Below are positions 1-59,335 of a stretch of 59,335 nucleotides of DNA, piece after piece. The notes beneath the pieces were generated by a model that saw only the letters and a list, made by a program, of their open reading frames with translations, was not told the DNA's origin and ran no database searches. Made by a program: the position numbers and the translations under genes. Origin of the DNA: Clostridium sp. (lineage in GTDB: Bacteria > Bacillota > Clostridia > Clostridiales > Clostridiaceae); the NCBI RefSeq assembly GCF_021372645.1, contig NZ_JAJFUC010000068.1:1-59335 (forward strand), read 5' to 3'. Each line of letters starts with the position of its first letter. Position 1 is the first letter of the stretch.

Positions 1-146
1 CCTGTGGATAAGTAGGGGTTTTAACATGTTTTTTCTTTCGAAACTTTTTTATCACTGGATTTGAAAGAGGTGCGGTTAGCCTTGATGGAATAAGGGGTTG
101 GAGGTGGTGGGGGAAGTTCGAAACTATTTTATTAGGGAACATAGAT

Positions 147-181
147 AAGAAAGAATTTTTTAAAATAAAAAATTCTTTCTT
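147..181. terminator. 14-bp perfect hairpin
   Basis: The arms at 147-160 and 168-181 are perfectly complementary with a 7-nt loop. The stem is A/T rich, so its distal half gives a run of U on either strand. It lies downstream of the minus-strand gene ending at 262 and probably stops that transcript. The first 146 bases hold no gene I can support; the 8-mer TTCGAAAC occurs twice there (about 38 and 118). Confidence 0.55.
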
Positions 182-261
182 ACAGGATTAAGGGATAATT
201 TTAAATTGTTTAAGTAGAAGAATAATATATAACCAAAAAATTAGCGACAAATATAATTATA

Positions 262-660
262 TTAACATTTTTGTGATAAATAATACTTATAAAGTCTTTG
301 CTCATCTACTAAATAGCATCTATTTAGTTCACAATTATCATTTTTCCAAAGTTCTCTATATATTGGTTTTTTATAAAATAATTTATAGTCCCTTCTTCTA
401 ATAAATCGTTGTTTTATAATATCAGCTGATTCGCACCCTATTGCATATCTAATTTCTAAGGAAAAGGTCATATATCTATTACCATAAAATTGCTTAATAA
501 TTGTTGCTAAAATAGTCCTTAGCCCAATTTTTCTGGCATGGGGAAAATCTTCTGAATATACGTCTTCAGTGAATAATATAGTATCACCTAATGTAATTTC
601 ATCTGCAATAATTAAATCTCTTTCTATAAACTGTTTAAATTCATCATAATTTATACTCAT
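262..660 (-). CDS. hypothetical protein, 132 aa
   Basis: This is an unrecognised soluble protein. The start ATG at 660 follows an AGAGG ribosome binding site at normal spacing. The sequence is acidic at the N terminus and basic and aromatic in the C-terminal half (IIKQRFIRRRDYKLFYKK), with no membrane segment, signal peptide or clear catalytic motif. It is a single-gene unit running leftward, followed by the hairpin at 147-181. The length and composition fit a real gene, but I can assign no function. Confidence 0.6.
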   Translation of the reverse strand: MSINYDEFKQFIERDLIIADEITLGDTILFTEDVYSEDFPHARKIGLRTILATIIKQFYGNRYMTFSLEIRYAIGCESADIIKQRFIRRRDYKLFYKKPIYRELWKNDNCELNRCYLVDEQRLYKYYLSQKC

Positions 661-992
661 TTTTAATACCTCTTATTATCATAGCTTGTATATTTAGTAG
701 TAGTTTTTACAAAAAATATCTATTGTATTCATACTGGAAAAAGTTGAGAAAACCGAGTGATGTTAATAGCTTTATGCAACTTATCCTTTAAATCTGAATA
801 CTGAAAGTATTCTCAGTGGTAGTGCATAAAATCGATATACATTTATATAGCAAAAAGCTACAATATAAATAAAGTACCTATGGGAAAAATTTGAAAAGAT
901 TGAGTGGCAATTTATATAAAGTTGACTATACAGGTATAAAATCAGAATTGATAATTTGATTAAATTTATAGAATATGGAGGATTATATTAAT
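661..992. other. intergenic region with nested hairpins
   Basis: No gene is evident. A 7-bp perfect hairpin (GAATACT / AGTATTC, 796-812) sits inside an 8-bp outer pairing (TTTATGCA 771-778 with TGCATAAA 823-830). Two imperfect copies of a GGGAAAAA-TTGAAAA-GAGTG-like string lie near 735 and 881, one on each side of the structure. Upstream sequence could contain the divergent promoters for the genes at 660 (minus) and 993 (plus). Confidence 0.35.
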
Positions 993-1721
993 ATGAAAAA
1001 ATTAAAGGTATTACAATTAACAGATGCAGTTGGTGGAGAACTTGATTATTATTCTAAACAACTTGAAACAGCTATAGAGGGGAAGCATATATCTGAAACT
1101 TACTATTTCTTAACAGACAATAATATTTTAATAGATATTGATAAAGATATCGATACTGAAAACACAGAGATTAAAGAAGCTATAGCATTGGGAGCAGTAA
1201 TAAAAATAATGTATTTTGTTGAAGATGAGTCTTTCTCAGACCATATTTATGATTTTAATACTATAGGAGTTTGGGATGGTGTTGAATATGCAGAAGAACA
1301 TGGAATAGTTTTTGAAAATAAAGAAGATGCAGTAAAATATGAAAAATATGTTTGGTTAGTTAATGATAAGGTAGAAGTTAATGGATATGATGTTATAGAA
1401 AAAGAAAATGCAATAAGAATAGTTGAAGAAACACCGGTTAAAGAGATAGCGGAACTTTTGATTAACAAACAAAAAAATAATGAATCTGGGGCAATATGCT
1501 ATCTGGATTTAGAAATAGGAATTATAAAAGTAGTAGAAGATACTCATAAATTAGAAGAAACCAATATTATAATTGCAAAACTATATAGAGATAAAATATT
1601 TAATGGTGATGCAGTTGAAGGGGAATACGTTAAGGAATATAATAGCGCAATTATAGCAAGTATGTTGAAGTTGGATAACTTTAGACAAGCTGTTGAAGAA
1701 TTTTACAATGAGTGGGAATAG
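993..1721 (+). CDS. hypothetical acidic protein, 242 aa
   Basis: This is an unrecognised, acidic, soluble protein. The reading frame opens at 975, but GGAGG at 977-981 places the real start at ATG 993. There is no signal peptide or membrane segment. Acidic stretches (for example DIDKDIDTENTEIKE) and a repeated alternation of charged and aliphatic residues suggest a compact alpha/beta protein or an inhibitor-like small protein. It stands alone and is closed by the hairpin at 1734-1771. No function assigned. Confidence 0.65.
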   Translation: MKKLKVLQLTDAVGGELDYYSKQLETAIEGKHISETYYFLTDNNILIDIDKDIDTENTEIKEAIALGAVIKIMYFVEDESFSDHIYDFNTIGVWDGVEYAEEHGIVFENKEDAVKYEKYVWLVNDKVEVNGYDVIEKENAIRIVEETPVKEIAELLINKQKNNESGAICYLDLEIGIIKVVEDTHKLEETNIIIAKLYRDKIFNGDAVEGEYVKEYNSAIIASMLKLDNFRQAVEEFYNEWE

Positions 1722-1733
1722 TTATCTGGTTGT

Positions 1734-1771
1734 AAAAGTTCTGCAAATTATATTAAATTCGCAGAGCTTTT
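1734..1771 (+). terminator. intrinsic terminator after the 242-aa gene
   Basis: AAAAGTTCTGC (1734-1744) pairs with GCAGAGCTTTT (1761-1771), with one wobble, and is followed by a U-rich stretch. Confidence 0.75.
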
Positions 1772-2233
1772 ATTTTAAGTAACTTTGAATTTAAGCACAA
1801 TTGTCTACAAAATGCAAGATTGTTGTGGTCAGTAACTAAAGATTGTTGATTTTGATAAACCTTGATGAAATGTTGATAGAGAGCAGGAATTTTGATAGGG
1901 TTAAGGTTGTCCGTTGCTAAAAAAGTTTCGAAAAAATAAAGCTATATGTATGACATAAAGACGTTCATATGTAGGGCTTTTTTGATTGCTTTTGAAAGAC
2001 AAACCTGTTTAGGATTAAGGGATAATATTTAATTAGGTATGTAAAACATAGAAGCAGTTATAATATATTTATGAATATGCTAAGGAATGATATAATCAAT
2101 CAAGTAACACAAAAAATGAGATTAGAAAAAGTTAAAGTAGTTATTTATAATATTTTGAATGCAAAAGGAAAGAGAATGTGAATATAAAATATGAACAAAT
2201 TGTAATTACCGAATAAATAAGGGGGCGATAGAT
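1772..2233. other. intergenic region with repeat copies
   Basis: No gene is evident. A second terminator-like hairpin with several wobble pairs ends in GGGCTTTTTT near 1938-1983. The 15-mer GGATTAAGGGATAAT at 2012-2026 is an exact copy of 185-199, and the following roughly 40 bases are also similar in the two places (A-rich, with ATAGAAG-like and TATAATATA-like strings), so a longer sequence was duplicated on both sides of the first two genes. Confidence 0.45.
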
Positions 2234-2845
2234 ATGACAGGAAAAACACATATGGCAGTTGGCGTAGGAATAGCAACATTATTACTTCCTACAAATGATG
2301 CAAAAACTATTATTGGAGGAACTACATTATCATTAATTGGTTCTTTGATAGTAGATATAGATACTGCTAAATCAAAAGGTGCTGTGCTTCTTAAAGAAGC
2401 TTTTGGAGGTGCTATAATACTTATGATTTTAGGAGTAATTCTTAAAACAAAATTTAATATTAGTGTTTTAAACTATATAACTGAAAATAAAACAATAACG
2501 CAAATGTTTCCTGCATTAGCGATATTAGTAGTAGCATTAATAATAGGTAAGTTTTCATCACATAGAGGATTTACACATAGTCTGATTGGTATTGTAGCAT
2601 ATACGGTTCCGGTATACATGTTGGTGGGTTCTTTATATACATGGTTCCTTATAGGATATATAGCTCACATATTAGCTGATATGTTGAATAAAAAAGAAGT
2701 TAGACTATTATATCCATTAAAGAATGGAATATGTTTAAAACTATGTAGTGCTGATGGAGTAGTTGATAAAATACTTTTTATTAGTTTTATAGCTATAATA
2801 GTATTAAAATATATTAATGCTTTGAATATAATACATAATACTTAG
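2234..2845 (+). CDS. YdjM/LexA-binding-type membrane metal-dependent hydrolase
   Basis: This 203-aa integral membrane protein belongs by sequence to the YdjM-like family (PF04307), whose members are predicted membrane metal-dependent hydrolases. Key signs are the N-terminal MTGKTHMAVG (family His), IVDIDTAKS near residue 40 and the HRGFTHSLIG box near residues 114-123, then a conserved HILADMLNKKEV stretch near 145-155. There are about four hydrophobic segments. GGGGGCG before ATG 2234 is the ribosome binding site. It stands alone. Substrate unknown; membership is fairly sure. Confidence 0.82.
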   Translation: MTGKTHMAVGVGIATLLLPTNDAKTIIGGTTLSLIGSLIVDIDTAKSKGAVLLKEAFGGAIILMILGVILKTKFNISVLNYITENKTITQMFPALAILVVALIIGKFSSHRGFTHSLIGIVAYTVPVYMLVGSLYTWFLIGYIAHILADMLNKKEVRLLYPLKNGICLKLCSADGVVDKILFISFIAIIVLKYINALNIIHNT

Positions 2846-3021
2846 ACAGGATAAAAGTTAACATTTGTAAAGTATTGTGTATATATATTAAGTTATAACC
2901 ATAGTAAAATAAATTAACCTTCTATTGCTAAAGACATAGTTAGGGAATTTTTATTAGTTTAATTTTTTTGATAAGTCAATAAAGTTCTCCAAATTATATC
3001 TGAATAACTGGAGGGATTTAC

Positions 3022-3615
3022 TTGAAAATAGAATCTATAATTATAACAATTGCACTATTATCAATATCGACAGCAATACAAACAATAGAAAACAACAACA
3101 ATACACTAAAACAACCAATACAAAAAGTAAATATTATATCAACTCTTACACCTAATTTATTGGATAAAACTGATGTTTTAAATAATAAATCTTTAAGTTA
3201 TAAAAAAGCAATAAGTAAAGGAGATATTGTAGAAATTTCATCTCTTGATTTGGTATCAAGTAAAACACATAATGATACAAAAATTTATAATATTAACAAC
3301 CTTGATGATTTTATGGAAAACATTAGAAATGGAAAGAAGGATGCAATTCGTATTGTGAAATATGCATATGAGGGTGGTAGTACATGGGTCAATAAATTAT
3401 ATGATTTAGAGTATAATGGTAAAAAAATAAAGTATATTGTGTATGATACGTATTTAAATCCTAACGAGTTCATACCATCTGAGCCTTCTTATTATGATAA
3501 AATAATAAGAAGAGACTATCCAAATGATTTATGGTATGGAATCTGTTCAGTAAGTAATAAAGGGGATGACTGTGCAACATTAATTAGTTTAAATAAAATC
3601 AGTATAGTTAAGTAA
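3022..3615 (+). CDS. secreted or membrane-anchored DUF4362-like protein
   Basis: The 197-aa product starts at TTG 3022 after a clear GGAGGG. Residues 4-20 form a hydrophobic segment that looks like a signal peptide or N-terminal anchor without a lipobox Cys. From about residue 90 the pattern NNLDDFMENIRNGKKDAIRIV, with a following EGG...LYDLEYNGKKIKY block, resembles DUF4362, a small extracytoplasmic domain of unknown function in Firmicutes. Two Cys near the C terminus (GICSV...DDCAT) could form a disulfide outside the cell. No neighbour is co-oriented closely enough to suggest an operon. Confidence 0.62.
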   Translation: MKIESIIITIALLSISTAIQTIENNNNTLKQPIQKVNIISTLTPNLLDKTDVLNNKSLSYKKAISKGDIVEISSLDLVSSKTHNDTKIYNINNLDDFMENIRNGKKDAIRIVKYAYEGGSTWVNKLYDLEYNGKKIKYIVYDTYLNPNEFIPSEPSYYDKIIRRDYPNDLWYGICSVSNKGDDCATLISLNKISIVK

Positions 3616-3752
3616 TTATTTAAGAATTCATTTGAAAGTTATAACATTTAATAAAAGTTGAAATTATGTAGATGCGTAGACTCATTCTTAAAATATGAAG
3701 CAATAGTTATTGATAACGTTACTAATAACTTATCAATAATACAAATAAATTA

Positions 3753-3791
3753 GCCTATATCTTAAATTACTAAGTAAAATAAGATATAGGC
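3753..3791 (+). terminator. hairpin terminator between convergent genes
   Basis: A 12-bp perfect stem, GCCTATATCTTA (3753-3764) with TAAGATATAGGC (3780-3791), is followed by TTTG on the plus strand. It lies between convergent genes and may serve both. Confidence 0.7.
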
Positions 3792-3862
3792 TTTGTATTA
3801 TAGGTGAAAATACCACTTATATACTTTTAACAACAGATGGCTTTTTGTAATCAACTATATTT

Positions 3863-4498
3863 TTAGTTTTTATTGAAAAATTCATATAAATAGTCAAAGA
3901 GAAAGTCTGAATCTGCTTGTACAATTTCACCTTCTGAGCTAAACATATAAAAAATTTCTGGGGTTATTACTACTGTTTTATTTCTATCATCTATGTTACT
4001 AACAAAATCCTTATTCATAGCATTAATAAGGCTGTTATCTTTGTTTAAAATTACAAGCAATGTACCAAAGGTAGAATTAATGTATTCATATTTTTTAGCA
4101 TCAAGGCTAAATTTTCTGCTTTTTAAACATTCTTTCAAAGAATCTAAAAAGTTGATAACAATTAATTTAAATAACAATCTATTATCTTTAAAATCATCTG
4201 GGGTTTCTTCCTGTATTATTGATTCATCATTTTTTACATCATAGTCAACTTCATTAAATTTATTAACTGGTTTAAAAAAGGTTCTGCGAGAGTCTTCTTT
4301 TTTAGGAATATGAATTTTTACAAGTTTACTATAACTTAAATAGTTGCTTATATACTCTTTAAGAGATTCTATATCATTTAGAGTTTTTTCTTTTTTCGAA
4401 TTATCATCAATATTTCTAAAAATTTCTTCTAATCTTTCTTCCATAGTTTTTCTTACTTTTATTGCTTCAGCTGATACGTTAGCATCTATATATATCAT
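3863..4498 (-). CDS. hypothetical protein, 211 aa
   Basis: Unrecognised soluble protein. AGGAGG and 8 nt of spacing fix the start at ATG 4498; a TTG three bases upstream is unlikely. The N-terminal 70 residues are predicted helical and highly charged (MEERLEEIFRNIDD...), and the C-terminal half has alternating hydrophobic segments (TVVITPEIFYMFSSEGEIV) typical of an alpha/beta fold. No membrane segment or catalytic signature was seen. It is transcribed alone on the minus strand. Confidence 0.62.
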   Translation of the reverse strand: MIYIDANVSAEAIKVRKTMEERLEEIFRNIDDNSKKEKTLNDIESLKEYISNYLSYSKLVKIHIPKKEDSRRTFFKPVNKFNEVDYDVKNDESIIQEETPDDFKDNRLLFKLIVINFLDSLKECLKSRKFSLDAKKYEYINSTFGTLLVILNKDNSLINAMNKDFVSNIDDRNKTVVITPEIFYMFSSEGEIVQADSDFLFDYLYEFFNKN

Positions 4499-4662
4499 CA
4501 ATATTACCTCCTAATAATGGATTATATTCAATAGTATACATTATTTAACAAAATAAATATACAATTTATCTTATAATATCAAAATATTTCAATTGTAAAT
4601 GTTTTTTAGTATAAAAAGAATGATTTAGTCTTAAAGAATAAGTATATTTATCCCTTGACGCT

Positions 4663-4692
4663 ACAAAAAAGAGGTAAATCCCTCTTTTTTGT
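4663..4692. terminator. 12-bp hairpin with T-tract
   Basis: ACAAAAAAGAGG (4663-4674) and CCTCTTTTTTGT (4681-4692) pair perfectly around a 6-nt loop. It lies between two divergent genes with no gene to terminate, so it could be a leftover, a short-RNA terminator or an attenuator. The adjacent TTATCCCTTGA resembles the dispersed TTAAGGGATAA motif in reverse. Confidence 0.5.
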
Positions 4693-4745
4693 TCATGTTA
4701 TATAGTCAATATCAAAATAGAAATATTTTATAAACAACGTATACT
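4693..4745 (+). repeat. promoter-proximal direct repeat, copy 1
   Basis: About 53 bases (TCATGTTATATAGTCAAT... to ...AAACAACGTATA) recur at 5734-5785 with only a few changes. Each copy ends about 105 bases before the start codon of the next gene (4850 and 5891), so the shared block probably carries the promoter or an operator. No complete -35/-10 pair is obvious to me. Confidence 0.6.
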
Positions 4746-4849
4746 ATATCAAAAATTGCATAAACTAATTTATTTATATAAGATGAATATTTTCTGTTAG
4801 CTTAGTAAACACTAATCTTGATAAAATACATAAGATGAGGTGAAGTGAT

Positions 4850-5467
4850 ATGGAAAAATTACCAGAACTGCAAGTGCCAAGCATTGGATATCCTAAAGGA
4901 CGCAAAAACAAGAAGACTAAAATAAAAATTTTTGAAATAGATAGGGTTTTGGGGAAGGAATGCACCTGTAAATTGCATGAGCCTAATTCAGAACATGGTT
5001 GGTGGCTTCCACTAACTGAATTTTACGAAAGAGGGAAAGGAAAATACCAACCAATTTGCAAGATTTGTAGTAAAAAAATAGCAAACATAAACAAACGCAG
5101 AAAGTGGTACTATTATCATTTGAAACGTACCATTTATACGGGAAAGAAAAGGGGGTTGGATGTTGTTGATATAGATAGATTAGATAAAATAGTTAGACAA
5201 TGTTGGATAGAACAAAAAGGAAAGGATTTCTTTACAGAAGAGTCTATTAAGTTAGGGATGGGGACCAGAGGCAATAATGGAGATGTTTTTTCGATTGACA
5301 GAATTAACAGTAATTTAGGATATATTAGTGGAAATATATGTATCACAACAAATGATACTAATACTAAAATGAAAGCAAGGTTGGAATATTATATAAGAAA
5401 ATATGGATTAGAAAAAACAGAAAAAATAATATTTAAAATGTTAGATGGTATCAAAACTAATTCTTAA
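4850..5467 (+). CDS. HNH-like (His-Me finger) endonuclease
   Basis: The 205-aa basic protein ends in a block SIDRINSNLGYISGNICI...NDTNTKMKAR (about residues 146-176), which matches the SLDRID-N-KGY--GN-Q-V---N--K pattern of small phage and bacterial HNH-type endonucleases. Upstream are Cys pairs (CTCKLHE near 41-47, CKICSKK near 72-78) that could hold structural zinc. The start at ATG 4850 has a GAGGTGA ribosome binding site. It stands alone behind the repeat at 4693-4745. Likely role: DNA cleavage in a mobile-element or defence setting; the exact target is unknown. The classical first catalytic His is not obvious, so activity is uncertain. Confidence 0.68.
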   Translation: MEKLPELQVPSIGYPKGRKNKKTKIKIFEIDRVLGKECTCKLHEPNSEHGWWLPLTEFYERGKGKYQPICKICSKKIANINKRRKWYYYHLKRTIYTGKKRGLDVVDIDRLDKIVRQCWIEQKGKDFFTEESIKLGMGTRGNNGDVFSIDRINSNLGYISGNICITTNDTNTKMKARLEYYIRKYGLEKTEKIIFKMLDGIKTNS

Positions 5468-5697
5468 TATTTAAATTTTGGAATAGAACTAAGGATACAA
5501 TATTCTTAACCAATTTATATTAAAAAAATAGAATTTAAATGGTGCCTTTCTTATTAGTTATGCAGAGCTTTTACGTAACTATATTGATAAGAGGAGTTGG
5601 AAAGCTTAATGTAATATTATTGGATGTAGATGATATTGTAATAGCTATAATAAATTCAAAATGAATAAAACAAAAATAATTTGATTTTTAGCATAAA

Positions 5698-5717
5698 AGA
5701 GCACTAATTTGTGCTCT
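5698..5717 (+). terminator. short intrinsic terminator
   Basis: A 7-bp stem with a 6-nt loop precedes CTTTGATTTT. Confidence 0.6.
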
Positions 5718-5733
5718 CTTTGATTTTATAAAT

Positions 5734-5785
5734 TCATATTATATAGTCAATAAAAATATAAAAATATTTTATAAACAACGTATAG
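5734..5785 (+). repeat. promoter-proximal direct repeat, copy 2
   Basis: Second copy of the block at 4693-4745; both end in AAATATTTTATAAACAACG followed by TATA. It lies about 105 bases before the HD-domain gene. Confidence 0.6.
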
Positions 5786-5890
5786 AATGTTCAACGGTGG
5801 TAAATAATAAATAAGTTATAGGTATGTATAGAAATCTTTATATTCGCGCATAATACTATCAGAATAATAAATTAATATGAGGTGAGTATA

Positions 5891-6529
5891 ATGAACAATG
5901 ATATAGAAGCACTTATAAAAGATAGATTGTTATCAATTAGAAGAGATGGCATAGATGAATTAGTAAAATACTTAGAAGAAAAAACTGATTATTTTACAGC
6001 GCCTGCATCAACTAAATTTCACAGTAATTTTGAAGGTGGATTAGCAGAACATTCTCATAATGTTGTTGAATTATTTAAGGAGAAAAATGAAAGATTTTCA
6101 TTAGGAGTTTCAGATGAAAGTATTTACATAGCTGGATATGCACACGATTTATGTAAATGTAATATCTATAATAAGGGATTGAAATTGAAAAAAGACCCAG
6201 TAACTAATAAATGGGTAGCATATGAAACATATATAACAGAAGATTTGGTTCCGTTAGGTCATGGCGAAAAGAGCTTAGCAATTCTACAACAATTCATTAA
6301 GGTCTCTTTAGAAGAGAGCTTAATGATAAGGTGGCATATGGGTGCTTATGTTTCTAAAGAAGATTTGAAGACTTTTATGAAAGCTAAGGAAATTTGTAAA
6401 TCAGTATCAGCATTTCACAATGCAGATGAAGAAGCCACAGTTTTCTTGGAAAGAATAGAACCAGAGAAAGTACATACTGTTGAGGAATACAATGAATTCA
6501 TGAGAAAAAAAGCAATGAGTGAGGTTTGA
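5891..6529 (+). CDS. HD-domain phosphohydrolase-like protein
   Basis: A 212-aa soluble protein of the HD superfamily. Metal-ligand candidates are H in AEHSHNV (near 33-37), the HD pair in AGYAHDLCK (near 66-67), H in PLGHGEKS (near 112) and H in IRWHMG (near 135). This order (H...HD...H...H) is that of small HD hydrolases acting on nucleotides, often found in phages and plasmids of Firmicutes. The frame is open from GTG 5882, but GGTGAG is then the ribosome binding site of ATG 5891. Its stop lies just upstream of the start of the next gene (6537), so the two are probably co-translated. Substrate unknown. Confidence 0.8.
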   Translation: MNNDIEALIKDRLLSIRRDGIDELVKYLEEKTDYFTAPASTKFHSNFEGGLAEHSHNVVELFKEKNERFSLGVSDESIYIAGYAHDLCKCNIYNKGLKLKKDPVTNKWVAYETYITEDLVPLGHGEKSLAILQQFIKVSLEESLMIRWHMGAYVSKEDLKTFMKAKEICKSVSAFHNADEEATVFLERIEPEKVHTVEEYNEFMRKKAMSEV

Positions 6530-6536
6530 TATAGCT

Positions 6537-6704
6537 ATGGATGAATTATATGAAGCAATAAAAAATGAGCTACATGAGTACACTATAAGGGGTGTTGAGC
6601 CGGATTATGAATGTATAGGGGAAGCCCTTGAAGTAAGTAGTGATTATGTGGAGAATGTAGCAGAAGATATAAAATCTACTTCTTGGATTCCAAGAAATAG
6701 ATAG
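6537..6704 (+). CDS. small hypothetical protein, 55 aa
   Basis: This short acidic protein has helical regions and starts at ATG 6537; GTGAGGT at 6519-6525, inside the end of the HD gene, is its ribosome binding site. EPDYECIGEALEVSSDYVENV reads like a short helix-turn-helix core (sensing ALEVSSDYV). It is probably co-expressed with the HD-domain gene. Function unknown. Confidence 0.55.
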   Translation: MDELYEAIKNELHEYTIRGVEPDYECIGEALEVSSDYVENVAEDIKSTSWIPRNR

Positions 6705-6726
6705 AATTAAGGGGGAAATAATTTTA

Positions 6727-6918
6727 ATGATGGAAAATAATAATATGTATTCAAAAGAAGGCATTGATGTTTTATTAAAAAGAATTAAGGAAATGAAGTT
6801 TGTGATAGATGACTATAGAATGATTTTAGCACAGCTTGCAATATCATGCGGATGGGATAATGAACAAATTGGAAATGTTATAGGTGTTGATTCGGAGACT
6901 ATAGAACACTTGAAATAG
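6727..6918 (+). CDS. small HTH-like protein, 63 aa
   Basis: Starts at ATG 6727 (a second ATG follows directly) after AGGGGG. The C-terminal half, LAISCGWDNEQIGNVIGVD, has the spacing of a helix-turn-helix of the sigma-like or CRP-like type (GWDNEQIGNVIGVDSETI). It closes the three-gene group begun by the HD protein and is followed by a strong terminator. A small regulator is plausible; the ligand and targets are unknown. Confidence 0.58.
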   Translation: MMENNNMYSKEGIDVLLKRIKEMKFVIDDYRMILAQLAISCGWDNEQIGNVIGVDSETIEHLK

Positions 6919-6947
6919 GGGAATAGAATCAAGGAGAAATAATTTTA

Positions 6948-6996
6948 AAATAAAGCTCTGTATACAACTGCTTAGTATGTATGCAGAGCTTTATTT
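6948..6996 (+). terminator. intrinsic terminator
   Basis: TAAAGCTCTG (6951-6960) pairs with CAGAGCTTTA (6984-6993), extended by flanking A/T, with further pairing inside (TATACA / TGTAT-like). It ends the group 5891-6918. Confidence 0.8.
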
Positions 6997-7061
6997 ATAA
7001 AAAATTGTCGTTTATTAAATAAATAAGAATAAAAAGATAAAAATGTAGTATATGTTATTAA

Positions 7062-7090
7062 TTTACAATGAGAATAAAAAATACTATACT
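7062..7090 (+). promoter_or_regulatory. sigma-A promoter of the 324-aa gene
   Basis: TTTACA (7062-7067), 17 bases of spacing, then TATACT (7085-7090). It lies 67 bases before ATG 7157. Confidence 0.72.
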
Positions 7091-7156
7091 AAAATAGTGA
7101 TATAAAGTACAAAAATTGACAGTATTACAAATTAATCTATCTAAGGGGGACTGTTT

Positions 7157-8131
7157 ATGGAGAAACATATTAATTTGGAGGACTATGGGTTTAAATCTTA
7201 TAAGAAAGAAAATCTTGAAGATATTGAAAAAGCGTTAGAGAAGTTTCAAATTGAGAAATTAGGTCTACAAGTAAGTATTGATATTTTAAATGACTTAGGG
7301 AGGAACATTGAAAACTTATATGTTTATTGCTTAAAGGAAAATTACAAAGTTCACCTTTTAACTAATAATAGAATTTATTTTGATGGAAAGTTTATTTTCG
7401 ATTTTCAAGAAGCACCATGGATTATGCTTACTATGAATAATGGAACAGAAACAGAAACAGTAGAAGAAAAAAAAGAGAAACTTAAATGTAAATTTCTTGA
7501 GAAAGAAAAATTATTCTACGAATCATGGGAAGATGAATTTTTGGGGATTAACTGCCCATATGATATGAGACCTATTGCATATTTGATTTTTTATAAATAT
7601 GGTAAAATGTCAGATGAAGAAAAATATAAAAATTTTATTGAAATAATGTGGGAAATAAAAAGACCAATTATCGATATGCCAAACGAAATAGTAAATGATA
7701 TGTGTAATATTATTCCTAAAGAGATATCAGAAAATGCTAAAAATAATCCATTAGCAGATGAGAACGGATATATAAAGGTATATAGGGGAATAAATGGATT
7801 AAATAAGGATGAAAAGCAAGGTATGTTGTGGACAACCAATAAAGAATTCGCTGAGTCCTATGTTTTTGCAGATAATACATTAACAAAAGGTAAAATAGCT
7901 ACTGGATACGTGCATGTAAAAGATATTTTATTCGATGGTAATAGAGATAAAACCTTCATTTATGGTTATGAGAGTGAGGATTTAGAAGATGGTGCTACTG
8001 AATTCATTGTAAAACCGGGAAGTGTAAAAGATATAACATTTGAAATTGTAGAAAATTATGACGTGCCTTTAATTACAACTGAAATAGTGCATAAAGCTTC
8101 TTTGGAAAATAAACCGATATATTTGGGTTAG
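7157..8131 (+). CDS. ADP-ribosyltransferase-like C-terminal domain protein
   Basis: The 324-aa protein has a helical, charged N-terminal region (about 1-190) and a C-terminal domain (about 200-300). In that domain VYRGING, then MLWTTNKEFAESY, then GYVHVKDILF and a final GATEFIV follow the R...WT/ST...E order of the R-S-E group of ADP-ribosyltransferases. Arg is near 210, the Thr pair near 225 and the Glu near 283. I infer an ART fold; the catalytic EXE/QXE pair is reduced to a single clear Glu, so activity is unsure. The gene has its own promoter and terminator and lies next to hsdM. A DraG-type glycohydrolase sits at the far end of the restriction operon (19345). Confidence 0.55.
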   Translation: MEKHINLEDYGFKSYKKENLEDIEKALEKFQIEKLGLQVSIDILNDLGRNIENLYVYCLKENYKVHLLTNNRIYFDGKFIFDFQEAPWIMLTMNNGTETETVEEKKEKLKCKFLEKEKLFYESWEDEFLGINCPYDMRPIAYLIFYKYGKMSDEEKYKNFIEIMWEIKRPIIDMPNEIVNDMCNIIPKEISENAKNNPLADENGYIKVYRGINGLNKDEKQGMLWTTNKEFAESYVFADNTLTKGKIATGYVHVKDILFDGNRDKTFIYGYESEDLEDGATEFIVKPGSVKDITFEIVENYDVPLITTEIVHKASLENKPIYLG

Positions 8132-8158
8132 TGTTAAATAAAAATATTATATACATGT

Positions 8159-8196
8159 AAAACTCCTATTAACTGATATGGTTAAATAGGAGTTTT
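8159..8196 (+). terminator. intrinsic terminator
   Basis: A 12-bp perfect stem, AAAACTCCTATT with AATAGGAGTTTT, runs into T residues. It separates the ART-like gene from the hsd operon. Confidence 0.85.
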
Positions 8197-8331
8197 TTAT
8201 TAATATTATAAACTTCCTTAAATCTAATTTATATAGACAAAAAAATGCAAAAATGTGGTAAACTAAAATGTATAGATTATCATAACGAATATACTAAAAT
8301 AATGGATATAGATTGACGAGGAGATAAGATT

Positions 8332-9852
8332 ATGGAGAAATTAACATTACAAAATTTAGAGGGTGTATTGTGGTCATGTGCAGATATTTTAAGAGGTGAA
8401 TTATCGGCCGCAGAATATAAAGATTACATATTTGGATTATTATTTTTAAAGAGATTAAATGATGAATTTGATGAAGAAAGAGAAATTAGAAATAAGGAAT
8501 TTGCTGAGCAGGGAATGGTTGCAGAAGAAGTGGAAATGCTGTTAGATGATAGTTCTATTTATGAGACTTTTTATGTACCTGAAAGTGCAAGATGGAGTAA
8601 GCTCAAGAATTTGAATTTAAATGTAGGACCAGAGTTAGATAAGGCTTTTAAAGCATTAGAAGATGAGCCTAAAAATGCAGAGCTTATAGGAGTTCTTACT
8701 ACAGCTAACTATAATGATAAAGAAAGAGTTCCAGACAAGAAGCTTTCACAACTTCTTTTGTTACTTGATACTATTAATCTTGCAAACTCTAATCTTGAAT
8801 CAGAAGATATATTGGGAGATGCTTACCAGTATTTAATAAAACAATTTGCAGATGAAGGCGGGAAAAAAGGCGGAGAATTTTATTCTCCAACAGAAATTGT
8901 TAAAATAATGGTAAATATTTTAAAACCACAAGAAGGTGATAGAATCTACGACCCAACTTCTGGTTCAGGTGGTATGCTTATTCAATCATTGCAATACATA
9001 AAGAATCAAGGTGGAAATTATAAAAACATATCTTTATTTGGTCAAGAAATTAACCTTTCTACATGGGCAATATGTAAGATGAATATGTTATTCCATGGAG
9101 CTAAGGGTGCAGATATTCAAAAAGGAGATACAATTAGAGAACCTAAACATACAGAGGGTGGAGTTTTAAAGACATATGATAAGGTATTGGCAAATCCTCC
9201 TTTTAGTTTGAGTAACTGGGGATTAGAAGAAGCAAGTGCTGACCAATATCATAGATTCCCATATGGAATACCACCTAAATCCTATGGAGACCTTGCTTTT
9301 GTATCTCATATGGTAGCAAGTCTAAATGTAAAAGGTAAGATGGCGTCAGTAGTGCCTCATGGAGTTTTATTTAGAGGTGGAGCAGAAGGAAAGATAAGAG
9401 AAGGTTTTTTAAAGGATGATTTAGTTGAAGCTATAATTGGATTACCACAAAATATATTCTATGGTACAGGTATTCCTGCGGCCGTTATAGTGATTAATAA
9501 GAATAAGCCAGAAGATAGAAGAAATAAGGTTTTATTTATAGATGGAAGTAACGATTTTGTTAAGGATGGAAACAAGAATAGAGTAAGAGATGAAGATATA
9601 GACAAAATAGTTAAGGCTTATGATGAATATATAGATGTAGAAAAGTATGCAAATGTAGTTGATATAGAAGCTATAAAGGAAAATGATTATAACCTAAATA
9701 TCAGTAGATATGTGGATACAAGTGAAGAAGAGGAAGAGGTAAATATTGAAGCAGTTATTGGGGAGATAAACGATTTAAGAGTAAAAGAAGAAGAGATAGG
9801 ATTAAGGTTGAATGGTTATTTGAAAGAATTAGGGTTTGAAGAAATAGAGTAG
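8332..9852 (+). CDS. hsdM: type I restriction-modification methyltransferase subunit
   Basis: 506 aa, normal length for HsdM. It methylates adenine as part of the M2S and R2M2S complexes. An N-terminal helical HsdM_N domain (about 5-160) is followed by the catalytic domain with SAM motif I YDPTSGSGGML (near 205-215) and motif IV NPPF (near 288). FGQEINLSTWA and YGTGIPAAVIVI are further family blocks. The ribosome binding site CGAGGAG precedes ATG 8332. It heads the operon hsdM - small membrane protein - hsdS - ATPase/TOPRIM - hsdR. The region just upstream (about 8228-8260) holds TAGACA and TAAACT boxes at a poor spacing, so the promoter is not certain. Confidence 0.97.
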   Translation: MEKLTLQNLEGVLWSCADILRGELSAAEYKDYIFGLLFLKRLNDEFDEEREIRNKEFAEQGMVAEEVEMLLDDSSIYETFYVPESARWSKLKNLNLNVGPELDKAFKALEDEPKNAELIGVLTTANYNDKERVPDKKLSQLLLLLDTINLANSNLESEDILGDAYQYLIKQFADEGGKKGGEFYSPTEIVKIMVNILKPQEGDRIYDPTSGSGGMLIQSLQYIKNQGGNYKNISLFGQEINLSTWAICKMNMLFHGAKGADIQKGDTIREPKHTEGGVLKTYDKVLANPPFSLSNWGLEEASADQYHRFPYGIPPKSYGDLAFVSHMVASLNVKGKMASVVPHGVLFRGGAEGKIREGFLKDDLVEAIIGLPQNIFYGTGIPAAVIVINKNKPEDRRNKVLFIDGSNDFVKDGNKNRVRDEDIDKIVKAYDEYIDVEKYANVVDIEAIKENDYNLNISRYVDTSEEEEEVNIEAVIGEINDLRVKEEEIGLRLNGYLKELGFEEIE

Positions 9853-9880
9853 GATTAAGGATGTCGGGGGTTAAAGGCAT

Positions 9881-10141
9881 ATGAATAGTATAGATATAGG
9901 TAAGATGTTTTACGAACCCTTAATAAATGGATTCTTAATGGTATTTAAGGTGTTTTGGGCTACAAATGAATTTAAGTCTGCTGTAATTGGAATTCCATTA
10001 TCAATAATAACATTTAGAATTGTTGGAAGAATTTTTAGTTATGGTAGAGCATATGGAGTATTGTTTGGAAGTATAGGTGGAAAAATACTTTATTATTTGA
10101 TTAATACTTTCCTTGTTTGGTTAGTTATGAAGATAATATAG
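9881..10141 (+). CDS. small membrane protein inside the hsd operon
   Basis: 86 aa with two or three hydrophobic segments (about 15-30, 33-50 and 62-85) and few charges. GGGGG lies 12 bases before ATG 9881. It sits between hsdM and hsdS, 28 bases after hsdM and 19 before hsdS, so it is almost surely co-transcribed. I do not recognise the family. A membrane-bound accessory or toxin-like role is only a guess from location. Confidence 0.65.
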   Translation: MNSIDIGKMFYEPLINGFLMVFKVFWATNEFKSAVIGIPLSIITFRIVGRIFSYGRAYGVLFGSIGGKILYYLINTFLVWLVMKII

Positions 10142-10160
10142 AGAGAGCGGTGGCAGAATA

Positions 10161-11414
10161 GTGGAGAAAGTTAAAGATGGATATAAAATGACAGAGTTAG
10201 GTGAGATACCTGTTGAGTGGGATTTTATAGATATAGATACAGTTTCGGAGTTTGTTGGCAGTGGAGTAACACCTAAAGGTGGACAGAGCGTTTATAAAGA
10301 TGAAGGTATACCTTTTATAAGAAGTCAAAATGTTTATCCAGAAGGATTGTTTTTAGACAATGTAGTTTATATAGATGAAGAACAAAATGAAAAAATGAAA
10401 AGAACTCAAATTAAAGATAAAGATATACTGTTAAATATTACAGGAGCTTCTATAGGTAGATGTACAGTAGTACCTATTGGATTTGGTAGAGGAAATGTAA
10501 ATCAACATGTATGTATAATAAGAGCTGTTAAAAAAGCTGACCCAGAATACATAAGTATTTTTATAAATTCAGAAATGGGGAAAAAGCAGATTGATTCATT
10601 TAATGGAGGTTCAAGCAGAGAAGGATTGAACTTTCAACAAGTTAGAAGTATAAAGGTTTTTATACCAACATTATGCGAACAACAAAAAATATCATTAATT
10701 CTATCATCAGTAGATGAAAAAATAGAAAATGCTGATAATCTTATAGAAAAGACAAAGGAACTAAAAAAAGGGCTTATGCAGAGGCTTCTTACAAAAGGGA
10801 TTGGACATGATAGATTTAAGGATACGGAGATAGGTAAGATACCAGAGGAGTGGGGAATTAAGGAATTAGGAAGTTGTGTAGATATAAGAAGTGGAAATTC
10901 TCCAAGCAACTTTAAATTGAATGATGAAGGAGAGTATCCATTTTATAAAGTAGATGATATGAATTATACTGGGAAATATTTAACCAGAGCTAAGGTTTGG
11001 TTTGATATTTGTAATTATGAGTTGATGACAAAAGGAATGGTGGTTTTTCCTAAAAGAGGTGCTTCAATATTTACAAATAAAGTAGCAATATTAAGCAAAG
11101 AAGGATATTTTGATACAAATGTAATGGGCTTAAATTGTAAGGAAGGTTTAGAAAATGAATTTTTATTTTATTTATTGAAATTCATTGGATTACAAAAATT
11201 TGCTGATACAACTGCTGTTCCACAGATAAACAACAAACATATAAATCCTTTGATAATTCCGATACCATCATTTAATGAACAAAAGCAAATAGCTTCAATA
11301 CTATCCTCCGTAGATGAAAAAATAGAGCAATATGAATTTAGAAAAGAAAAACTTCAAGAACTTAAAAAAGGACTTATGCAGAAACTTTTGACAGGGAAGA
11401 TTAGAGTTTATTAA
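10161..11414 (+). CDS. hsdS: type I restriction specificity subunit
   Basis: 417 aa with the typical double structure: target recognition domain 1 (about 15-180), a central conserved helical spacer, target recognition domain 2 (about 220-380) and a C-terminal conserved helix. The two conserved repeats are plain: LSSVDEKIENAD...ELKKGLMQRLL and LSSVDEKIEQYE...ELKKGLMQKLL, and each half opens with a TELGEIPVEW / TEIGKIPEEW motif. The DNA of these conserved parts is also repeated, which allows domain shuffling by recombination. The start is GTG 10161 after a GCGGTGG region. Its recognition sequence cannot be read from the protein. Confidence 0.95.
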   Translation: MEKVKDGYKMTELGEIPVEWDFIDIDTVSEFVGSGVTPKGGQSVYKDEGIPFIRSQNVYPEGLFLDNVVYIDEEQNEKMKRTQIKDKDILLNITGASIGRCTVVPIGFGRGNVNQHVCIIRAVKKADPEYISIFINSEMGKKQIDSFNGGSSREGLNFQQVRSIKVFIPTLCEQQKISLILSSVDEKIENADNLIEKTKELKKGLMQRLLTKGIGHDRFKDTEIGKIPEEWGIKELGSCVDIRSGNSPSNFKLNDEGEYPFYKVDDMNYTGKYLTRAKVWFDICNYELMTKGMVVFPKRGASIFTNKVAILSKEGYFDTNVMGLNCKEGLENEFLFYLLKFIGLQKFADTTAVPQINNKHINPLIIPIPSFNEQKQIASILSSVDEKIEQYEFRKEKLQELKKGLMQKLLTGKIRVY

Positions 11415-11487
11415 TTCAAGCCGATAAATTACTTATATGATAGATATTACTATACTACATAAATGAAAGGTTAAATATGGAATAAAA

Positions 11488-13455
11488 ATGATAGCTGGAT
11501 TATTTTTAAGGCATTACAAGATATATCAAGGTCTTTATTTTATACCTATTTGTAATGATTACAATAATAAGTATTCTGAATTCATAGGAGATAATGGTGT
11601 GGGAAAAAGCTCAGTATTAGAAGCACTTAATACTTTTTTTAATAATGAATATTGGAATAAAAATAAATTTGGAAAAAAAGATGAAGCGTTTATAGCACCA
11701 ATATTTTTGTTGAAAAAGGATGAAATAGAACAAGAATTAAGTTATCTTACAGATGTATTAAAATTTATTGAATTTTTAAGTGATTATTTTTGGAATGTAT
11801 CATCAGATGCAAATGCAAATTTATCTTCAGATGAATTTAAAAGATTCTTTGAATTTCGAAATAATCTTAAAGAAGAGTATGGGAGTGAAAAATATTATTT
11901 ATTTATTTTAGGTATTGAATACGAAAATAAATCAAAAGTGAATTTTATCACTTTTAATAGAGATGTGATGGAGAAGAGGCCAGATGAATTAAGAAATTTT
12001 GAATACAGTTGTTTAATTGATGTTATGAGAAATATGTATTCATATGTATATATACCCACACAAACAGCACCAAGCCAAATACTTAAAATTGAGGGTAAAG
12101 AATTACAGGAATTAATGAATACAGATATTTTGAATAAAATAGATTTAATTTTAAATGAAAAAAATTTCAAAGATGGGAAAAAAGCTATAAGTGTTATTGA
12201 TTTTTTAAATAACTCATTAAATGAATATATGGATTCAATAAATGAAACAATTAAAAAAATTGATGATGAATACGCTTTTAAAGTGGAAGGAACGTATAAA
12301 AAAAATCTTACATCAAGTGATGTCAGAAAAAAAATTTTAGAGGCTTATTTTTCTATAAGAACATTAAAGAAAGATAAACAAGAAGTAGAAGAGTTAAGTT
12401 CAGGAGAACAAAGAATAGCATTAATTGATATAGCTACAGCATTTCTTTTAAATAGTGATACTACTCATAAAAAAATAATTTTTGCAATTGATGAACCTGA
12501 AAATTCGTTGCATATATCAAAAGCATTTAACCAATTTGATAGACTTGAAAGTTTGAGTTGTAAGCACCAAATAATGATAACTACTCATTGGTATGGTTCT
12601 CTTCCAATCACAAATAAAGGTTGCTTACAATATTTAGAAAAAGTAGAAAGGACAAAAAGGATAAAACTATATTCGTTTGATTTTAATAATTATTTTGAAA
12701 GCAGGAGAGGTTTTCCAGAAGATTTAATGATAAAAAGTTATTTTGAACTAACTTCATCCATATTAAGTTCCATGAGAGCAGATAAAACAAATTGGATAAT
12801 ATGTGAAGGAAGTGATGATAAGTTATATTTAGAATATTACTTAAAAGATATAAAGAATTTAAAAATTTTTAGTATAGGTGGATGTGGAAATGTAGTTAAG
12901 TTGTATAAGTATCTTTATATACCTTTTTCAGAAAAAGATGAATCTAAATACTTAGAAAGTAAAATTTTATGTATTATAGATAGCGATGATGAATTAAAAA
13001 CTATAGAATTACCTAATATGACAACAAACAAAAAATTAAAAATTGTACGAATACAGAATGATAGAGAGAATAAAGTTGAATTCAAAAAATTAGATGGGAA
13101 GGGACAATACTATTCTACTGAGATAGAAGATTGTTTAGAACCTAAAATTTTATTTGAGGCATTAACCAAAACAATAAAAGAGAATGGTTCTGCTGAACAA
13201 ATTAGTGCTTTAGAAGATTTTGAATTTAATAAGAATGCTAATACAGCAAGAGTAAAAGGGGAAGCTATATATACAATATTGAAGCCTAAAAAATTAGAAG
13301 CATTATATAATAAGATTTATATTGATAAATTCATAGATGATTATAGATTTAAGTACCTAATTGCAGAAAATTATATTTGTATTGCCAATACTATAGGAAC
13401 TAATTTAAAACCTAATTTGTTTAATTTAGTTGAAGAATATTTTAATGTTGAGTAA
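11488..13455 (+). CDS. fused ABC-type ATPase - TOPRIM/DUF4435-like protein (PARIS AriAB or OLD-like)
   Basis: 655 aa. An N-terminal ABC/SMC-type ATPase has Walker A GDNGVGKS (34-41), a signature LSSGEQ (near 303-308), Walker B IIFAIDEPENSLH (near 331-343) and a switch His in MITTHW. It is joined to a C-terminal domain with WIICEGSDDKLYLEYYL (Glu near 440), SIGGCGNV and CIIDSDDE (Asp near 498). That Glu then DxD order is the TOPRIM/DUF4435 pattern. AriA ATPase and AriB DUF4435 TOPRIM nuclease form the PARIS defence system, and fused forms are known; OLD nucleases and RloA/RloB fusions are the alternatives. It sits between hsdS and hsdR in the same direction (74 and 26 base gaps). PARIS senses anti-restriction proteins, so this place would suit a guard of the restriction enzyme; that is inference. 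Confidence 0.72.
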   Translation: MIAGLFLRHYKIYQGLYFIPICNDYNNKYSEFIGDNGVGKSSVLEALNTFFNNEYWNKNKFGKKDEAFIAPIFLLKKDEIEQELSYLTDVLKFIEFLSDYFWNVSSDANANLSSDEFKRFFEFRNNLKEEYGSEKYYLFILGIEYENKSKVNFITFNRDVMEKRPDELRNFEYSCLIDVMRNMYSYVYIPTQTAPSQILKIEGKELQELMNTDILNKIDLILNEKNFKDGKKAISVIDFLNNSLNEYMDSINETIKKIDDEYAFKVEGTYKKNLTSSDVRKKILEAYFSIRTLKKDKQEVEELSSGEQRIALIDIATAFLLNSDTTHKKIIFAIDEPENSLHISKAFNQFDRLESLSCKHQIMITTHWYGSLPITNKGCLQYLEKVERTKRIKLYSFDFNNYFESRRGFPEDLMIKSYFELTSSILSSMRADKTNWIICEGSDDKLYLEYYLKDIKNLKIFSIGGCGNVVKLYKYLYIPFSEKDESKYLESKILCIIDSDDELKTIELPNMTTNKKLKIVRIQNDRENKVEFKKLDGKGQYYSTEIEDCLEPKILFEALTKTIKENGSAEQISALEDFEFNKNANTARVKGEAIYTILKPKKLEALYNKIYIDKFIDDYRFKYLIAENYICIANTIGTNLKPNLFNLVEEYFNVE

Positions 13456-13480
13456 ATTGTGATAGGAAGTAGATGATATT

Positions 13481-16400
13481 ATGAGTTATTTAGGTAATGA
13501 AGAAACACTTGTAGAGTTACCAGCAATAGAATATATCCAAAATAATTTAAAATATGATTTTATTCATGGAAAAGAATTAACTCCAGAAAAGGGAGAAAGA
13601 GCTTCTTTAACAGAAGTAATTCTTGCGAAAAGACTTGAAAAAGCCTTGAAAAGATTAAATCCATGGATAGATGAAGGTAACATTAATAAGACTATTAGAT
13701 TTTTAAGTAGACCAGAGAATTTAGGGACAAGCTTATTAGAAATAAATGAAAAGCTTTATGACACTATTGTAGATTTAAATTATACAGTAGACCAAGACAT
13801 TTACGGTAATGGTCAAAAGAAGCCTCAAACTGTTAATTTTATTGATTGGGATAATGTAGACAATAATGACTTTTGGGTGACAAGACAGTTTGAAGTTAAA
13901 ACTTTTTCGGGAAAATCCATATACCCTGATATAGTTATATTCGTTAATGGAATACCTGTTGTGGTTTTAGAATGTAAATCTCCTTTTTTAGAAAAATCTA
14001 AAAATGAAAATATAGGAAAAAAAGAAGCATTTGAGCAACTTAGAAGGTATATGAATGAAAGAGATAGTAATGTTTTAGAAGGTAATCCAAGGCTTTTCTA
14101 TACAAATTTCTTTACTGGAATAATGAATAAGTATCATGCTTATGTTGGCACAATTAGTTCTAAGTATAATCATTATTTAGAGTGGAAAGACGCATATCCG
14201 ATTAATAGGGATAAGGTGCAAGATGTAGAGGATTTTGGGCAGAATTTATTTATTCAAGGTTTGCTTGAAAAGAAAAATCTTCTTGATATTATGAGGAACT
14301 TTTTATTGTTTGAAGCTGATAATGGAGTTACTGTTAAGAAAATATGTAGATATCAACAGTTCAGAGCTGTTAATAAAGCTATTATTAGGATGAATGAAGG
14401 AAAAGATTCATTATCACGGGGCGGAGTTGTATGGCATACACAGGGGTCGGGAAAATCTTTAACAATGGTAATGTTGGCAAGAAAGATAAAGAGAACTAAA
14501 GAACTTTCAGATGCTACTATAGTAGTGGTAACAGATAGAATAGATTTAGATAAGCAAATATATGCTACTTTTATAAGAACTCTATCTAAAATTACTACAC
14601 CAGTAAGAGCCGATAAAATTTCTGTAATGAAGGAGCTTTTATCTCAAGCTCAACCAAAAATTATTATGACAACTATTCAGAAGTTTGAGAGTGAAACAGA
14701 AGAACGAGAAGTCATTGAAAATGGTAAGAAAGTTAATAAGAAATTTATTGTTCCTTATCAGGTCTTAACTACAAAATCCAATGTAATTGTACTTACAGAT
14801 GAAGCACATAGAAGTCAATATAAAGATACAGCTTTAAATATGAGAACTGCATTGCCTAATGCAACTTTTATAGGATTTACGGGTACGCCAATAGATAAAG
14901 AGGACAAGTCTACTCCAAGAACTTTTGGTGGTTATATAGATAAATATGGTATTAAGGAAGCAGTTGATGATGGAGCTACTGTCAAAATAATATATGAAGG
15001 AAGAATGCCACAGCTTCATATTAAAGGTGAAAGCTTAGATGAATTATTTAATGAAGCTTTTGATGATAGAAGTGATGAAGAAAAAGAAGCTATAAAACAA
15101 AAATATGCTAACAAAAAAACTATTATTGAAGCAGATGACAGAATTAAGGATATTGCAATAGATATGCTTAAACATTATAGAGATAATATATTGCCTAATG
15201 GATTTAAGGCACAAGTAGTATGTGTAAGCAGGGAAGCGTGTGTTAAATACTATACAGCTTTAAGGGATAAAATGAAGGAAATAATAGGTGAGGAATTAGA
15301 ATGTAAGGTTATTTTTTCGGGAACGTTAAATGACCCAACTCACTTAAAAGAACATTTTACTACTAAAGCAGAACAAGAGACTATAATTAATAGGTTTAAA
15401 GAACCAATTGAAAAAGACAAGCTTTGTTTCATTATAGTAAAAGATATGCTTCTAACAGGATTTGATGCACCTATAGAGCAAGTGATGTATCTTGACAGAG
15501 CATTAAAAGAACATAATTTACTACAGGCCATTGCCAGAGTTAACAGAACATGTACTATGGAAGTTAACAGGAATAAGGATAAAAAAGACAGTATTGTAAA
15601 GCAATGTGGTTATGTTGTGGATTACTATGGTGTTTCAGATTATTTAGAAGATGCTTTAGCTATATTTGATAAGGAAGATTTAGGTGAACCAATGCAACCT
15701 ATGGGCGACTTATATAAGGAAATGCTTTCTTATAGAGAAGATATTATGAATATGTTTAAGGGAAAAGATAAAAATAACCTTGATGAATTAATAAAAGTAG
15801 TAGAACCAAAAGATATAAGAGCCGAGTTTGAAATTGGATATAAGCGTTTTTCAAGTGCAGTAGAAGCTTTACTGCCTTCACATATTGGAACAGATATACT
15901 AAATGATTTAAAGTGGCTTGGATATATTAGAGCAGGAGCAAAAGCTAAATATAGTCCGCAAGATGAACTCGATATTGGTGATTGTGGTGAAAAAGTAAGA
16001 AAAATAATTGAAGAGCATTTAAAATCTCTTGGAGTTATTCAGTGGATAGAACCAATTACACTATTTGAAGATGATTTTAAAACAAAGATTAATACTTTAA
16101 AATCAGATGAAGCTCAAGCTTCTGCTATGGAACATGCTGTAAAACATGCAATCAGTGTTAAGATGGATGATAACCCAGTGTTCTTTACAAGTTTACTTGA
16201 GAAGCTTCAAAAAATATTGGATGAAACCAAGAATGATTTTATTGAGAAGAAAAAGAAGCTTGAAGAATTCATTGAAAAAGAAGTAGAAAAAGGTACAAAA
16301 TCTCAAGCTGAAAGTTTGGGATTAGACGAAAAAGAGTATGCTTTTTTTGAAGTTGTAAAAAAATATATTGTTGATGAAGGCATAGAAGAAAATGTAGTTA

Positions 16401-16663
16401 AGGAAGAAGCAGAAAGTTATATAAGTAATGATATTATAGAGCTATCTAAAAAGATTGCCATAGATGTACGTAAAGCAGTTGAAGAGAATTATGTAGTAGA
16501 TTGGACTAATAATCAAACAAAAACGGCTGATATTGAAAGAGCAATATTCATGTTACTTAATAAGAATTATTTTAAACAAATACCACTTAAAAGTAGAAAA
16601 AATATGACACAACCATTGTTAAACTTAGCAAAGACGCATTTTTCAGTAATTGTGCCACAATAG
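13481..16663 (+). CDS. hsdR: type I restriction endonuclease/translocase subunit
   Basis: 1060 aa, full length. The N-terminal nuclease domain has the PD-(D/E)XK elements PDIVIF (Asp near 149) and LECKSP (Glu-x-Lys near 163-165). Two RecA-like motor domains follow, with Walker A HTQGSGKS (near 318-325), DEAHRSQ (near 440), GFTGTP (near 464-469), LLTGFDAP (near 656) and QAIARVNR (near 682). A C-terminal helical domain with long coiled stretches binds the methyltransferase. All catalytic motifs look intact, so the enzyme should be active. GGAAG precedes ATG 13481. Confidence 0.97.
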   Translation: MSYLGNEETLVELPAIEYIQNNLKYDFIHGKELTPEKGERASLTEVILAKRLEKALKRLNPWIDEGNINKTIRFLSRPENLGTSLLEINEKLYDTIVDLNYTVDQDIYGNGQKKPQTVNFIDWDNVDNNDFWVTRQFEVKTFSGKSIYPDIVIFVNGIPVVVLECKSPFLEKSKNENIGKKEAFEQLRRYMNERDSNVLEGNPRLFYTNFFTGIMNKYHAYVGTISSKYNHYLEWKDAYPINRDKVQDVEDFGQNLFIQGLLEKKNLLDIMRNFLLFEADNGVTVKKICRYQQFRAVNKAIIRMNEGKDSLSRGGVVWHTQGSGKSLTMVMLARKIKRTKELSDATIVVVTDRIDLDKQIYATFIRTLSKITTPVRADKISVMKELLSQAQPKIIMTTIQKFESETEEREVIENGKKVNKKFIVPYQVLTTKSNVIVLTDEAHRSQYKDTALNMRTALPNATFIGFTGTPIDKEDKSTPRTFGGYIDKYGIKEAVDDGATVKIIYEGRMPQLHIKGESLDELFNEAFDDRSDEEKEAIKQKYANKKTIIEADDRIKDIAIDMLKHYRDNILPNGFKAQVVCVSREACVKYYTALRDKMKEIIGEELECKVIFSGTLNDPTHLKEHFTTKAEQETIINRFKEPIEKDKLCFIIVKDMLLTGFDAPIEQVMYLDRALKEHNLLQAIARVNRTCTMEVNRNKDKKDSIVKQCGYVVDYYGVSDYLEDALAIFDKEDLGEPMQPMGDLYKEMLSYREDIMNMFKGKDKNNLDELIKVVEPKDIRAEFEIGYKRFSSAVEALLPSHIGTDILNDLKWLGYIRAGAKAKYSPQDELDIGDCGEKVRKIIEEHLKSLGVIQWIEPITLFEDDFKTKINTLKSDEAQASAMEHAVKHAISVKMDDNPVFFTSLLEKLQKILDETKNDFIEKKKKLEEFIEKEVEKGTKSQAESLGLDEKEYAFFEVVKKYIVDEGIEENVVKEEAESYISNDIIELSKKIAIDVRKAVEENYVVDWTNNQTKTADIERAIFMLLNKNYFKQIPLKSRKNMTQPLLNLAKTHFSVIVPQ

Positions 16664-16826
16664 TAAAATTTTATGAAATAATTAACTTTTGAATTGATAA
16701 TTTAAAACCATATTTTGTTGAAATATTTATAAATTGGTATAGCATATATATGTACTTCATTATTGTTGAGATTTGTAATAACCATAATTTTAGCCTAATG
16801 TTTATCTTAGATTGAGGAGGCATTAA

Positions 16827-17504
16827 ATGAAAGAGACATTTGAAATTGCAAGTGCAGTATTAATAAGTTTAGGCGGAGGTGGAGCAATTGTATTTGCATT
16901 ATCAAGTTGGTTAGGAAAAGTATGGGCTAACAGAATATTAGAGAAAGAAAAGAAAACATATCAACTTGAAATAGAGAGTTATAAATCACAATTATCTATC
17001 AGCTTAAACAAAATAAATTCAATAAATGAAAGAACATTACATATATCTAAAGTTCAATATGACAAAGAATTTGATATTTATCAAGATATATGGGAAAAAT
17101 TGCATGACTGCATTGTTGCCACTCTAAATTTATACCCTACTTTTGAAAATGTTCCAATAAATGATGATAAAAAAGAAGAGTTGGCAGAAAAGAAATATCA
17201 TGATTATGCTGAAAAATATAATTTATATTCAAGAACTATTGATAGGTATGCCCCATTCTATAGAGATGATTTGTATCAAAGCTTTGTTTTGATACGAAAT
17301 AGTTGCTCAAAAATGGGTGTTATATTCAAACGCTACAATTTTGATATAAAATATAGTCTGTCATATGCACTCGTAAAAAATAAAGAAATGTCTCCAGAAG
17401 AAGGGGAAGAAGTATATATTAGAATACCAAAAGAATTAGCAGATAAGAGGAATGAGCTTCAGACTAAAATTCATGAGTATCTTAAAAAGTTACAGGTTTT
17501 TTAG
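16827..17504 (+). CDS. membrane-anchored coiled-coil protein, defence-island type
   Basis: 225 aa. The N-terminal segment (about 8-32, rich in Gly and Ala: LISLGGGGAIVFALSSWLG) is a membrane anchor. A basic linker and coiled coil (about 35-75) and a helical cytoplasmic domain follow. The anchor followed by a KxYQLEIESYKSQL-like heptad region matches an uncharacterised family often seen beside restriction systems. GAGGAGG precedes ATG 16827. It lies 163 bases after hsdR and is probably part of the same cassette. Function unknown. Confidence 0.7.
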   Translation: MKETFEIASAVLISLGGGGAIVFALSSWLGKVWANRILEKEKKTYQLEIESYKSQLSISLNKINSINERTLHISKVQYDKEFDIYQDIWEKLHDCIVATLNLYPTFENVPINDDKKEELAEKKYHDYAEKYNLYSRTIDRYAPFYRDDLYQSFVLIRNSCSKMGVIFKRYNFDIKYSLSYALVKNKEMSPEEGEEVYIRIPKELADKRNELQTKIHEYLKKLQVF

Positions 17505-17533
17505 AATTAATAAATGTTAATTCACGGTGTACC

Positions 17534-17569
17534 AATCAAGATTTTATAGTTACTACAATCTTGTAATTT
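17534..17569 (+). repeat. 36-bp dispersed repeat, copy 1
   Basis: 32 of 36 bases match 26731-26766. This copy can fold into a hairpin with CAAGATT and AATCTTG arms. Just downstream, TTATCCCTTAA (17625-17635) is a reverse copy of the dispersed TTAAGGGATAA motif. Confidence 0.6.
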
Positions 17570-17658
17570 AATAAAGGATTAAAAACAACAAGGAAGAGTT
17601 ATAAGTAAATTCAAAGCTTACGACTTATCCCTTAAAACTGACGAACGTTGGGGGTTAG

Positions 17659-18399
17659 ATGATGAAATTGGAGTTAATGTATGGAACAACAAATATAGCA
17701 TTTCATGTAATCTTTAAAAACAGAAAGACTATGGAAATTGCTGTAGAACCACCTAATAATATTACTGTTACTGCTCCAATTGGAACAAAAGAAGAGGAAA
17801 TACTTAAAAAAGTTGAGAGCAAAGGAAGTTGGATTATTCAAAAGATTTATTCCTTTAAACACATGAACTATATGCCTATTCAAAGGGAATTTGTTAATGG
17901 AGAATCCTTTATGTACTTAGGAAGAAATTATTCTTTACAAATAGAATTAGATTCAGAATCTGATTCTGAATCAGGTTCAAGGGGTAAGAATCCAAAAGTG
18001 AAATTATATAGAGGCAAATTTATAGTTAAAGCAATGGATAAATATGAGGAAAATATCAGAAAAGCTATGGAACTATGGTATAGGGATAAGGCTAAAGAAG
18101 TAATAGAGTTAAGGGTTAAATATTATCAGAGTTTTTTTAATATAGAGCCTACTGAAATCAGAATTAAGGAACAGAAGAAGAGATGGGGAAGCTGTACATC
18201 AAAAAATGAATTGTTATTTAATTGGAGATGCATTATGGCTAAATCAAATGCTCTTGATTATATTGTAGTCCATGAGATGTGTCATATGTATCATAAAGAC
18301 CATTCAAAAGAATTTTGGGAGCTTGTTGCTTCTGTATTACCTGATTATGAAGTAAGAAAAGAATGGCTGAAAAATTATGGTGTTAGGATGGATTTATAA
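17659..18399 (+). CDS. YgjP/SprT-like zinc metallopeptidase (DUF45, M48-type)
   Basis: 246 aa. The signature block RWGSCTSKNELLFNW (near 175-189), then YIVVHEMCHMYHKDHSKEFW (near 200-219) with the HExxH zinc site and a downstream His, defines the YgjP/DUF45 family. These proteins are often encoded next to hsdR, and their substrate is not known. A run SESDSESGS near 95-105 is low complexity. Two ATG codons (17659 and 17662) follow GGGGG. The stop overlaps the next start by one base (TAATG), so the PIN-like protein is translationally coupled. Confidence 0.9.
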   Translation: MMKLELMYGTTNIAFHVIFKNRKTMEIAVEPPNNITVTAPIGTKEEEILKKVESKGSWIIQKIYSFKHMNYMPIQREFVNGESFMYLGRNYSLQIELDSESDSESGSRGKNPKVKLYRGKFIVKAMDKYEENIRKAMELWYRDKAKEVIELRVKYYQSFFNIEPTEIRIKEQKKRWGSCTSKNELLFNWRCIMAKSNALDYIVVHEMCHMYHKDHSKEFWELVASVLPDYEVRKEWLKNYGVRMDL

Positions 18400-18998
18400 T
18401 GAAAAGATTGTTTATAGTAGATACTGAAAATACTAATAATTATAGCTTTATAAGTGAAAATAAATTAACTAAAAGTGATAGTATCGTTTTATTTATAAGT
18501 AATAAAATGAAGGGCATAAAAGATGATGGATGCTTAGAATTATTTAGTACTAAAGCTAAAATATTAATAGAGAAAGTTGAAGTTGGAGAGAAAAATTCAT
18601 TAGACTTTCAAATAGTTGTGTATGTTTCTGAAAGAACATTTAGAGGAAGATATGATGAAGTTTATATTGTATCTAATGATTGTGGATACAAACAAGCGAT
18701 AAATTATCTAAACAGCAAATTCAACAAAACAATAAATATTATTAATTATAATAAAGTATCTGAAAATATAGAGGTAGTTAGTGAAATTGCAGTATCACAA
18801 GTAAATGAAAATATAGGAGAATTGATAAAAGAATCAATTCCTAAAATTGAAAGAAAAGATATAACGAAAATAATTAATATAAAGAATGAAAGCTCAACTA
18901 TAAATGATTTTCATAATAGAATGAGAAACTCATTTGGAAATGAGTTGGGTAGAGAAATGTATTTAAAATTAAAATCAAATATAAAAAACTTATTTTAG
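18399..18998 (+). CDS. PIN/NYN-like nuclease-domain protein
   Basis: 199 aa. The N-terminal 115 residues carry the acidic residues of PIN-like RNases in order: FIVDTENTN (Asp 8), SLDFQIVVYV (Asp near 68) and YIVSNDCGY (Asp near 90). The C-terminal 80 residues are helical and form a separate tail (SEIAVSQVNENIG...DFHNRMRN). The start overlaps the metallopeptidase stop. A degenerate copy of the tail-coding part lies at about 40851-41009, so a paralogue was once present elsewhere in this region. Likely role: RNA cleavage in defence; substrate unknown. Confidence 0.68.
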   Translation: MKRLFIVDTENTNNYSFISENKLTKSDSIVLFISNKMKGIKDDGCLELFSTKAKILIEKVEVGEKNSLDFQIVVYVSERTFRGRYDEVYIVSNDCGYKQAINYLNSKFNKTINIINYNKVSENIEVVSEIAVSQVNENIGELIKESIPKIERKDITKIINIKNESSTINDFHNRMRNSFGNELGREMYLKLKSNIKNLF

Positions 18999-19016
18999 AA
19001 TAGGAGCAGAGGTATT

Positions 19017-19253
19017 ATGGCAGATATAAAATTTGATATTATTAAGAACATTGGAGTTTTATCAGAAGGTGCTAAAGGTTGGAAGCGAGAAGTAAATTTA
19101 ATTAGCTGGAATGATAGAAAGCCTAAAATTGATATTAGAGATTGGGATGAAGCTCATGTAAAAATGGGTAAGGGTATCACATTAAGTAGTGATGAACTAA
19201 AACAGTTAAAAGAAATTTTCAATCAAATTGATATTGATGATTTAGAAAAATAA
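19017..19253 (+). CDS. PC4/YdbC-family ssDNA-binding protein
   Basis: 78 aa. GAKGWKREVNLISWNDRKPKIDIRDW, followed by MGKGITLSSDEL, is the PC4 (PF02229) pattern of the YdbC group, which forms dimers that bind single-stranded DNA. The full length fits. It lies 18 bases after the PIN-like gene, with GGAGCAGAGG upstream of ATG 19017. In this setting it may help a restriction or repair process on unwound DNA; that is inference. Confidence 0.85.
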   Translation: MADIKFDIIKNIGVLSEGAKGWKREVNLISWNDRKPKIDIRDWDEAHVKMGKGITLSSDELKQLKEIFNQIDIDDLEK

Positions 19254-19344
19254 TAGGTTTAAGGGACAAAAATAGGAGGTTTAAGGGATATGAGAATGTT
19301 AAAGTAATTCTTATATCCTTAATTCTATTATTATTGGAGGTTTT

Positions 19345-20232
19345 ATGGAAAAGTATTCACGAATTTTAGGCGGTTTATTTGGAGTTGCTTGTGGTGACGC
19401 TCTTGGAGGAACTTTGGAGTTTTTAACACAAGAAGAAGGTAAAAAGAAATATGGATATTTAAAAGATATTATTGGCGGTGGATATTGGGATTTAGATGCA
19501 GGAGAAGTTACAGATGATACTATGATGACCATTGCAGTTGCAGAAGGTATATTAGATAATCCAGAAAATCCTATTAATTATATTGGTGAAAGATTTATGA
19601 AATGGTATTTGAGCAAACCAAAGGATATAGGAGAGATAATTGAATTTGCGTTAAAAGAATATAGCAGAAGTAAGGATTGGTCAAAGACTGCAAAATTTGT
19701 ACATGATTACAGTAATGGCATGAGTGCAGGAAATGGTTCTTTAATGAGATGCATTCCAGTAGCCCTAATTTACGATAATATTAATAAGATGATTGAAATC
19801 ACAGAAAAACAATCTAAGCTAACACATTGGGACGAAAAAGCTACAAGAGCTTGTGTATTTTACAACAAATTAGTTAATAAATATATAAATGACGGTTCTA
19901 AGATTCCTGTAATTAGAGATGTTATAAAAGAATATCCAGAGTATAATGTAGTTTTTAAAATGTCGAAAGAGGAATTAAATCCAAGTGGATATGTAGTAGA
20001 TACAATGATATGTTCATTATGGTGTTTTATAAATACTACAACATTTGAAGATGCAGTTTGTGAGGCAGTGAATTTATGTGGGGATGCAGATACAATAGGT
20101 GCAATAACCGGTGGATTAGCAGGAGTTTATTATGGATTTGAAAATATACCTGAAAGATGGAGAGAGAGAATAGGTTTAAGGGATAAGCTGATGGAGATTG
20201 CAGGAAAAGTACAGGAATTGAAATCAATATAA
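19345..20232 (+). CDS. ADP-ribosylglycohydrolase (DraG family)
   Basis: 295 aa. GLFGVACGDALGG (near 8-20), TDDTMMTIAVAEG (near 56-68), GNGSLMRCIPVA (near 131-142) and GDADTIGAITGGLAG (near 246-260) are the family motifs. The paired Asp residues of TDDT and DADT hold two Mg ions. It removes ADP-ribose from proteins or other targets. GGAGG precedes ATG 19345; two TTAAGGGAYA motifs lie in the 91-base gap before it. It could reverse the action of the ART-like protein at 7157, but it could equally be a general repair enzyme. Confidence 0.92.
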   Translation: MEKYSRILGGLFGVACGDALGGTLEFLTQEEGKKKYGYLKDIIGGGYWDLDAGEVTDDTMMTIAVAEGILDNPENPINYIGERFMKWYLSKPKDIGEIIEFALKEYSRSKDWSKTAKFVHDYSNGMSAGNGSLMRCIPVALIYDNINKMIEITEKQSKLTHWDEKATRACVFYNKLVNKYINDGSKIPVIRDVIKEYPEYNVVFKMSKEELNPSGYVVDTMICSLWCFINTTTFEDAVCEAVNLCGDADTIGAITGGLAGVYYGFENIPERWRERIGLRDKLMEIAGKVQELKSI

Positions 20233-20266
20233 TTTTGTTGCGACCGCACTGATTATTTGTACAGAA

Positions 20267-20379
20267 TTAAGGGATAAATAAATATTAGGGTTAAGGGATA
20301 AAGGATTAAGAAAAACAGAATTAAAATATTCAAGATTAAGATAAAAACAGGGATAAGGGGCAAAAGATTTATCCCTTAA
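20267..20379. repeat. cluster of TTAAGGGATAA motifs
   Basis: TTAAGGGATAA occurs at 20267-20277 and 20291-20301, and in reverse at 20369-20379. Other copies lie at about 188, 2015, 17625 (reverse), 19281 (one base short) and 33425. All are in or near intergenic DNA of the left 34 kb; none was seen in the right half. GGGATAA and TTATCCC of the last pair can also form a hairpin. Confidence 0.6.
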
Positions 20380-20433
20380 CTTTGTTGCAAACTATTTTTA
20401 TTGAAATTATTGTAATTAATTCAATAAAAGGGG

Positions 20434-20462
20434 TTTACATAATATGAATATATTGGTATAAT
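20434..20462 (+). promoter_or_regulatory. sigma-A promoter before RNA element A
   Basis: TTTACA (20434-20439), 17 bases, TATAAT (20457-20462). An 8-bp hairpin AGAAAATC (20468-20475) / GATTTTCT (20510-20517) starts right at the expected 5' end of the transcript. The promoter at 33492 has nearly the same core (TTTACATAAT...TGGTAAAAT). Confidence 0.78.
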
Positions 20463-20526
20463 GATATCAGAAAATCAAATTTAATACTTAAGTAATATAT
20501 GTTTAATGAGATTTTCTTTAAAGGTA

Positions 20527-20738
20527 GAGATTTTAGGGAAATAAAAAAGTGAATATAGAAAAAGGATTATTTGTATAGTTACTTAATATTTATTATTTTG
20601 TAACGAAGGTTTATTTAATTAAAGGTAAGACGATTTGCACAGAAATCAGTCTACCTATAATAAATAGGCCTTTTTTTTGTTTTATTTATTATAGGTAGAC
20701 CAATTAATTTCTTTAAACATCAGAATAAATCCTAAAAT
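20527..20738 (+). ncRNA. duplicated RNA element, copy A (possible terminator/antiterminator switch)
   Basis: About 210 bases shared with 22261-22469. A short hairpin CCTAT-AATAA-ATAGG runs straight into eight T (20653-20677), which is a terminator. The same left arm can instead pair over 18 bp (GTCTACCTATAATAAATA with its complement ending at about 20700), which places the T-tract in a loop. A third option, AGGTAAGAC just upstream, can also pair with GTCTACCT. The element lies between a good promoter and the 172-aa gene at 20848, so it may be a leader that controls read-through. I do not recognise it as a known riboswitch or T-box. Confidence 0.55.
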
Positions 20739-20847
20739 CTTTATCTGCACAAACAGAGGTCATGTGACTATTTTTGCTACTGAAATTTTAGTTAGTAGCG
20801 AAGCTAAATTAATATTATAAGAATTTAAAATCAGAGGAGTGATAATT

Positions 20848-21363
20848 ATGCTAAATAAATTTGAGATAGGTAAATTATATAATGAAGGCGTAACTAAATA
20901 TCAAGAAGGTGTTATTTTTGATATTGATGATAATGGATGTAATTTGATAATACGATTTAATACACCTTCAAATAATGAAATTCAAGCAATTAAGCAAGGT
21001 AAAATTAAAATTGGATACTATACCGAAGGAGAAGCAATATTTATGCTATTCAAATTTGAAGGAATCAACTGGATTGATGCACCATATTCAGTTAAGTTAT
21101 CGAAAAACCTAACTAAAATTGAGCAGATAAATGATGGACAAGGGTTAGTGATTAATATATATTTGATAGACGCGAATACAGGTATATTAAAATCCATCAG
21201 ATTGGTTGGCTTACCAACCGCTTTTTCAAGAAAACTTAAATTAGCTATAGAAAAACAAATGTCAATGTCTTTTGAAAATTATAATCAAACAGTTAATACA
21301 ATATACAGGAAATACACTACAAAAAAACTTGTTGATTATGCTGATTTAATTTGCAATGCATAA
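20848..21363 (+). CDS. hypothetical protein, 171 aa
   Basis: GAGGAG fixes ATG 20848; a GTG nine bases upstream overlaps the ribosome binding site. The protein is soluble with alternating beta-type segments (GVIFDIDDNGCNLIIRF, IFMLFKFEG) in the first 110 residues and a helical C-terminal part. It resembles small accessory proteins of phages and integrative elements in character, but I do not recognise the family. It follows RNA element A and is probably co-transcribed with the next gene 63 bases downstream. Confidence 0.62.
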   Translation: MLNKFEIGKLYNEGVTKYQEGVIFDIDDNGCNLIIRFNTPSNNEIQAIKQGKIKIGYYTEGEAIFMLFKFEGINWIDAPYSVKLSKNLTKIEQINDGQGLVINIYLIDANTGILKSIRLVGLPTAFSRKLKLAIEKQMSMSFENYNQTVNTIYRKYTTKKLVDYADLICNA

Positions 21364-21426
21364 ACGCATTAAGTTGAATTGAAAGGAAATTTAAATAATT
21401 TTAATTTAAGTTTAGGAGGAAATAAC

Positions 21427-22017
21427 ATGAATGGATATTTTGAAAAATTAGAAAAAAATGCTAAGGAAAACTGGTCAAATATTATGAGAATAGATGGAAT
21501 AACAAGTTGTTATACTGTACAAGAATTTTATGCAGAAATGCAAGCACATAAAGAGGAAAGAGATAGAGCTAAAACTTTAATTGAATCAAAAATCCCAAGT
21601 ATTATGACGGTTGGAAGTATGTTTAATGGAGGGATATGTAACTATTTCATTATAAATGATATGTGTTATGGAACAGTTTGTGAAAAATGTAATTCTACTG
21701 GGGCAGTAATATTGATATCAGATACAAATAATACAGTAAATTGGGACGAAAAAATACTGTTACCAAGCCTTGAATATTATTACGTTTTAGGTATTGGAGC
21801 AGATGACATAGAGTTAATAAAATATCCACCAATTCCTGTTAACTACAAAACAGATTACTGGTATTGTCCTTATTGTAATGAAATGCATAAATTCAAATAT
21901 GATAGCATGTTTGGGCTAAAGTATGACCAAGAGGTAATAAAAATGGATATAGATATAAATAAGTATTTAAAAAAGGACAGTGATTTAATTCGTTTGGAAC
22001 AAATAAAAAAATATTAA
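21427..22017 (+). CDS. hypothetical protein with Cys pairs, 196 aa
   Basis: The frame opens at TTG 21379, but TAGGAGG six bases before ATG 21427 decides the start. Two Cys pairs, VCEKCNS (near 82-87) and YCPYCNEMH (near 151-158), suggest a zinc ribbon split by an insert. The remainder is mixed alpha/beta. It is probably the second gene of the unit starting at 20848. No specific function can be named. Confidence 0.6.
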   Translation: MNGYFEKLEKNAKENWSNIMRIDGITSCYTVQEFYAEMQAHKEERDRAKTLIESKIPSIMTVGSMFNGGICNYFIINDMCYGTVCEKCNSTGAVILISDTNNTVNWDEKILLPSLEYYYVLGIGADDIELIKYPPIPVNYKTDYWYCPYCNEMHKFKYDSMFGLKYDQEVIKMDIDINKYLKKDSDLIRLEQIKKY

Positions 22018-22020
22018 ATA

Positions 22021-22063
22021 AATGAATATATAGGAATTTAACTTAAATTCCTATATATTCATT
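22021..22063. terminator. 19-bp perfect hairpin after the 196-aa gene
   Basis: Arms 22021-22039 and 22045-22063 are fully complementary around a 5-nt loop AACTT. It begins 4 bases after the stop codon. It lacks a T-tract, so it may end transcription weakly, protect the 3' end, or be a processing site. Confidence 0.65.
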
Positions 22064-22260
22064 GGAAAAAAGAAATAGTTATTAAAATTTAAAATAAAAA
22101 TAACCAAAACGAATAGTAGACGCAGGAATAAATTATGATTTTTGATAAAGTTTAAAAAAGAGAAATAATAATATTGAAAGATACAGAAGAAATAGATGTA
22201 TATGAGGATGCGGTTCCAATTTATGATAGCGAGATTGATTTGACGAAAGTATTTAAGATA
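22064..22260 (+). other. intergenic region with possible coding remnant
   Basis: An in-frame stretch from TTG 22174 to TGA 22278 encodes 34 residues (IDVYEDAVPIYDSEIDL... in part), whose acidic composition is protein-like. It has no good ribosome binding site and looks like the tail of a lost gene. It runs directly into RNA element B. Confidence 0.3.
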
Positions 22261-22469
22261 GAGATTTTAGGAAAATGAAAAAAATAAATATAGAAAAAGG
22301 ATTATTTGTATAGTTATATAACATTAACTGTTTTGTAACGAAGGTTTATTTAATTAATGGAAGACTATTTTTAAAGTCATTGGTCTACCTGTAATAAATA
22401 GACCTTTTTTGTTTTTATTATAGGTAGACAACTTAATTTCTTTAAACCTCAGAATAGAGCTTAGAATTT
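22261..22469 (+). ncRNA. duplicated RNA element, copy B
   Basis: Second copy of the element at 20527-20738. Here the terminator hairpin is GGTCTA / TAGACC followed by six T. The long alternative stem is kept, with a G-U pair where copy A has A-U (CTGTAATAAA versus CTATAATAAA against TTTATTATAG). This change preserves pairing, which argues for an RNA-level function. It lies 116 bases before the 300-aa gene. Confidence 0.55.
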
Positions 22470-22584
22470 TATAATGATACTCAGGGAAGTTATATAATTA
22501 TTTAAACATTTATAAATTTTATAAATAACTAAGTAAAATAAAGAGAATTATAAAAATATTAAAAATTCGAAGGAGTATAAAAAT

Positions 22585-23487
22585 ATGGGATACAACATTT
22601 ATTATGAAGGAATTGTAAATATAGATAAGCCATTAGATGATAGAACTTATGAAATAATTATGGGTTTAGTTAAAACAAGAAGGATGATATGGGATGCTAA
22701 GAAATTAGAAGAAGATGGCATTGCAAGAAGAGAGGAAATAGGAAATGCAGGAGAGTTTTTCTTTGGTATAGAGGGATTAATGGGGAATAAATTAATAGAA
22801 TTTGAAGAAAAGTATGTAATTGACCACAATCGTCCTCCAATGCAACAACCTGAATTGTGGGGCGTTTGGAACGTTACAGAAGATAGAATTGGGTTAATAT
22901 GGAATAGAAATGAAAAATCATATGGCGGCCACGAGTGGTTACAATATATAGTTAAGAAAATATTGGTGCCGAGAGGGTATTATCCAAGCGGTACTATAAA
23001 TTGGTTTACTGAAGAAAATATGTTTGATAATGAATGGCATACCGTTGTAGAGGGTAATTCTGTTAGAAAATACAGAGGGTATAGTAATAAGGAAAAAGAA
23101 CCAGATATCAATGCTTGGGATGAAGAAGAAATAGAGCTATATGAGAAATATCATCAAGAATGGATTAAGAATCTTATAAATAAGAAGATAGAATTTCTTC
23201 ATGAAAGCTTAGCTTGCATAGATGACAACACAACTTCAAAGAAGGTACTTTCATTTAATATTTATTTTGAAAATAATATTGTACAAGCAGTTTTTGATAG
23301 AAAAAGCATTTGTAAGGCTCAGTACTTATATTTAAATTTGAGAGAAGAGAATGGAATTATAATTTCAGATGAAGCTCTTAATAAAAATAAACTTATTAAA
23401 GATGCTGATAAATTAAAGGAAATACAAATAATTATTGAAAAATATATATCAGAAACACCAGATTACCTTGAAGATTCAATTAGATGA
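22585..23487 (+). CDS. hypothetical protein, 300 aa, phage-type N-terminal domain
   Basis: The first 170 residues (MGYNIYYEG..., then LWGVWNVTEDRIGLIWNRNE, HEWLQYIVKKILVPRGYYPSG and GTINW) match from memory a widespread uncharacterised family seen in bacterial and phage genomes. The remaining 130 residues are helical, charged and not recognised. CGAAGGAG precedes ATG 22585. It follows RNA element B and is 34 bases from the next gene. Function unknown. Confidence 0.65.
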   Translation: MGYNIYYEGIVNIDKPLDDRTYEIIMGLVKTRRMIWDAKKLEEDGIARREEIGNAGEFFFGIEGLMGNKLIEFEEKYVIDHNRPPMQQPELWGVWNVTEDRIGLIWNRNEKSYGGHEWLQYIVKKILVPRGYYPSGTINWFTEENMFDNEWHTVVEGNSVRKYRGYSNKEKEPDINAWDEEEIELYEKYHQEWIKNLINKKIEFLHESLACIDDNTTSKKVLSFNIYFENNIVQAVFDRKSICKAQYLYLNLREENGIIISDEALNKNKLIKDADKLKEIQIIIEKYISETPDYLEDSIR

Positions 23488-23521
23488 TTTAGAAGTTAAA
23501 AATTAAGTGGAGGAATAAATA

Positions 23522-24268
23522 ATGAGTAATATTAAAGCAGGATGTAAGGAAAGTGTTAAATTATTCAATGGAATTAAGGTTACTAATAGAGCAGTAAGCA
23601 TTTTAACTACAGAATATAAAGTGAATTTAGAAAATTTAACAGCAGAAGAATTAAAAAAATTATTAATAGAAGCTAAAGAAGATAAAAATATAATGGTAGA
23701 TGGAAATTACGAAGATGCTGTATGGACTGAATATGATATTCAACCTATATGTTGCATAGATGGTATGGATGATTTTTGTAAAATAGAAGAATTAAAAATA
23801 TACGTGACCAGTGATTTACATGATGGAGAATACTATCTATATGGTGAATTTGGAGATGCATCTGTATTTTTAGATTGTTACGTAGGATTATGTGAATGTG
23901 ATGATGCAGAATTAGCTAATAAAACATTTAATGAGAACTTGAATGATATTTATTGGTATGATGAAGAGAATGAGTTAAAGCAGGCTGTAGATAATATATT
24001 AAATCAAATAAAGGATGAGATTGAAGGCGAAGATGTTATACTTTTAAGCGGAAGTGGACGTACTTCGCTGGAAAACGAAATAAAAAAGCTTGTAGATTAT
24101 AATGAAGCAGATTATGAGGTTATGGGATATTATTCTGGAGAAGAAATTTATAGGATAAAAAACAAATTATATTATTTAACTGATGATAGTTATACTTGTA
24201 ATTATGATTATTATTGGAAATTACAAGAACTTGGACCAAAAGGGTATGAACATTTTAAAATGAAATAA
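23522..24268 (+). CDS. hypothetical acidic protein, 248 aa
   Basis: Starts at ATG 23522 after GTGGAGG. The N terminus (CKESVKLFNGIKVTNRAV) and the middle (DDFCKIEELKIYVTSD, YLYGEFGDASVFLDCYVG) are unrecognised. The protein is strongly acidic with many Tyr and Asp, a composition shared by anti-nuclease inhibitors and by some secreted effectors, though no signal is present. It probably forms an operon with the 300-aa protein. A strong terminator follows. Confidence 0.6.
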   Translation: MSNIKAGCKESVKLFNGIKVTNRAVSILTTEYKVNLENLTAEELKKLLIEAKEDKNIMVDGNYEDAVWTEYDIQPICCIDGMDDFCKIEELKIYVTSDLHDGEYYLYGEFGDASVFLDCYVGLCECDDAELANKTFNENLNDIYWYDEENELKQAVDNILNQIKDEIEGEDVILLSGSGRTSLENEIKKLVDYNEADYEVMGYYSGEEIYRIKNKLYYLTDDSYTCNYDYYWKLQELGPKGYEHFKMK

Positions 24269-24330
24269 ATACTTTTAAAGATAAAAAGAAAATTAAGCAG
24301 GTCAAAATTAAAAGGGTTGTTTTAAGGAAA

Positions 24331-24374
24331 AAAAATAGAGTTCAAAATTAAAGTTAGTTTTGAACTCTATTTTT
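24331..24374 (+). terminator. 17-bp intrinsic terminator
   Basis: A perfect 17-bp stem, with arms 24331-24347 and 24358-24374, ends in TTTTT. It closes the 22585-24268 unit. Confidence 0.9.
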
Positions 24375-24517
24375 GCTTAAATCAAAGGTTTAAGAGTATT
24401 TTAATTATAAATCATATGGAGTTTACAAGAAAATACAATATTAAATAGAAGATATTGGTATTGTCATTGCATTTAAGCTATAATTATAGCAAACATTTTT
24501 TATAAAAGTAGTGAGGG

Positions 24518-25504
24518 ATGAAAATGAATATTTTTAACGTTCTTAGTCAAGGTAAAGGTAGCATAAATGAAGAAAATATGAGTGCAATGTTAGCCTTTTT
24601 GCTTTCAGATAGTCAAACTCATGGTTTAGGTGACGTTTTTCTAAAAAGATTTTTAATGCTCGTATCAGAAAAAACGAATCATACATCAGATTTTGATAAA
24701 TTAATAAATGATAATAATTTAAAAATTGATGTATTATTGGAGTCCCCATATCAAATTGATAATGGTAAAAAAAGAATAGTAGATATTGAACTTAGGTTGA
24801 ATATAAAACAATTTAATAAGAACATTAATGAGTATGAGTTTAAGGAAGTTAAAAGGGTTTGTATTGAAAATAAAGTTAAATATCAATCTGTTGATACTAC
24901 TCAATTTAAGGAAGAATTTGAAGGGATTCAGAATGATATTGAGGATGATAGTAATATAGAAATAATAATGGTATTTTTAACACCATATTTTGCAAAGGAA
25001 AAATATGAGAGGGAGTATAATGAATTAAGCCAAGAATTACTTGGAGCTAACAAGAAGGTCTGGATAAATTGGTCTAATGAGAATGATAATTGTATAACTA
25101 AAATTATTACTGATTTATTAAGGGATGAAAGCAATGCAGAAATTAATCCAATAAATGAATATATAAGACATACTTTAAAAGCATTTGTAAGACATATAAT
25201 AGAAACTACAACTAAAAGTATAGCTAAGAGATTAAGTTCTAATGATGATGCTGAAGAACATATGAAAGAATCAATTGAAATCAATATTAAAAATAAAAAT
25301 TATATTATTGAAATGTATGAAAGCGGTACTATTAGGGTGTTTAATCTTGAAAAACAAGAATATGAGATTGCTAAACCTTTACTAAGAAAAATAATTGAAG
25401 AGAAAAAACTAAGCGTAAATTTAAACTCTTCAACAGGAAACCACAAAAATACAAGACAGCTTGGTAAAGATGTTATATCTGAATTAAAAAAGTTTAAAGT
25501 ATAA
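24518..25504 (+). CDS. PD-(D/E)XK nuclease superfamily protein
   Basis: 328 aa. The N-terminal NVLSQGKGSINEENMSAMLAFLL is typical of the PDDEXK_4-type family (PF14281). Catalytic candidates are RIVDIELRL (Asp near 89 and Glu near 91), VCIENKV (Glu-x-Lys near 116-118) and a following Gln in DTTQFKEE. The C-terminal 100 residues carry a small alpha/beta domain. GTGAGGG precedes the first ATG; a second ATG (M-K-M) three codons in is equally possible. It is a lone nuclease gene, which is common in defence or toxin settings. Confidence 0.82.
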   Translation: MKMNIFNVLSQGKGSINEENMSAMLAFLLSDSQTHGLGDVFLKRFLMLVSEKTNHTSDFDKLINDNNLKIDVLLESPYQIDNGKKRIVDIELRLNIKQFNKNINEYEFKEVKRVCIENKVKYQSVDTTQFKEEFEGIQNDIEDDSNIEIIMVFLTPYFAKEKYEREYNELSQELLGANKKVWINWSNENDNCITKIITDLLRDESNAEINPINEYIRHTLKAFVRHIIETTTKSIAKRLSSNDDAEEHMKESIEINIKNKNYIIEMYESGTIRVFNLEKQEYEIAKPLLRKIIEEKKLSVNLNSSTGNHKNTRQLGKDVISELKKFKV

Positions 25505-25573
25505 TATTGGATTAAAACGTAATTGTAAATGGGTGTGAAATAAAAGTAGCATAATGAAGAGAGGAAATTAATA

Positions 25574-25948
25574 ATGGATTTTAAAGATAGAGCAAAAAAA
25601 TTAAAATCAGATATACCTGCTTTATTTATTGCTTTGAATAAAAAAGAAACACCAGTAATAGCAAAGATTTTTGCAGGAATTGCAATTGCATATGCCTTGT
25701 CACCTATTGACATTATACCTGATTTTATACCAGTAATAGGTTTGTTAGATGACATAATTTTAGTCCCAATACTTATAGCAATAACAATAAAATTTATACC
25801 AGAAGAAATATTTACGCAGTGTAAATTTGAAGCAGAAAACTTATGGAGTGAAGGAAAACCTAAAAAATGGTATTTTGCTATTCCAATTATTTTAGTATGG
25901 GTGTTATTAATATTTTTAATTATTAAATTAGTTGTTGTAACAAAGTAA
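25574..25948 (+). CDS. YkvA family membrane protein (DUF1232)
   Basis: 124 aa. IAYALSPIDIIPDFIPVIGLLDD (near residues 37-60, given here as the DUF1232 core SPIDIIPDFIPVIGLLDD) is diagnostic. The core lies between amphipathic helices, and a C-terminal membrane segment follows (about 95-120). AGAGAGGA precedes ATG 25574. Function of the family is not known; possibly an envelope-associated protein. Confidence 0.9.
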   Translation: MDFKDRAKKLKSDIPALFIALNKKETPVIAKIFAGIAIAYALSPIDIIPDFIPVIGLLDDIILVPILIAITIKFIPEEIFTQCKFEAENLWSEGKPKKWYFAIPIILVWVLLIFLIIKLVVVTK

Positions 25949-26054
25949 ATTATTGTAAAAATTATTTATATAATTCTTATTGTAATATGACAACCTAATG
26001 TCATATTAAGTGTGATATATTTTACCTATAAATTCAATAGAAAGTAGGAAAATT

Positions 26055-26678
26055 ATGAAATTTGAATGGAAAAAGCAAGAAAAAGATTTATACTTACCGA
26101 AAGAGAAACCAGATTTAATAACAGTACCAGAACAAAAATTTTTTATGGTAAGCGGAAAAGGAAATCCCAATGATGAAGAGTTCTCTGAAAAAATAGGCAT
26201 ATTATATTCTTTAGCCTATGCTGTTAGAATGATGCCAAAACAAGGGTACACACCAGATGGTTATTTTGAATATACAGTTTATCCACTTGAGGGGATATGG
26301 GATTTAACTGAAGAAGGTAAACAATTTAATACATTAAATAAAGATGAATTGTTGTATACCATAATGATTAGACAACCTGATTTTGTAACGCAAGAAGTTG
26401 TTAATAAAGCGTTTGAAAATGTTAGGAAGAAAAAACCACATCATTTATTAGACGATGTAACTTTTGAAACTATTGAAGATGGATTATCTGTTCAAATGAT
26501 GCACATTGGTCCGTATGATGATGAACCACAAAGTTTTGAACAAATGAAAAAATTTATAAAAGAAAATAATCTTGAAATAATAACTCTAAAACATAGGGAA
26601 ATTTATCTTTCAGATGCACGAAAAACTGAAAAATCAAAATTGAAAACAGTTTTAAGATATATGGTTTGTTACAGATAA
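26055..26678 (+). CDS. GyrI-like small-molecule-binding protein
   Basis: 207 aa. It matches the stand-alone GyrI-like (SOUL/Cass2-type) proteins, with ITVPEQKFFMVSGKGNPN (near 23-40), YTVYPLEGIWD (near 75-85) and VQMMHIGPYDDEPQSFE (near 148-164). Such proteins bind or hydrolyse small hydrophobic compounds and drugs. No DNA-binding domain is attached. The ribosome binding site is weak (GTAGGA). Single-gene unit. Confidence 0.88.
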   Translation: MKFEWKKQEKDLYLPKEKPDLITVPEQKFFMVSGKGNPNDEEFSEKIGILYSLAYAVRMMPKQGYTPDGYFEYTVYPLEGIWDLTEEGKQFNTLNKDELLYTIMIRQPDFVTQEVVNKAFENVRKKKPHHLLDDVTFETIEDGLSVQMMHIGPYDDEPQSFEQMKKFIKENNLEIITLKHREIYLSDARKTEKSKLKTVLRYMVCYR

Positions 26679-26730
26679 TGAGTATAAAATTTAATTATAG
26701 ATAGTTCTAAATATTCTTAAAAAGAGTAAT

Positions 26731-26766
26731 AATCAAGAGTTTATAGTTGCTACAACCTTGCAATTT
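26731..26766 (+). repeat. 36-bp dispersed repeat, copy 2
   Basis: Second copy of the repeat at 17534-17569. The four differences do not preserve the hairpin of copy 1, so the repeat is more likely a DNA-level or relic similarity. Confidence 0.6.
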
Positions 26767-26865
26767 TGTGTGTAGATTCTGATTTTAGCTTAATAGCCAA
26801 TATAGTCCATTTTAAATTACAAACTGAAGAATGGTTAAATTATTGAGGTAGGGGAAATATTAAAA

Positions 26866-26943
26866 GTGTATGTTTGGATTATAAGTATTTTCGTTGTAAT
26901 CATATATTTATTTATAGGCAAAAAAATCTACAATTACCAATAA
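26866..26943 (+). CDS. possible 25-aa membrane peptide
   Basis: GTG 26866 follows GAGGTAGGGG. The predicted peptide is almost one transmembrane helix (VYVWIISIFVVIIYLFIG) with a basic tail GKKIYNY. It lies 62 bases before the DUF5808 gene. It may be a small membrane protein or the detached N terminus of the next gene. Confidence 0.35.
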   Translation: MYVWIISIFVVIIYLFIGKKIYNYQ

Positions 26944-27005
26944 AACTGAAACAATATATAATCAAAAGCGAAGTAATTGCTATCTGTTAGTAATTTATAA
27001 AAAAA

Positions 27006-27245
27006 TTGGACAACAACTATAGAAAGAGAGATTTAAGTATAGTAAAAAGGAAATGGACAAAAGAAGAAATTAAAGATTACAGAAAAATGAAAGGTATTTT
27101 TTTCTACTGTAATAAGGAGGATTCCAATTTTCTTGTTCCAAAGGCATACGGAATTGGATGGACAGTCAACTGGGCAAACCCAATTTCGTGGATTTTTGCT
27201 TTGGCGGTTATTGGTATTATTGTTTTGCGTGTATTTTTTACGTGA
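27006..27245 (+). CDS. DUF5808 membrane protein, 79 aa
   Basis: The pattern RKWTKEEIKDYRKMKGIFFYCNKED... (shortened here: FFYCNKEDSNFLVPK, then GIGWTVNWANP) is the DUF5808 core, followed by a C-terminal membrane helix. The frame opens at TTG 27006, for which there is no clear ribosome binding site; no ATG is in frame before residue 28. This, and the membrane peptide just upstream, suggest the gene may be truncated or split. Confidence 0.7.
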   Translation: MDNNYRKRDLSIVKRKWTKEEIKDYRKMKGIFFYCNKEDSNFLVPKAYGIGWTVNWANPISWIFALAVIGIIVLRVFFT

Positions 27246-27345
27246 GTTAAATGAACAAATTAGTTGCAAAAATATATTCTATAATTAATTTAAAGAGAAG
27301 TGTTTTTATATTTCATTTATGTATGAAGGGCAGTGAGAAGCAATA

Positions 27346-28413
27346 ATGAATAAATCAAAATTTTACCCAATTATCATGGCGTTATTAGCATCAATTTTAT
27401 TTGGAGCAAGTGCTCCTATAACAAAAATACTTTTAGGTCAAATTGAACCCATTCCTCTTGCTTCACTTTTATATCTCGGTAGTGGATTGGGTTTGTTAGT
27501 TTTTCAGATTATTAACTTAATAATAAAAAAACAAGTGATAAATGAAGCACCTTTGAAGAAAAAGGATTTTATATGGCTCTTTGGTGCAATTATTTCAGGG
27601 GGAATTATAGCACCTATTATTCTGTTAAGCAGTCTTAAAACAACTCCTGCTTCAACTGCTTCACTGTTGTTAAATTTTGAAGGAGTTGCAACTACGATAA
27701 TTGCAATAATCTTTTTTAAAGAAAATGCAGGAAAACAAATTTTAAGTGCTGTAGTATTAATTACGCTTGCAAGTATTGTTTTATCATGGGATTTAAAAAA
27801 TCAATGGGGATTTTCAATAGGTTCTTTAGGAATAATTTTGGCTTGTTTTTGTTGGGGAATTGACAATAATTTTACAAGGAATATTTCCTCGAAAAATCCA
27901 TTTTCTATTGTTACAATAAAAGGAATTATAGCAGGTTCATTTTCTCTTATTTTATCTATAATACTAAAAAATCAAATCCCAGACTTGAAAGTTATAATAA
28001 TAGCTATGATTATTGGATTTTTTTGCTATGGTTTAAGTATTGTATTATTTGTATTTGCTATGAGAGATTTAGGAAGCACAAGAACCAGTGCATTATTTGG
28101 AACTGCTCCATTTATTGGTTCTGTTTTATCTTTAATTTTATTAGGTGATATTCCGAGTAATATGTTTTTTATATCATTACCTATTATGATTATTGGAGCA
28201 GTGCTTTTACTAAAGGAAGAACATCAGCATAATCATATACATGAAGTAATTGAACATGAGCATAGACATAATCATAATGATGGACACCATGGTCATGAAC
28301 ATTCTGCTGAGCAGATTAGTGTAAAGGATTATCACTCACACTTACATACGCACACGGTAATAGAACATAATCATCAACATTCACCAGATATTCATCATAG
28401 ACATGTACATTGA
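27346..28413 (+). CDS. DMT-superfamily transporter with His-rich tail
   Basis: 355 aa. Two EamA repeats give ten membrane helices (about 1-285), starting with ALLASILFGASAPITKILL. The last 65 residues are soluble and contain about 23 His in HxH and HH patterns (EHEHRHNHNDGHHGHEH and similar). That tail suggests the carrier binds and perhaps exports a divalent metal such as Ni, Co or Zn, or stores it; the family otherwise moves metabolites. Start ATG 27346 after GCAGTGAG. Regulated alone as far as can be seen. Confidence 0.88.
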   Translation: MNKSKFYPIIMALLASILFGASAPITKILLGQIEPIPLASLLYLGSGLGLLVFQIINLIIKKQVINEAPLKKKDFIWLFGAIISGGIIAPIILLSSLKTTPASTASLLLNFEGVATTIIAIIFFKENAGKQILSAVVLITLASIVLSWDLKNQWGFSIGSLGIILACFCWGIDNNFTRNISSKNPFSIVTIKGIIAGSFSLILSIILKNQIPDLKVIIIAMIIGFFCYGLSIVLFVFAMRDLGSTRTSALFGTAPFIGSVLSLILLGDIPSNMFFISLPIMIIGAVLLLKEEHQHNHIHEVIEHEHRHNHNDGHHGHEHSAEQISVKDYHSHLHTHTVIEHNHQHSPDIHHRHVH

Positions 28414-28511
28414 TTTTTAAAGCATAATATCTCAAAAGTATTTTTGATTTTAATTTGGAATATTCTTTTATTGTGAATTTATAAGTTGTTTTATAATTGG
28501 GGGGAAATAAA

Positions 28512-28844
28512 ATGAAAAAGCGCTTGAAAATAATTTGTATTGTCTTAGCAGTAATACTATCAGGTTTTATATTATGTTATGTTGGTTTTTTAGCACCTTA
28601 TAATTTAAAGGATTTAACCAGAATAGATATTCAAAGTTTTAGTAAATCTCATGCTGGGGAGCTAAGTGAATACTTTGATAACTATACAGTAAGCAAAGTA
28701 AAATATTTAGGTAATGAGTCTTATGAAGTATTTACAGATAAGGGTGAATTTATAGTAATTGCTGATTATTCTGACAACGACCTTTGGAAGTATAAAATAT
28801 TTAAGTATGATGATGAATACCAGTATTTTTCAAATCGTATGTAA
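28512..28844 (+). CDS. small membrane-anchored extracytoplasmic protein, 110 aa
   Basis: GGGGGG six bases upstream places the start at ATG 28512. MKKRLK followed by a hydrophobic stretch (about 7-28, IICIVLAVILSGFILCYVGF) is an uncleaved signal anchor. The rest (about 80 residues) is a small soluble domain with YLGNESYEVFTDKGEFIVI, which looks like a beta meander. Not recognised. Confidence 0.65.
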   Translation: MKKRLKIICIVLAVILSGFILCYVGFLAPYNLKDLTRIDIQSFSKSHAGELSEYFDNYTVSKVKYLGNESYEVFTDKGEFIVIADYSDNDLWKYKIFKYDDEYQYFSNRM

Positions 28845-28930
28845 TGTTTTTGAGTTCACCATCTTCTTAAAGTGTGTCACAATGGTAATTTATGGCGAAT
28901 GCTATTTATATAACAGGGAGGAAATAACTT

Positions 28931-29527
28931 ATGACGGAAAAAGAAAAAATGCTAACTGGAAAAACATATAAATCATTTGATGAAGAACTATTAGGAGAAC
29001 GTCAATATGCAAAAGAAATGATATTTGAATTTAATTCCTTACGTCCAAGTGAAATTGAAAAGCGAAATGAAATTATAAAAAAATTATTTAGTAAGGTTAG
29101 TGATAATTTCTTTATAGAGCCACCATTTAGATGTGACTATGGGTATAATATTTCTATTGGAGAAAATTTTTATACTAACTACAATTGCACTATTTTAGAC
29201 TGTGCGAAGGTTACAATTGGAGATAATGTTTTGTTTGCACCAAACGTAAGCCTTTTTACAGCAGGTCATCCAATTCATTTTGAACCACGAAATGCAGGAA
29301 TTGAATATGCTTTTCCTATTACTATAGGGGATAATGTCTGGATAGGAGGCGGTGTTATTGTAAATCCGGGAATTACTATTGGTGATAATGTAGTGATTGG
29401 TTCTGGTAGTGTTGTAACTAAAGATATTCCATCTAATTCTATAGCAGTAGGTAATCATTGTAAAGTAATACGAGAAATCATTGATGAGGACAAAAAATAC
29501 TACTTTAAAAACTTTAAAATTGAATGA
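28931..29527 (+). CDS. maltose/galactoside-type O-acetyltransferase
   Basis: 198 aa, family length. The N-terminal Mac domain (MLTGKTYKSFDEEL) is followed by a left-handed beta helix of hexapeptide repeats (about 70-180: IGDNVLFAPNVSLFTAGHP, IGDNVWIGGGVIVNPG, IGDNVVIGSGSVV). The catalytic His is in TAGHPIHF. The enzyme acetylates a sugar or related acceptor with acetyl-CoA. GGGAGGA precedes ATG 28931. Confidence 0.93.
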   Translation: MTEKEKMLTGKTYKSFDEELLGERQYAKEMIFEFNSLRPSEIEKRNEIIKKLFSKVSDNFFIEPPFRCDYGYNISIGENFYTNYNCTILDCAKVTIGDNVLFAPNVSLFTAGHPIHFEPRNAGIEYAFPITIGDNVWIGGGVIVNPGITIGDNVVIGSGSVVTKDIPSNSIAVGNHCKVIREIIDEDKKYYFKNFKIE

Positions 29528-29651
29528 ATAACTTAGATGTGAGATGTGAATATAATTTTTGGTTCATATAGTGCACAAAATTCTAAATTGTGGCACAGCA
29601 GTAATAATCTTATACGCAGATTAATCATGTTAGATGAAGGAGGTAAAAAAA

Positions 29652-30458
29652 GTGAAACTAAAAGTTTTAGTAGATAACAATACATACATTGACCAATATT
29701 ATTGTGGTGAACCTGCTGTTTCATATTATATTGAAGATGAAGATATTAGATTATTATTAGATGTAGGATATTCTGATTTATTTATTAAAAACTCAAATGC
29801 GTTAGGCATAGATTTAGAAAATGTAACTACTATTGTTATTTCACATGGTCATGATGACCACACAAGAGGATTAAAATACTATTTTGAACAAAATAATAAA
29901 AATAATGTTTCTATTATTGCTCACCCAGATACATTTAAAGAAAAGGTGATAGGCAATTTAAAAATTTGTTCTCCTATTTTACAAGAAGAACTAAAAGAAA
30001 AATGCAATCTAATTCTTTCGAAAGAACCTAAAAAAGTTAGCAAACATATAACTTTTTTAGGGGAAATACCACAAATAAATAATTTTGAGAATAGAAAATC
30101 TATTGGTAAACAAATTGTTGATAAAACTTTAATGGATGATTATGTTATGGATGATACAGCACTTGTATATAAAAGTGAAAATGGTATTTATATTATTACA
30201 GGATGTTCTCATAGTGGAATATGCAATATAATAGAATATGCAAAACAAGTATGTAAAGATAATAGAGTATTAGGAATTATAGGAGGATTTCATTTATTTG
30301 AAGTAACTGAACAGGTTAATAGAACTATAGATTATCTAAAAAAGAACAACATAAAGGAATTATATCCTTGCCATTGTACTTCATTTGTTGTTAAAGCAGA
30401 AATACATAAATCTTTGCCAGTTAAAGAAGTTGGCGTAGGGTTAGAAATAAACTGGTAA
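29652..30458 (+). CDS. metallo-beta-lactamase-fold hydrolase, DHPS-like group
   Basis: 268 aa. AAGGAGG at about 29636 decides for the start GTG 29652 over the in-frame ATG 29634. SHGHDDHTRG (near 65-74) is the HxHxDH metal motif. The later TGCSHSGICNIIEYA and IGGFHLFE blocks match the group named after 7,8-dihydropterin-6-methyl-4-aminobenzene phosphate synthase. The true substrate in bacteria of this group is uncertain. Confidence 0.88.
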   Translation: MKLKVLVDNNTYIDQYYCGEPAVSYYIEDEDIRLLLDVGYSDLFIKNSNALGIDLENVTTIVISHGHDDHTRGLKYYFEQNNKNNVSIIAHPDTFKEKVIGNLKICSPILQEELKEKCNLILSKEPKKVSKHITFLGEIPQINNFENRKSIGKQIVDKTLMDDYVMDDTALVYKSENGIYIITGCSHSGICNIIEYAKQVCKDNRVLGIIGGFHLFEVTEQVNRTIDYLKKNNIKELYPCHCTSFVVKAEIHKSLPVKEVGVGLEINW

Positions 30459-30538
30459 AGGCATAAAAAATATATATTATGGATTATAGTTATATTATTA
30501 CAATAGGCAATCTTCTAATTTTACTAAGGAGTGATTAA

Positions 30539-30793
30539 ATGCAAAATATAGATTTGATAGCATTAAAAGGAAAAATATTTAGACATTTTAAGGGTGACTT
30601 GTATTTGCTTATAGATATGGCAGAGCATACAGAAACAGGAGAAAAAGTGGTTATATATAAAGCACTATATGGAGATTGTGGGGTATATGCAAGACCTATT
30701 AATATATTTCTAAGTGAAGTAGATAAGATGAAATATCCTAATGTTACACAGAAATATAGGTTTGAACCAGTAATTATTAAGAGCATTAAGTAG
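30539..30793 (+). CDS. DUF1653 protein
   Basis: 84 aa. GKIFRHFKGDLYLLIDMAEH, then VIYKALYGDCGVYARP and YRFEPV, is the DUF1653 core; the whole protein is the domain. AAGGAG precedes ATG 30539. Family function unknown. Confidence 0.92.
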   Translation: MQNIDLIALKGKIFRHFKGDLYLLIDMAEHTETGEKVVIYKALYGDCGVYARPINIFLSEVDKMKYPNVTQKYRFEPVIIKSIK

Positions 30794-30873
30794 TACACCT
30801 TCTTTGGGCAATTTTAATGGTAATTAATTACAAAAATACTTTAAGTTGTAGTAGTAACAGAGGAGGAATAAGC

Positions 30874-31353
30874 ATGGTACAGATTTATGATGATAGATAC
30901 AAGCAAGAGGTTCTTGAGTTAATTTTACATGTTCAAAATGTAGAATATGGGGTTGACCTCAGCATTGAAGACCAACCTGATATTTTGGATATAATTAAGA
31001 ATTATATAAATGATGACGGGTGTTTTTGGATTGCATTAAATGAGCATGGTAAAGTAATAGGGTCAATAGGTTTGCAAAGGAAAAGTGAGAAAGTAGCAGT
31101 ATTGAAAAAATTCTTTGTTTACAACGAGTATAGAGGAAAAGAGCATGGTGTGGGTGCGTTACTTTACAATTATTTGTTAAGTTTTGCAAAGGAAAGAGGG
31201 ATATCTATAATAATTTTAGATACTCCATCAGTAGCTACAAGGTCACATAGTTTTTATAAAAAGGTAGGATTTAAAGAAATAACTAAAGACGATTTGCCAA
31301 TCTCATATGATTATCCTGATAGAAACTCAATATTATTTCTACTGGACATATAA
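30874..31353 (+). CDS. GNAT-family acetyltransferase
   Basis: 159 aa from ATG 30874, chosen because AGGAGG lies just upstream; the frame is open further, to 30817. Motif A is FVYNEYRGKEHGVGALLYNYL (split here as YRGKEHGVGALL, near residues 85-96) with the acetyl-CoA loop; ARSHSFYKKVGF-like TRSHSFYKKVGF (near 127) is motif B. The acceptor is unknown. Confidence 0.9.
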   Translation: MVQIYDDRYKQEVLELILHVQNVEYGVDLSIEDQPDILDIIKNYINDDGCFWIALNEHGKVIGSIGLQRKSEKVAVLKKFFVYNEYRGKEHGVGALLYNYLLSFAKERGISIIILDTPSVATRSHSFYKKVGFKEITKDDLPISYDYPDRNSILFLLDI

Positions 31354-31413
31354 TAGCAATTGAATTTATTTAAGTTAATACATAATAAGTTATAACTATT
31401 TTTATAAACTATA

Positions 31414-31442
31414 TTGACAAGCTATGGTAAATATTATAAAAT
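31414..31442 (+). promoter_or_regulatory. consensus sigma-A promoter of a small RNA gene
   Basis: TTGACA (31414-31419), 17 bases, TAAAAT (31437-31442). It is the best promoter match in the window, and no coding region starts within 430 bases downstream. Confidence 0.85.
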
Positions 31443-31448
31443 AAATCC

Positions 31449-31626
31449 ATAATTTAATTAAAGATTAGCAATGCTGGTCTTGTTTTAGAAATTTTATAGA
31501 AATTGAATATGGTGAAACAAAAAATGTTTCAATAGATTTTTTAATGATGCACAACCAGTGCGTCTAAATCCAAAATCACCATAAACAAACTATAAATATA
31601 AAATTTCTAAAGCAAGACCTTTTTTT
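31449..31626 (+). ncRNA. structured small RNA with its own promoter and terminator
   Basis: Predicted transcript of about 178 nt. The 3' half is closed by a 23-bp stem (31476-31498 with 31597-31619, one G-U pair) that runs into seven T. Inside, TATGGTGA (31508-31515) pairs with TCACCATA (31576-31583). That encloses hairpins TGAAACA / TGTTTCA (31513-31531, partly exclusive with the former) and GATGCAC-AACCA-GTGCGTC (31546-31564). The design resembles an RNA with a multi-branched core on a long stem. I do not recognise it as a known class; retron-like msr/msd RNA was considered, but no reverse transcriptase is encoded nearby. Confidence 0.68.
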
Positions 31627-31888
31627 GTTCTTTGAAAATTGCACAGCGTCAGAACTTATGCCAAGGGCTGTAGAGAGTTTTGAGCATTTAGATAGTCTCT
31701 CATCTGACTTTAATAAGGATGATGGGAGCAGGGAATTCGCAACAATTATAAAGCATTAAAATCACTTAATATATTGTCAATGGAGAAGAAGGTTTAATAA
31801 AAATAGAAGTAGATTATTAGATAAATGAGGAATTAAAAAGATTAAAGTTAAAAATACAAAAATATTAAATAAAAGGATGGGATATGTT
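31627..31888 (+). other. gap with possible coding remnant
   Basis: From about 31632 to 31759 one frame is open for about 42 codons and includes ATG 31658 (ENCTASELMPRAVESF and further). It has no ribosome binding site and may be the tail of a deleted gene. Nothing else was seen. Confidence 0.3.
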
Positions 31889-32644
31889 ATGGAAGAATTA
31901 GAAACAAGATATTTAGAATATGATGATAATACATGGGTTGGAAGAGGAAATGATAAGAGAATTGCATTTAAGACCTATATAAAAGTAGACAAGATATATA
32001 CTGAAAAATTAGAAGTCATTAGAAAGGTTTTAAATGTATATTTTAAGGAAAAAGAAAAGAGACAAGAATTTAACCTTAAAATGTTTTTAGACTGCTTTGA
32101 TTATTATGGGATTGAAGTTAAGATTGAAAATCATCTTACAAAGGCAGAGCATTTTAATTTTGTTATCAATAATAAAGAAAGTTTTGAAACAGAGCTGGGA
32201 CTTTTAGAAACTAAAGATTCGTATTTCTTAAACATAAAATTAATATGTATGAAAAAAGCAAATGTATTATGTGAAGAAAACGGAATTTCTAAAGGTGAAA
32301 TAATATTAAGAAGTTTTAAAGTAAATGATTCAAATAAGTTTCAGGCATATATCAAAGTTAATAAAAATAGAGAAGACGAAAATAAAAAATCATATTTCAT
32401 ATTGAAAAAAATATTTTGCTATACTCAAGGGAATGGAACTTCATTTTTGTGTTTAGAAAAACAAATGGAGGAATATTACAATTATGAATTTAAGTTTTCT
32501 AAAATTTATAAAAAAGATGAGGAAGCATATAACAAATTAATAAAGTATGCTGGTAAATTTGAGATTAGACCAACATTAATTGATTCATATTCTGAAGCAA
32601 AACTAATATTGGAGTTTGTCTCTGATAAAAGAAGAGGATATTGA
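31889..32644 (+). CDS. hypothetical protein, 251 aa
   Basis: The open frame begins at 31877, but AAGGATGG then lies at the right distance from ATG 31889. The protein is basic and soluble with many Lys and Phe; it contains segments such as FNLKMFLDCFDYYGIEVKI and FILKKIFCYTQGNG. No motif is recognised. It follows the small RNA gene by 260 bases on the same strand. Confidence 0.6.
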   Translation: MEELETRYLEYDDNTWVGRGNDKRIAFKTYIKVDKIYTEKLEVIRKVLNVYFKEKEKRQEFNLKMFLDCFDYYGIEVKIENHLTKAEHFNFVINNKESFETELGLLETKDSYFLNIKLICMKKANVLCEENGISKGEIILRSFKVNDSNKFQAYIKVNKNREDENKKSYFILKKIFCYTQGNGTSFLCLEKQMEEYYNYEFKFSKIYKKDEEAYNKLIKYAGKFEIRPTLIDSYSEAKLILEFVSDKRRGY

Positions 32645-32803
32645 AAGCTATAAAAATAATATGTATAAATATTTTATAGTATAAAAAACATGAATGACAG
32701 GAGAAATCTGTTAAGTTGATTGGTTTATACTATGTATAGAAGGAATATTAATAGAACACAAATAATAGATATAGTGCATAAATATAGTTATAAAATCTCA
32801 CCT

Positions 32804-32841
32804 CCTCCAGTATAACATAATATCAAGAATAACACTGGAGG
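32804..32841 (+). promoter_or_regulatory. hairpin that hides a ribosome binding site
   Basis: CCTCCAGT (32804-32811) pairs perfectly with ACTGGAGG (32834-32841), which contains the ribosome binding site of the gene at 32851. The loop is 22 nt. Opening by heat, a ligand, a protein or a small RNA would be needed for efficient translation. Confidence 0.65.
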
Positions 32842-32850
32842 TAGTTAATT

Positions 32851-33321
32851 ATGTCAAAGAAAACAATGAATAAAAATGCACAAGAAGAGTTCTTAAGGTT
32901 AACTTTAAGTGAACAAATAGAACTACTAAATAATAAAATTTCAACTGGTGGCACTGAAGCTATATCAGATTTAGGATTTAGTTATACATGGGTCACGGGA
33001 AAAATGGCAGAGCAAGGCTGTTTCTACGTAGCATCCATTAAGAAGTTTATAAAAGAAGATATAGCAAGCTCTTTTACAGACAAAGAAGTAGCAGTATTAA
33101 GAGCTATGATACAAGATTATGATAAGTTTAAAAATGCTAAATCTGATATAAGAATGAGTGCAGGAACTTGTGGAGAAAAACTTACCACGAGAAGTATAAC
33201 ATTAGATTCGCAGATTAATTTAGATTGGAATAAATTCTGTAAAAATAATTCTTTTGTTTCTAACAAAGATTTAGTGAGTTATGCACTAAAGAGTTTTATG
33301 TCAAAATACGGAGAGAGCTAA
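32851..33321 (+). CDS. HTH plus RHH-like DNA-binding protein
   Basis: 156 aa. The N-terminal part (LTLSEQIELLNNKISTGG... then AISDLGFSYTWVTGKMAEQG) has the layout of a helix-turn-helix family seen in Firmicutes plasmids and phages. The C-terminal part (RSITLDSQINLDWNKFCKN, KDLVSYALKSFMSKYG) reads as a ribbon-helix-helix dimer domain. I infer a transcription regulator or a partition/replication accessory. Its ribosome binding site GGAGGT is trapped in the hairpin at 32804-32841, so output is probably controlled after transcription. Confidence 0.65.
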   Translation: MSKKTMNKNAQEEFLRLTLSEQIELLNNKISTGGTEAISDLGFSYTWVTGKMAEQGCFYVASIKKFIKEDIASSFTDKEVAVLRAMIQDYDKFKNAKSDIRMSAGTCGEKLTTRSITLDSQINLDWNKFCKNNSFVSNKDLVSYALKSFMSKYGES

Positions 33322-33491
33322 AGAGCAAAGCTCTTTGGCTCTCAGGATAAAGGGGTAAGTTAGAATTAAGGGATGCAGAATTAGGTGTATAGAATTAAGA
33401 AGGGAAGAATTAAAGAATTCAGGATTAAGGGATAAGGGTTCAATTGAAAATATATTTATTATATGAAGATAAACATTATACAAAATATGTA

Positions 33492-33520
33492 TTTACATAA
33501 TGTTTATTTAATGGTAAAAT
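33492..33520 (+). promoter_or_regulatory. sigma-A promoter of leader/sRNA
   Basis: TTTACA (33492-33497), 17 bases, TAAAAT (33515-33520). The core is nearly the same as the promoter at 20434. GGATTAAGGGATAAGGG lies about 55 bases upstream. Confidence 0.75.
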
Positions 33521-33526
33521 ATAATA

Positions 33527-33668
33527 AATAATTTAATATTGAATTAGTTCATAAAGGGCTTAGTACATGAATGTGTATTCACGATTGTAATAAGAGTTTG
33601 TTATTTAAAGGAAAAGACTATTAGAGTGTTAATAGTCTATATTTAATTAACAAGCTCTTATTTTTTTT
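33527..33668 (+). ncRNA. structured leader or small RNA before the four-helix genes
   Basis: A 21-bp stem (33589-33609 with 33642-33662; one G-U pair, one mismatch) encloses a perfect hairpin GACTATTA / TAATAGTC (33616-33637) and ends in eight T. It is terminator-shaped. The first four-helix gene starts 25 bases after the T-tract, so this is either an attenuating leader or an independent RNA of about 140 nt. Confidence 0.65.
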
Positions 33669-33692
33669 ATTAAAAATAAGGAGAAAAGAGAT

Positions 33693-34022
33693 ATGGAGAA
33701 TTACTCTGTTAAAGACTTTAGAAGTCTTATTGTTTACAAAAGAACCTTGGAATTATATAAGGTTGCAACTACAAATGAAGATTATGATGAATCTAATAGA
33801 TTTAAGATAAAAAAAGCAATTAGCAGGATTGCACAATATATTGCTAAAAGTACAGGAGATTGCTTATACCTTAATTCCGTCATCTATGACCTGAATAAGG
33901 CTCTAAAGTGGACTTACGAAGCAGACAAGCTGTTAAAGACTAAAGTTGAAAAGAATGAACTATCACAAATTAGAAAAATGGTTTTTGGATTAAAAAAGAA
34001 AATGGAGGAAGTAAAGAAATGA
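33693..34022 (+). CDS. four-helix-bundle protein (Avd/S23-like), 109 aa
   Basis: The start VKDFRSLIVYKRTLELYKV matches the DFR-L--Y---L start of the S23/Avd-like four-helix family, and the pattern of four amphipathic helices fits. It lacks the usual central SEGVAAQICEG-type block and is more divergent than its neighbour. AAGGAG precedes ATG 33693. The stop overlaps the next start by four bases (ATGA), so the pair is made together, possibly as a mixed oligomer. Avd itself is an RNA/reverse-transcriptase-binding pentamer in diversity-generating retroelements; none is seen here. Confidence 0.7.
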   Translation: MENYSVKDFRSLIVYKRTLELYKVATTNEDYDESNRFKIKKAISRIAQYIAKSTGDCLYLNSVIYDLNKALKWTYEADKLLKTKVEKNELSQIRKMVFGLKKKMEEVKK

Positions 34023-34456
34023 AGACAATTATAGATGCTGAAACTGATTATTTAGAGGAATTAGAAGAAAAAGATATTATAATTAAAGATTTCAGAAAGC
34101 TTAAAGCCTATCAGCTAAGTTTGAAATTTATTAAACAATGTTTAGAAGTAATAAATTCATTGCCACCTTGCGAGGAATATATACTGAAACAGCAGTTATT
34201 GCGCGCAAGTGAGGGCGTGGCCGCCCAGATATGTGAAGGAAATTCGCAGTTATATAAAAAGCGAGAGGTATCATTTATGTCTATTGCGATAGGAAGTCTA
34301 TGTGAGAGTCAATGCCATTTAGATATAGCTCTTATTAATGGGTATATAACAAAAGAGATGCATGCTGAAATTGAAGCTACTGCAATTGAAATCAAGAAAT
34401 TATTAGTTACGTATATTAGAAATCTATTAAGTTCTGGAGATGCGGTCAAAAGTTAA
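34019..34456 (+). CDS. four-helix-bundle protein (S23/Avd-like), 145 aa
   Basis: Residues about 22-140 match the four-helix family: IKDFRKLKAYQLSLKF, LKQQLLRASEGVAAQICEGN (near 55-74) and EVSFMSIAIGSLCESQCHL. An N-terminal 20-residue acidic extension precedes. The codons around 34200-34225 (GCGCGCAAGTGAGGGCGTGGCC) are locally GC-rich. Family members bind RNA or scaffold other proteins. It is followed by a hairpin and then by five tandem 184-bp structured repeats, an arrangement I do not know from described systems. Confidence 0.85.
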   Translation: MKTIIDAETDYLEELEEKDIIIKDFRKLKAYQLSLKFIKQCLEVINSLPPCEEYILKQQLLRASEGVAAQICEGNSQLYKKREVSFMSIAIGSLCESQCHLDIALINGYITKEMHAEIEATAIEIKKLLVTYIRNLLSSGDAVKS

Positions 34457-34460
34457 AAAA

Positions 34461-34491
34461 TGCATGATAGGTAGTAAATATCTATCATGCA
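34461..34491 (-). terminator. 10-bp hairpin, T-tract on minus strand
   Basis: TGCATGATAG (34461-34470) and CTATCATGCA (34482-34491) pair perfectly, flanked by six A on each side. Only the minus strand reads stem then T-run, so it would stop a leftward transcript from the repeat array; on the plus strand it is just a stem after the four-helix genes. Confidence 0.6.
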
Positions 34492-34596
34492 AAAAATAAG
34501 TACAAAAAGTCGGTCGTATAACTATTTTTATAATTCTTTTAATTATCAATGTTAATTATAAAAATCCCACTTCACATATTAAATTATAGTTAAGAC

Positions 34597-34631
34597 TATC
34601 AATTACTATTCCTCCGGGTAACTAATTGATA
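34597..34631 (+). ncRNA. hairpin with C-rich loop
   Basis: TATCAATTA (34597-34605) pairs with TAATTGATA (34623-34631). The 17-nt loop contains TTCCTCCGGG, an exposed anti-ribosome-binding-site sequence like the C-rich loops of Gram-positive small RNAs. On the other strand the loop holds GGAGGAA. No promoter is obvious. Confidence 0.4.
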
Positions 34632-34793
34632 AACATTGAAATATTAAAGAGTTAAATAGAAAAGAACTTGTGTTATATAAGTAATGTTATTTATATAATT
34701 ACAATTTCAAGATTTAGAATATATAAATCTAAAGAGCTAAGTTACTGATAAGTTGTTATCACAAACCTAAGTGAGTTGATATCATAAACCAAA

Positions 34794-35670
34794 AATGGAG
34801 CATTTAAAATATAACAACTATATAAAAGCAGATGGCAATTTGAAGATGCTCCATTCGATTTACATTATTTTAATTTTAGCATTTATCCAAAATGTAGTGC
34901 TTAAAGCAAGGTTTTAGCAATACCTTAAGTTTTTGTTTATGATATAAAACTTAAAGTAATTTGTGAAATAAATCTAAATAGAGCATTTAAGAGAGAGTAA
35001 CTTATATATAAACCAGATAGCTATTGTAAAATGCTCCATTCGTTTTAATCTGTTTTAATGTTGGCAGTTATCTCAAGTGTAGTGATTAAATCAGCATGTC
35101 AGTAATATTTCAAAGTTCTATTTGTAATATTAAACTAAAAGTAACTGGTGCAATAAGCCTAAATGGAGCATTTAAGAGATGGTAACTTAATATAAACCAG
35201 ATAGCGATTGTAAAATGCTCCATTCGTTTTAATCTGTTTTAATTATAGCAGTTATCTTAAGTGCAGTGATTAAATCAGCATGTCAGTAATAGTCCAAAGT
35301 TTTATTTGCAATATTTAAACTCAAAGCAACTGGTGTAATAAACCTAAATGGAGCATTTAAGATATGCCAACTTATATATAAACCAAATAGCGATTGAAGA
35401 TGCTCCATTCCATTTAATCTGTTTAAATTTAGGCACTTATTCCAAATGTAGTGGTTAAAGCAAGGTTTTGTAAATGTCTCAAATTTTTATTTGTGATATT
35501 AACTTAAAGTAATTTGTTTCATAAGCTCAAAATGGAGCATTTAAAATATAACAACTCCATATATAAAGCAGGTAGCAATTTGAAGATGCTCCATTCGATT
35601 TACATTATTTGAATTTTGCCATTTATTCAAAATGCAGTGCTTAACACAAAGTTTTAGCAATACATTAAGA
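34794..35670. repeat. five tandem 184-bp units, each with one conserved stem
   Basis: Units start at 34794, 34977, 35162, 35347 and 35531 (spacings 183, 185, 185, 184). Each begins AATGGAGCATTT (AATAGAGCATTT in unit 2) and about 50-65 bases later has the complement AGATGCTCCATT or AAATGCTCCATT. The rest of the unit (TTTAATCTGTTTTAAT, then TAGTGNTTAAA and AAAGTAA-TTG) is also shared. Units 1 and 5 are closest to each other, as are 2, 3 and 4. No frame is open through the array. An RNA array, a recombination target or a protein-binding array are all possible. Confidence 0.85.
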
Positions 35671-35785
35671 TGTATTTTGCTAAGATATACAATCAAAATA
35701 GAAAAAATCATATCTACTAATAGTAAAGTAGATTTTCGTATTAAATTTAAATTATTAAAAGTGAAAAAGAAAGGAAAAATAAAAA

Positions 35786-36271
35786 ATGTTAAATAGAAAA
35801 GCTATAAATAAGCATAAACAAAATAAGGAAATAGCATTATTAAAAAATGATAAAAAATTATTGAAAGATACAAATGAAGAATTTACAAAAGAATTTATAG
35901 ACCATATTAATATGCTTCAAAAAGTAATTCAAAATTTGAAAAATGAATGTAAAATAGACATAAATCTTTATCAAGAGAATATAAAAAATAATAAATTAAG
36001 TAAGACAGTAAAAACATCTGATGAAGCAATAGAACTTATAAATAATACTAATTTATTTAAATATTTTGGTTTTAATTATAATGAAAAAGAAGTTTTTAAA
36101 TTAGATGTACCAGTGGAAGTTAAATATATAGCTTATAAAATAAATAATACTAAAGAGGAATATGAAAATAGAATAAATGAATTATCTGAAAAATATGGCT
36201 TAAATAATAGTAAGCGTCAAAATTTTGGTACCTATTTTAAAATTTTCATATGTATTAAAATATCCCAGTAA
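35786..36271 (+). pseudogene. coiled-coil protein gene cut by IS66
   Basis: The frame codes for a Lys-rich helical protein (HKQNKEIALLKNDKKLLKD...). At 36210 it runs into the left end of the IS66 element, and the last 20 residues before the stop at 36271 come from the insertion sequence. The native part is about 141 residues (35786-36209). The DNA to the right of the element does not continue the frame, so the 3' end is lost. AAAGGAAAAA lies before ATG 35786. Its start follows directly on the repeat array. Confidence 0.72.
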
Positions 36272-36297
36272 GGTAGTTATCTTTACTGGGATTAATT

Positions 36298-37920
36298 TTA
36301 TTTCTTATCTTTAATCTTCATATTTTCAGGAATATTATTTGACCAAGGCATAAGATTTTCTAGGCTTTCGCCATCGGATAAATCTATCTTAGATAGATTA
36401 TCAAATAGATAAACTAAGTATCTTTCTATAACTAGTTTATTAGCCTTAGCAGTTTCAACAATGCTATAAATAGTAGCACTAGAAGTGGCGCCTTTAGCCG
36501 TATTTGCAAACAAGAAGTTTTTTCTTCCTATAACAAAGGGCTTAATTGCTCTTTCAGCAGCATTATTGTCAACTTCTATAGAACCATCTAATAATACGTT
36601 TTTTAATCCTGGTAAATGCTTTTTAGCATACTCAAGTGCTTTACCTAATGGACTTCTTGGAAGAGCATTTTTGATTTCTATTTCAACATATTCAATAAAT
36701 TTATCTATGATTGGTGTTAATTGCTTAGATCTTACTTTAAATCTAACATCATAGTAATTTTCATCACTTGAATAAGATTCTCTAAGCTCTTTTTCTAGTT
36801 TATAAATTTGTTCACAATAATTAAACCCTATTATTGCTCTAGAATTTTTTAGGGCTTCTTCATCTAAATCAACTATTATGTTATGAAAGTATCTTCTTAT
36901 ATGAGCTAGGCAATATACTCTTGTGGCGTTGCTAACGGAATTATAACCACTATAACCATCAGTTTGCAGAAAACCTTTGAAATCTCCTAAGAAACTTTTA
37001 GGACAAGAGCTTGATCTAGTGCTTTGGTAATCATACAAAATTACTGGACCTAATTCAGTTTCATTCATGTATAACCACATGTATTTCTTAGATTTAGAAT
37101 CTTTTCCATTATCATTAATTACTTTAAGAGTAGTTTCATCAGCATGAATATAATTTCTATCAAGTAATTCTTTTTTCATATGATTATATATTGGTTCTAA
37201 AGCTTCCGCTGCGGACATAGTCCAGTTACATAGAGTTTGTCTTGAAAGGGTAGCTCCCATCATATCAAAGTAAGTTTCTTGCCTATAAAGTGGCATAGCA
37301 TGCTGATATTTAAGTATAATGGTATGGGCAATTAACTCATTAGAAGCCATGCTATTATAAAAAATAGTTTGTGGAATTGGTGCTGAAATTATATTACTCT
37401 CACCTGTTTCTTTTTCGCATGATTTACAAGCATAGCTGTAAATCACGTGTTCTTCGACTACAAGCTTAGGAGGAATATATCTAATAATCTCTTTTCTAGA
37501 TTTTACTCCAATTTCCGTAAGTGGTTCACCACAATCCCTGCAGTTAAGATTATCACCTTCTAATTTATGTTCAATAATAACTCTTTCTAAGTTTGCTAAA
37601 TTATCTTTTTTCCCTATGTAATTATTTTTCTTAGATCTTTTATATGTAATTTCCTCTAAAGTAGGTTCTTCTACGTTTGAATCACTAAATTTTTCAGCTT
37701 CGTTAAAAAGAGATAATTGGTTTACGTCTACTTGCTCACTAGACGCTCCAAATATCTTCCTATTTTTATTTGATATGACACCTTTTAAGAATTCTAACTC
37801 ATTTTTAAGTTTTTTTATTTCTTCATCTTTTGAGTTTAATTCTTTTTCCATAACTTCAACTTTTTCAATTAACGATTTAGTAGTTTCATCAAGTTCATTT
37901 GTAAGAATTTCGTGATTCAT
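36298..37920 (-). CDS. tnpC: IS66 transposase
   Basis: 540 aa. An N-terminal coiled coil (about 1-55) is followed by a Cys4 zinc finger (CRDCGEPL near 118, and CKSCEKET near 157) and the DDE catalytic domain. Catalytic Asp lie in YIHADETTLKV (near 256) and FLQTDGYSGYN (near 318), and the Glu is in DNNAAERAIKP. The C-terminal LMPWSNNIPE is typical. It looks intact. Confidence 0.96.
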   Translation of the reverse strand: MNHEILTNELDETTKSLIEKVEVMEKELNSKDEEIKKLKNELEFLKGVISNKNRKIFGASSEQVDVNQLSLFNEAEKFSDSNVEEPTLEEITYKRSKKNNYIGKKDNLANLERVIIEHKLEGDNLNCRDCGEPLTEIGVKSRKEIIRYIPPKLVVEEHVIYSYACKSCEKETGESNIISAPIPQTIFYNSMASNELIAHTIILKYQHAMPLYRQETYFDMMGATLSRQTLCNWTMSAAEALEPIYNHMKKELLDRNYIHADETTLKVINDNGKDSKSKKYMWLYMNETELGPVILYDYQSTRSSSCPKSFLGDFKGFLQTDGYSGYNSVSNATRVYCLAHIRRYFHNIIVDLDEEALKNSRAIIGFNYCEQIYKLEKELRESYSSDENYYDVRFKVRSKQLTPIIDKFIEYVEIEIKNALPRSPLGKALEYAKKHLPGLKNVLLDGSIEVDNNAAERAIKPFVIGRKNFLFANTAKGATSSATIYSIVETAKANKLVIERYLVYLFDNLSKIDLSDGESLENLMPWSNNIPENMKIKDKK

Positions 37921-37962
37921 AATTACCTCTTTAACATCTATTTTATAAATTAATTATACCAC

Positions 37963-37999
37963 AAAAACCCTTGAAAATAAAGGCATTTCAAGGGTTTTT
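37963..37999. terminator. 14-bp hairpin between tnpC and tnpB
   Basis: AAAAACCCTTGAAA (37963-37976) pairs with TTTCAAGGGTTTTT (37986-37999). On the minus strand it follows tnpB and may lower tnpC expression. Confidence 0.7.
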
Positions 38000-38010
38000 A
38001 AGATTGTTAT

Positions 38011-38361
38011 TCAAAAGCAATTACTTGATTTTATAGATTTAAATTTAGACGTTGTTCTTACTTCGTAGCCTTTCAGAATCCAGCGTAATTCTTCAACATT
38101 TACTTTTAGAGCTTCATCTGTAGTTATTGGCCATTTGAAGCGATTCGCTTCTAAACGGTGATAATATAACCAAAAACCTTCATCAAAGTGGAGAATCTTT
38201 AATTTATCCATTTGCTTGTTACAAAAAACAAATAATGCTTTTTCAAATGGATCTAACTTGAATTGATTTTTGACAATCATAACTAGTCCATCAATGCTTT
38301 TTCTTAAATCCGTGTAGCCGCAGGCAAGATAAACTTTTTCTACTTTATCTATATTTAACAT
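38011..38361 (-). CDS. tnpB: IS66 accessory protein TnpB
   Basis: 116 aa, full length. VYLACGYTDLRKSIDGLVMIV (shortened: CGYTDLRKSIDGL), FVFCNKQMDKLKIL and GFWLYYHRLE are the IS66 Orf2 blocks. It overlaps tnpA by seven bases and is needed for IS66 transposition. Confidence 0.96.
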   Translation of the reverse strand: MLNIDKVEKVYLACGYTDLRKSIDGLVMIVKNQFKLDPFEKALFVFCNKQMDKLKILHFDEGFWLYYHRLEANRFKWPITTDEALKVNVEELRWILKGYEVRTTSKFKSIKSSNCF

Positions 38362-38684
38362 TTTGCAGCTAACTCTTTGATTATTGAATATATTAAAGTA
38401 GTTTCACTAACCGGAATAGTTATATTAGCAGTTCCGATAGTAATTTTAACTTCCTTTGAATTTAAGATATTTTTTTCTATATTATCTTGCTTAGTATTTA
38501 ATGAAACAGCATGAAAAACAGGTGTTGTAGGATTTGTTGTAGTTAATCTTTTTTTATGATAATAAAATTGGCTTTTGGAAAGTTTATTTTCTATACAAAA
38601 ATCTTTTAAAGTTATTGTGCCTTTATAGGAATTAAATTTATTGATGCATTCTTCCCAACTGGCATTATCTAATTTTCTAGACAT
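38355..38684 (-). CDS. tnpA: IS66 accessory protein TnpA
   Basis: 109 aa. Residues 8-50 form the HTH-like region with LKDFCIENKLSKSQFYYHKKRL typical of IS66 OrfA (shortened: ENKLSKSQFYYHKKRL). The start ATG 38684 follows GGGAGGA on the minus strand. Confidence 0.94.
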   Translation of the reverse strand: MSRKLDNASWEECINKFNSYKGTITLKDFCIENKLSKSQFYYHKKRLTTTNPTTPVFHAVSLNTKQDNIEKNILNSKEVKITIGTANITIPVSETTLIYSIIKELAAKC

Positions 38685-38804
38685 ATTAGTCCTCCCATTA
38701 ATAATTATTTAATTTAACTTTATCAATGAGAGGACAGGCTATCTAGATACTTAATTTTTTACGCTTACGTATAAGTATTTAGTCTTTTAAGAAACTATAA
38801 ATGT

Positions 38805-38843
38805 GACCATACTAATTCCTAAGGATGTTGAATTAGTATGGTC
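38805..38843. repeat. 14-bp inverted repeat beside the IS
   Basis: GACCATACTAATTC (38805-38818) and GAATTAGTATGGTC (38830-38843) are perfect arms with an 11-nt loop. There is no T-tract. It lies 36 bases outside the right IS66 end, possibly the terminator or operator of the lost neighbour. Confidence 0.55.
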
Positions 38844-38939
38844 GAGTATAATACAAGGTAATAAAATTGTACATGACATAAAATATCATGTCATATGGGT
38901 AACAGAATCATAGATATAAAGTATTGAATTTTTTTGAAA

Positions 38940-40661
38940 TTAGTTCCAATTTAGTTCTAAAACTTTTTCAACGAATACTTGTGCAATATATGCATCAAAT
39001 TGAGTACCTGCATTTATTTTTAGCTCGTTTATAGCATCTTCAATATTTAATGTATTCCCATATGTATTATTAGAAGTCATTGATTGGTAAGCATCGACAA
39101 TATGAATAATCCTTGAGAAGAGAGGGATTTTAGTACCCTTAAGTCCTTTGGGGTATCCCTTGCCATCTATTCTCTCGTGATGATATAACACGCATTCAGC
39201 TATATTTTTATATTTATTTAAATAATTAAGTATTTTATATCCAATTTCACAATGGCGTTTTACTTCTTTCCATTCGTATTCATTGAGGTTATTAGGTTTT
39301 GATAAAATTTTGTAATCAATATCTACTTTTCCGATGTCGTGTAATAAGCCGGCTAATTCAAGTTGGTCAACTTCATCTTGACTCAAATCTAATGCAATGC
39401 CTAACCTTTTACTAAGAGAACTTACTTCTTTACCATGTAATTGTTCTACTAAATTTTTATCATATAAGATTGAATTCAAATGTTTTATTAGATTAATTTC
39501 AAAAACATCTCTACCAAGAAGCTTTTGACTATACATATAATCATCAGCCTTATTATATACTTCTTCAAGTAATTCATTAGCATTATATTTTGTCGCAAAA
39601 CCAAATGAAACTGATAAAATACCTTTATCAAGGTGTTGAATTGATATGGATTTTTGAATTTTACTGATTATTTTTTCTAATTGTATAGAGCTTGTTTTAG
39701 GAAGCAATATATAAAATTCATCACCGCCAATTCTTGCAACAACGTCTTGTTTTCGGCAGTTTTGCTTTAAAACTTCTGCAAAAGCTTTAATAAGCTTATC
39801 TCCCTCTGTATGTCCAAATACATCATTGGTGAATTTTAAACCATTCACATCTGCCATAATAACAGAAATCGGATAGTTACTTTCGGTATCCATTTGTTTT
39901 AATTGTTCTTCATAAAACCTTCTGTTATAAAGTCCAGTCAATTCATCATGATAACTTAAAAATATATTACGTTCTTCCGCCTTTTTAAGTGCTGTAATGT
40001 TAAGTACAAAGCAAGTTAATCCAATTACTTTTCCATCACTTGAGATTATTGGAGAGTAATAGTCTTGCCAATATAAACGAGAATATTTATTATCACCATA
40101 TTCCTCTACAATACTAAAACTTTCACCATTCAAAGCCCTGTCAAAGTTTTCTCTTGCTTTTTTGCGGTCTTCATCATAACCAATAACATCTAACATATTC
40201 ATACCTTTTTTTATTTCTTTTTTCCATATATTTAAAATAACTTTTTTGTGTATATTATTAAAAGCGGTATAGCAATAATTTGTATCTAAAGAAAAAACTA
40301 TTACATCTGGAGAACTTTCTAAAATTGCAGATAATAATATATTTGACATTTCTATTTTATTTTTTGAATCTATCAATTTAGTTAAGAAATTTTTTATAAG
40401 TTGGAAATTTATTACCGAAGTCACAAGTACAAAAATCCATCCTTTAACAATACTTATAGTCAAAGTGAGTGAGCTGTTATGAAATATGGCCATTACCATT
40501 TTATCAGAGAATAATATCCATAATGATGATATTAAAATATAAATATATGTTATCTTCAAAGCGAGACTATTTGCACTGACTTCATTTTTGCTAAGAAATT
40601 TTTTTAAGAAAAATAAATAATGCTTCTTTTTCTTGCTTTCGTAAGAGTTAATTTTTATCAT
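38940..40661 (-). CDS. membrane PAS-GGDEF-HD-GYP cyclic-di-GMP regulator
   Basis: 573 aa. Two membrane helices (about 35-52 and 68-92), a PAS domain (about 105-228), then GGDEF with intact RIGGDEF (312-316) and an inhibitory RxxD site (303-306), then HD-GYP with HDIGK (441-445) and HHERIDGKGYP (494-504). It should both make and break cyclic di-GMP, with PAS input. The stop TAG... is at 38940. The ribosome binding site GGAGG lies before ATG 40661. It is encoded alone, with a 38-bp palindrome about 90 bases upstream. Confidence 0.95.
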   Translation of the reverse strand: MIKINSYESKKKKHYLFFLKKFLSKNEVSANSLALKITYIYILISSLWILFSDKMVMAIFHNSSLTLTISIVKGWIFVLVTSVINFQLIKNFLTKLIDSKNKIEMSNILLSAILESSPDVIVFSLDTNYCYTAFNNIHKKVILNIWKKEIKKGMNMLDVIGYDEDRKKARENFDRALNGESFSIVEEYGDNKYSRLYWQDYYSPIISSDGKVIGLTCFVLNITALKKAEERNIFLSYHDELTGLYNRRFYEEQLKQMDTESNYPISVIMADVNGLKFTNDVFGHTEGDKLIKAFAEVLKQNCRKQDVVARIGGDEFYILLPKTSSIQLEKIISKIQKSISIQHLDKGILSVSFGFATKYNANELLEEVYNKADDYMYSQKLLGRDVFEINLIKHLNSILYDKNLVEQLHGKEVSSLSKRLGIALDLSQDEVDQLELAGLLHDIGKVDIDYKILSKPNNLNEYEWKEVKRHCEIGYKILNYLNKYKNIAECVLYHHERIDGKGYPKGLKGTKIPLFSRIIHIVDAYQSMTSNNTYGNTLNIEDAINELKINAGTQFDAYIAQVFVEKVLELNWN

Positions 40662-40752
40662 TTTTTAAAGTTGTAACCTCCTATACTAAGCTGTTATTAA
40701 TTTGATAATAATTGGATTGTTGCGATGATGTAATATAGTAAATTAGTGAAAA

Positions 40753-40790
40753 TTAACTAATATATATTATTAATAATATATATTAGTTAA
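40753..40790. repeat. perfect 38-bp palindrome
   Basis: The two 19-base halves (TTAACTAATATATATTATT and its exact complement) meet without a loop. It is upstream of the divergent GGDEF gene and could be an operator or a cruciform-forming site. Confidence 0.75.
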
Positions 40791-40826
40791 TAATATGTCA
40801 AATAAAGAAGAATGGTTGAATATTAA

Positions 40827-41009
40827 CTAAATTTGTATAAGATAGAAGCCCTAAGTGAGATTGCAGTATCACAAGTAAATGTAAATATAGGAGAATTGAT
40901 AAAAAAATCAATTCCTGAAATTGAAAATAAAAATATACCTAAAATAATTAATGTAAAAAATGAAAGTACATCATTAAGTGATTTTCATAATAGAATGAGA
41001 AAAGCTTAG
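40827..41009 (+). pseudogene. broken second copy of the PIN-like gene (tail only)
   Basis: From about 40851 the translation SEIAVSQVNVNIGELIKKSIP... (to DFHNRMRKA and TAG 41007) is about 75 percent identical to the tail of the PIN-like protein at 18399-18998. The catalytic N-terminal domain is missing. Confidence 0.8.
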
Positions 41010-41070
41010 AAGTAGAAAATTCTTCTGTAATTCAAGATATTACGTGTTATTTAGAAACAAACACTAAAAA

Positions 41071-41130
41071 ACTCAAAATAGATTTAGAGTAGTTGAATTT
41101 ACTGATTATTATGGTAAGAATTTGAAGTGA
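41071..41130 (+). pseudogene. fragment of a second lost gene
   Basis: The frame reads TQNRFRVVEFTDYYGKNLK then stop. RFRVVEFTDYYG resembles the start of a small conserved phage/bacterial protein. It overlaps another short frame (VENSSVIQDITCYLETN...), both remnants. No intact gene lies between 41010 and 41451. Confidence 0.45.
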
Positions 41131-41217
41131 GAAATTGATTAATCAACACTTGTGGCAACATATATAACAAAGAGAAAAAATAAGAAAAATTAAATGAAAA
41201 GAATGACTAACTCAAGT

Positions 41218-41255
41218 AAAAAAGGGTTGAGGTACAATAGCCTTAGCTCTTTTTT
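41218..41255 (+). terminator. 15-bp terminator
   Basis: Arms 41218-41232 and 41241-41255 pair with three G-U wobbles and end in six T. Confidence 0.78.
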
Positions 41256-41375
41256 GATGAGGAAAATTGAGAGAAAATATATAGAATATTAAGATATTAA
41301 TCTTGATGAAAATATAATGATTAATAGACAAGCATATATATAATTATAGGATAATGGATTAAAAAAAGAAAAACA

Positions 41376-41404
41376 TTGACTACACATAGATGAATATCTA
41401 TACT
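41376..41404 (+). promoter_or_regulatory. arsR promoter with overlapping ArsR operator
   Basis: TTGACT (41376-41381), 17 bases, TATACT (41399-41404). In the spacer lies ATAGATGAATATCTAT (41386-41401), matching the ATA-NN-TGAANA-NN-TAT operator of the ArsR/SmtB family. ArsR bound here would block the polymerase. Confidence 0.85.
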
Positions 41405-41451
41405 ATAAGCATAGATTATTAAAATGGATAATCTTGAGAAAGGAGCATAAT

Positions 41452-41760
41452 ATGAATTCTGAATATGAAGCAAATGCAAAAATATTAAAAGCTTTGAGTG
41501 ATCCTAATAGGCTTAAGATAATTGATTTATTATCTTGTGGTGAAAAGTGTGCTTGCAATATATTAGAAAGTTTTAAATTTACGCAACCTACATTGTCTCA
41601 TCACATGAAAGTTTTGATGGATTGTGGCTTAATTGAGGCTAGAAAAGATGGTATATGGAATTATTATAAACTAAAAGTGAATAATGGTAATAAATTAGTA
41701 TTATTTTTATTGAAATTAATTACGGAAAAAGAAAACTGCATATGTAATAGTCAAAAATAG
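41452..41760 (+). CDS. arsR: ArsR-family metalloregulator
   Basis: 102 aa from ATG 41452 (AAAGGAG upstream; the frame opens at 41434). Winged helix with DPNRLKIIDLLSCGEKCACNI: the CAC motif lies in helix 3, the arsenite/metal site of ArsR. TQPTLSHHMKVLMDCGL is the recognition helix. After the TAG stop the same frame continues for 29 His/Cys/Asp-rich codons (to 41850), so the protein may have lost a metal-binding tail. Confidence 0.92.
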   Translation: MNSEYEANAKILKALSDPNRLKIIDLLSCGEKCACNILESFKFTQPTLSHHMKVLMDCGLIEARKDGIWNYYKLKVNNGNKLVLFLLKLITEKENCICNSQK

Positions 41761-41941
41761 CACTGTGATGATAATAACATAAATGATGATCATAAAGGTT
41801 ACAAAGATGGAAAGAGTGATATTTGCACGAATGAACATGATAAAATATAGAAAAATATATTGGTATTTATAGAAATGCTATGGTATAAGAATTTTGAGAA
41901 TGAATTAGCCATAGTTAATCTTAAATATGAATGGAGATAAA

Positions 41942-43255
41942 ATGAAGAAAATAGATTTGACAGAAGGTAGATCTATAAAAGTTCTAACAACATTATCTGT
42001 ACCTATAATGGGAAGTTCTTTGCTACAATTTACGTATAATTTAGTTAATATGTTGTGGGTTGGAGGACTTGGTAGTAATGCAGTTGCAAGTATAGGTTCA
42101 TCAAGCTTTTATATAGGACTTGGATATTCTATAAATTCATTAGTGATTATTGGAACTGGAATAAAAGTTGCTCATGCAATAGGTAAAAAAGAAGAAAAAG
42201 AAGTTAAAGAATACATTAATGCAGGACTTTTAATTAATATTATAATTGGATTTATTTTTGGACTTGTACTCATTTTAGGTGGAAAAGGTCTTATAGGATT
42301 TTTACATCTTGGAAATAGTACAGTTGAGAAAGATGCTTATCTATATTTGGCTTTAAGTGGTCCTACTATTCTTTTTGCATTTTTTAATTTGTTATATGCA
42401 AGAATACTGGGTAGCTTTGGTAATAATAAATTAGCATTTAAAATTAATGCTATAGGAGTAATTTTAAATGTTATATTAGATCCTATATTTATTTACGTAT
42501 TTAAACTTGGAGTTTTAGGGGCAGCAATTGCTACTATGTTAGCTAATATTGTAATGTTTTCATTATATTTAATTAAATCTTCAGGTATGCTTAAATTTAA
42601 TTTTAGTATTAAAATTAATTATAAAAAAGTAAAGGAAATAATAATTTTAGGATTTCCTATGGCTTTTCAAAGAATTTTATTTACTGTAATTAATATTTTC
42701 CTCGCAAGAATTATAGCGGTATTTGGATCAGATGCTATAGCAGCTCAAAAAATAGGACTTCAAATTGAATCAATTACGTATATGGTTATTGGAGGACTAC
42801 AGGGTGCAATAGCAGCTTTCACTGGACAAAATTTTGGTGCTAAAAAATATAGCAGAATAAAAGAAGGATATAATGCAGCTTTGAAAATTGGAATAATTTA
42901 TTCTTTGTTAATGGGATTTATATTTATATTTTTAAATACGCCGTTAATTAAATTATTTGTTAGAGATGAAAATACTATAGTTATTGCAAAAGCGTATTTA
43001 CAAGTCGTAGCTTTTTCACAAATATTTAGTACTATAGAAACTGTCTCAAATGGATTGTTTACAGGCATTGGTAAGCCTAAGATATCATCTATTATTAGTA
43101 TTGTATTTACTAGTTTAAGAATTCCAATGGCCTTAGTTTTAATAAAACCTTTTGGATTAACTGGTATTTGGATAAGTATTTCAGTATCTAGTATTTTAAA
43201 GGGTAGTGTAGCGTATTTATTATATAGGATTGAAGTGAAAAGAAAGTTTAAATAA
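41942..43255 (+). CDS. MATE-family efflux transporter
   Basis: 437 aa from ATG 41942 (TGGAG upstream; a frame opens at 41927). Twelve membrane helices in two homologous halves, beginning with ILTTLSVPIMGSSLLQ-like VLTTLSVPIMGSSLLQ. Lies between arsR and gshF in the same direction (181 and 39 base gaps). Substrate unknown; by context a metalloid conjugate or drug. Confidence 0.92.
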   Translation: MKKIDLTEGRSIKVLTTLSVPIMGSSLLQFTYNLVNMLWVGGLGSNAVASIGSSSFYIGLGYSINSLVIIGTGIKVAHAIGKKEEKEVKEYINAGLLINIIIGFIFGLVLILGGKGLIGFLHLGNSTVEKDAYLYLALSGPTILFAFFNLLYARILGSFGNNKLAFKINAIGVILNVILDPIFIYVFKLGVLGAAIATMLANIVMFSLYLIKSSGMLKFNFSIKINYKKVKEIIILGFPMAFQRILFTVINIFLARIIAVFGSDAIAAQKIGLQIESITYMVIGGLQGAIAAFTGQNFGAKKYSRIKEGYNAALKIGIIYSLLMGFIFIFLNTPLIKLFVRDENTIVIAKAYLQVVAFSQIFSTIETVSNGLFTGIGKPKISSIISIVFTSLRIPMALVLIKPFGLTGIWISISVSSILKGSVAYLLYRIEVKRKFK

Positions 43256-43294
43256 TTATAAAAGGTATATAAAGAGAGTAGGGGGAGGCAGAAA

Positions 43295-45634
43295 ATGTTA
43301 AATAAACTTAAAGAATTATTTAATACGCATGAATTATTAAGTGGGAATTATGGTATAGAAAGAGAAGGTTTAAGAGTTAATGATAAAGGGGAATTATCAC
43401 TAAAAAATCATCCAAGTGTATTTGGCGATAAGGTTGATAATAGTTATATAACTACAGATTTTGCAGAAAGTCAGATAGAGGTAATAACTCCACCATTTAA
43501 AAATGTAGAAGAAACTTATAATTTTGCAAATTTACTTTATGATATTGTAGCAATGGAGATTGGAGATGAATATTTATGGCCACAATCCATGCCTAGTATA
43601 GTACTAGAGGATAACAAAATTAAAGTTTCAGAATATAGCAGAAATGACAAGGGTAATGAAGCAAGATTATATAGAGAAAATTTAATTGCAAAATATGGAG
43701 GGAAAAAGCAACTTATATGTGGTATACATTATAATTTTTCTTTTAATGATGAATTAATTAATAAGTTGTATAATAGTCAAACTGGTAGTGAACTTTTTAA
43801 GAATACAAATTATAAAAATCAAAAATTAGAATATAAGGAATTTAAAAATAATATTTATTTAAAAATTGCGAGGAATTATCTAAGGTATAGATGGCTTATT
43901 ATATATCTTTTAGGCGCAAGTGGTGTTGTTGACAAAAGCTATATAAAGAATTGCGTAAATTCATCTAAAAAAGTGGTAAGTGATGGCTTTTCTAATGAAG
44001 GGGCGCTTTCTTATAGAAATAGTGAATGTGGTTATAAAAATAAAGTTGATTTATATCCAAACTATACTTCTGTAGAGGATTATATTGAAAGTTTAAAAGG
44101 TTTTATAACTGATAAACTTATAGATAGCCATAAAGAACTTTATAGTTCTATAAGACTTAAACCTACTGATGTCAATAATTTTATGAATTCTCTTAGCAAA
44201 GATGGAATCCAATATTTGGAGTATAGAAGTATTGATATTAATCCATTTGAAAAAGGTGGGATAGGTTTAAATGATTTATATTTTCTTCAATTATTTAACT
44301 TATTTTTGCTTATAAATGAAGAAAGTGATTATGATAAATGGAAAGAAGAAGGATTAGAAAATCAAAACATAATATCAAAGTTTGGACAAAATGATGTTAT
44401 ATTAAAGAAAGATGGAGAACTTATCTCAAAAGAGCAATGGGGATTAGAAATTTTAGAAAGTATTAAAAATTTAAATAAAGAACTTAATCTTGGAAAAGAG
44501 GAAGTTATTAATTTAATGATTGAAAAAGTTAAAAATTATAAATTAACTTATGCTTATAAGATTGAAAAAAAAGTTAAAGAAGAAGGCTATATTAATGCTC
44601 ATTTAAATATAGCCAAAGAATATAAAAAAAGTGCATATGATAATAGATTCAAATTAGAAGGCTATGAGAAATTAGAATTATCTACTCAGATTTTAATGAA
44701 GGAAGCTATTAAAAGAGGTATAAAGACTGAAGTTTTAGATAAGACTGAGAATTTCATTTCTCTTAAGAAAAATGGTCAAGTAGAATATGTTAAGCAAGCT
44801 ACTAAAACTTCAAAAGATAATTATGTGACTGTTTTAATTATGGAAAATAAGAGTGTTACAAAAAAAGTACTTTTAGGAAGTAACATTAAAGTTCCAGAAG
44901 GAATAGAAGTTAATTCTATGGACGAAGCTATGAATGTAATAAATGATTTTATTAATATGCCAATAGTAATTAAGCCTAAATCAACTAATTTTGGAATAGG
45001 TATAAGTATATTTAAAGATGGTACAGATGAAGAAAGCATTAAAAAAGCTTTTGAGCTTGCATTTAAACATGATAATACAGTTCTTATTGAAGAATTTATG
45101 AAGGGGAAAGAATATAGGTTCTTAGTTATAGATGATAAGGTTGTTGGAATACTTCATAGAGTACCAGCTAATGTTAAAGGTGATGGAATAAAATCTATAA
45201 AGGAACTAGTAGAAGTAAAAAATCAAGATCCACTCCGAGGATATCATTATGTGACACCACTTGAAAAAATAAATTTAGATGAAAATGCAGAGTTATTTTT
45301 AAAACAACAAAATAAAGATTTTAATTATATCCCAGAAAAAGATGAAGTAGTTTACTTAAGAGAAAATTCTAATATAAGCACAGGAGGGGACAGTATAGAT
45401 TATACTGATGATATTCCAGAAAAGTTTAAGACTATAGCAGTAAATGCGGCTAAAGCAGTAAATGCTAGAATTTGTGGTGTTGATATGATGCTGGAAGATT
45501 ATAGTGATGAAAACTCTAACTATGCAATAATTGAACTTAACTTTAACCCTGCTATTCATATTCACTGTTATCCTTATAAAGGAGTTGAGAGAAAGATTGG
45601 AGTAGAGGTGTTAAAGATATTGGAATTTATTTAA
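43295..45634 (+). CDS. gshF: bifunctional glutamate-cysteine ligase / glutathione synthetase
   Basis: 779 aa, usual GshF length. N-terminal glutamate-cysteine ligase domain (about 1-430: GIEREGLRVN near 19, GIHYNFSF near 144) and C-terminal ATP-grasp domain (about 485-779: VIKPKSTNFGIGI, IEEFMKGKEYRFLVI, NISTGGDSIDYTDDI, ELNFNPAIHIH). It makes glutathione in one chain. GGGGGAGG precedes ATG 43295. The link with an ArsR-controlled exporter suggests detoxification. Confidence 0.96.
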   Translation: MLNKLKELFNTHELLSGNYGIEREGLRVNDKGELSLKNHPSVFGDKVDNSYITTDFAESQIEVITPPFKNVEETYNFANLLYDIVAMEIGDEYLWPQSMPSIVLEDNKIKVSEYSRNDKGNEARLYRENLIAKYGGKKQLICGIHYNFSFNDELINKLYNSQTGSELFKNTNYKNQKLEYKEFKNNIYLKIARNYLRYRWLIIYLLGASGVVDKSYIKNCVNSSKKVVSDGFSNEGALSYRNSECGYKNKVDLYPNYTSVEDYIESLKGFITDKLIDSHKELYSSIRLKPTDVNNFMNSLSKDGIQYLEYRSIDINPFEKGGIGLNDLYFLQLFNLFLLINEESDYDKWKEEGLENQNIISKFGQNDVILKKDGELISKEQWGLEILESIKNLNKELNLGKEEVINLMIEKVKNYKLTYAYKIEKKVKEEGYINAHLNIAKEYKKSAYDNRFKLEGYEKLELSTQILMKEAIKRGIKTEVLDKTENFISLKKNGQVEYVKQATKTSKDNYVTVLIMENKSVTKKVLLGSNIKVPEGIEVNSMDEAMNVINDFINMPIVIKPKSTNFGIGISIFKDGTDEESIKKAFELAFKHDNTVLIEEFMKGKEYRFLVIDDKVVGILHRVPANVKGDGIKSIKELVEVKNQDPLRGYHYVTPLEKINLDENAELFLKQQNKDFNYIPEKDEVVYLRENSNISTGGDSIDYTDDIPEKFKTIAVNAAKAVNARICGVDMMLEDYSDENSNYAIIELNFNPAIHIHCYPYKGVERKIGVEVLKILEFI

Positions 45635-45642
45635 AATAAGAG

Positions 45643-45661
45643 GAGCTCTAAAATAGAGCTC
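45643..45661. terminator. bidirectional hairpin
   Basis: GAGCTCTA and TAGAGCTC form an 8-bp perfect stem with a 3-nt loop, between the convergent gshF and DUF4489 genes. Confidence 0.7.
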
Positions 45662-45679
45662 TCTGTAATATAATTTCTA

Positions 45680-46297
45680 TTAGCAAAGAGTTTCAACAGC
45701 TAAAGCACTTAATGTTCCATTTATTGTTAAACCAGCTGTTTCAGAAATAAAACTGCTTGGTTGGACTTTAACGGTGTAAGTTGTACCACCAACAAGTGGA
45801 CTACAATCACAATGTTGGAAACAGAAAGGTTCAGACTCTAAAGCACCAGCTAATTCAGTAAAAGTATGGGTTCCAATTGCTTGAGGAGCACCACCGTTAA
45901 CTGATTTTTCAATTATAAAGTTTAAGCTTATTAAAATATTTGCAGGTAAACAAATTAAGCCTGTAAAGCTTAAAAGAACTCGAGGATTGCACATACGTGT
46001 AGTATCAATTGATACACTAGTTATAGTCATAGGGCTAGAGAATGTTGTTGAAATTATAGGCATAGGTCCTACTGAGCCAGAACCACAAGATAATATTGCT
46101 CTGCCAGGTTCAGGAGAATGATGGCATCTGAAACTAGTATCACTAGTATCTAAAATGTTTTCAGCACCACGTTCATCTTCAAAATCACGACGTCTGCAAC
46201 TAGTTAGAGAATTCTCAAAGCCACGTTCATTTTCAGTATTACGGTGTTTAGCTAAAAAAGTTTCAAAGCCACGTTCATTTTCACATTTCATACTCAT
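45680..46297 (-). CDS. DUF4489 protein with NERG repeats
   Basis: 205 aa from ATG 46297, chosen because GGAGG precedes it. The C-terminal 150 residues form the DUF4489 domain with ILSCGSGS, DTTRMCNPRVLLSF and CFQHCDCSP. The N-terminal 50 residues carry three approximate repeats of a CENERGFE / ENERGFEN / EDERGAEN motif. Cys-rich; DUF4489 proteins are typical of Clostridium and may be surface or spore-coat-like. Confidence 0.88.
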   Translation of the reverse strand: MSMKCENERGFETFLAKHRNTENERGFENSLTSCRRRDFEDERGAENILDTSDTSFRCHHSPEPGRAILSCGSGSVGPMPIISTTFSSPMTITSVSIDTTRMCNPRVLLSFTGLICLPANILISLNFIIEKSVNGGAPQAIGTHTFTELAGALESEPFCFQHCDCSPLVGGTTYTVKVQPSSFISETAGLTINGTLSALAVETLC

Positions 46298-46618
46298 AAA
46301 TACCTCCATAAATTATCATAAGTTTATCAAAATTTTCTCCATATAATTACGTTATAAGAGATTGATTTATATTATATTGTATGAATAATATATAAAAATG
46401 TGAGGTAAAGTAATTTTAATATTTTGAGATATCATATGATTAAAATATTGAAATTATATTTCTTTGATTAAAGCAGTTAATCATGGTAAAATTCTATGGT
46501 AAGTATGTCATTTTGAATATATTTATAAAATGTAGGATATAGTATATTGAAAAATTGATTGTTCAAATCATTACGCAAAAACTATAATTGGTAATTTAAA
46601 ATATGAGGTGTGACTAAA

Positions 46619-47278
46619 ATGATAAAAAACGATTTTATGAAAGAAGTAGAAAATACTTTAAGATTAGTAACAGAAGAAGTTGATAAAAACATAATTAATG
46701 GAGATATAGAAAAAGCTAAAGAAAGAGTCAATAAAGAACTTAAAGCTTTAGTTGGAATTGATATAGGAACTGTAGATGTTTTTTCTTTTAATAGTTTAGA
46801 TGGACTTATAAGTAGAGATATGCAATATAATGCTGAAAAGTTTATTGCATTTGGATGTCTTATGAAGCTTCAAGGTCAAATTAGTAATAAAGAAAATAAT
46901 GAAAATTTTAAAATCCAATATTATGAAAAATCTCTAGAAGGTTTTTACAAGGCATATACTGAAGATGATGAGACAAATCCTAAATATTTAGATGATGCAG
47001 CAGAGGTAGCAGGAGAATTAAGCAATTATGAAATTTCGCTAGATATTGATAAAAAAATATTAAGACTTTATGAATTAGCTAATAAATTTGATAAGGCTGA
47101 AGATACTTTATTTTACATGCTTAGAAAAACTAATAATGACGGAAGTCTGATTTTAGAGGGAATGAGATTTTATAACAGACTTAAAGAAAGAGAACTTGAA
47201 GAATTAATTTTGGGAAATTTACCTTTAGAAGAAGTTGAAGATGGGATTTCAGAGCTTGAAAGAAGACTTGGGTTATAA
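46619..47278 (+). CDS. DUF6483 helical-repeat protein
   Basis: 219 aa from ATG 46619 (GAGGTG upstream). The MIKNDFMKEVENTLRLV start and the FNSLDGLISRDMQYNAEKFIAFG-type middle (shortened: LISRDMQYNAEKFIAFG) fit DUF6483 from memory. Helical repeats like TPR. Its last codons form the left arm of its own terminator. Confidence 0.78.
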   Translation: MIKNDFMKEVENTLRLVTEEVDKNIINGDIEKAKERVNKELKALVGIDIGTVDVFSFNSLDGLISRDMQYNAEKFIAFGCLMKLQGQISNKENNENFKIQYYEKSLEGFYKAYTEDDETNPKYLDDAAEVAGELSNYEISLDIDKKILRLYELANKFDKAEDTLFYMLRKTNNDGSLILEGMRFYNRLKERELEELILGNLPLEEVEDGISELERRLGL

Positions 47279-47296
47279 TTGTACCCAAGTCTTCTT
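47260..47296 (+). terminator. 14-bp terminator overlapping the stop codon
   Basis: AAGAAGACTTGGGT (47260-47273) pairs with ACCCAAGTCTTCTT (47283-47296). Confidence 0.85.
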
Positions 47297-47320
47297 ATTG
47301 ATTAATCATAAAAAAATCAG

Positions 47321-47770
47321 TTATTTTTCAAATAACTTTTCTTTTACCATCTTTAAGTTCACAACTTGTCTTGTTATTGTAGATACAAAGATTACACCTA
47401 AGGCTAGGGCTCCAGCACTAGCTAAGGTATTTAGACCAAGTTCTACAGCACCACTTACATTTCCCAGTATAGTCTCGTGCATGGTATAATACATACCAGC
47501 TCCAGGGACTAACGGTATAAGGGCACAAACTACTAAGGTGGTCACAGGAGTTTTTAAATATCTTGCACAAATTTCTGAATAGATACTAAATATTATAGAA
47601 GATATGAATAAAGATAAAATAGTACTTATTCCATAGTTATTTAAGTACAAATAACAAAACCAACTTAAGCCACCACCTATAGCTGCAAAGATTAAATTCA
47701 TTCCTTTTATATTGAAAATTATTCCAAAACCAAAAGATGCGATTAAAGCAACTATAACTTGTTCAATCAT
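47321..47770 (-). CDS. threonine/serine exporter, YjjB-like subunit
   Basis: 149 aa, four or five membrane helices. VPGAGMYYTMHETILG and the LAIGSALALGVIFVS-like C terminus fit ThrE_2 (PF12821). It forms the small half of a two-gene exporter with the upstream gene 47849-48601. GGAGGA precedes ATG 47770. Confidence 0.9.
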   Translation of the reverse strand: MIEQVIVALIASFGFGIIFNIKGMNLIFAAIGGGLSWFCYLYLNNYGISTILSLFISSIIFSIYSEICARYLKTPVTTLVVCALIPLVPGAGMYYTMHETILGNVSGAVELGLNTLASAGALALGVIFVSTITRQVVNLKMVKEKLFEK

Positions 47771-47848
47771 AAAAATCCTCCTTGTCTAACGCTAAATATA
47801 TATGAAATTCTTAATTTGTTATTTTTTTTCATCTGCCTAATGCCTAAA

Positions 47849-48601
47849 TTATTTATAAATAAATATGCTTAAGATAGCACCAGTACCAACTGCAATTGAA
47901 ATGGCAATCAAAAAAGCTTCGGAAGCTTTTGTTATACCTGATAAAAAATCTCCTGCTATAGTATCACGAATAGCATTTGTAATTATAAGCCCTGGTACAA
48001 GTAACATAATAGAACCTATAATAGTCTTATCTAAGTTAGAACATAAATTTATCTTCAAAAATATAATAGCTAAAATAGCACATAATCCACCACAAAAAGA
48101 ATTTACAAAGAATTCATTTATATTTAACTTTTGAAATATGATACTTATTATTTTTATGAAAGCACCTATTAAACTTGCAGCAAAAAAGTCTTTTAGATTT
48201 CCACCAAACATTATTGAAAAACATCCAGCAGCTATAGAAGAACAAAGTAAAGTAATTAAAGAAGAATATCTAGGATCATTAGATATTTTTATAAGATCTT
48301 TGTTAAAATCACTAAGATCTATAGCTTCAGTTTGAATTCTTCTAGAGAGATCATTGACAGCATCTATTTTATTTAAATCAACACCACGAGACGTAATCCT
48401 GTTAACAAGGGTTGCAACTTCGTCATAATAAGTAATTGTAACTATGATTCCAGTTGGGATTACGAAGCTATCTGCAGTATGGGCACCATAAGCAATACAT
48501 ATTCTACTAATAGTTTCCTCAACTCTATAAGTTTCAGCACCACTTTCTAACATGATTTTACCAGCAAGAGTAGAAATTTTAAGTAATTTATTTAAGTCCA
48601 T
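47849..48601 (-). CDS. threonine/serine exporter, YjjP-like subunit
   Basis: 250 aa. A cytoplasmic N-terminal part (ALGKIMLESGAETYRVEETI-like GKIMLESGAETYRVEE near 14-29, TGIIVTI) is followed by five membrane helices with LVPGLIITNAIRDTIAGD. PF06738 family. First gene of the pair. Confidence 0.92.
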   Translation of the reverse strand: MDLNKLLKISTLAGKIMLESGAETYRVEETISRICIAYGAHTADSFVIPTGIIVTITYYDEVATLVNRITSRGVDLNKIDAVNDLSRRIQTEAIDLSDFNKDLIKISNDPRYSSLITLLCSSIAAGCFSIMFGGNLKDFFAASLIGAFIKIISIIFQKLNINEFFVNSFCGGLCAILAIIFLKINLCSNLDKTIIGSIMLLVPGLIITNAIRDTIAGDFLSGITKASEAFLIAISIAVGTGAILSIFIYK

Positions 48602-48747
48602 ATTTTCTTCTCCATATTAATATTTTATACGTCAAATGAATTATAGCATAAAATAAAAAATTCTTATAGGAGTAAAAAATTCAATATTTAGGCATATGAA
48701 AGAAAATAACAAGTCTAAAATGCGATGTATATTTTGTCTTAAGATAG

Positions 48748-49019
48748 GTTCAACTAGATTCAGCTGGAATGTAAAATTATCAATAAATATTAAACTAGAA
48801 ATAGCTTTTAATATAAGGTTTATTAGAAGTATAAGTAGAAGTACAAATAGTGAGAATATAGGGTGAAATTAAAAAAATTACTAATAATATTAGAAAAGGT
48901 TAAAAATTAGTTGATTAATTTGGTGAGAAATCTTATAATTTGAATATCAAGTGAAACTTTTCAGGTGGAGTTTTATACGCCAGCTGAATTTAGTTGAACT
49001 TATACCCATTCAGGGTATA
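48748..49019 (+). promoter_or_regulatory. glyA promoter region and leader
   Basis: TTGATT (48911-48916), 17 bases, TATAAT (48934-48939) gives a leader of about 100 nt. A near-perfect 20-bp inverted repeat (48748-48767 with 48980-48999, one mismatch) flanks the promoter. In the leader TTCAGGTGG can pair with CCAGCTGAA, and TATACCC (49001-49007) with GGGTATA (49013-49019) just before the ribosome binding site. No known riboswitch was recognised. Confidence 0.62.
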
Positions 49020-49044
49020 AAAAATATATTGGGGTGGTAAAATT

Positions 49045-50280
49045 ATGAATTTTGAAAACATACAAAGAGAAGACAAAGAAATTTATGGCTTAATGGAAAA
49101 AGAATTAGAAAGACAACAAAAAGGTATAGAATTAATAGCCTCAGAAAATATTGTAAGTCCAGCTGTTATGGAAGCTATGGGTTCTTATTTAACTAATAAA
49201 TATGCTGAAGGATATCCAGGTAAAAGATATTATGGCGGATGTCATGTAGTTGATGAAATAGAACAAATAGCAATTGATAGAGCTAAAGAATTATTTGGAG
49301 CAGAACATGCAAATGTTCAACCACATTCAGGATCACAAGCAAATATGGCAGTTTATTTTGCAGTATTGGAGCCAGGAGACACAGTTTTAGGAATGGACTT
49401 AAGTCATGGAGGACATTTAACTCATGGTTCACCAGTTAATTTTTCAGGAAAATTATTTAACTTCGTATCTTACGGTGTTGACAAAGAAACTGAAGTGATT
49501 GATTATGAAAATGTAAGAAAAATTGCTAAGGAAGCTAAACCTAAGTTAATAGTTGCAGGTGCAAGTGCATATGGAAGAATTATAGATTTTCCAAAGTTTA
49601 AAGAAATAGCTGATGAAGTTGGTGCTTTACTTATGGTAGATATGGCTCATATTGCAGGGCTTGTTGCTGCTGGAGTGCATCCATCACCAGTACCATATTG
49701 TGATTTTGTTACAACGACAACACATAAGACTTTAAGAGGTCCAAGAGGTGGATTAATACTTTGCAAAGAAAAGTATGCTCAAGTTTTAAATAAGAATATA
49801 TTCCCAGGAATACAAGGTGGTCCATTAGAGCATATCATAGCTGCAAAGGCTGTATGTTTTAAAGAAGCATTAGATCCTAGTTTTAAGGCATATGGTAAAA
49901 ATGTAGTTGAAAACTGTAAAGAGCTTGCAAAGCAATTAATAGCAAAAGGATTTAAAATAGTATCAGACGGAACAGATAATCACGTATTCTTAGTTGACTT
50001 ACATAACAAGGATATAACAGGAAAAGAAGCAGAAAACTTATTGGATTCAGTAGGAATCACTGTTAATAAAAATACAGTACCAAACGAAACAAGAAGTCCA
50101 TTTGTAACTTCAGGAATTAGAATTGGTACAGCAGCAATCACTACAAGAGGATTTGTAAAAGAAGATATGGCAGAAATTGCAGCCGTTATAGGAGAAGCAA
50201 TAGATAACAGAGAAGGAGATTTATCATCACTTAAATCTAGAGTAGAAGTTTTGTGTGATAAACATCCATTATATAATTAA
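49045..50280 (+). CDS. glyA: serine hydroxymethyltransferase
   Basis: 411 aa, standard length. The PLP lysine is in [14 protein letters not shown] (near 228). Other blocks: [13 protein letters not shown] (near 29), [15 protein letters not shown] (near 51), [10 protein letters not shown]. Makes glycine and methylene-THF from serine. GGGGTGG precedes ATG 49045. The nearby threonine/serine exporter may be linked in metabolism. Confidence 0.98.
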
Positions 50281-50316
50281 TAATTAAATCCATTACTGTA
50301 GCCTAGATATAATTTG

Positions 50317-50355
50317 AAGACTATTTCAAAATTAATTACATTTTGAAATAGTCTT
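50317..50355 (+). terminator. glyA terminator
   Basis: A 16-bp perfect stem (50317-50332 with 50340-50355) is followed by T residues. Confidence 0.92.
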
Positions 50356-50442
50356 TTTTATTTAAATATTTGTCGTGAACTTTTGAAGCATTATTGAATA
50401 TTATAGATATGAAGTAAAAAGGTTTTACAGGAGGCTTATAAA

Positions 50443-50688
50443 ATGAATCCTTTTCAATTAATTATGAAAGTTCAGCAAAGAATGCAACAAGATCCGGGTT
50501 TTGCCAATAAGTTTAATAGAGCAGTATCTGAACTAAATAATATACCAGGACTTCAACAACAGGTAATAAAAATAGCTCAAATCAATGATCAAAATCAAAG
50601 ACAACAAGTAATAGATAGACTCCCAAAAGATGCAAAAAAGGCAGTTAAAGAAATATTAGGATTATTGGATGAATATAGTCTTCTATAA
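50443..50688 (+). CDS. small helical protein, 81 aa
   Basis: Gln-rich, helical (KVQQRMQQDPGFANKF..., NDQNQRQQVIDRLP). ACAGGAGGC precedes ATG 50443. Unrecognised conserved-looking Clostridium protein. Confidence 0.7.
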   Translation: MNPFQLIMKVQQRMQQDPGFANKFNRAVSELNNIPGLQQQVIKIAQINDQNQRQQVIDRLPKDAKKAVKEILGLLDEYSLL

Positions 50689-50831
50689 TTAAGATAAAGA
50701 AGCATATTAATAAAAAAGGTGCGTTTTTTCACATACTTATTCGATATTCACAATTTAGAATAAACAATAAAGAATAATCTCGAAGAAGAAATTTAACTAA
50801 CAAATATAAAATGCCTACAAGGAGAAAGCTA

Positions 50832-50862
50832 GAGAGTCCAAATATAAAAAATTTGGACTCTC
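50832..50862. terminator. bidirectional terminator
   Basis: GAGAGTCCAAAT (50832-50843) pairs with ATTTGGACTCTC (50851-50862), followed by ATTTTTGC. Confidence 0.8.
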
Positions 50863-50938
50863 ATTTTTGCATTTTCACTTTTCGCTAAGTGATTTTTTAG
50901 AAATACTTTTAGGATTTCTTCATTAATTGTCCATTAAT

Positions 50939-51094
50939 TTAGAAACCTCTCTTTTTAGCTTCTACACCACTTTCATTTCTTCCAGGTTTTTCAATTGTTG
51001 TGTTAACACTACTTTTACCATATTGATCTTGAGTTTTGGTACCATTTCTCAAATAATTACTTTTAGAATAATCTCTTTTATTGTTGTTATCCAT
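50939..51094 (-). CDS. small hydrophilic protein, 51 aa
   Basis: Start ATG 51094 with AGGAGATG upstream on the minus strand; stop at 50939. Asn, Lys, Ser and Gly rich (MDNNNKRDYSKSNYLRNG), ending VEAKKRGF. Likely unstructured, in the style of small spore or stress proteins. Its terminator is the hairpin at 50832. Confidence 0.65.
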   Translation of the reverse strand: MDNNNKRDYSKSNYLRNGTKTQDQYGKSSVNTTIEKPGRNESGVEAKKRGF

Positions 51095-51205
51095 AAAACA
51101 TCATCTCCTTTTTTTGTACATATATAGTATGTGTAGATTAATAAAAATTAATAATGTTAAATATAGCTATCAGATAAAAAATTCTTAAGGCAAGTTTATG
51201 AAAAA

Positions 51206-51216
51206 TATGCTATAAT
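51206..51216 (+). promoter_or_regulatory. extended -10 of topB
   Basis: TGCTATAAT (51208-51216) is an extended -10; the -35 box is poor. It is about 100 bases before ATG 51319. Confidence 0.5.
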
Positions 51217-51318
51217 AAGGTGCCTTGAAGGTTATTATAATTTTAAGGTATATTTAGAAAATATAAAAAGAAATAATAATATTAAAAAATAGATTGTAAT
51301 AGTGAGGAAGATAAATAA

Positions 51319-53511
51319 ATGAGTAAAACTCTTGTATTAGCTGAGAAACCAAGTGTTGGTAGAGATTTAGCTAAAGTTTTGAAATGTAATCAAAATAAAG
51401 GTGCGTATATAGAAGGGCCTAATTATATAGTAACTTGGGCATTAGGCCATTTAGTAACCTTGCTTGATCCTGAAGGTTATGGAGATAAGTATAAGAAATG
51501 GAGCATGGAAACACTTCCAATGTTACCAAAAGCCATGAAATTAACCGTTATACAGAAGACAGGTAAACAATTTAATGAAGTAAAGAAGCAAATGCTAAGA
51601 CAAGATGTAAGTGATTTAGTGATTGCAACAGATGCAGGACGTGAAGGAGAATTAGTTGCAAGATGGATAATTGAAAAGGCTGGATTTAAAAAGCCAATAA
51701 AAAGACTTTGGATATCATCACAAACAGATAAAGCAATTTTAGATGGATTTAAGAATTTAAAACCAGGTTCAGCTTATGAAAATTTATATAAGGCAGCACA
51801 AGGAAGAGCAGAAGCAGATTGGATTGTTGGACTTAATGTAACAAGAGCTTTAACTTGTAAGTATAATGCTCAATTATCAGCAGGAAGAGTTCAATCTCCA
51901 ACTTTAGCTATGATAGCTCAAAGGGAAGAAGAAATTAAGAATTTTAAACCTAAAGATTATTTCACAATCATAGGAAATACTAATAACTTCTCTATAGAAT
52001 GGATTAATAAAGATAATACTAATAGAACATTTGATGAGAATTTAGCTAGCAAAATAGTTGGAGCAATTAAAGGTAAAGATGGGGAAGTTATTGAAATTAC
52101 AGAAAGTAATAAAAAGCAATATGCACCTGCTCTTTATGATTTAACAGAACTTCAAAGAGATTGTAATAGGATTTTTGGATATTCAGCAAAGCAAACTTTA
52201 TCTATAATGCAAAGACTTTATGAAAATTATAAGGTTTTAACATATCCTAGAACTGATTCAAGATATATAACAAGAGATATAGTTCCTACGATAAAAGATA
52301 GATTAAAGGCAATTTCGGTTTCAAATTATGCAAAAAGTGCAACTGAAATATTAAAGGGAAATATTACTGCAAATAAAAGCTTTGTTGATGATAGCAAGGT
52401 TTCAGATCACCATGCAATTATTCCAACAGAACAAAGAATAAGCCTTGGAATTTTAAGTTCAGAAGAAAGAAATGTTTATGATTTAGTAATAAAGAGATTT
52501 TTAAGTGTATTGCTTCCACCATTTGAGTTTATTCAAACTGGAATTAAAGTGCAAATAGGAAATGAAACCTTTAGAGCTAAAGGTAAGGTTATAACCTCTA
52601 AAGGTTGGAAGATGGTTTATGACAAAGTAGATGATCTTGAGGAAACAAGTGAAGAAGGCATGTTAAAGGAACAAGTCTTACCAAAGCTTGTTAAGGGAGA
52701 TAAGATTAAGGTAAATAAAGTTGAGATTAAGAAACATCAAACTAAACCTCCTGCAAGATTTAATGAAGGTACACTTTTATCTGCTATGGAAAATCCACAA
52801 AAGTATATTAGCATAGATAAAGAAGCTGCTAAGACTTTAGGTGAAACAGGTGGCCTTGGAACAGTTGCAACAAGAGCAGATATTATAGAAAAATTATTTA
52901 ACTCTTTTGTAATAGAAAAAAAGGGGAAAGATTTAGTTCCAACATCAAAGGGAAAACAACTTATGGAACTTGTACCAAAGGATCTAAAATCACCACTTTT
53001 AACTGCTAGATGGGAAAAAGAGCTTGATGATATAAGTAAAGGAAAGACAGATGTTCATGATTTTATAGGAAGAATGAGAAATTATGCAACAGCTTTAGTT
53101 CAAGATGTTAAATTTAGTACAGATAAATATACTCATGATAACTTGACTGGTAAAAAGTGTCCAGAGTGTGGTAAGTATATGCTAGAAGTTAAAGGTAAAA
53201 ATGGTGTAATGAACGTATGCCAAGATAGAGAATGCGGACATAGAGAAAGTGTATCAAGAGTTACCAACGCAAGATGCCCTGAATGTAAAAAGAAACTAGA
53301 ACTTAGGGGACATGGAGATGGTGCCATATACGTTTGCCCTGGCACTAATTGTAACTTTAGAGAAAAAGCTTCTCAATTTAAAAAGAGATTTGATGGAAAA
53401 GGAAAAGTTGACAAGAGAGAAGTAAATAATTATATGAAGAAAATGAAGAAAGAAGCAGAGGACTTTAATGATAATCCATTTGCTGCACTTTTAAAGGATT
53501 TTAATAAATAA
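51319..53511 (+). CDS. topB: DNA topoisomerase III
   Basis: 730 aa. N-terminal TOPRIM (VLAEKPSVGRDLAKV near 5, DAGREGELVARW near 106), active Tyr in TYPRTDSRYI (near 310) and two C-terminal zinc ribbons (CPECGKYM near 614, CPECKKKL near 653). Type IA enzyme that unlinks DNA. Start ATG with GTGAGGA upstream. Confidence 0.97.
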   Translation: MSKTLVLAEKPSVGRDLAKVLKCNQNKGAYIEGPNYIVTWALGHLVTLLDPEGYGDKYKKWSMETLPMLPKAMKLTVIQKTGKQFNEVKKQMLRQDVSDLVIATDAGREGELVARWIIEKAGFKKPIKRLWISSQTDKAILDGFKNLKPGSAYENLYKAAQGRAEADWIVGLNVTRALTCKYNAQLSAGRVQSPTLAMIAQREEEIKNFKPKDYFTIIGNTNNFSIEWINKDNTNRTFDENLASKIVGAIKGKDGEVIEITESNKKQYAPALYDLTELQRDCNRIFGYSAKQTLSIMQRLYENYKVLTYPRTDSRYITRDIVPTIKDRLKAISVSNYAKSATEILKGNITANKSFVDDSKVSDHHAIIPTEQRISLGILSSEERNVYDLVIKRFLSVLLPPFEFIQTGIKVQIGNETFRAKGKVITSKGWKMVYDKVDDLEETSEEGMLKEQVLPKLVKGDKIKVNKVEIKKHQTKPPARFNEGTLLSAMENPQKYISIDKEAAKTLGETGGLGTVATRADIIEKLFNSFVIEKKGKDLVPTSKGKQLMELVPKDLKSPLLTARWEKELDDISKGKTDVHDFIGRMRNYATALVQDVKFSTDKYTHDNLTGKKCPECGKYMLEVKGKNGVMNVCQDRECGHRESVSRVTNARCPECKKKLELRGHGDGAIYVCPGTNCNFREKASQFKKRFDGKGKVDKREVNNYMKKMKKEAEDFNDNPFAALLKDFNK

Positions 53512-53519
53512 TAAATAAT

Positions 53520-53555
53520 AAAGGTAGAACAATGTGTAGTTATTGTTCTACCTTT
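53520..53555 (+). terminator. topB terminator
   Basis: AAAGGTAGAACAAT pairs with ATTGTTCTACCTTT (14 bp). Confidence 0.88.
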
Positions 53556-53718
53556 ATTCATGTATAATATTAACTTAAGCTATCCATCACATGACACCAG
53601 CCTTAGTACCTATATACTGTATCTGTCAACTAAAATATGGTAGTATATATATAACAATATTAATATATTATATAAAGCTTATTAAAGATATAGAGAAAGA
53701 GCAGGGGAGGGGAAGCTG

Positions 53719-56229
53719 ATGTTAACGGTGGATAATTTAAAAGATATTCTTGTCAAACAAAAAGAAGTTCTGTCTAGCCTTGAAACTGAAATCATAAATA
53801 TTGAAAATAGTGACCTGTTGATTGAGAATGAAAGCTTAAAAACAGAGCTTGTAAAATGTCAGGTATTTCTGGAAACGGAAAAAAGCGATAATTTAAAACT
53901 ATCAGAAGAAAACAAGAATCTTAGAAATTCACTATATGAACAGCTCTATAACGAAAAAATTCAGATACTGAATACGGTAAATAGTAAAATGGATGTTTAC
54001 TATAAATCAAATATTCAGGGAGAAGTAAACAGGTTAACTAGTCTGGAAACTTCAGTAAAAAAGCAGATAGATGAAATGGATGGTGTATTGAAAGCAAACA
54101 GGGTAAATATTGAGGACGAAATTTATAAGGAGCTTGAAGAATTAAGAAAACTGCTTAATATAAAGATAACTCTTGCCCGTGAAGAAATTGCGAGACAAAC
54201 AGGAGCATTTAGTGAAAATAAAGCTGAAGAATTAGCGAAGTTAAAACAGGAAAAAGTTACAGAGGAAGAAATAAAAGCCCGGATAAAACAGAATAATATA
54301 GAATCGTTTATAGGACTTAGTATTATCAATAAGCTGGGCATTTTGTTACTTGTTATAGGTGTAATTGCTACATCTCAGTTTACGTATGTTAAATTGCCTG
54401 ACATGGCGAAAGGTATTTTTGCATTTGCATTTGGTGTTATATTACTTATAGTCGGTGAATTGTTAAATCGTAAAAAGCCAAATGTTTTTTCACTAGGAAT
54501 TACAAGTGGTGGAGTAGCTGTATTATATGTGGCGCTAGCGTTAAGCTTTTTTAAATTTAGAATTCTGGATATGTATCCGGCTTTAGGATTGTGTGTTCTT
54601 ATAACAGCATCAGCCTTTGTTTTGTCTCAGTGGTATAATTCTCAAACCATATCAGCATTCGCAATGATTGGTGGATATTTGCCTCTTTTCTCTATTGCGG
54701 GAAACAAAACAATGGTGTATGGTGCGATGGTTTACTTTGTAATGCTTAATATACTGGCACTTATTATATCAGTTAACAGGAAGTGGACTGCAACTGCATA
54801 TATAGGATTTGTACTTAATGTAGTAGGTTCATTCTATATATCCTCAATCATGTTTTTTGGAAGATTCAAAAATACAACATTTTCTATAGATGATTTTATA
54901 ACAATACTTTACATTGTTTTTGCGTTTATAATCTATACACTTATTCCTGTCCTGGGCTCTTTTAGGAAAAAACTCAGCCTTAAAAATTCAGATATTGTTT
55001 TAATGGCATTGAATACAGTAATAAGCACTTTACTCCTATATTCAGTGTTTTATATTTTAAAACTATCAGATTTTACAGGCCTTCTAGCTATTGCCTTTGC
55101 GATTGTTTATTTGGCTTTGGGAAAATTTGTGGAGAACTATATGACAGAAGAGCAAAAAGCAAGAGGACTCTTTTATATTACAGGCCTCACTTTTATCGTT
55201 TTGATAATACCATTTCAATTCGGTAAGGTATGGTTGTCTTTAGGCTGGCTGGTGGAAGGAATTACTCTTCTTTCATATGGTATATATAAAGAATTAAAAG
55301 ACTTTAAAAAGGCTGGAGTTATTATTTCATTCCTATGCTTAGCTGCCTTCATACTTTTTGATGTATTCAATTTCGATAATTCACTCTTTGTGTATAAATA
55401 TCTTGCAATAACTGCAGGAAGCATTATAGTTTTGAGAGCATTAATGTACAAAAAGAATTTGGCAGGACAACAAATATTGTTGTTTAAGTACGCAGCAGCA
55501 ATTAATGTATGGATTTTCTTATTATACATCACAGGAAATAAATTAAGTGGGTATTTATCAAGACTATTGCCAAACAGTAGTTTAAATCTGAACTACCTGA
55601 CTACTGCAGCAATGATATTAGTAAGCTTTTTAACTGCATACATTATTCCTAGGATAAGGCTTCTCTGCGATGATGTTATGAAGGTTATATCTGTAATAAT
55701 TTATGCTATTGCTTTAATAGCTTTATTCTTCTTAAATTTCAATTCACCAGTAAGAGAGCCTCTGCATGAGGTGGCTACAGCTGTAAGCATAATTGGTACA
55801 ATTGAATTGGTAGTTATAGCTATACTTGCAGTTCTGGCATTGAGGGATTTGATATTGTGCCTTGTGATAGAGTGGAAACTCGGAATTGAATGGTATCCAT
55901 TTATAATATCCCTTTATTTTGTAGTAGTTTTGACACAAAATCTGATAACTCAATATGACCTTAGATTCAATAATGCAGTTATAAGCATTATATACCTGAT
56001 TACTGCTTTTGCATGGATTACATTTGGGTTTATAAGGAGATATGCCTTTATAAGAAGGTTTGGTCTTGGATTATCCATATTATCCGTAGCAAAATTATTT
56101 ATTATTGACCTTTCATTCCTATCCCAAGGATATAGAATAGTATCATATTTCATTTTTGGTGCGATACTTATTGCAATATCATTTGTTTATCAGCATTTTA
56201 GTAAAAAAATAGATGATATAGGGAGGTAA
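53719..56229 (+). CDS. DUF2339 multi-pass membrane protein
   Basis: 836 aa. An N-terminal cytoplasmic coiled coil (about 1-190) is followed by more than 20 membrane helices starting with SFIGLSIINKLGILLLVIGV-type (IINKLGILLLVIGVIA near 203) and KLPDMAKGIFAFAFGV. Fits DUF2339. GGGAGGGG precedes ATG 53719. It is followed by its usual DUF3999 partner after 6 bases. Function unknown; an envelope transporter or polysaccharide role is possible. DNA here looks less A/T-rich than neighbours. Confidence 0.9.
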   Translation: MLTVDNLKDILVKQKEVLSSLETEIINIENSDLLIENESLKTELVKCQVFLETEKSDNLKLSEENKNLRNSLYEQLYNEKIQILNTVNSKMDVYYKSNIQGEVNRLTSLETSVKKQIDEMDGVLKANRVNIEDEIYKELEELRKLLNIKITLAREEIARQTGAFSENKAEELAKLKQEKVTEEEIKARIKQNNIESFIGLSIINKLGILLLVIGVIATSQFTYVKLPDMAKGIFAFAFGVILLIVGELLNRKKPNVFSLGITSGGVAVLYVALALSFFKFRILDMYPALGLCVLITASAFVLSQWYNSQTISAFAMIGGYLPLFSIAGNKTMVYGAMVYFVMLNILALIISVNRKWTATAYIGFVLNVVGSFYISSIMFFGRFKNTTFSIDDFITILYIVFAFIIYTLIPVLGSFRKKLSLKNSDIVLMALNTVISTLLLYSVFYILKLSDFTGLLAIAFAIVYLALGKFVENYMTEEQKARGLFYITGLTFIVLIIPFQFGKVWLSLGWLVEGITLLSYGIYKELKDFKKAGVIISFLCLAAFILFDVFNFDNSLFVYKYLAITAGSIIVLRALMYKKNLAGQQILLFKYAAAINVWIFLLYITGNKLSGYLSRLLPNSSLNLNYLTTAAMILVSFLTAYIIPRIRLLCDDVMKVISVIIYAIALIALFFLNFNSPVREPLHEVATAVSIIGTIELVVIAILAVLALRDLILCLVIEWKLGIEWYPFIISLYFVVVLTQNLITQYDLRFNNAVISIIYLITAFAWITFGFIRRYAFIRRFGLGLSILSVAKLFIIDLSFLSQGYRIVSYFIFGAILIAISFVYQHFSKKIDDIGR

Positions 56230-56235
56230 TACTGG

Positions 56236-57432
56236 ATGTTGAAAAAACTAATAGCGAGTATAGTTATATTTATAGCTTTGCCTAGTACTGTTGCATACGC
56301 ACTTGACTACTCATACAACACTAGTATTGATAATAAAGGAAGTTATAAATATAAAGCAGTAACGTTAACTCCAGAAATATATAACAAAATAAGGGGAGAC
56401 ATGGCTGATTTAGATATCTATGATAAGGATAATGAATCCATGCCTTACTTTATAAACAGCTTCGTAGAAAGTGGAAGTGAATCAAGAACTATCTATGATA
56501 TGAAGCTTGTTAACTCATATATAAAAGATGAGTACACATATTATGACTATGCTCTCAAAAATCAACAGGATGGGGATGTTACAGCAACATCAATGGAAGT
56601 ACAAACTGACCAGGAAGGCTTTGCAAAGAAAGTAGAGATTTTCGGCGGTTATGATAATGTAAATTGGGAAAAAGTTCAGGATGATATTTTATATAGCGTC
56701 GATGGCAATAAAAAACTTGAAATAACCTTTAATGGTGTAAAAAAATATACGTATTACCGTTTTAAAATATCTAACAACTTGGAGAAAGTTTTCTTTTCCT
56801 CTGTTGTGCTGAAATTTAATAAAACAGTACAGAAAAAAGAATACTTCATCAATTCTATATCCCCAGAGTTTTCTACTGAGGAGCAGGGCAAAACCACTGT
56901 TGTTAAAATTCAGGGATTGAGGAACTTAAAACTAAACAGTATTACTCTGAAAACAGATAATATATTTAAAAGAAGGGTCACTTTTGATGGCAGTGCTTCC
57001 AAGGTGCTTTATAATTTAGATTTTGCAAACACAAGCTATAGAGATTTAACGATACCGCTGGTTTCATACAGAGCAACTGCTGATACTGCAGAAATTATAA
57101 TAGACAATAAAGATGATAAGCCTATACAAGTATCGGGAATTGAAGCAAAATACCTTGCTGATGAGTTGGTTTTTGATGGATCAAAATCAAGTGAGTATAC
57201 ATTAAGATTTGGAAACAGTGAAATTCAAACTCCAAAGAACTATGATATCTCGAAATATAGGGAGATGATTCTTAATGAAGGATATGATGTTTTGAATGTA
57301 AGAGAAATCAAAGAAGAACCTTCTAAAACTCCAAGCAAAGCACAATATGATTATAAGTTAATTTTTAATATTGCTATATCGGTAGCTGCTGTAGTTATGG
57401 GGATAATAGTATTTTTGAAACTAAAAAAGTAG
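56236..57432 (+). CDS. DUF3999 extracytoplasmic membrane protein
   Basis: 398 aa. Signal peptide (1-22, LIASIVIFIALPSTVAYA), a large outer-face beta-rich domain and one C-terminal membrane helix (about 375-395). ITPEIYNKI-like LTPEIYNKIRGDMADLDIYD (shortened: KIRGDMADLDIYD) is the DUF3999 start. Pairs with the DUF2339 gene. Confidence 0.88.
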   Translation: MLKKLIASIVIFIALPSTVAYALDYSYNTSIDNKGSYKYKAVTLTPEIYNKIRGDMADLDIYDKDNESMPYFINSFVESGSESRTIYDMKLVNSYIKDEYTYYDYALKNQQDGDVTATSMEVQTDQEGFAKKVEIFGGYDNVNWEKVQDDILYSVDGNKKLEITFNGVKKYTYYRFKISNNLEKVFFSSVVLKFNKTVQKKEYFINSISPEFSTEEQGKTTVVKIQGLRNLKLNSITLKTDNIFKRRVTFDGSASKVLYNLDFANTSYRDLTIPLVSYRATADTAEIIIDNKDDKPIQVSGIEAKYLADELVFDGSKSSEYTLRFGNSEIQTPKNYDISKYREMILNEGYDVLNVREIKEEPSKTPSKAQYDYKLIFNIAISVAAVVMGIIVFLKLKK

Positions 57433-57467
57433 ATTATGAATAATAAATATAAAATGATTTTGAATTT

Positions 57468-57525
57468 TGCGAGCAGGGGTTCGATGTCTATCGCCTCCAC
57501 CACGAAACCCACGAAAGTTTAATAA
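57468..57525 (+). other. GC-rich island, possible tRNA/tmRNA 3'-end remnant
   Basis: About 45 bases are far richer in G and C than the surroundings and contain GGTTCGA (T-loop-like) and CTCCACCA (tRNA/tmRNA-type 3' end). The T stem pairs poorly. The same bases also lie in an open frame ending at 57636 (INKAYGIDKELDIPYVK... in part), so a coding remnant is the alternative. The following CATATGGTATA / TATACCATATG hairpin is at about 57533-57571. Confidence 0.35.
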
Positions 57526-57730
57526 ATAAAGCATATGGTATAGATAAAGAATTAGATATACCATATGTAAAAAGAGATAATTATAGTATAAAGAAAATTA
57601 GTCAAATGAATGAAATGGAATATTTTCTCAAATGATAAGCGAGAAGCATACTTATATGTATTTACATTATTTGTAGTTTAAGATATACTAATTGAATGTT
57701 ATAATCACATGCAGTAGGTGAGGTGAAATT

Positions 57731-57922
57731 ATGGATGGCACAAACAGATCAAATATTAAAATAGGTTCAAAGGTCTTAGTTGTAAAAAAAGAACACCAAA
57801 GAACAGGTCAGTTGACAGAGGGAATAGTTAAGAGAATTCTTACAAATTCACAGAATCATCACCGTGGAATCAAGGTTATGCTTGAAGATAACGTAGTTGG
57901 AAGAGTTCAACAAATAAAATAA
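57731..57922 (+). CDS. ywbE: YwbE family protein
   Basis: 63 aa, entire family length. RSNIKIGSKVLVVKKEHQRTG..., GIVKRILTNSQNHHRGIKV (DUF2196). A small predicted OB/SH3-like fold. GTGAGGTG precedes ATG 57731. Confidence 0.93.
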   Translation: MDGTNRSNIKIGSKVLVVKKEHQRTGQLTEGIVKRILTNSQNHHRGIKVMLEDNVVGRVQQIK

Positions 57923-57935
57923 TAGTGTGTTTTTT

Positions 57936-57963
57936 GTTCCTCAAAACGATGTTTTGGGGAATT
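57936..57963 (+). terminator. ywbE terminator
   Basis: TTCCTCAAAAC pairs with GTTTTGGGGAA (one G-U pair), followed by TTTTTT. Confidence 0.82.
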
Positions 57964-58149
57964 TTTTCTTTTAGGGGGGCTAACAAATACGCAGAAATAA
58001 ACATTCACGTAGAAACAACAAGAGTTTTGCGTAAATGTTTAGATGGAGATTGAAAACAGCTCTCTTAAAAATAATAAAAAATAGAACATTTATGAAATCA
58101 TTTGTTATAATTAGGTTCTAACACAAAACATAACAAGGAGATAACATAA

Positions 58150-58338
58150 ATATTCATTGGCTCAATTATAACAAATTCATCATGTATAATCAAATTCTTA
58201 AAAGAATCAAGATTTGCAATTTATTTTACTAAGCCGCAGCTTCATATTATAGCTCTTATTATGAGTGCTATGATAAAAAAAGGATTTGCAGGTAAAGTTA
58301 CTGACGTAGCCGACATTGTGCATACACCAATAAAATAA
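58150..58338 (+). pseudogene. transposase N-terminal remnant
   Basis: 62 codons without ATG read FLKESRFAIYFTKPQLHII... and MIKKGFAGKVTDVADI, the start of a DDE transposase that normally continues with a CHRTTIGHFL-type motif. Here the frame ends at TAA 58336. The rest of the gene is gone. Outside it, 57964-58149 and 58339-58636 hold no gene I can support. Confidence 0.65.
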
Positions 58339-58636
58339 GGAGGTTTAAATATGTTTGTGATATGAGGGGCATACTTCCTACTTATAATTTTACTAGCAGA
58401 AGATAACTAGCATAATCTATATTACAAGTGTTGAAATTCAAAAGTATTGATAATGATGCTACTAATTTTAATGCAATTAATTATTTTTTATGAACTTATT
58501 GCATTGAACATTGAACACTGCTATTATGAAATTTGATTTTGTTCAATAATTGAAAATAATTAAATATTTCTGATTATAGATTACAACTATTGTTTGTAAT
58601 TTCACTTAATAAATTTTAATTTGGAGGGGTAAAAAT

Positions 58637-59197
58637 ATGGAGGATATGTCTTATTGGAAGGAAGTCTGGGAAAGAAAAGGGAGAAGCGAATCAAATCATT
58701 TAGGAGAACTAGGTGGATATGATAATAATCCTGAAGTTGTAAAAGAAATAGCAAGGCAAATTGTTAAAGAACTAGATATAAAAGAAACTGATAAAGTATT
58801 AGAAGTAGGTTGTGGTGCAGGGGGACTAGCTAAATATATAAAATGTGGTCAATATGTTGGTGTAGATTATTCTAGCAGCCTTGTCAAAAAGCATATACAA
58901 ATCTTAAATAATTCAGTTTTGCAAGGAGAAGCAAATGATTTAATTTTTAAAGATAAAACATTTGATAAGGTTATTTGTTTTGGAGTATTTCTTTATTTTC
59001 CTAATAAAGAATATGCTAAACAAGCAATTGCTGAATTGAAAAGAGTCGCTAAAGAAGCAATATTTATTGGTGAGTTACCTATTACTTCACATAGTGATGA
59101 ACATCTATTATTTGATAAAAGTGAATTTGATGGTTGGAGAATTATAGATGGTTATTACAGGACTTCTAGATTTAATGCTGTTTGCAAATTAATTTGA
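58637..59197 (+). CDS. class I SAM-dependent methyltransferase
   Basis: 186 aa. Motif I VLEVGCGAGGLAKYI (near 55-69), then VGVDYSS, and motif IV FDKVICFGVF with motif post-I-type LKRVAKEAIFIGELP. A small-molecule methyltransferase; the acceptor is unknown. TTGGAGGGG precedes ATG 58637. Confidence 0.9.
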   Translation: MEDMSYWKEVWERKGRSESNHLGELGGYDNNPEVVKEIARQIVKELDIKETDKVLEVGCGAGGLAKYIKCGQYVGVDYSSSLVKKHIQILNNSVLQGEANDLIFKDKTFDKVICFGVFLYFPNKEYAKQAIAELKRVAKEAIFIGELPITSHSDEHLLFDKSEFDGWRIIDGYYRTSRFNAVCKLI

Positions 59198-59264
59198 TTT
59201 ATATTATATACTTAGATTGGTTTGACTATATAAATTCATAGTTTCTATAATTAAGTAATAACCT

Positions 59265-59292
59265 AAGGAGTATCTGAAGTAAGATATTCCTT
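59265..59292 (+). terminator. methyltransferase terminator
   Basis: AAGGAGTATCT pairs with AGATATTCCTT (one wobble), followed by TTTT. Confidence 0.8.
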
Positions 59293-59335
59293 TTTTAATA
59301 CGAGGAGATTATAATAAAGTCAAATCTGTGGATAA

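Follow-up and report, generated by a model that had tools for sequence, protein, structure and literature searches.

What does a tandem array of hairpin-bearing units do between a pair of four-helix genes and a gene cut by an insertion sequence? The question is raised by a stretch of Clostridium sp. DNA of 59,335 nucleotides (the window, that is, the whole stretch analysed), for which a preliminary description had proposed that two Avd-like proteins partner the RNA of the repeats. In this study, we analysed the genes and the array in the window, compared them with relatives in the genus, the order and the class, and weighed the readings of the array against one another.

The four-helix pair, its leader and the hairpin array

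Two overlapping genes on the plus strand, four-helix gene 1 (33693..34022, 109 aa) and four-helix gene 2 (34019..34456, 145 aa), match the N-terminal and the C-terminal half, respectively, of a fused double four-helix protein. Gene 2 (PF05635/TIGR02436) reached 86.6 bits against PF05635, the curated cut-off being 33.8, and matched by sequence the S23-type chains 2rld and 2gsc; judged by its sequence, it is a member of the S23/Avd-like family. Gene 1 gave neither a PF05635 match nor any credible family match in the family scans. Its model, built from three sequences, comprised four helices (pLDDT 79), and the structures nearest to this model were 2rld and 2gsc, both weak matches (E 0.024 and 0.049; no structure reached 0.001), with the Avd chain of 8ub7, a diversity-generating retroelement (DGR) complex, at rank 17 (E 0.48). 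Gene 1 thus models with the S23/Avd-like fold, and the earlier view of two overlapping Avd-like four-helix genes was borne out, by PF05635 for gene 2 and by the modelled fold for gene 1.

Among 68 genomes of the genus, gene 1 was matched in three (the source genome, G051 and, weakly and with two stops, G020) and gene 2 in 15. G031 and G043 each carry one fused protein of about 262 aa whose second half aligns with gene 2 (E 2.3e-19 in G031), and the first half of the fused protein matched gene 1 weakly (20-25% identity in two fused proteins). G051 has an adjacent pair, of which the first gene matches gene 1 (E 1.3e-5) and the second is broken part-way. One fused relative weakly matched phrog_3206, 'Avd protein of DGR' (E 4.3e-4). 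No phage with gene 1 or gene 2 and no plasmid with gene 1 was found, and peptide-pattern scans, which distant relatives may escape, detected no viral contig with the fused protein, gene 2, or the protein X and contig C45 helicase described below.

Upstream of the leader of the pair lie degenerate short repeats of the AGAATTAAG type (33322..33470, plus strand), with top self-match at lag 8 (0.66) and lag 7 (0.60). This periodicity of 7-8 nt is weak, overlapping tiles tying for third place among the window's 151 intergenic tiles, and in the 250-bp flanks of the pair short-repeat periodicity was not significant (p 0.39 upstream, 0.27 downstream). A promoter-like site, TTTACA-17-TAAAAT with TG ahead of the -10 (33492..33520, plus strand), scored 10/12 in the promoter scan; across the region such sites showed no excess, 23 being observed and 24.9 expected from shuffles. 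The leader (33492-33692) folds with a z of -4.08, and 0 of 200 shuffles were equally stable, in agreement with the structured RNA described earlier ahead of the gene pair. Its stability is owed mostly to a single long hairpin with a run of eight T behind it on the plus strand (33590..33668), which was recognised from the leader fold and the T run and has no entry in the terminator scan; we infer that it may be an attenuator or the terminus of a short leader RNA.

Five tandem units spaced 184-186 bp apart occupy 34784..35704 on the plus strand. TRF called 34784-35644 (period 185, 4.7 copies, 79% matches), and the array was aligned as five slices of 184-185 bp each, covering 34784-35704. A plus-strand hairpin with a 12-bp stem can form in every unit, at 34794..34855 in unit 1 and at 34977..35040, 35162..35224, 35347..35409 and 35531..35595 in units 2 to 5. 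Five units of 184 bp with an identical 12-bp stem had been claimed: the five units and their hairpins stand, the identity does not, as unit 2 carries AATAGAGCATTT and hence one A-C mismatch, and the supposedly equal unit length gives way to the measured spacings. The stem of three units contains a U-G pair. Pairwise, the units differ by 10-34%; divergence is greatest at the end of unit 5, and the closest pairs in the alignment are 1-5 and 2-3.

That the stem is kept and the loops diverge, as had been noticed before, was confirmed by the five-unit alignment, in which invariant columns number 22 of 24 in the stem, 22 of 41 in the loop and 54 of 111 in the linker. When the stem mask was shifted circularly, 4 of 176 shifts equalled this conservation, five copies making for a modest test. 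The covariation for which the preliminary description had proposed to look was found in none of the 12 stem pairs of the five units. A two-sided change occurred in one of 16 other predicted pairs, and the covariation term was unfavourable (+1.76). As a whole, the array folded somewhat more stably than shuffles (z -1.78 on the plus and -2.92 on the minus strand; 20 shuffles per strand). The leftward terminator suggested at 34461..34491 is present as a hairpin with 13-nt arms and has a T run solely in the minus-strand reading; the list of the terminator scan does not contain it.

The array is single-copy in its own genome, and the exact hairpin pattern occurred in 1 of 225 genomes of the order, namely the source genome, in a search that a diverged array would escape. 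BLAST of the array against phage and plasmid collections returned no match. Several other candidates were rejected: two viral-contig matches of the hairpin pattern fell within coding genes unrelated to it, had no tandem array at the site and were attributed to chance; DNA relatives of 33300-35790 were matched in 44 of 98 genomes (source included), with non-self pieces of at most 98 bp that we read as AT-rich chance; and Rfam, which gave no match in the window at the gathering threshold, returned two implausible snoRNA matches at a relaxed one.

Gene X and the primase-helicase module

The N-terminal part of a protein X (35786..36209, plus strand) terminates in AAATAATA, where it is interrupted by an element (36210..38768, minus strand) that we take to belong to the IS66 family. 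A profile made from the X sequences of three relatives matched the source genome in two pieces, at 35792-36271 in the window (profile 3-164, E 1.6e-8) and on contig C45 (profile 166-398, E 2.9e-24); compared with single relatives, the window piece was weak (E 0.002-0.008). Contig C45 terminates within the same IS66-type element and carries the remainder of X followed by a 684-aa helicase. The 8 bp beyond the element end on C45 are AAATAATA, identical to the 8 bp before the element in the window, whereas the right flank in the window, GTATAAGT, is unlike the left; the end of contig C47 holds a third right-end copy of the element with a flank that differs again. The simplest reading is that the IS66 copies were collapsed in the assembly or recombined. 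Because AAATAATA is duplicated in the window and on C45 and the right flank is GTATAAGT, it is likely that the sequence beyond about 38769 does not truly adjoin the left part, and genes there may belong elsewhere in the genome. The case carries the caution that an insertion sequence can join a draft-genome contig to the wrong neighbour. A structure model of X was unusable (pLDDT 38.7), and the matches of the X profile to solved structures, namely pentatricopeptide-type proteins, of which no stretch passed alone, and two weak unrelated ones, were rejected.

Run on 225 genomes of the order, the X profile matched 20: nine with a full-length X, the source genome in its two pieces, and ten mainly in the C-terminal region, 7 of these ten belonging to open frames 651-701 aa long. 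Of 391 genomes sampled from the class, nine matched at E 1e-5, with G043 as the sole full-length X and the source genome again in two pieces. Full-length X is restricted, among the genomes searched, to the window's own family. Two of the larger proteins with the X C-terminal region were scanned; one matched CHC2 weakly, short of the Pfam cut-off (E 0.0016), and the other had no such match. For the rest, we assume that these larger proteins resemble CHC2-finger primases.

The gene order around X is conserved in relatives. A RecD2-like helicase lies downstream of X in all nine other full-length-X loci, directly in seven and beyond further genes in two (L053 and L085), a DUF3991-TOPRIM protein lies upstream in seven, and a small divergent gene is present in five. 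The TOPRIM-type protein contains DUF3991 and Toprim_2 in the domain scan; plasmid records were matched by DUF3991-TOPRIM proteins in 1,220 cases and by helicases of the module type in 452. In G031, G043 and G051, where X has 370-419 aa, the four-helix gene comes after the RecD2-like helicase, X and the DUF3991-TOPRIM protein. The gene at 35786 had been suspected to be a third component disabled by IS66, and this holds up well: it matches the N-terminal part of X, and X with its helicase accompanies a double four-helix gene, located after the helicase, in 5 of the 9 other loci (L053, L054, L055, L082, L085). Since the four-helix gene is missing at the remaining four of the nine X-helicase loci, it is an optional partner of X-helicase.

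The source genome likewise has X followed by a helicase, with the C-terminal part of X ahead of the helicase on C45 and the N-terminal part in the window. Its gene order deviates in that the four-helix genes lie upstream of X and are split into two overlapping genes. One relative's TOPRIM protein found no match in this draft genome, a negative that proves little; the draft is 93.5% complete. As far as sequence comparison tells, the pair belongs to a conserved clostridial primase-X-helicase module, of which no prior description was found in open-licence PubMed Central papers, among the matches listed.

In the seven relatives that have both TOPRIM protein and X, the gap ahead of X is noncoding, AT-rich and 372-733 bp long, and TRF found no repeats of period at least 25 in these seven gaps. 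L086, outside the seven, has a 30-bp repeat in 2.1 copies in the gap before X. Alignments of the relatives' gaps with the array were weak and AT-rich only. In addition, a noncoding block that precedes the TOPRIM gene, or X in the case of L085, resembles the block in L053 with 70-82% identity over 107-144 bp in L054, L082, L083 and L085, and L084 has a counterpart with 81% identity over 67 bp; this L053-type block is a candidate origin, operator or RNA. As side observations, two module loci (L054, 3718-5235; L083, 16912-18429) encode proteins 80% identical to the window protein at 8332-9852, presumably a modification-methylase-like protein; genes at other loci resemble BREX, CBASS or Tn7-like parts, TnsA in L087 by test and the rest in our estimation.

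Readings of the array

We consider it probable that the window holds a rearranged, IS-broken copy of the clostridial primase-helicase module and that the array is the cis site of this module or the leader of X; for the array itself, our best guess is a DNA site acting in cis, or a leader, in a replication module that is decaying. Domain content and neighbours suggest that the module would replicate or process mobile-element DNA. X would be primase-associated, its C-terminal region also terminating larger primase-like proteins, and the double four-helix protein may serve as a nucleic-acid-binding accessory. The array would then either supply repeated hairpin DNA at which loading or priming takes place, or be a structured X leader grown by tandem duplication; with X interrupted, full use of the site has probably ceased. 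Because relatives have no comparable array and their gaps align with it weakly, it is position that argues for a role as cis site; likewise, the array being in no other searched genome, its link to the four-helix genes or to X comes from position and not from comparison.

The main rival, possible though on the unlikely side, is neutral tandem duplication, by which the array would be a satellite in a decaying intergenic region and the likeness of the stems would stem from recent copying and local gene conversion. The occurrence in one genome only, the broken X, the primase match that was not found and the uneven kinship of the units, which fits block duplication, are all consistent with it; however, copying alone predicts something other than a nearly invariant stem against about half of the columns elsewhere, in units that have diverged by up to a third. 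Alternatively, the units might be repeated operators or leader RNA elements that control X, with a regulator or the four-helix proteins themselves as the binding partner. The array does lie immediately upstream of X, and L053 has a CTCGAAC...ATAGAACCTC motif upstream of both the primase gene and X, and L083 and L084 have less exact versions of it ahead of X, which shows that elements can be shared among such leaders; yet the motif was not seen on reading the array, and the promoter-like sites of the region are no more numerous than in shuffles. We regard this alternative as rather doubtful.

The evidence speaks least for the original proposal, a ribonucleoprotein system devoid of reverse transcriptase, in which transcription of the array yields structured repeat RNA for the Avd-like pair to bind. 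The S23/Avd fold of both genes, the adjoining position of the array, the better conservation of the stem columns and a fold that beats 20 shuffles on either strand would agree with it. Against these points, the exact hairpin pattern is confined to 1 of 225 genomes, BLAST found the array in neither the phage nor the plasmid collections, the stem shows no covariation, and relatives link the pair to X and helicase instead. Furthermore, TRF found no tandem arrays in the 20 kb read at each of the other five double four-helix loci; the search for four-helix genes beside long repeats, another suggestion of the preliminary description, thus gave none in five, so that for double genes the association fails on the terms of that description, and single-domain genes go with repeats of another kind. 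The claim that no reverse transcriptase exists is correct for the contig of the window and not for the genome, which has three RVT_1 matches (contigs C103, C67 and C30), in our view group II intron-like enzymes. We therefore regard repeat RNA as an improbable partner of these proteins, and an Avd-repeat RNA system as proposed is not supported; the primase-helicase module with the array as its cis site or leader is the reading that we retain.

This module resembles several known systems in part. It shares with the S23 family (PF05635, TIGR02436) the score of gene 2 above the cut-off and, weakly, the structures nearest to the gene 1 model, but here the domain occurs twice, in paired or fused form, and within a primase-helicase cluster, and unlike S23 genes in intervening sequences of rRNA, the pair lies outside any rRNA gene (Rfam gave no rRNA match in the window). 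With the Avd protein of diversity-generating retroelements it has the fold in common, as the rank of the 8ub7 chain for gene 1 indicates, though the reverse transcriptase is absent from the contig; resemblance of PF05635 to Avd is also mentioned in the part of PMC10053308 available to us.

Adjacent primase-type and helicase genes that match many plasmids recall the replication modules of plasmids and integrative elements, in which respect the double four-helix partner is unusual and full-length X is particular to its own family in the genomes searched. A relative's helicase matched PADLOC typeIV_RecD (E 4.7e-68) as in Type IV-D CRISPR; we rejected a role as Type IV-D CRISPR/RecD defence part, the match being generic to the RecD2 family and one of 17. 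No cas families were found among the cluster proteins scanned or among the five window proteins scanned, and units of about 184 bp that differ throughout, unlike CRISPR arrays, are not repeat-spacer units. They are also far longer than the iterons of iteron origins, which measure about 20 bp.

Single-domain S23 genes between short repeats

The repeats of another kind were analysed in a sample of 23 single-domain S23 genes, comprising all 13 from the genus search (L039-L049, L051, L056) and 10 from 29 plasmid records (L126-L135), the latter chosen for taxonomic spread with their own flanks unseen beforehand. Flanks of 250 bp were compared at lags 4 to 11 with those of 92 control ORFs from the same loci. 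The top self-match lag was 7 in 36 and 8 in 8 of the 46 S23 flanks, versus 24 and 13 of the 184 control flanks, and a top lag of 7 or 8 was common to both sides in 21/23 S23 genes versus 3/92 controls. Periodicity of 7-8 nt exceeded first-order resamples (p 0.01 or less) in 37/46 flanks versus 8/184 in controls, on both sides in 14/23 genes versus 1/92. Only ten of the 92 controls were clostridial; in two of these, 7 or 8 was the top lag shared by both sides, and one was significant on both sides. Additionally, the match between the upstream flank and the reverse-complemented downstream one surpassed each of 30 resamples in 18/23 genes and 3/92 controls. These results demonstrated that single-domain S23 genes are strongly associated with flanking short repeats.

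The repeat word is locus-specific (for example, AGGGAGT, AGGGTGT, AGGTGAC, CAGTGAC and TTCACAG). Exceptions are L128 and L135, with repeats upstream only, and L132, significant downstream only; these three together with L040 and L049 also failed the inversion test. The hosts of the sampled genes include Clostridium, cyanobacteria, Gemmatimonadota, Alphaproteobacteria and Bacteroidota, and several genes lie amid operons: between nrd genes on the opposite strand, within cas genes, or before sufB. Double genes differ from single ones in this respect: across the six, the window pair included, significantly periodic flanks numbered 0/12 and none passed the inversion test; the double gene of L085 had top lag 7 common to both sides, below significance.

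Longer repeats were also seen beside single-domain genes. The S23 gene of L049 (genome G040) lies between tandem repeats of 169 bp in 2 copies and 141 bp in 3.8 copies (890-1233 and 1981-2518), which contain its 7-nt repeats, and L045 has a 54-bp tandem repeat. As these repeats hold the 7-nt words of their loci and no 184-bp-like sequence was seen, they were considered and not counted as instances of an Avd-repeat system.

Earlier accounts touch on parts of this association. According to the portion of PMC4990558 available to us, the intervening sequence in the 23S rRNA of Coxiella has inverted repeats at its termini, and heptamers repeated in tandem immediately precede its S23 gene; in the accessible parts of open-licence PubMed Central papers and among the matches listed, this was the sole documented S23-repeat link found. 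TAACTGA heptamer repeats in Beggiatoaceae, cyanobacteria and Bacteroidetes are described in PMC4679880, and its text does not contain the terms S23, four helix or intervening sequence. A general account of S23/four-helix genes with repeats was not found in open-licence PubMed Central papers, among the matches listed.

Taken further, and quite speculatively, S23/Avd-fold proteins might be the protein half of a widespread repeat-associated element that is often dropped into operons and whose transcript would fold into a long stem, imperfectly paired, that has the gene in its loop, like rRNA intervening sequences. The clostridial double protein would then be a domesticated version that serves the primase-helicase module by handling structured nucleic acid, and the 184-bp array its local substrate here.

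The short-repeat link of single-domain S23 genes may be a larger discovery than the array itself and deserves its own study. S23-type proteins have no known function according to the part of PMC4990558 available to us, and this function is now testable, with the conserved context of TOPRIM protein, X and RecD2-like helicase for the double form and the short-repeat link for the single form. Both the context of the double form and the repeats of the single form suggest that the substrate is nucleic acid with structure or repeats.
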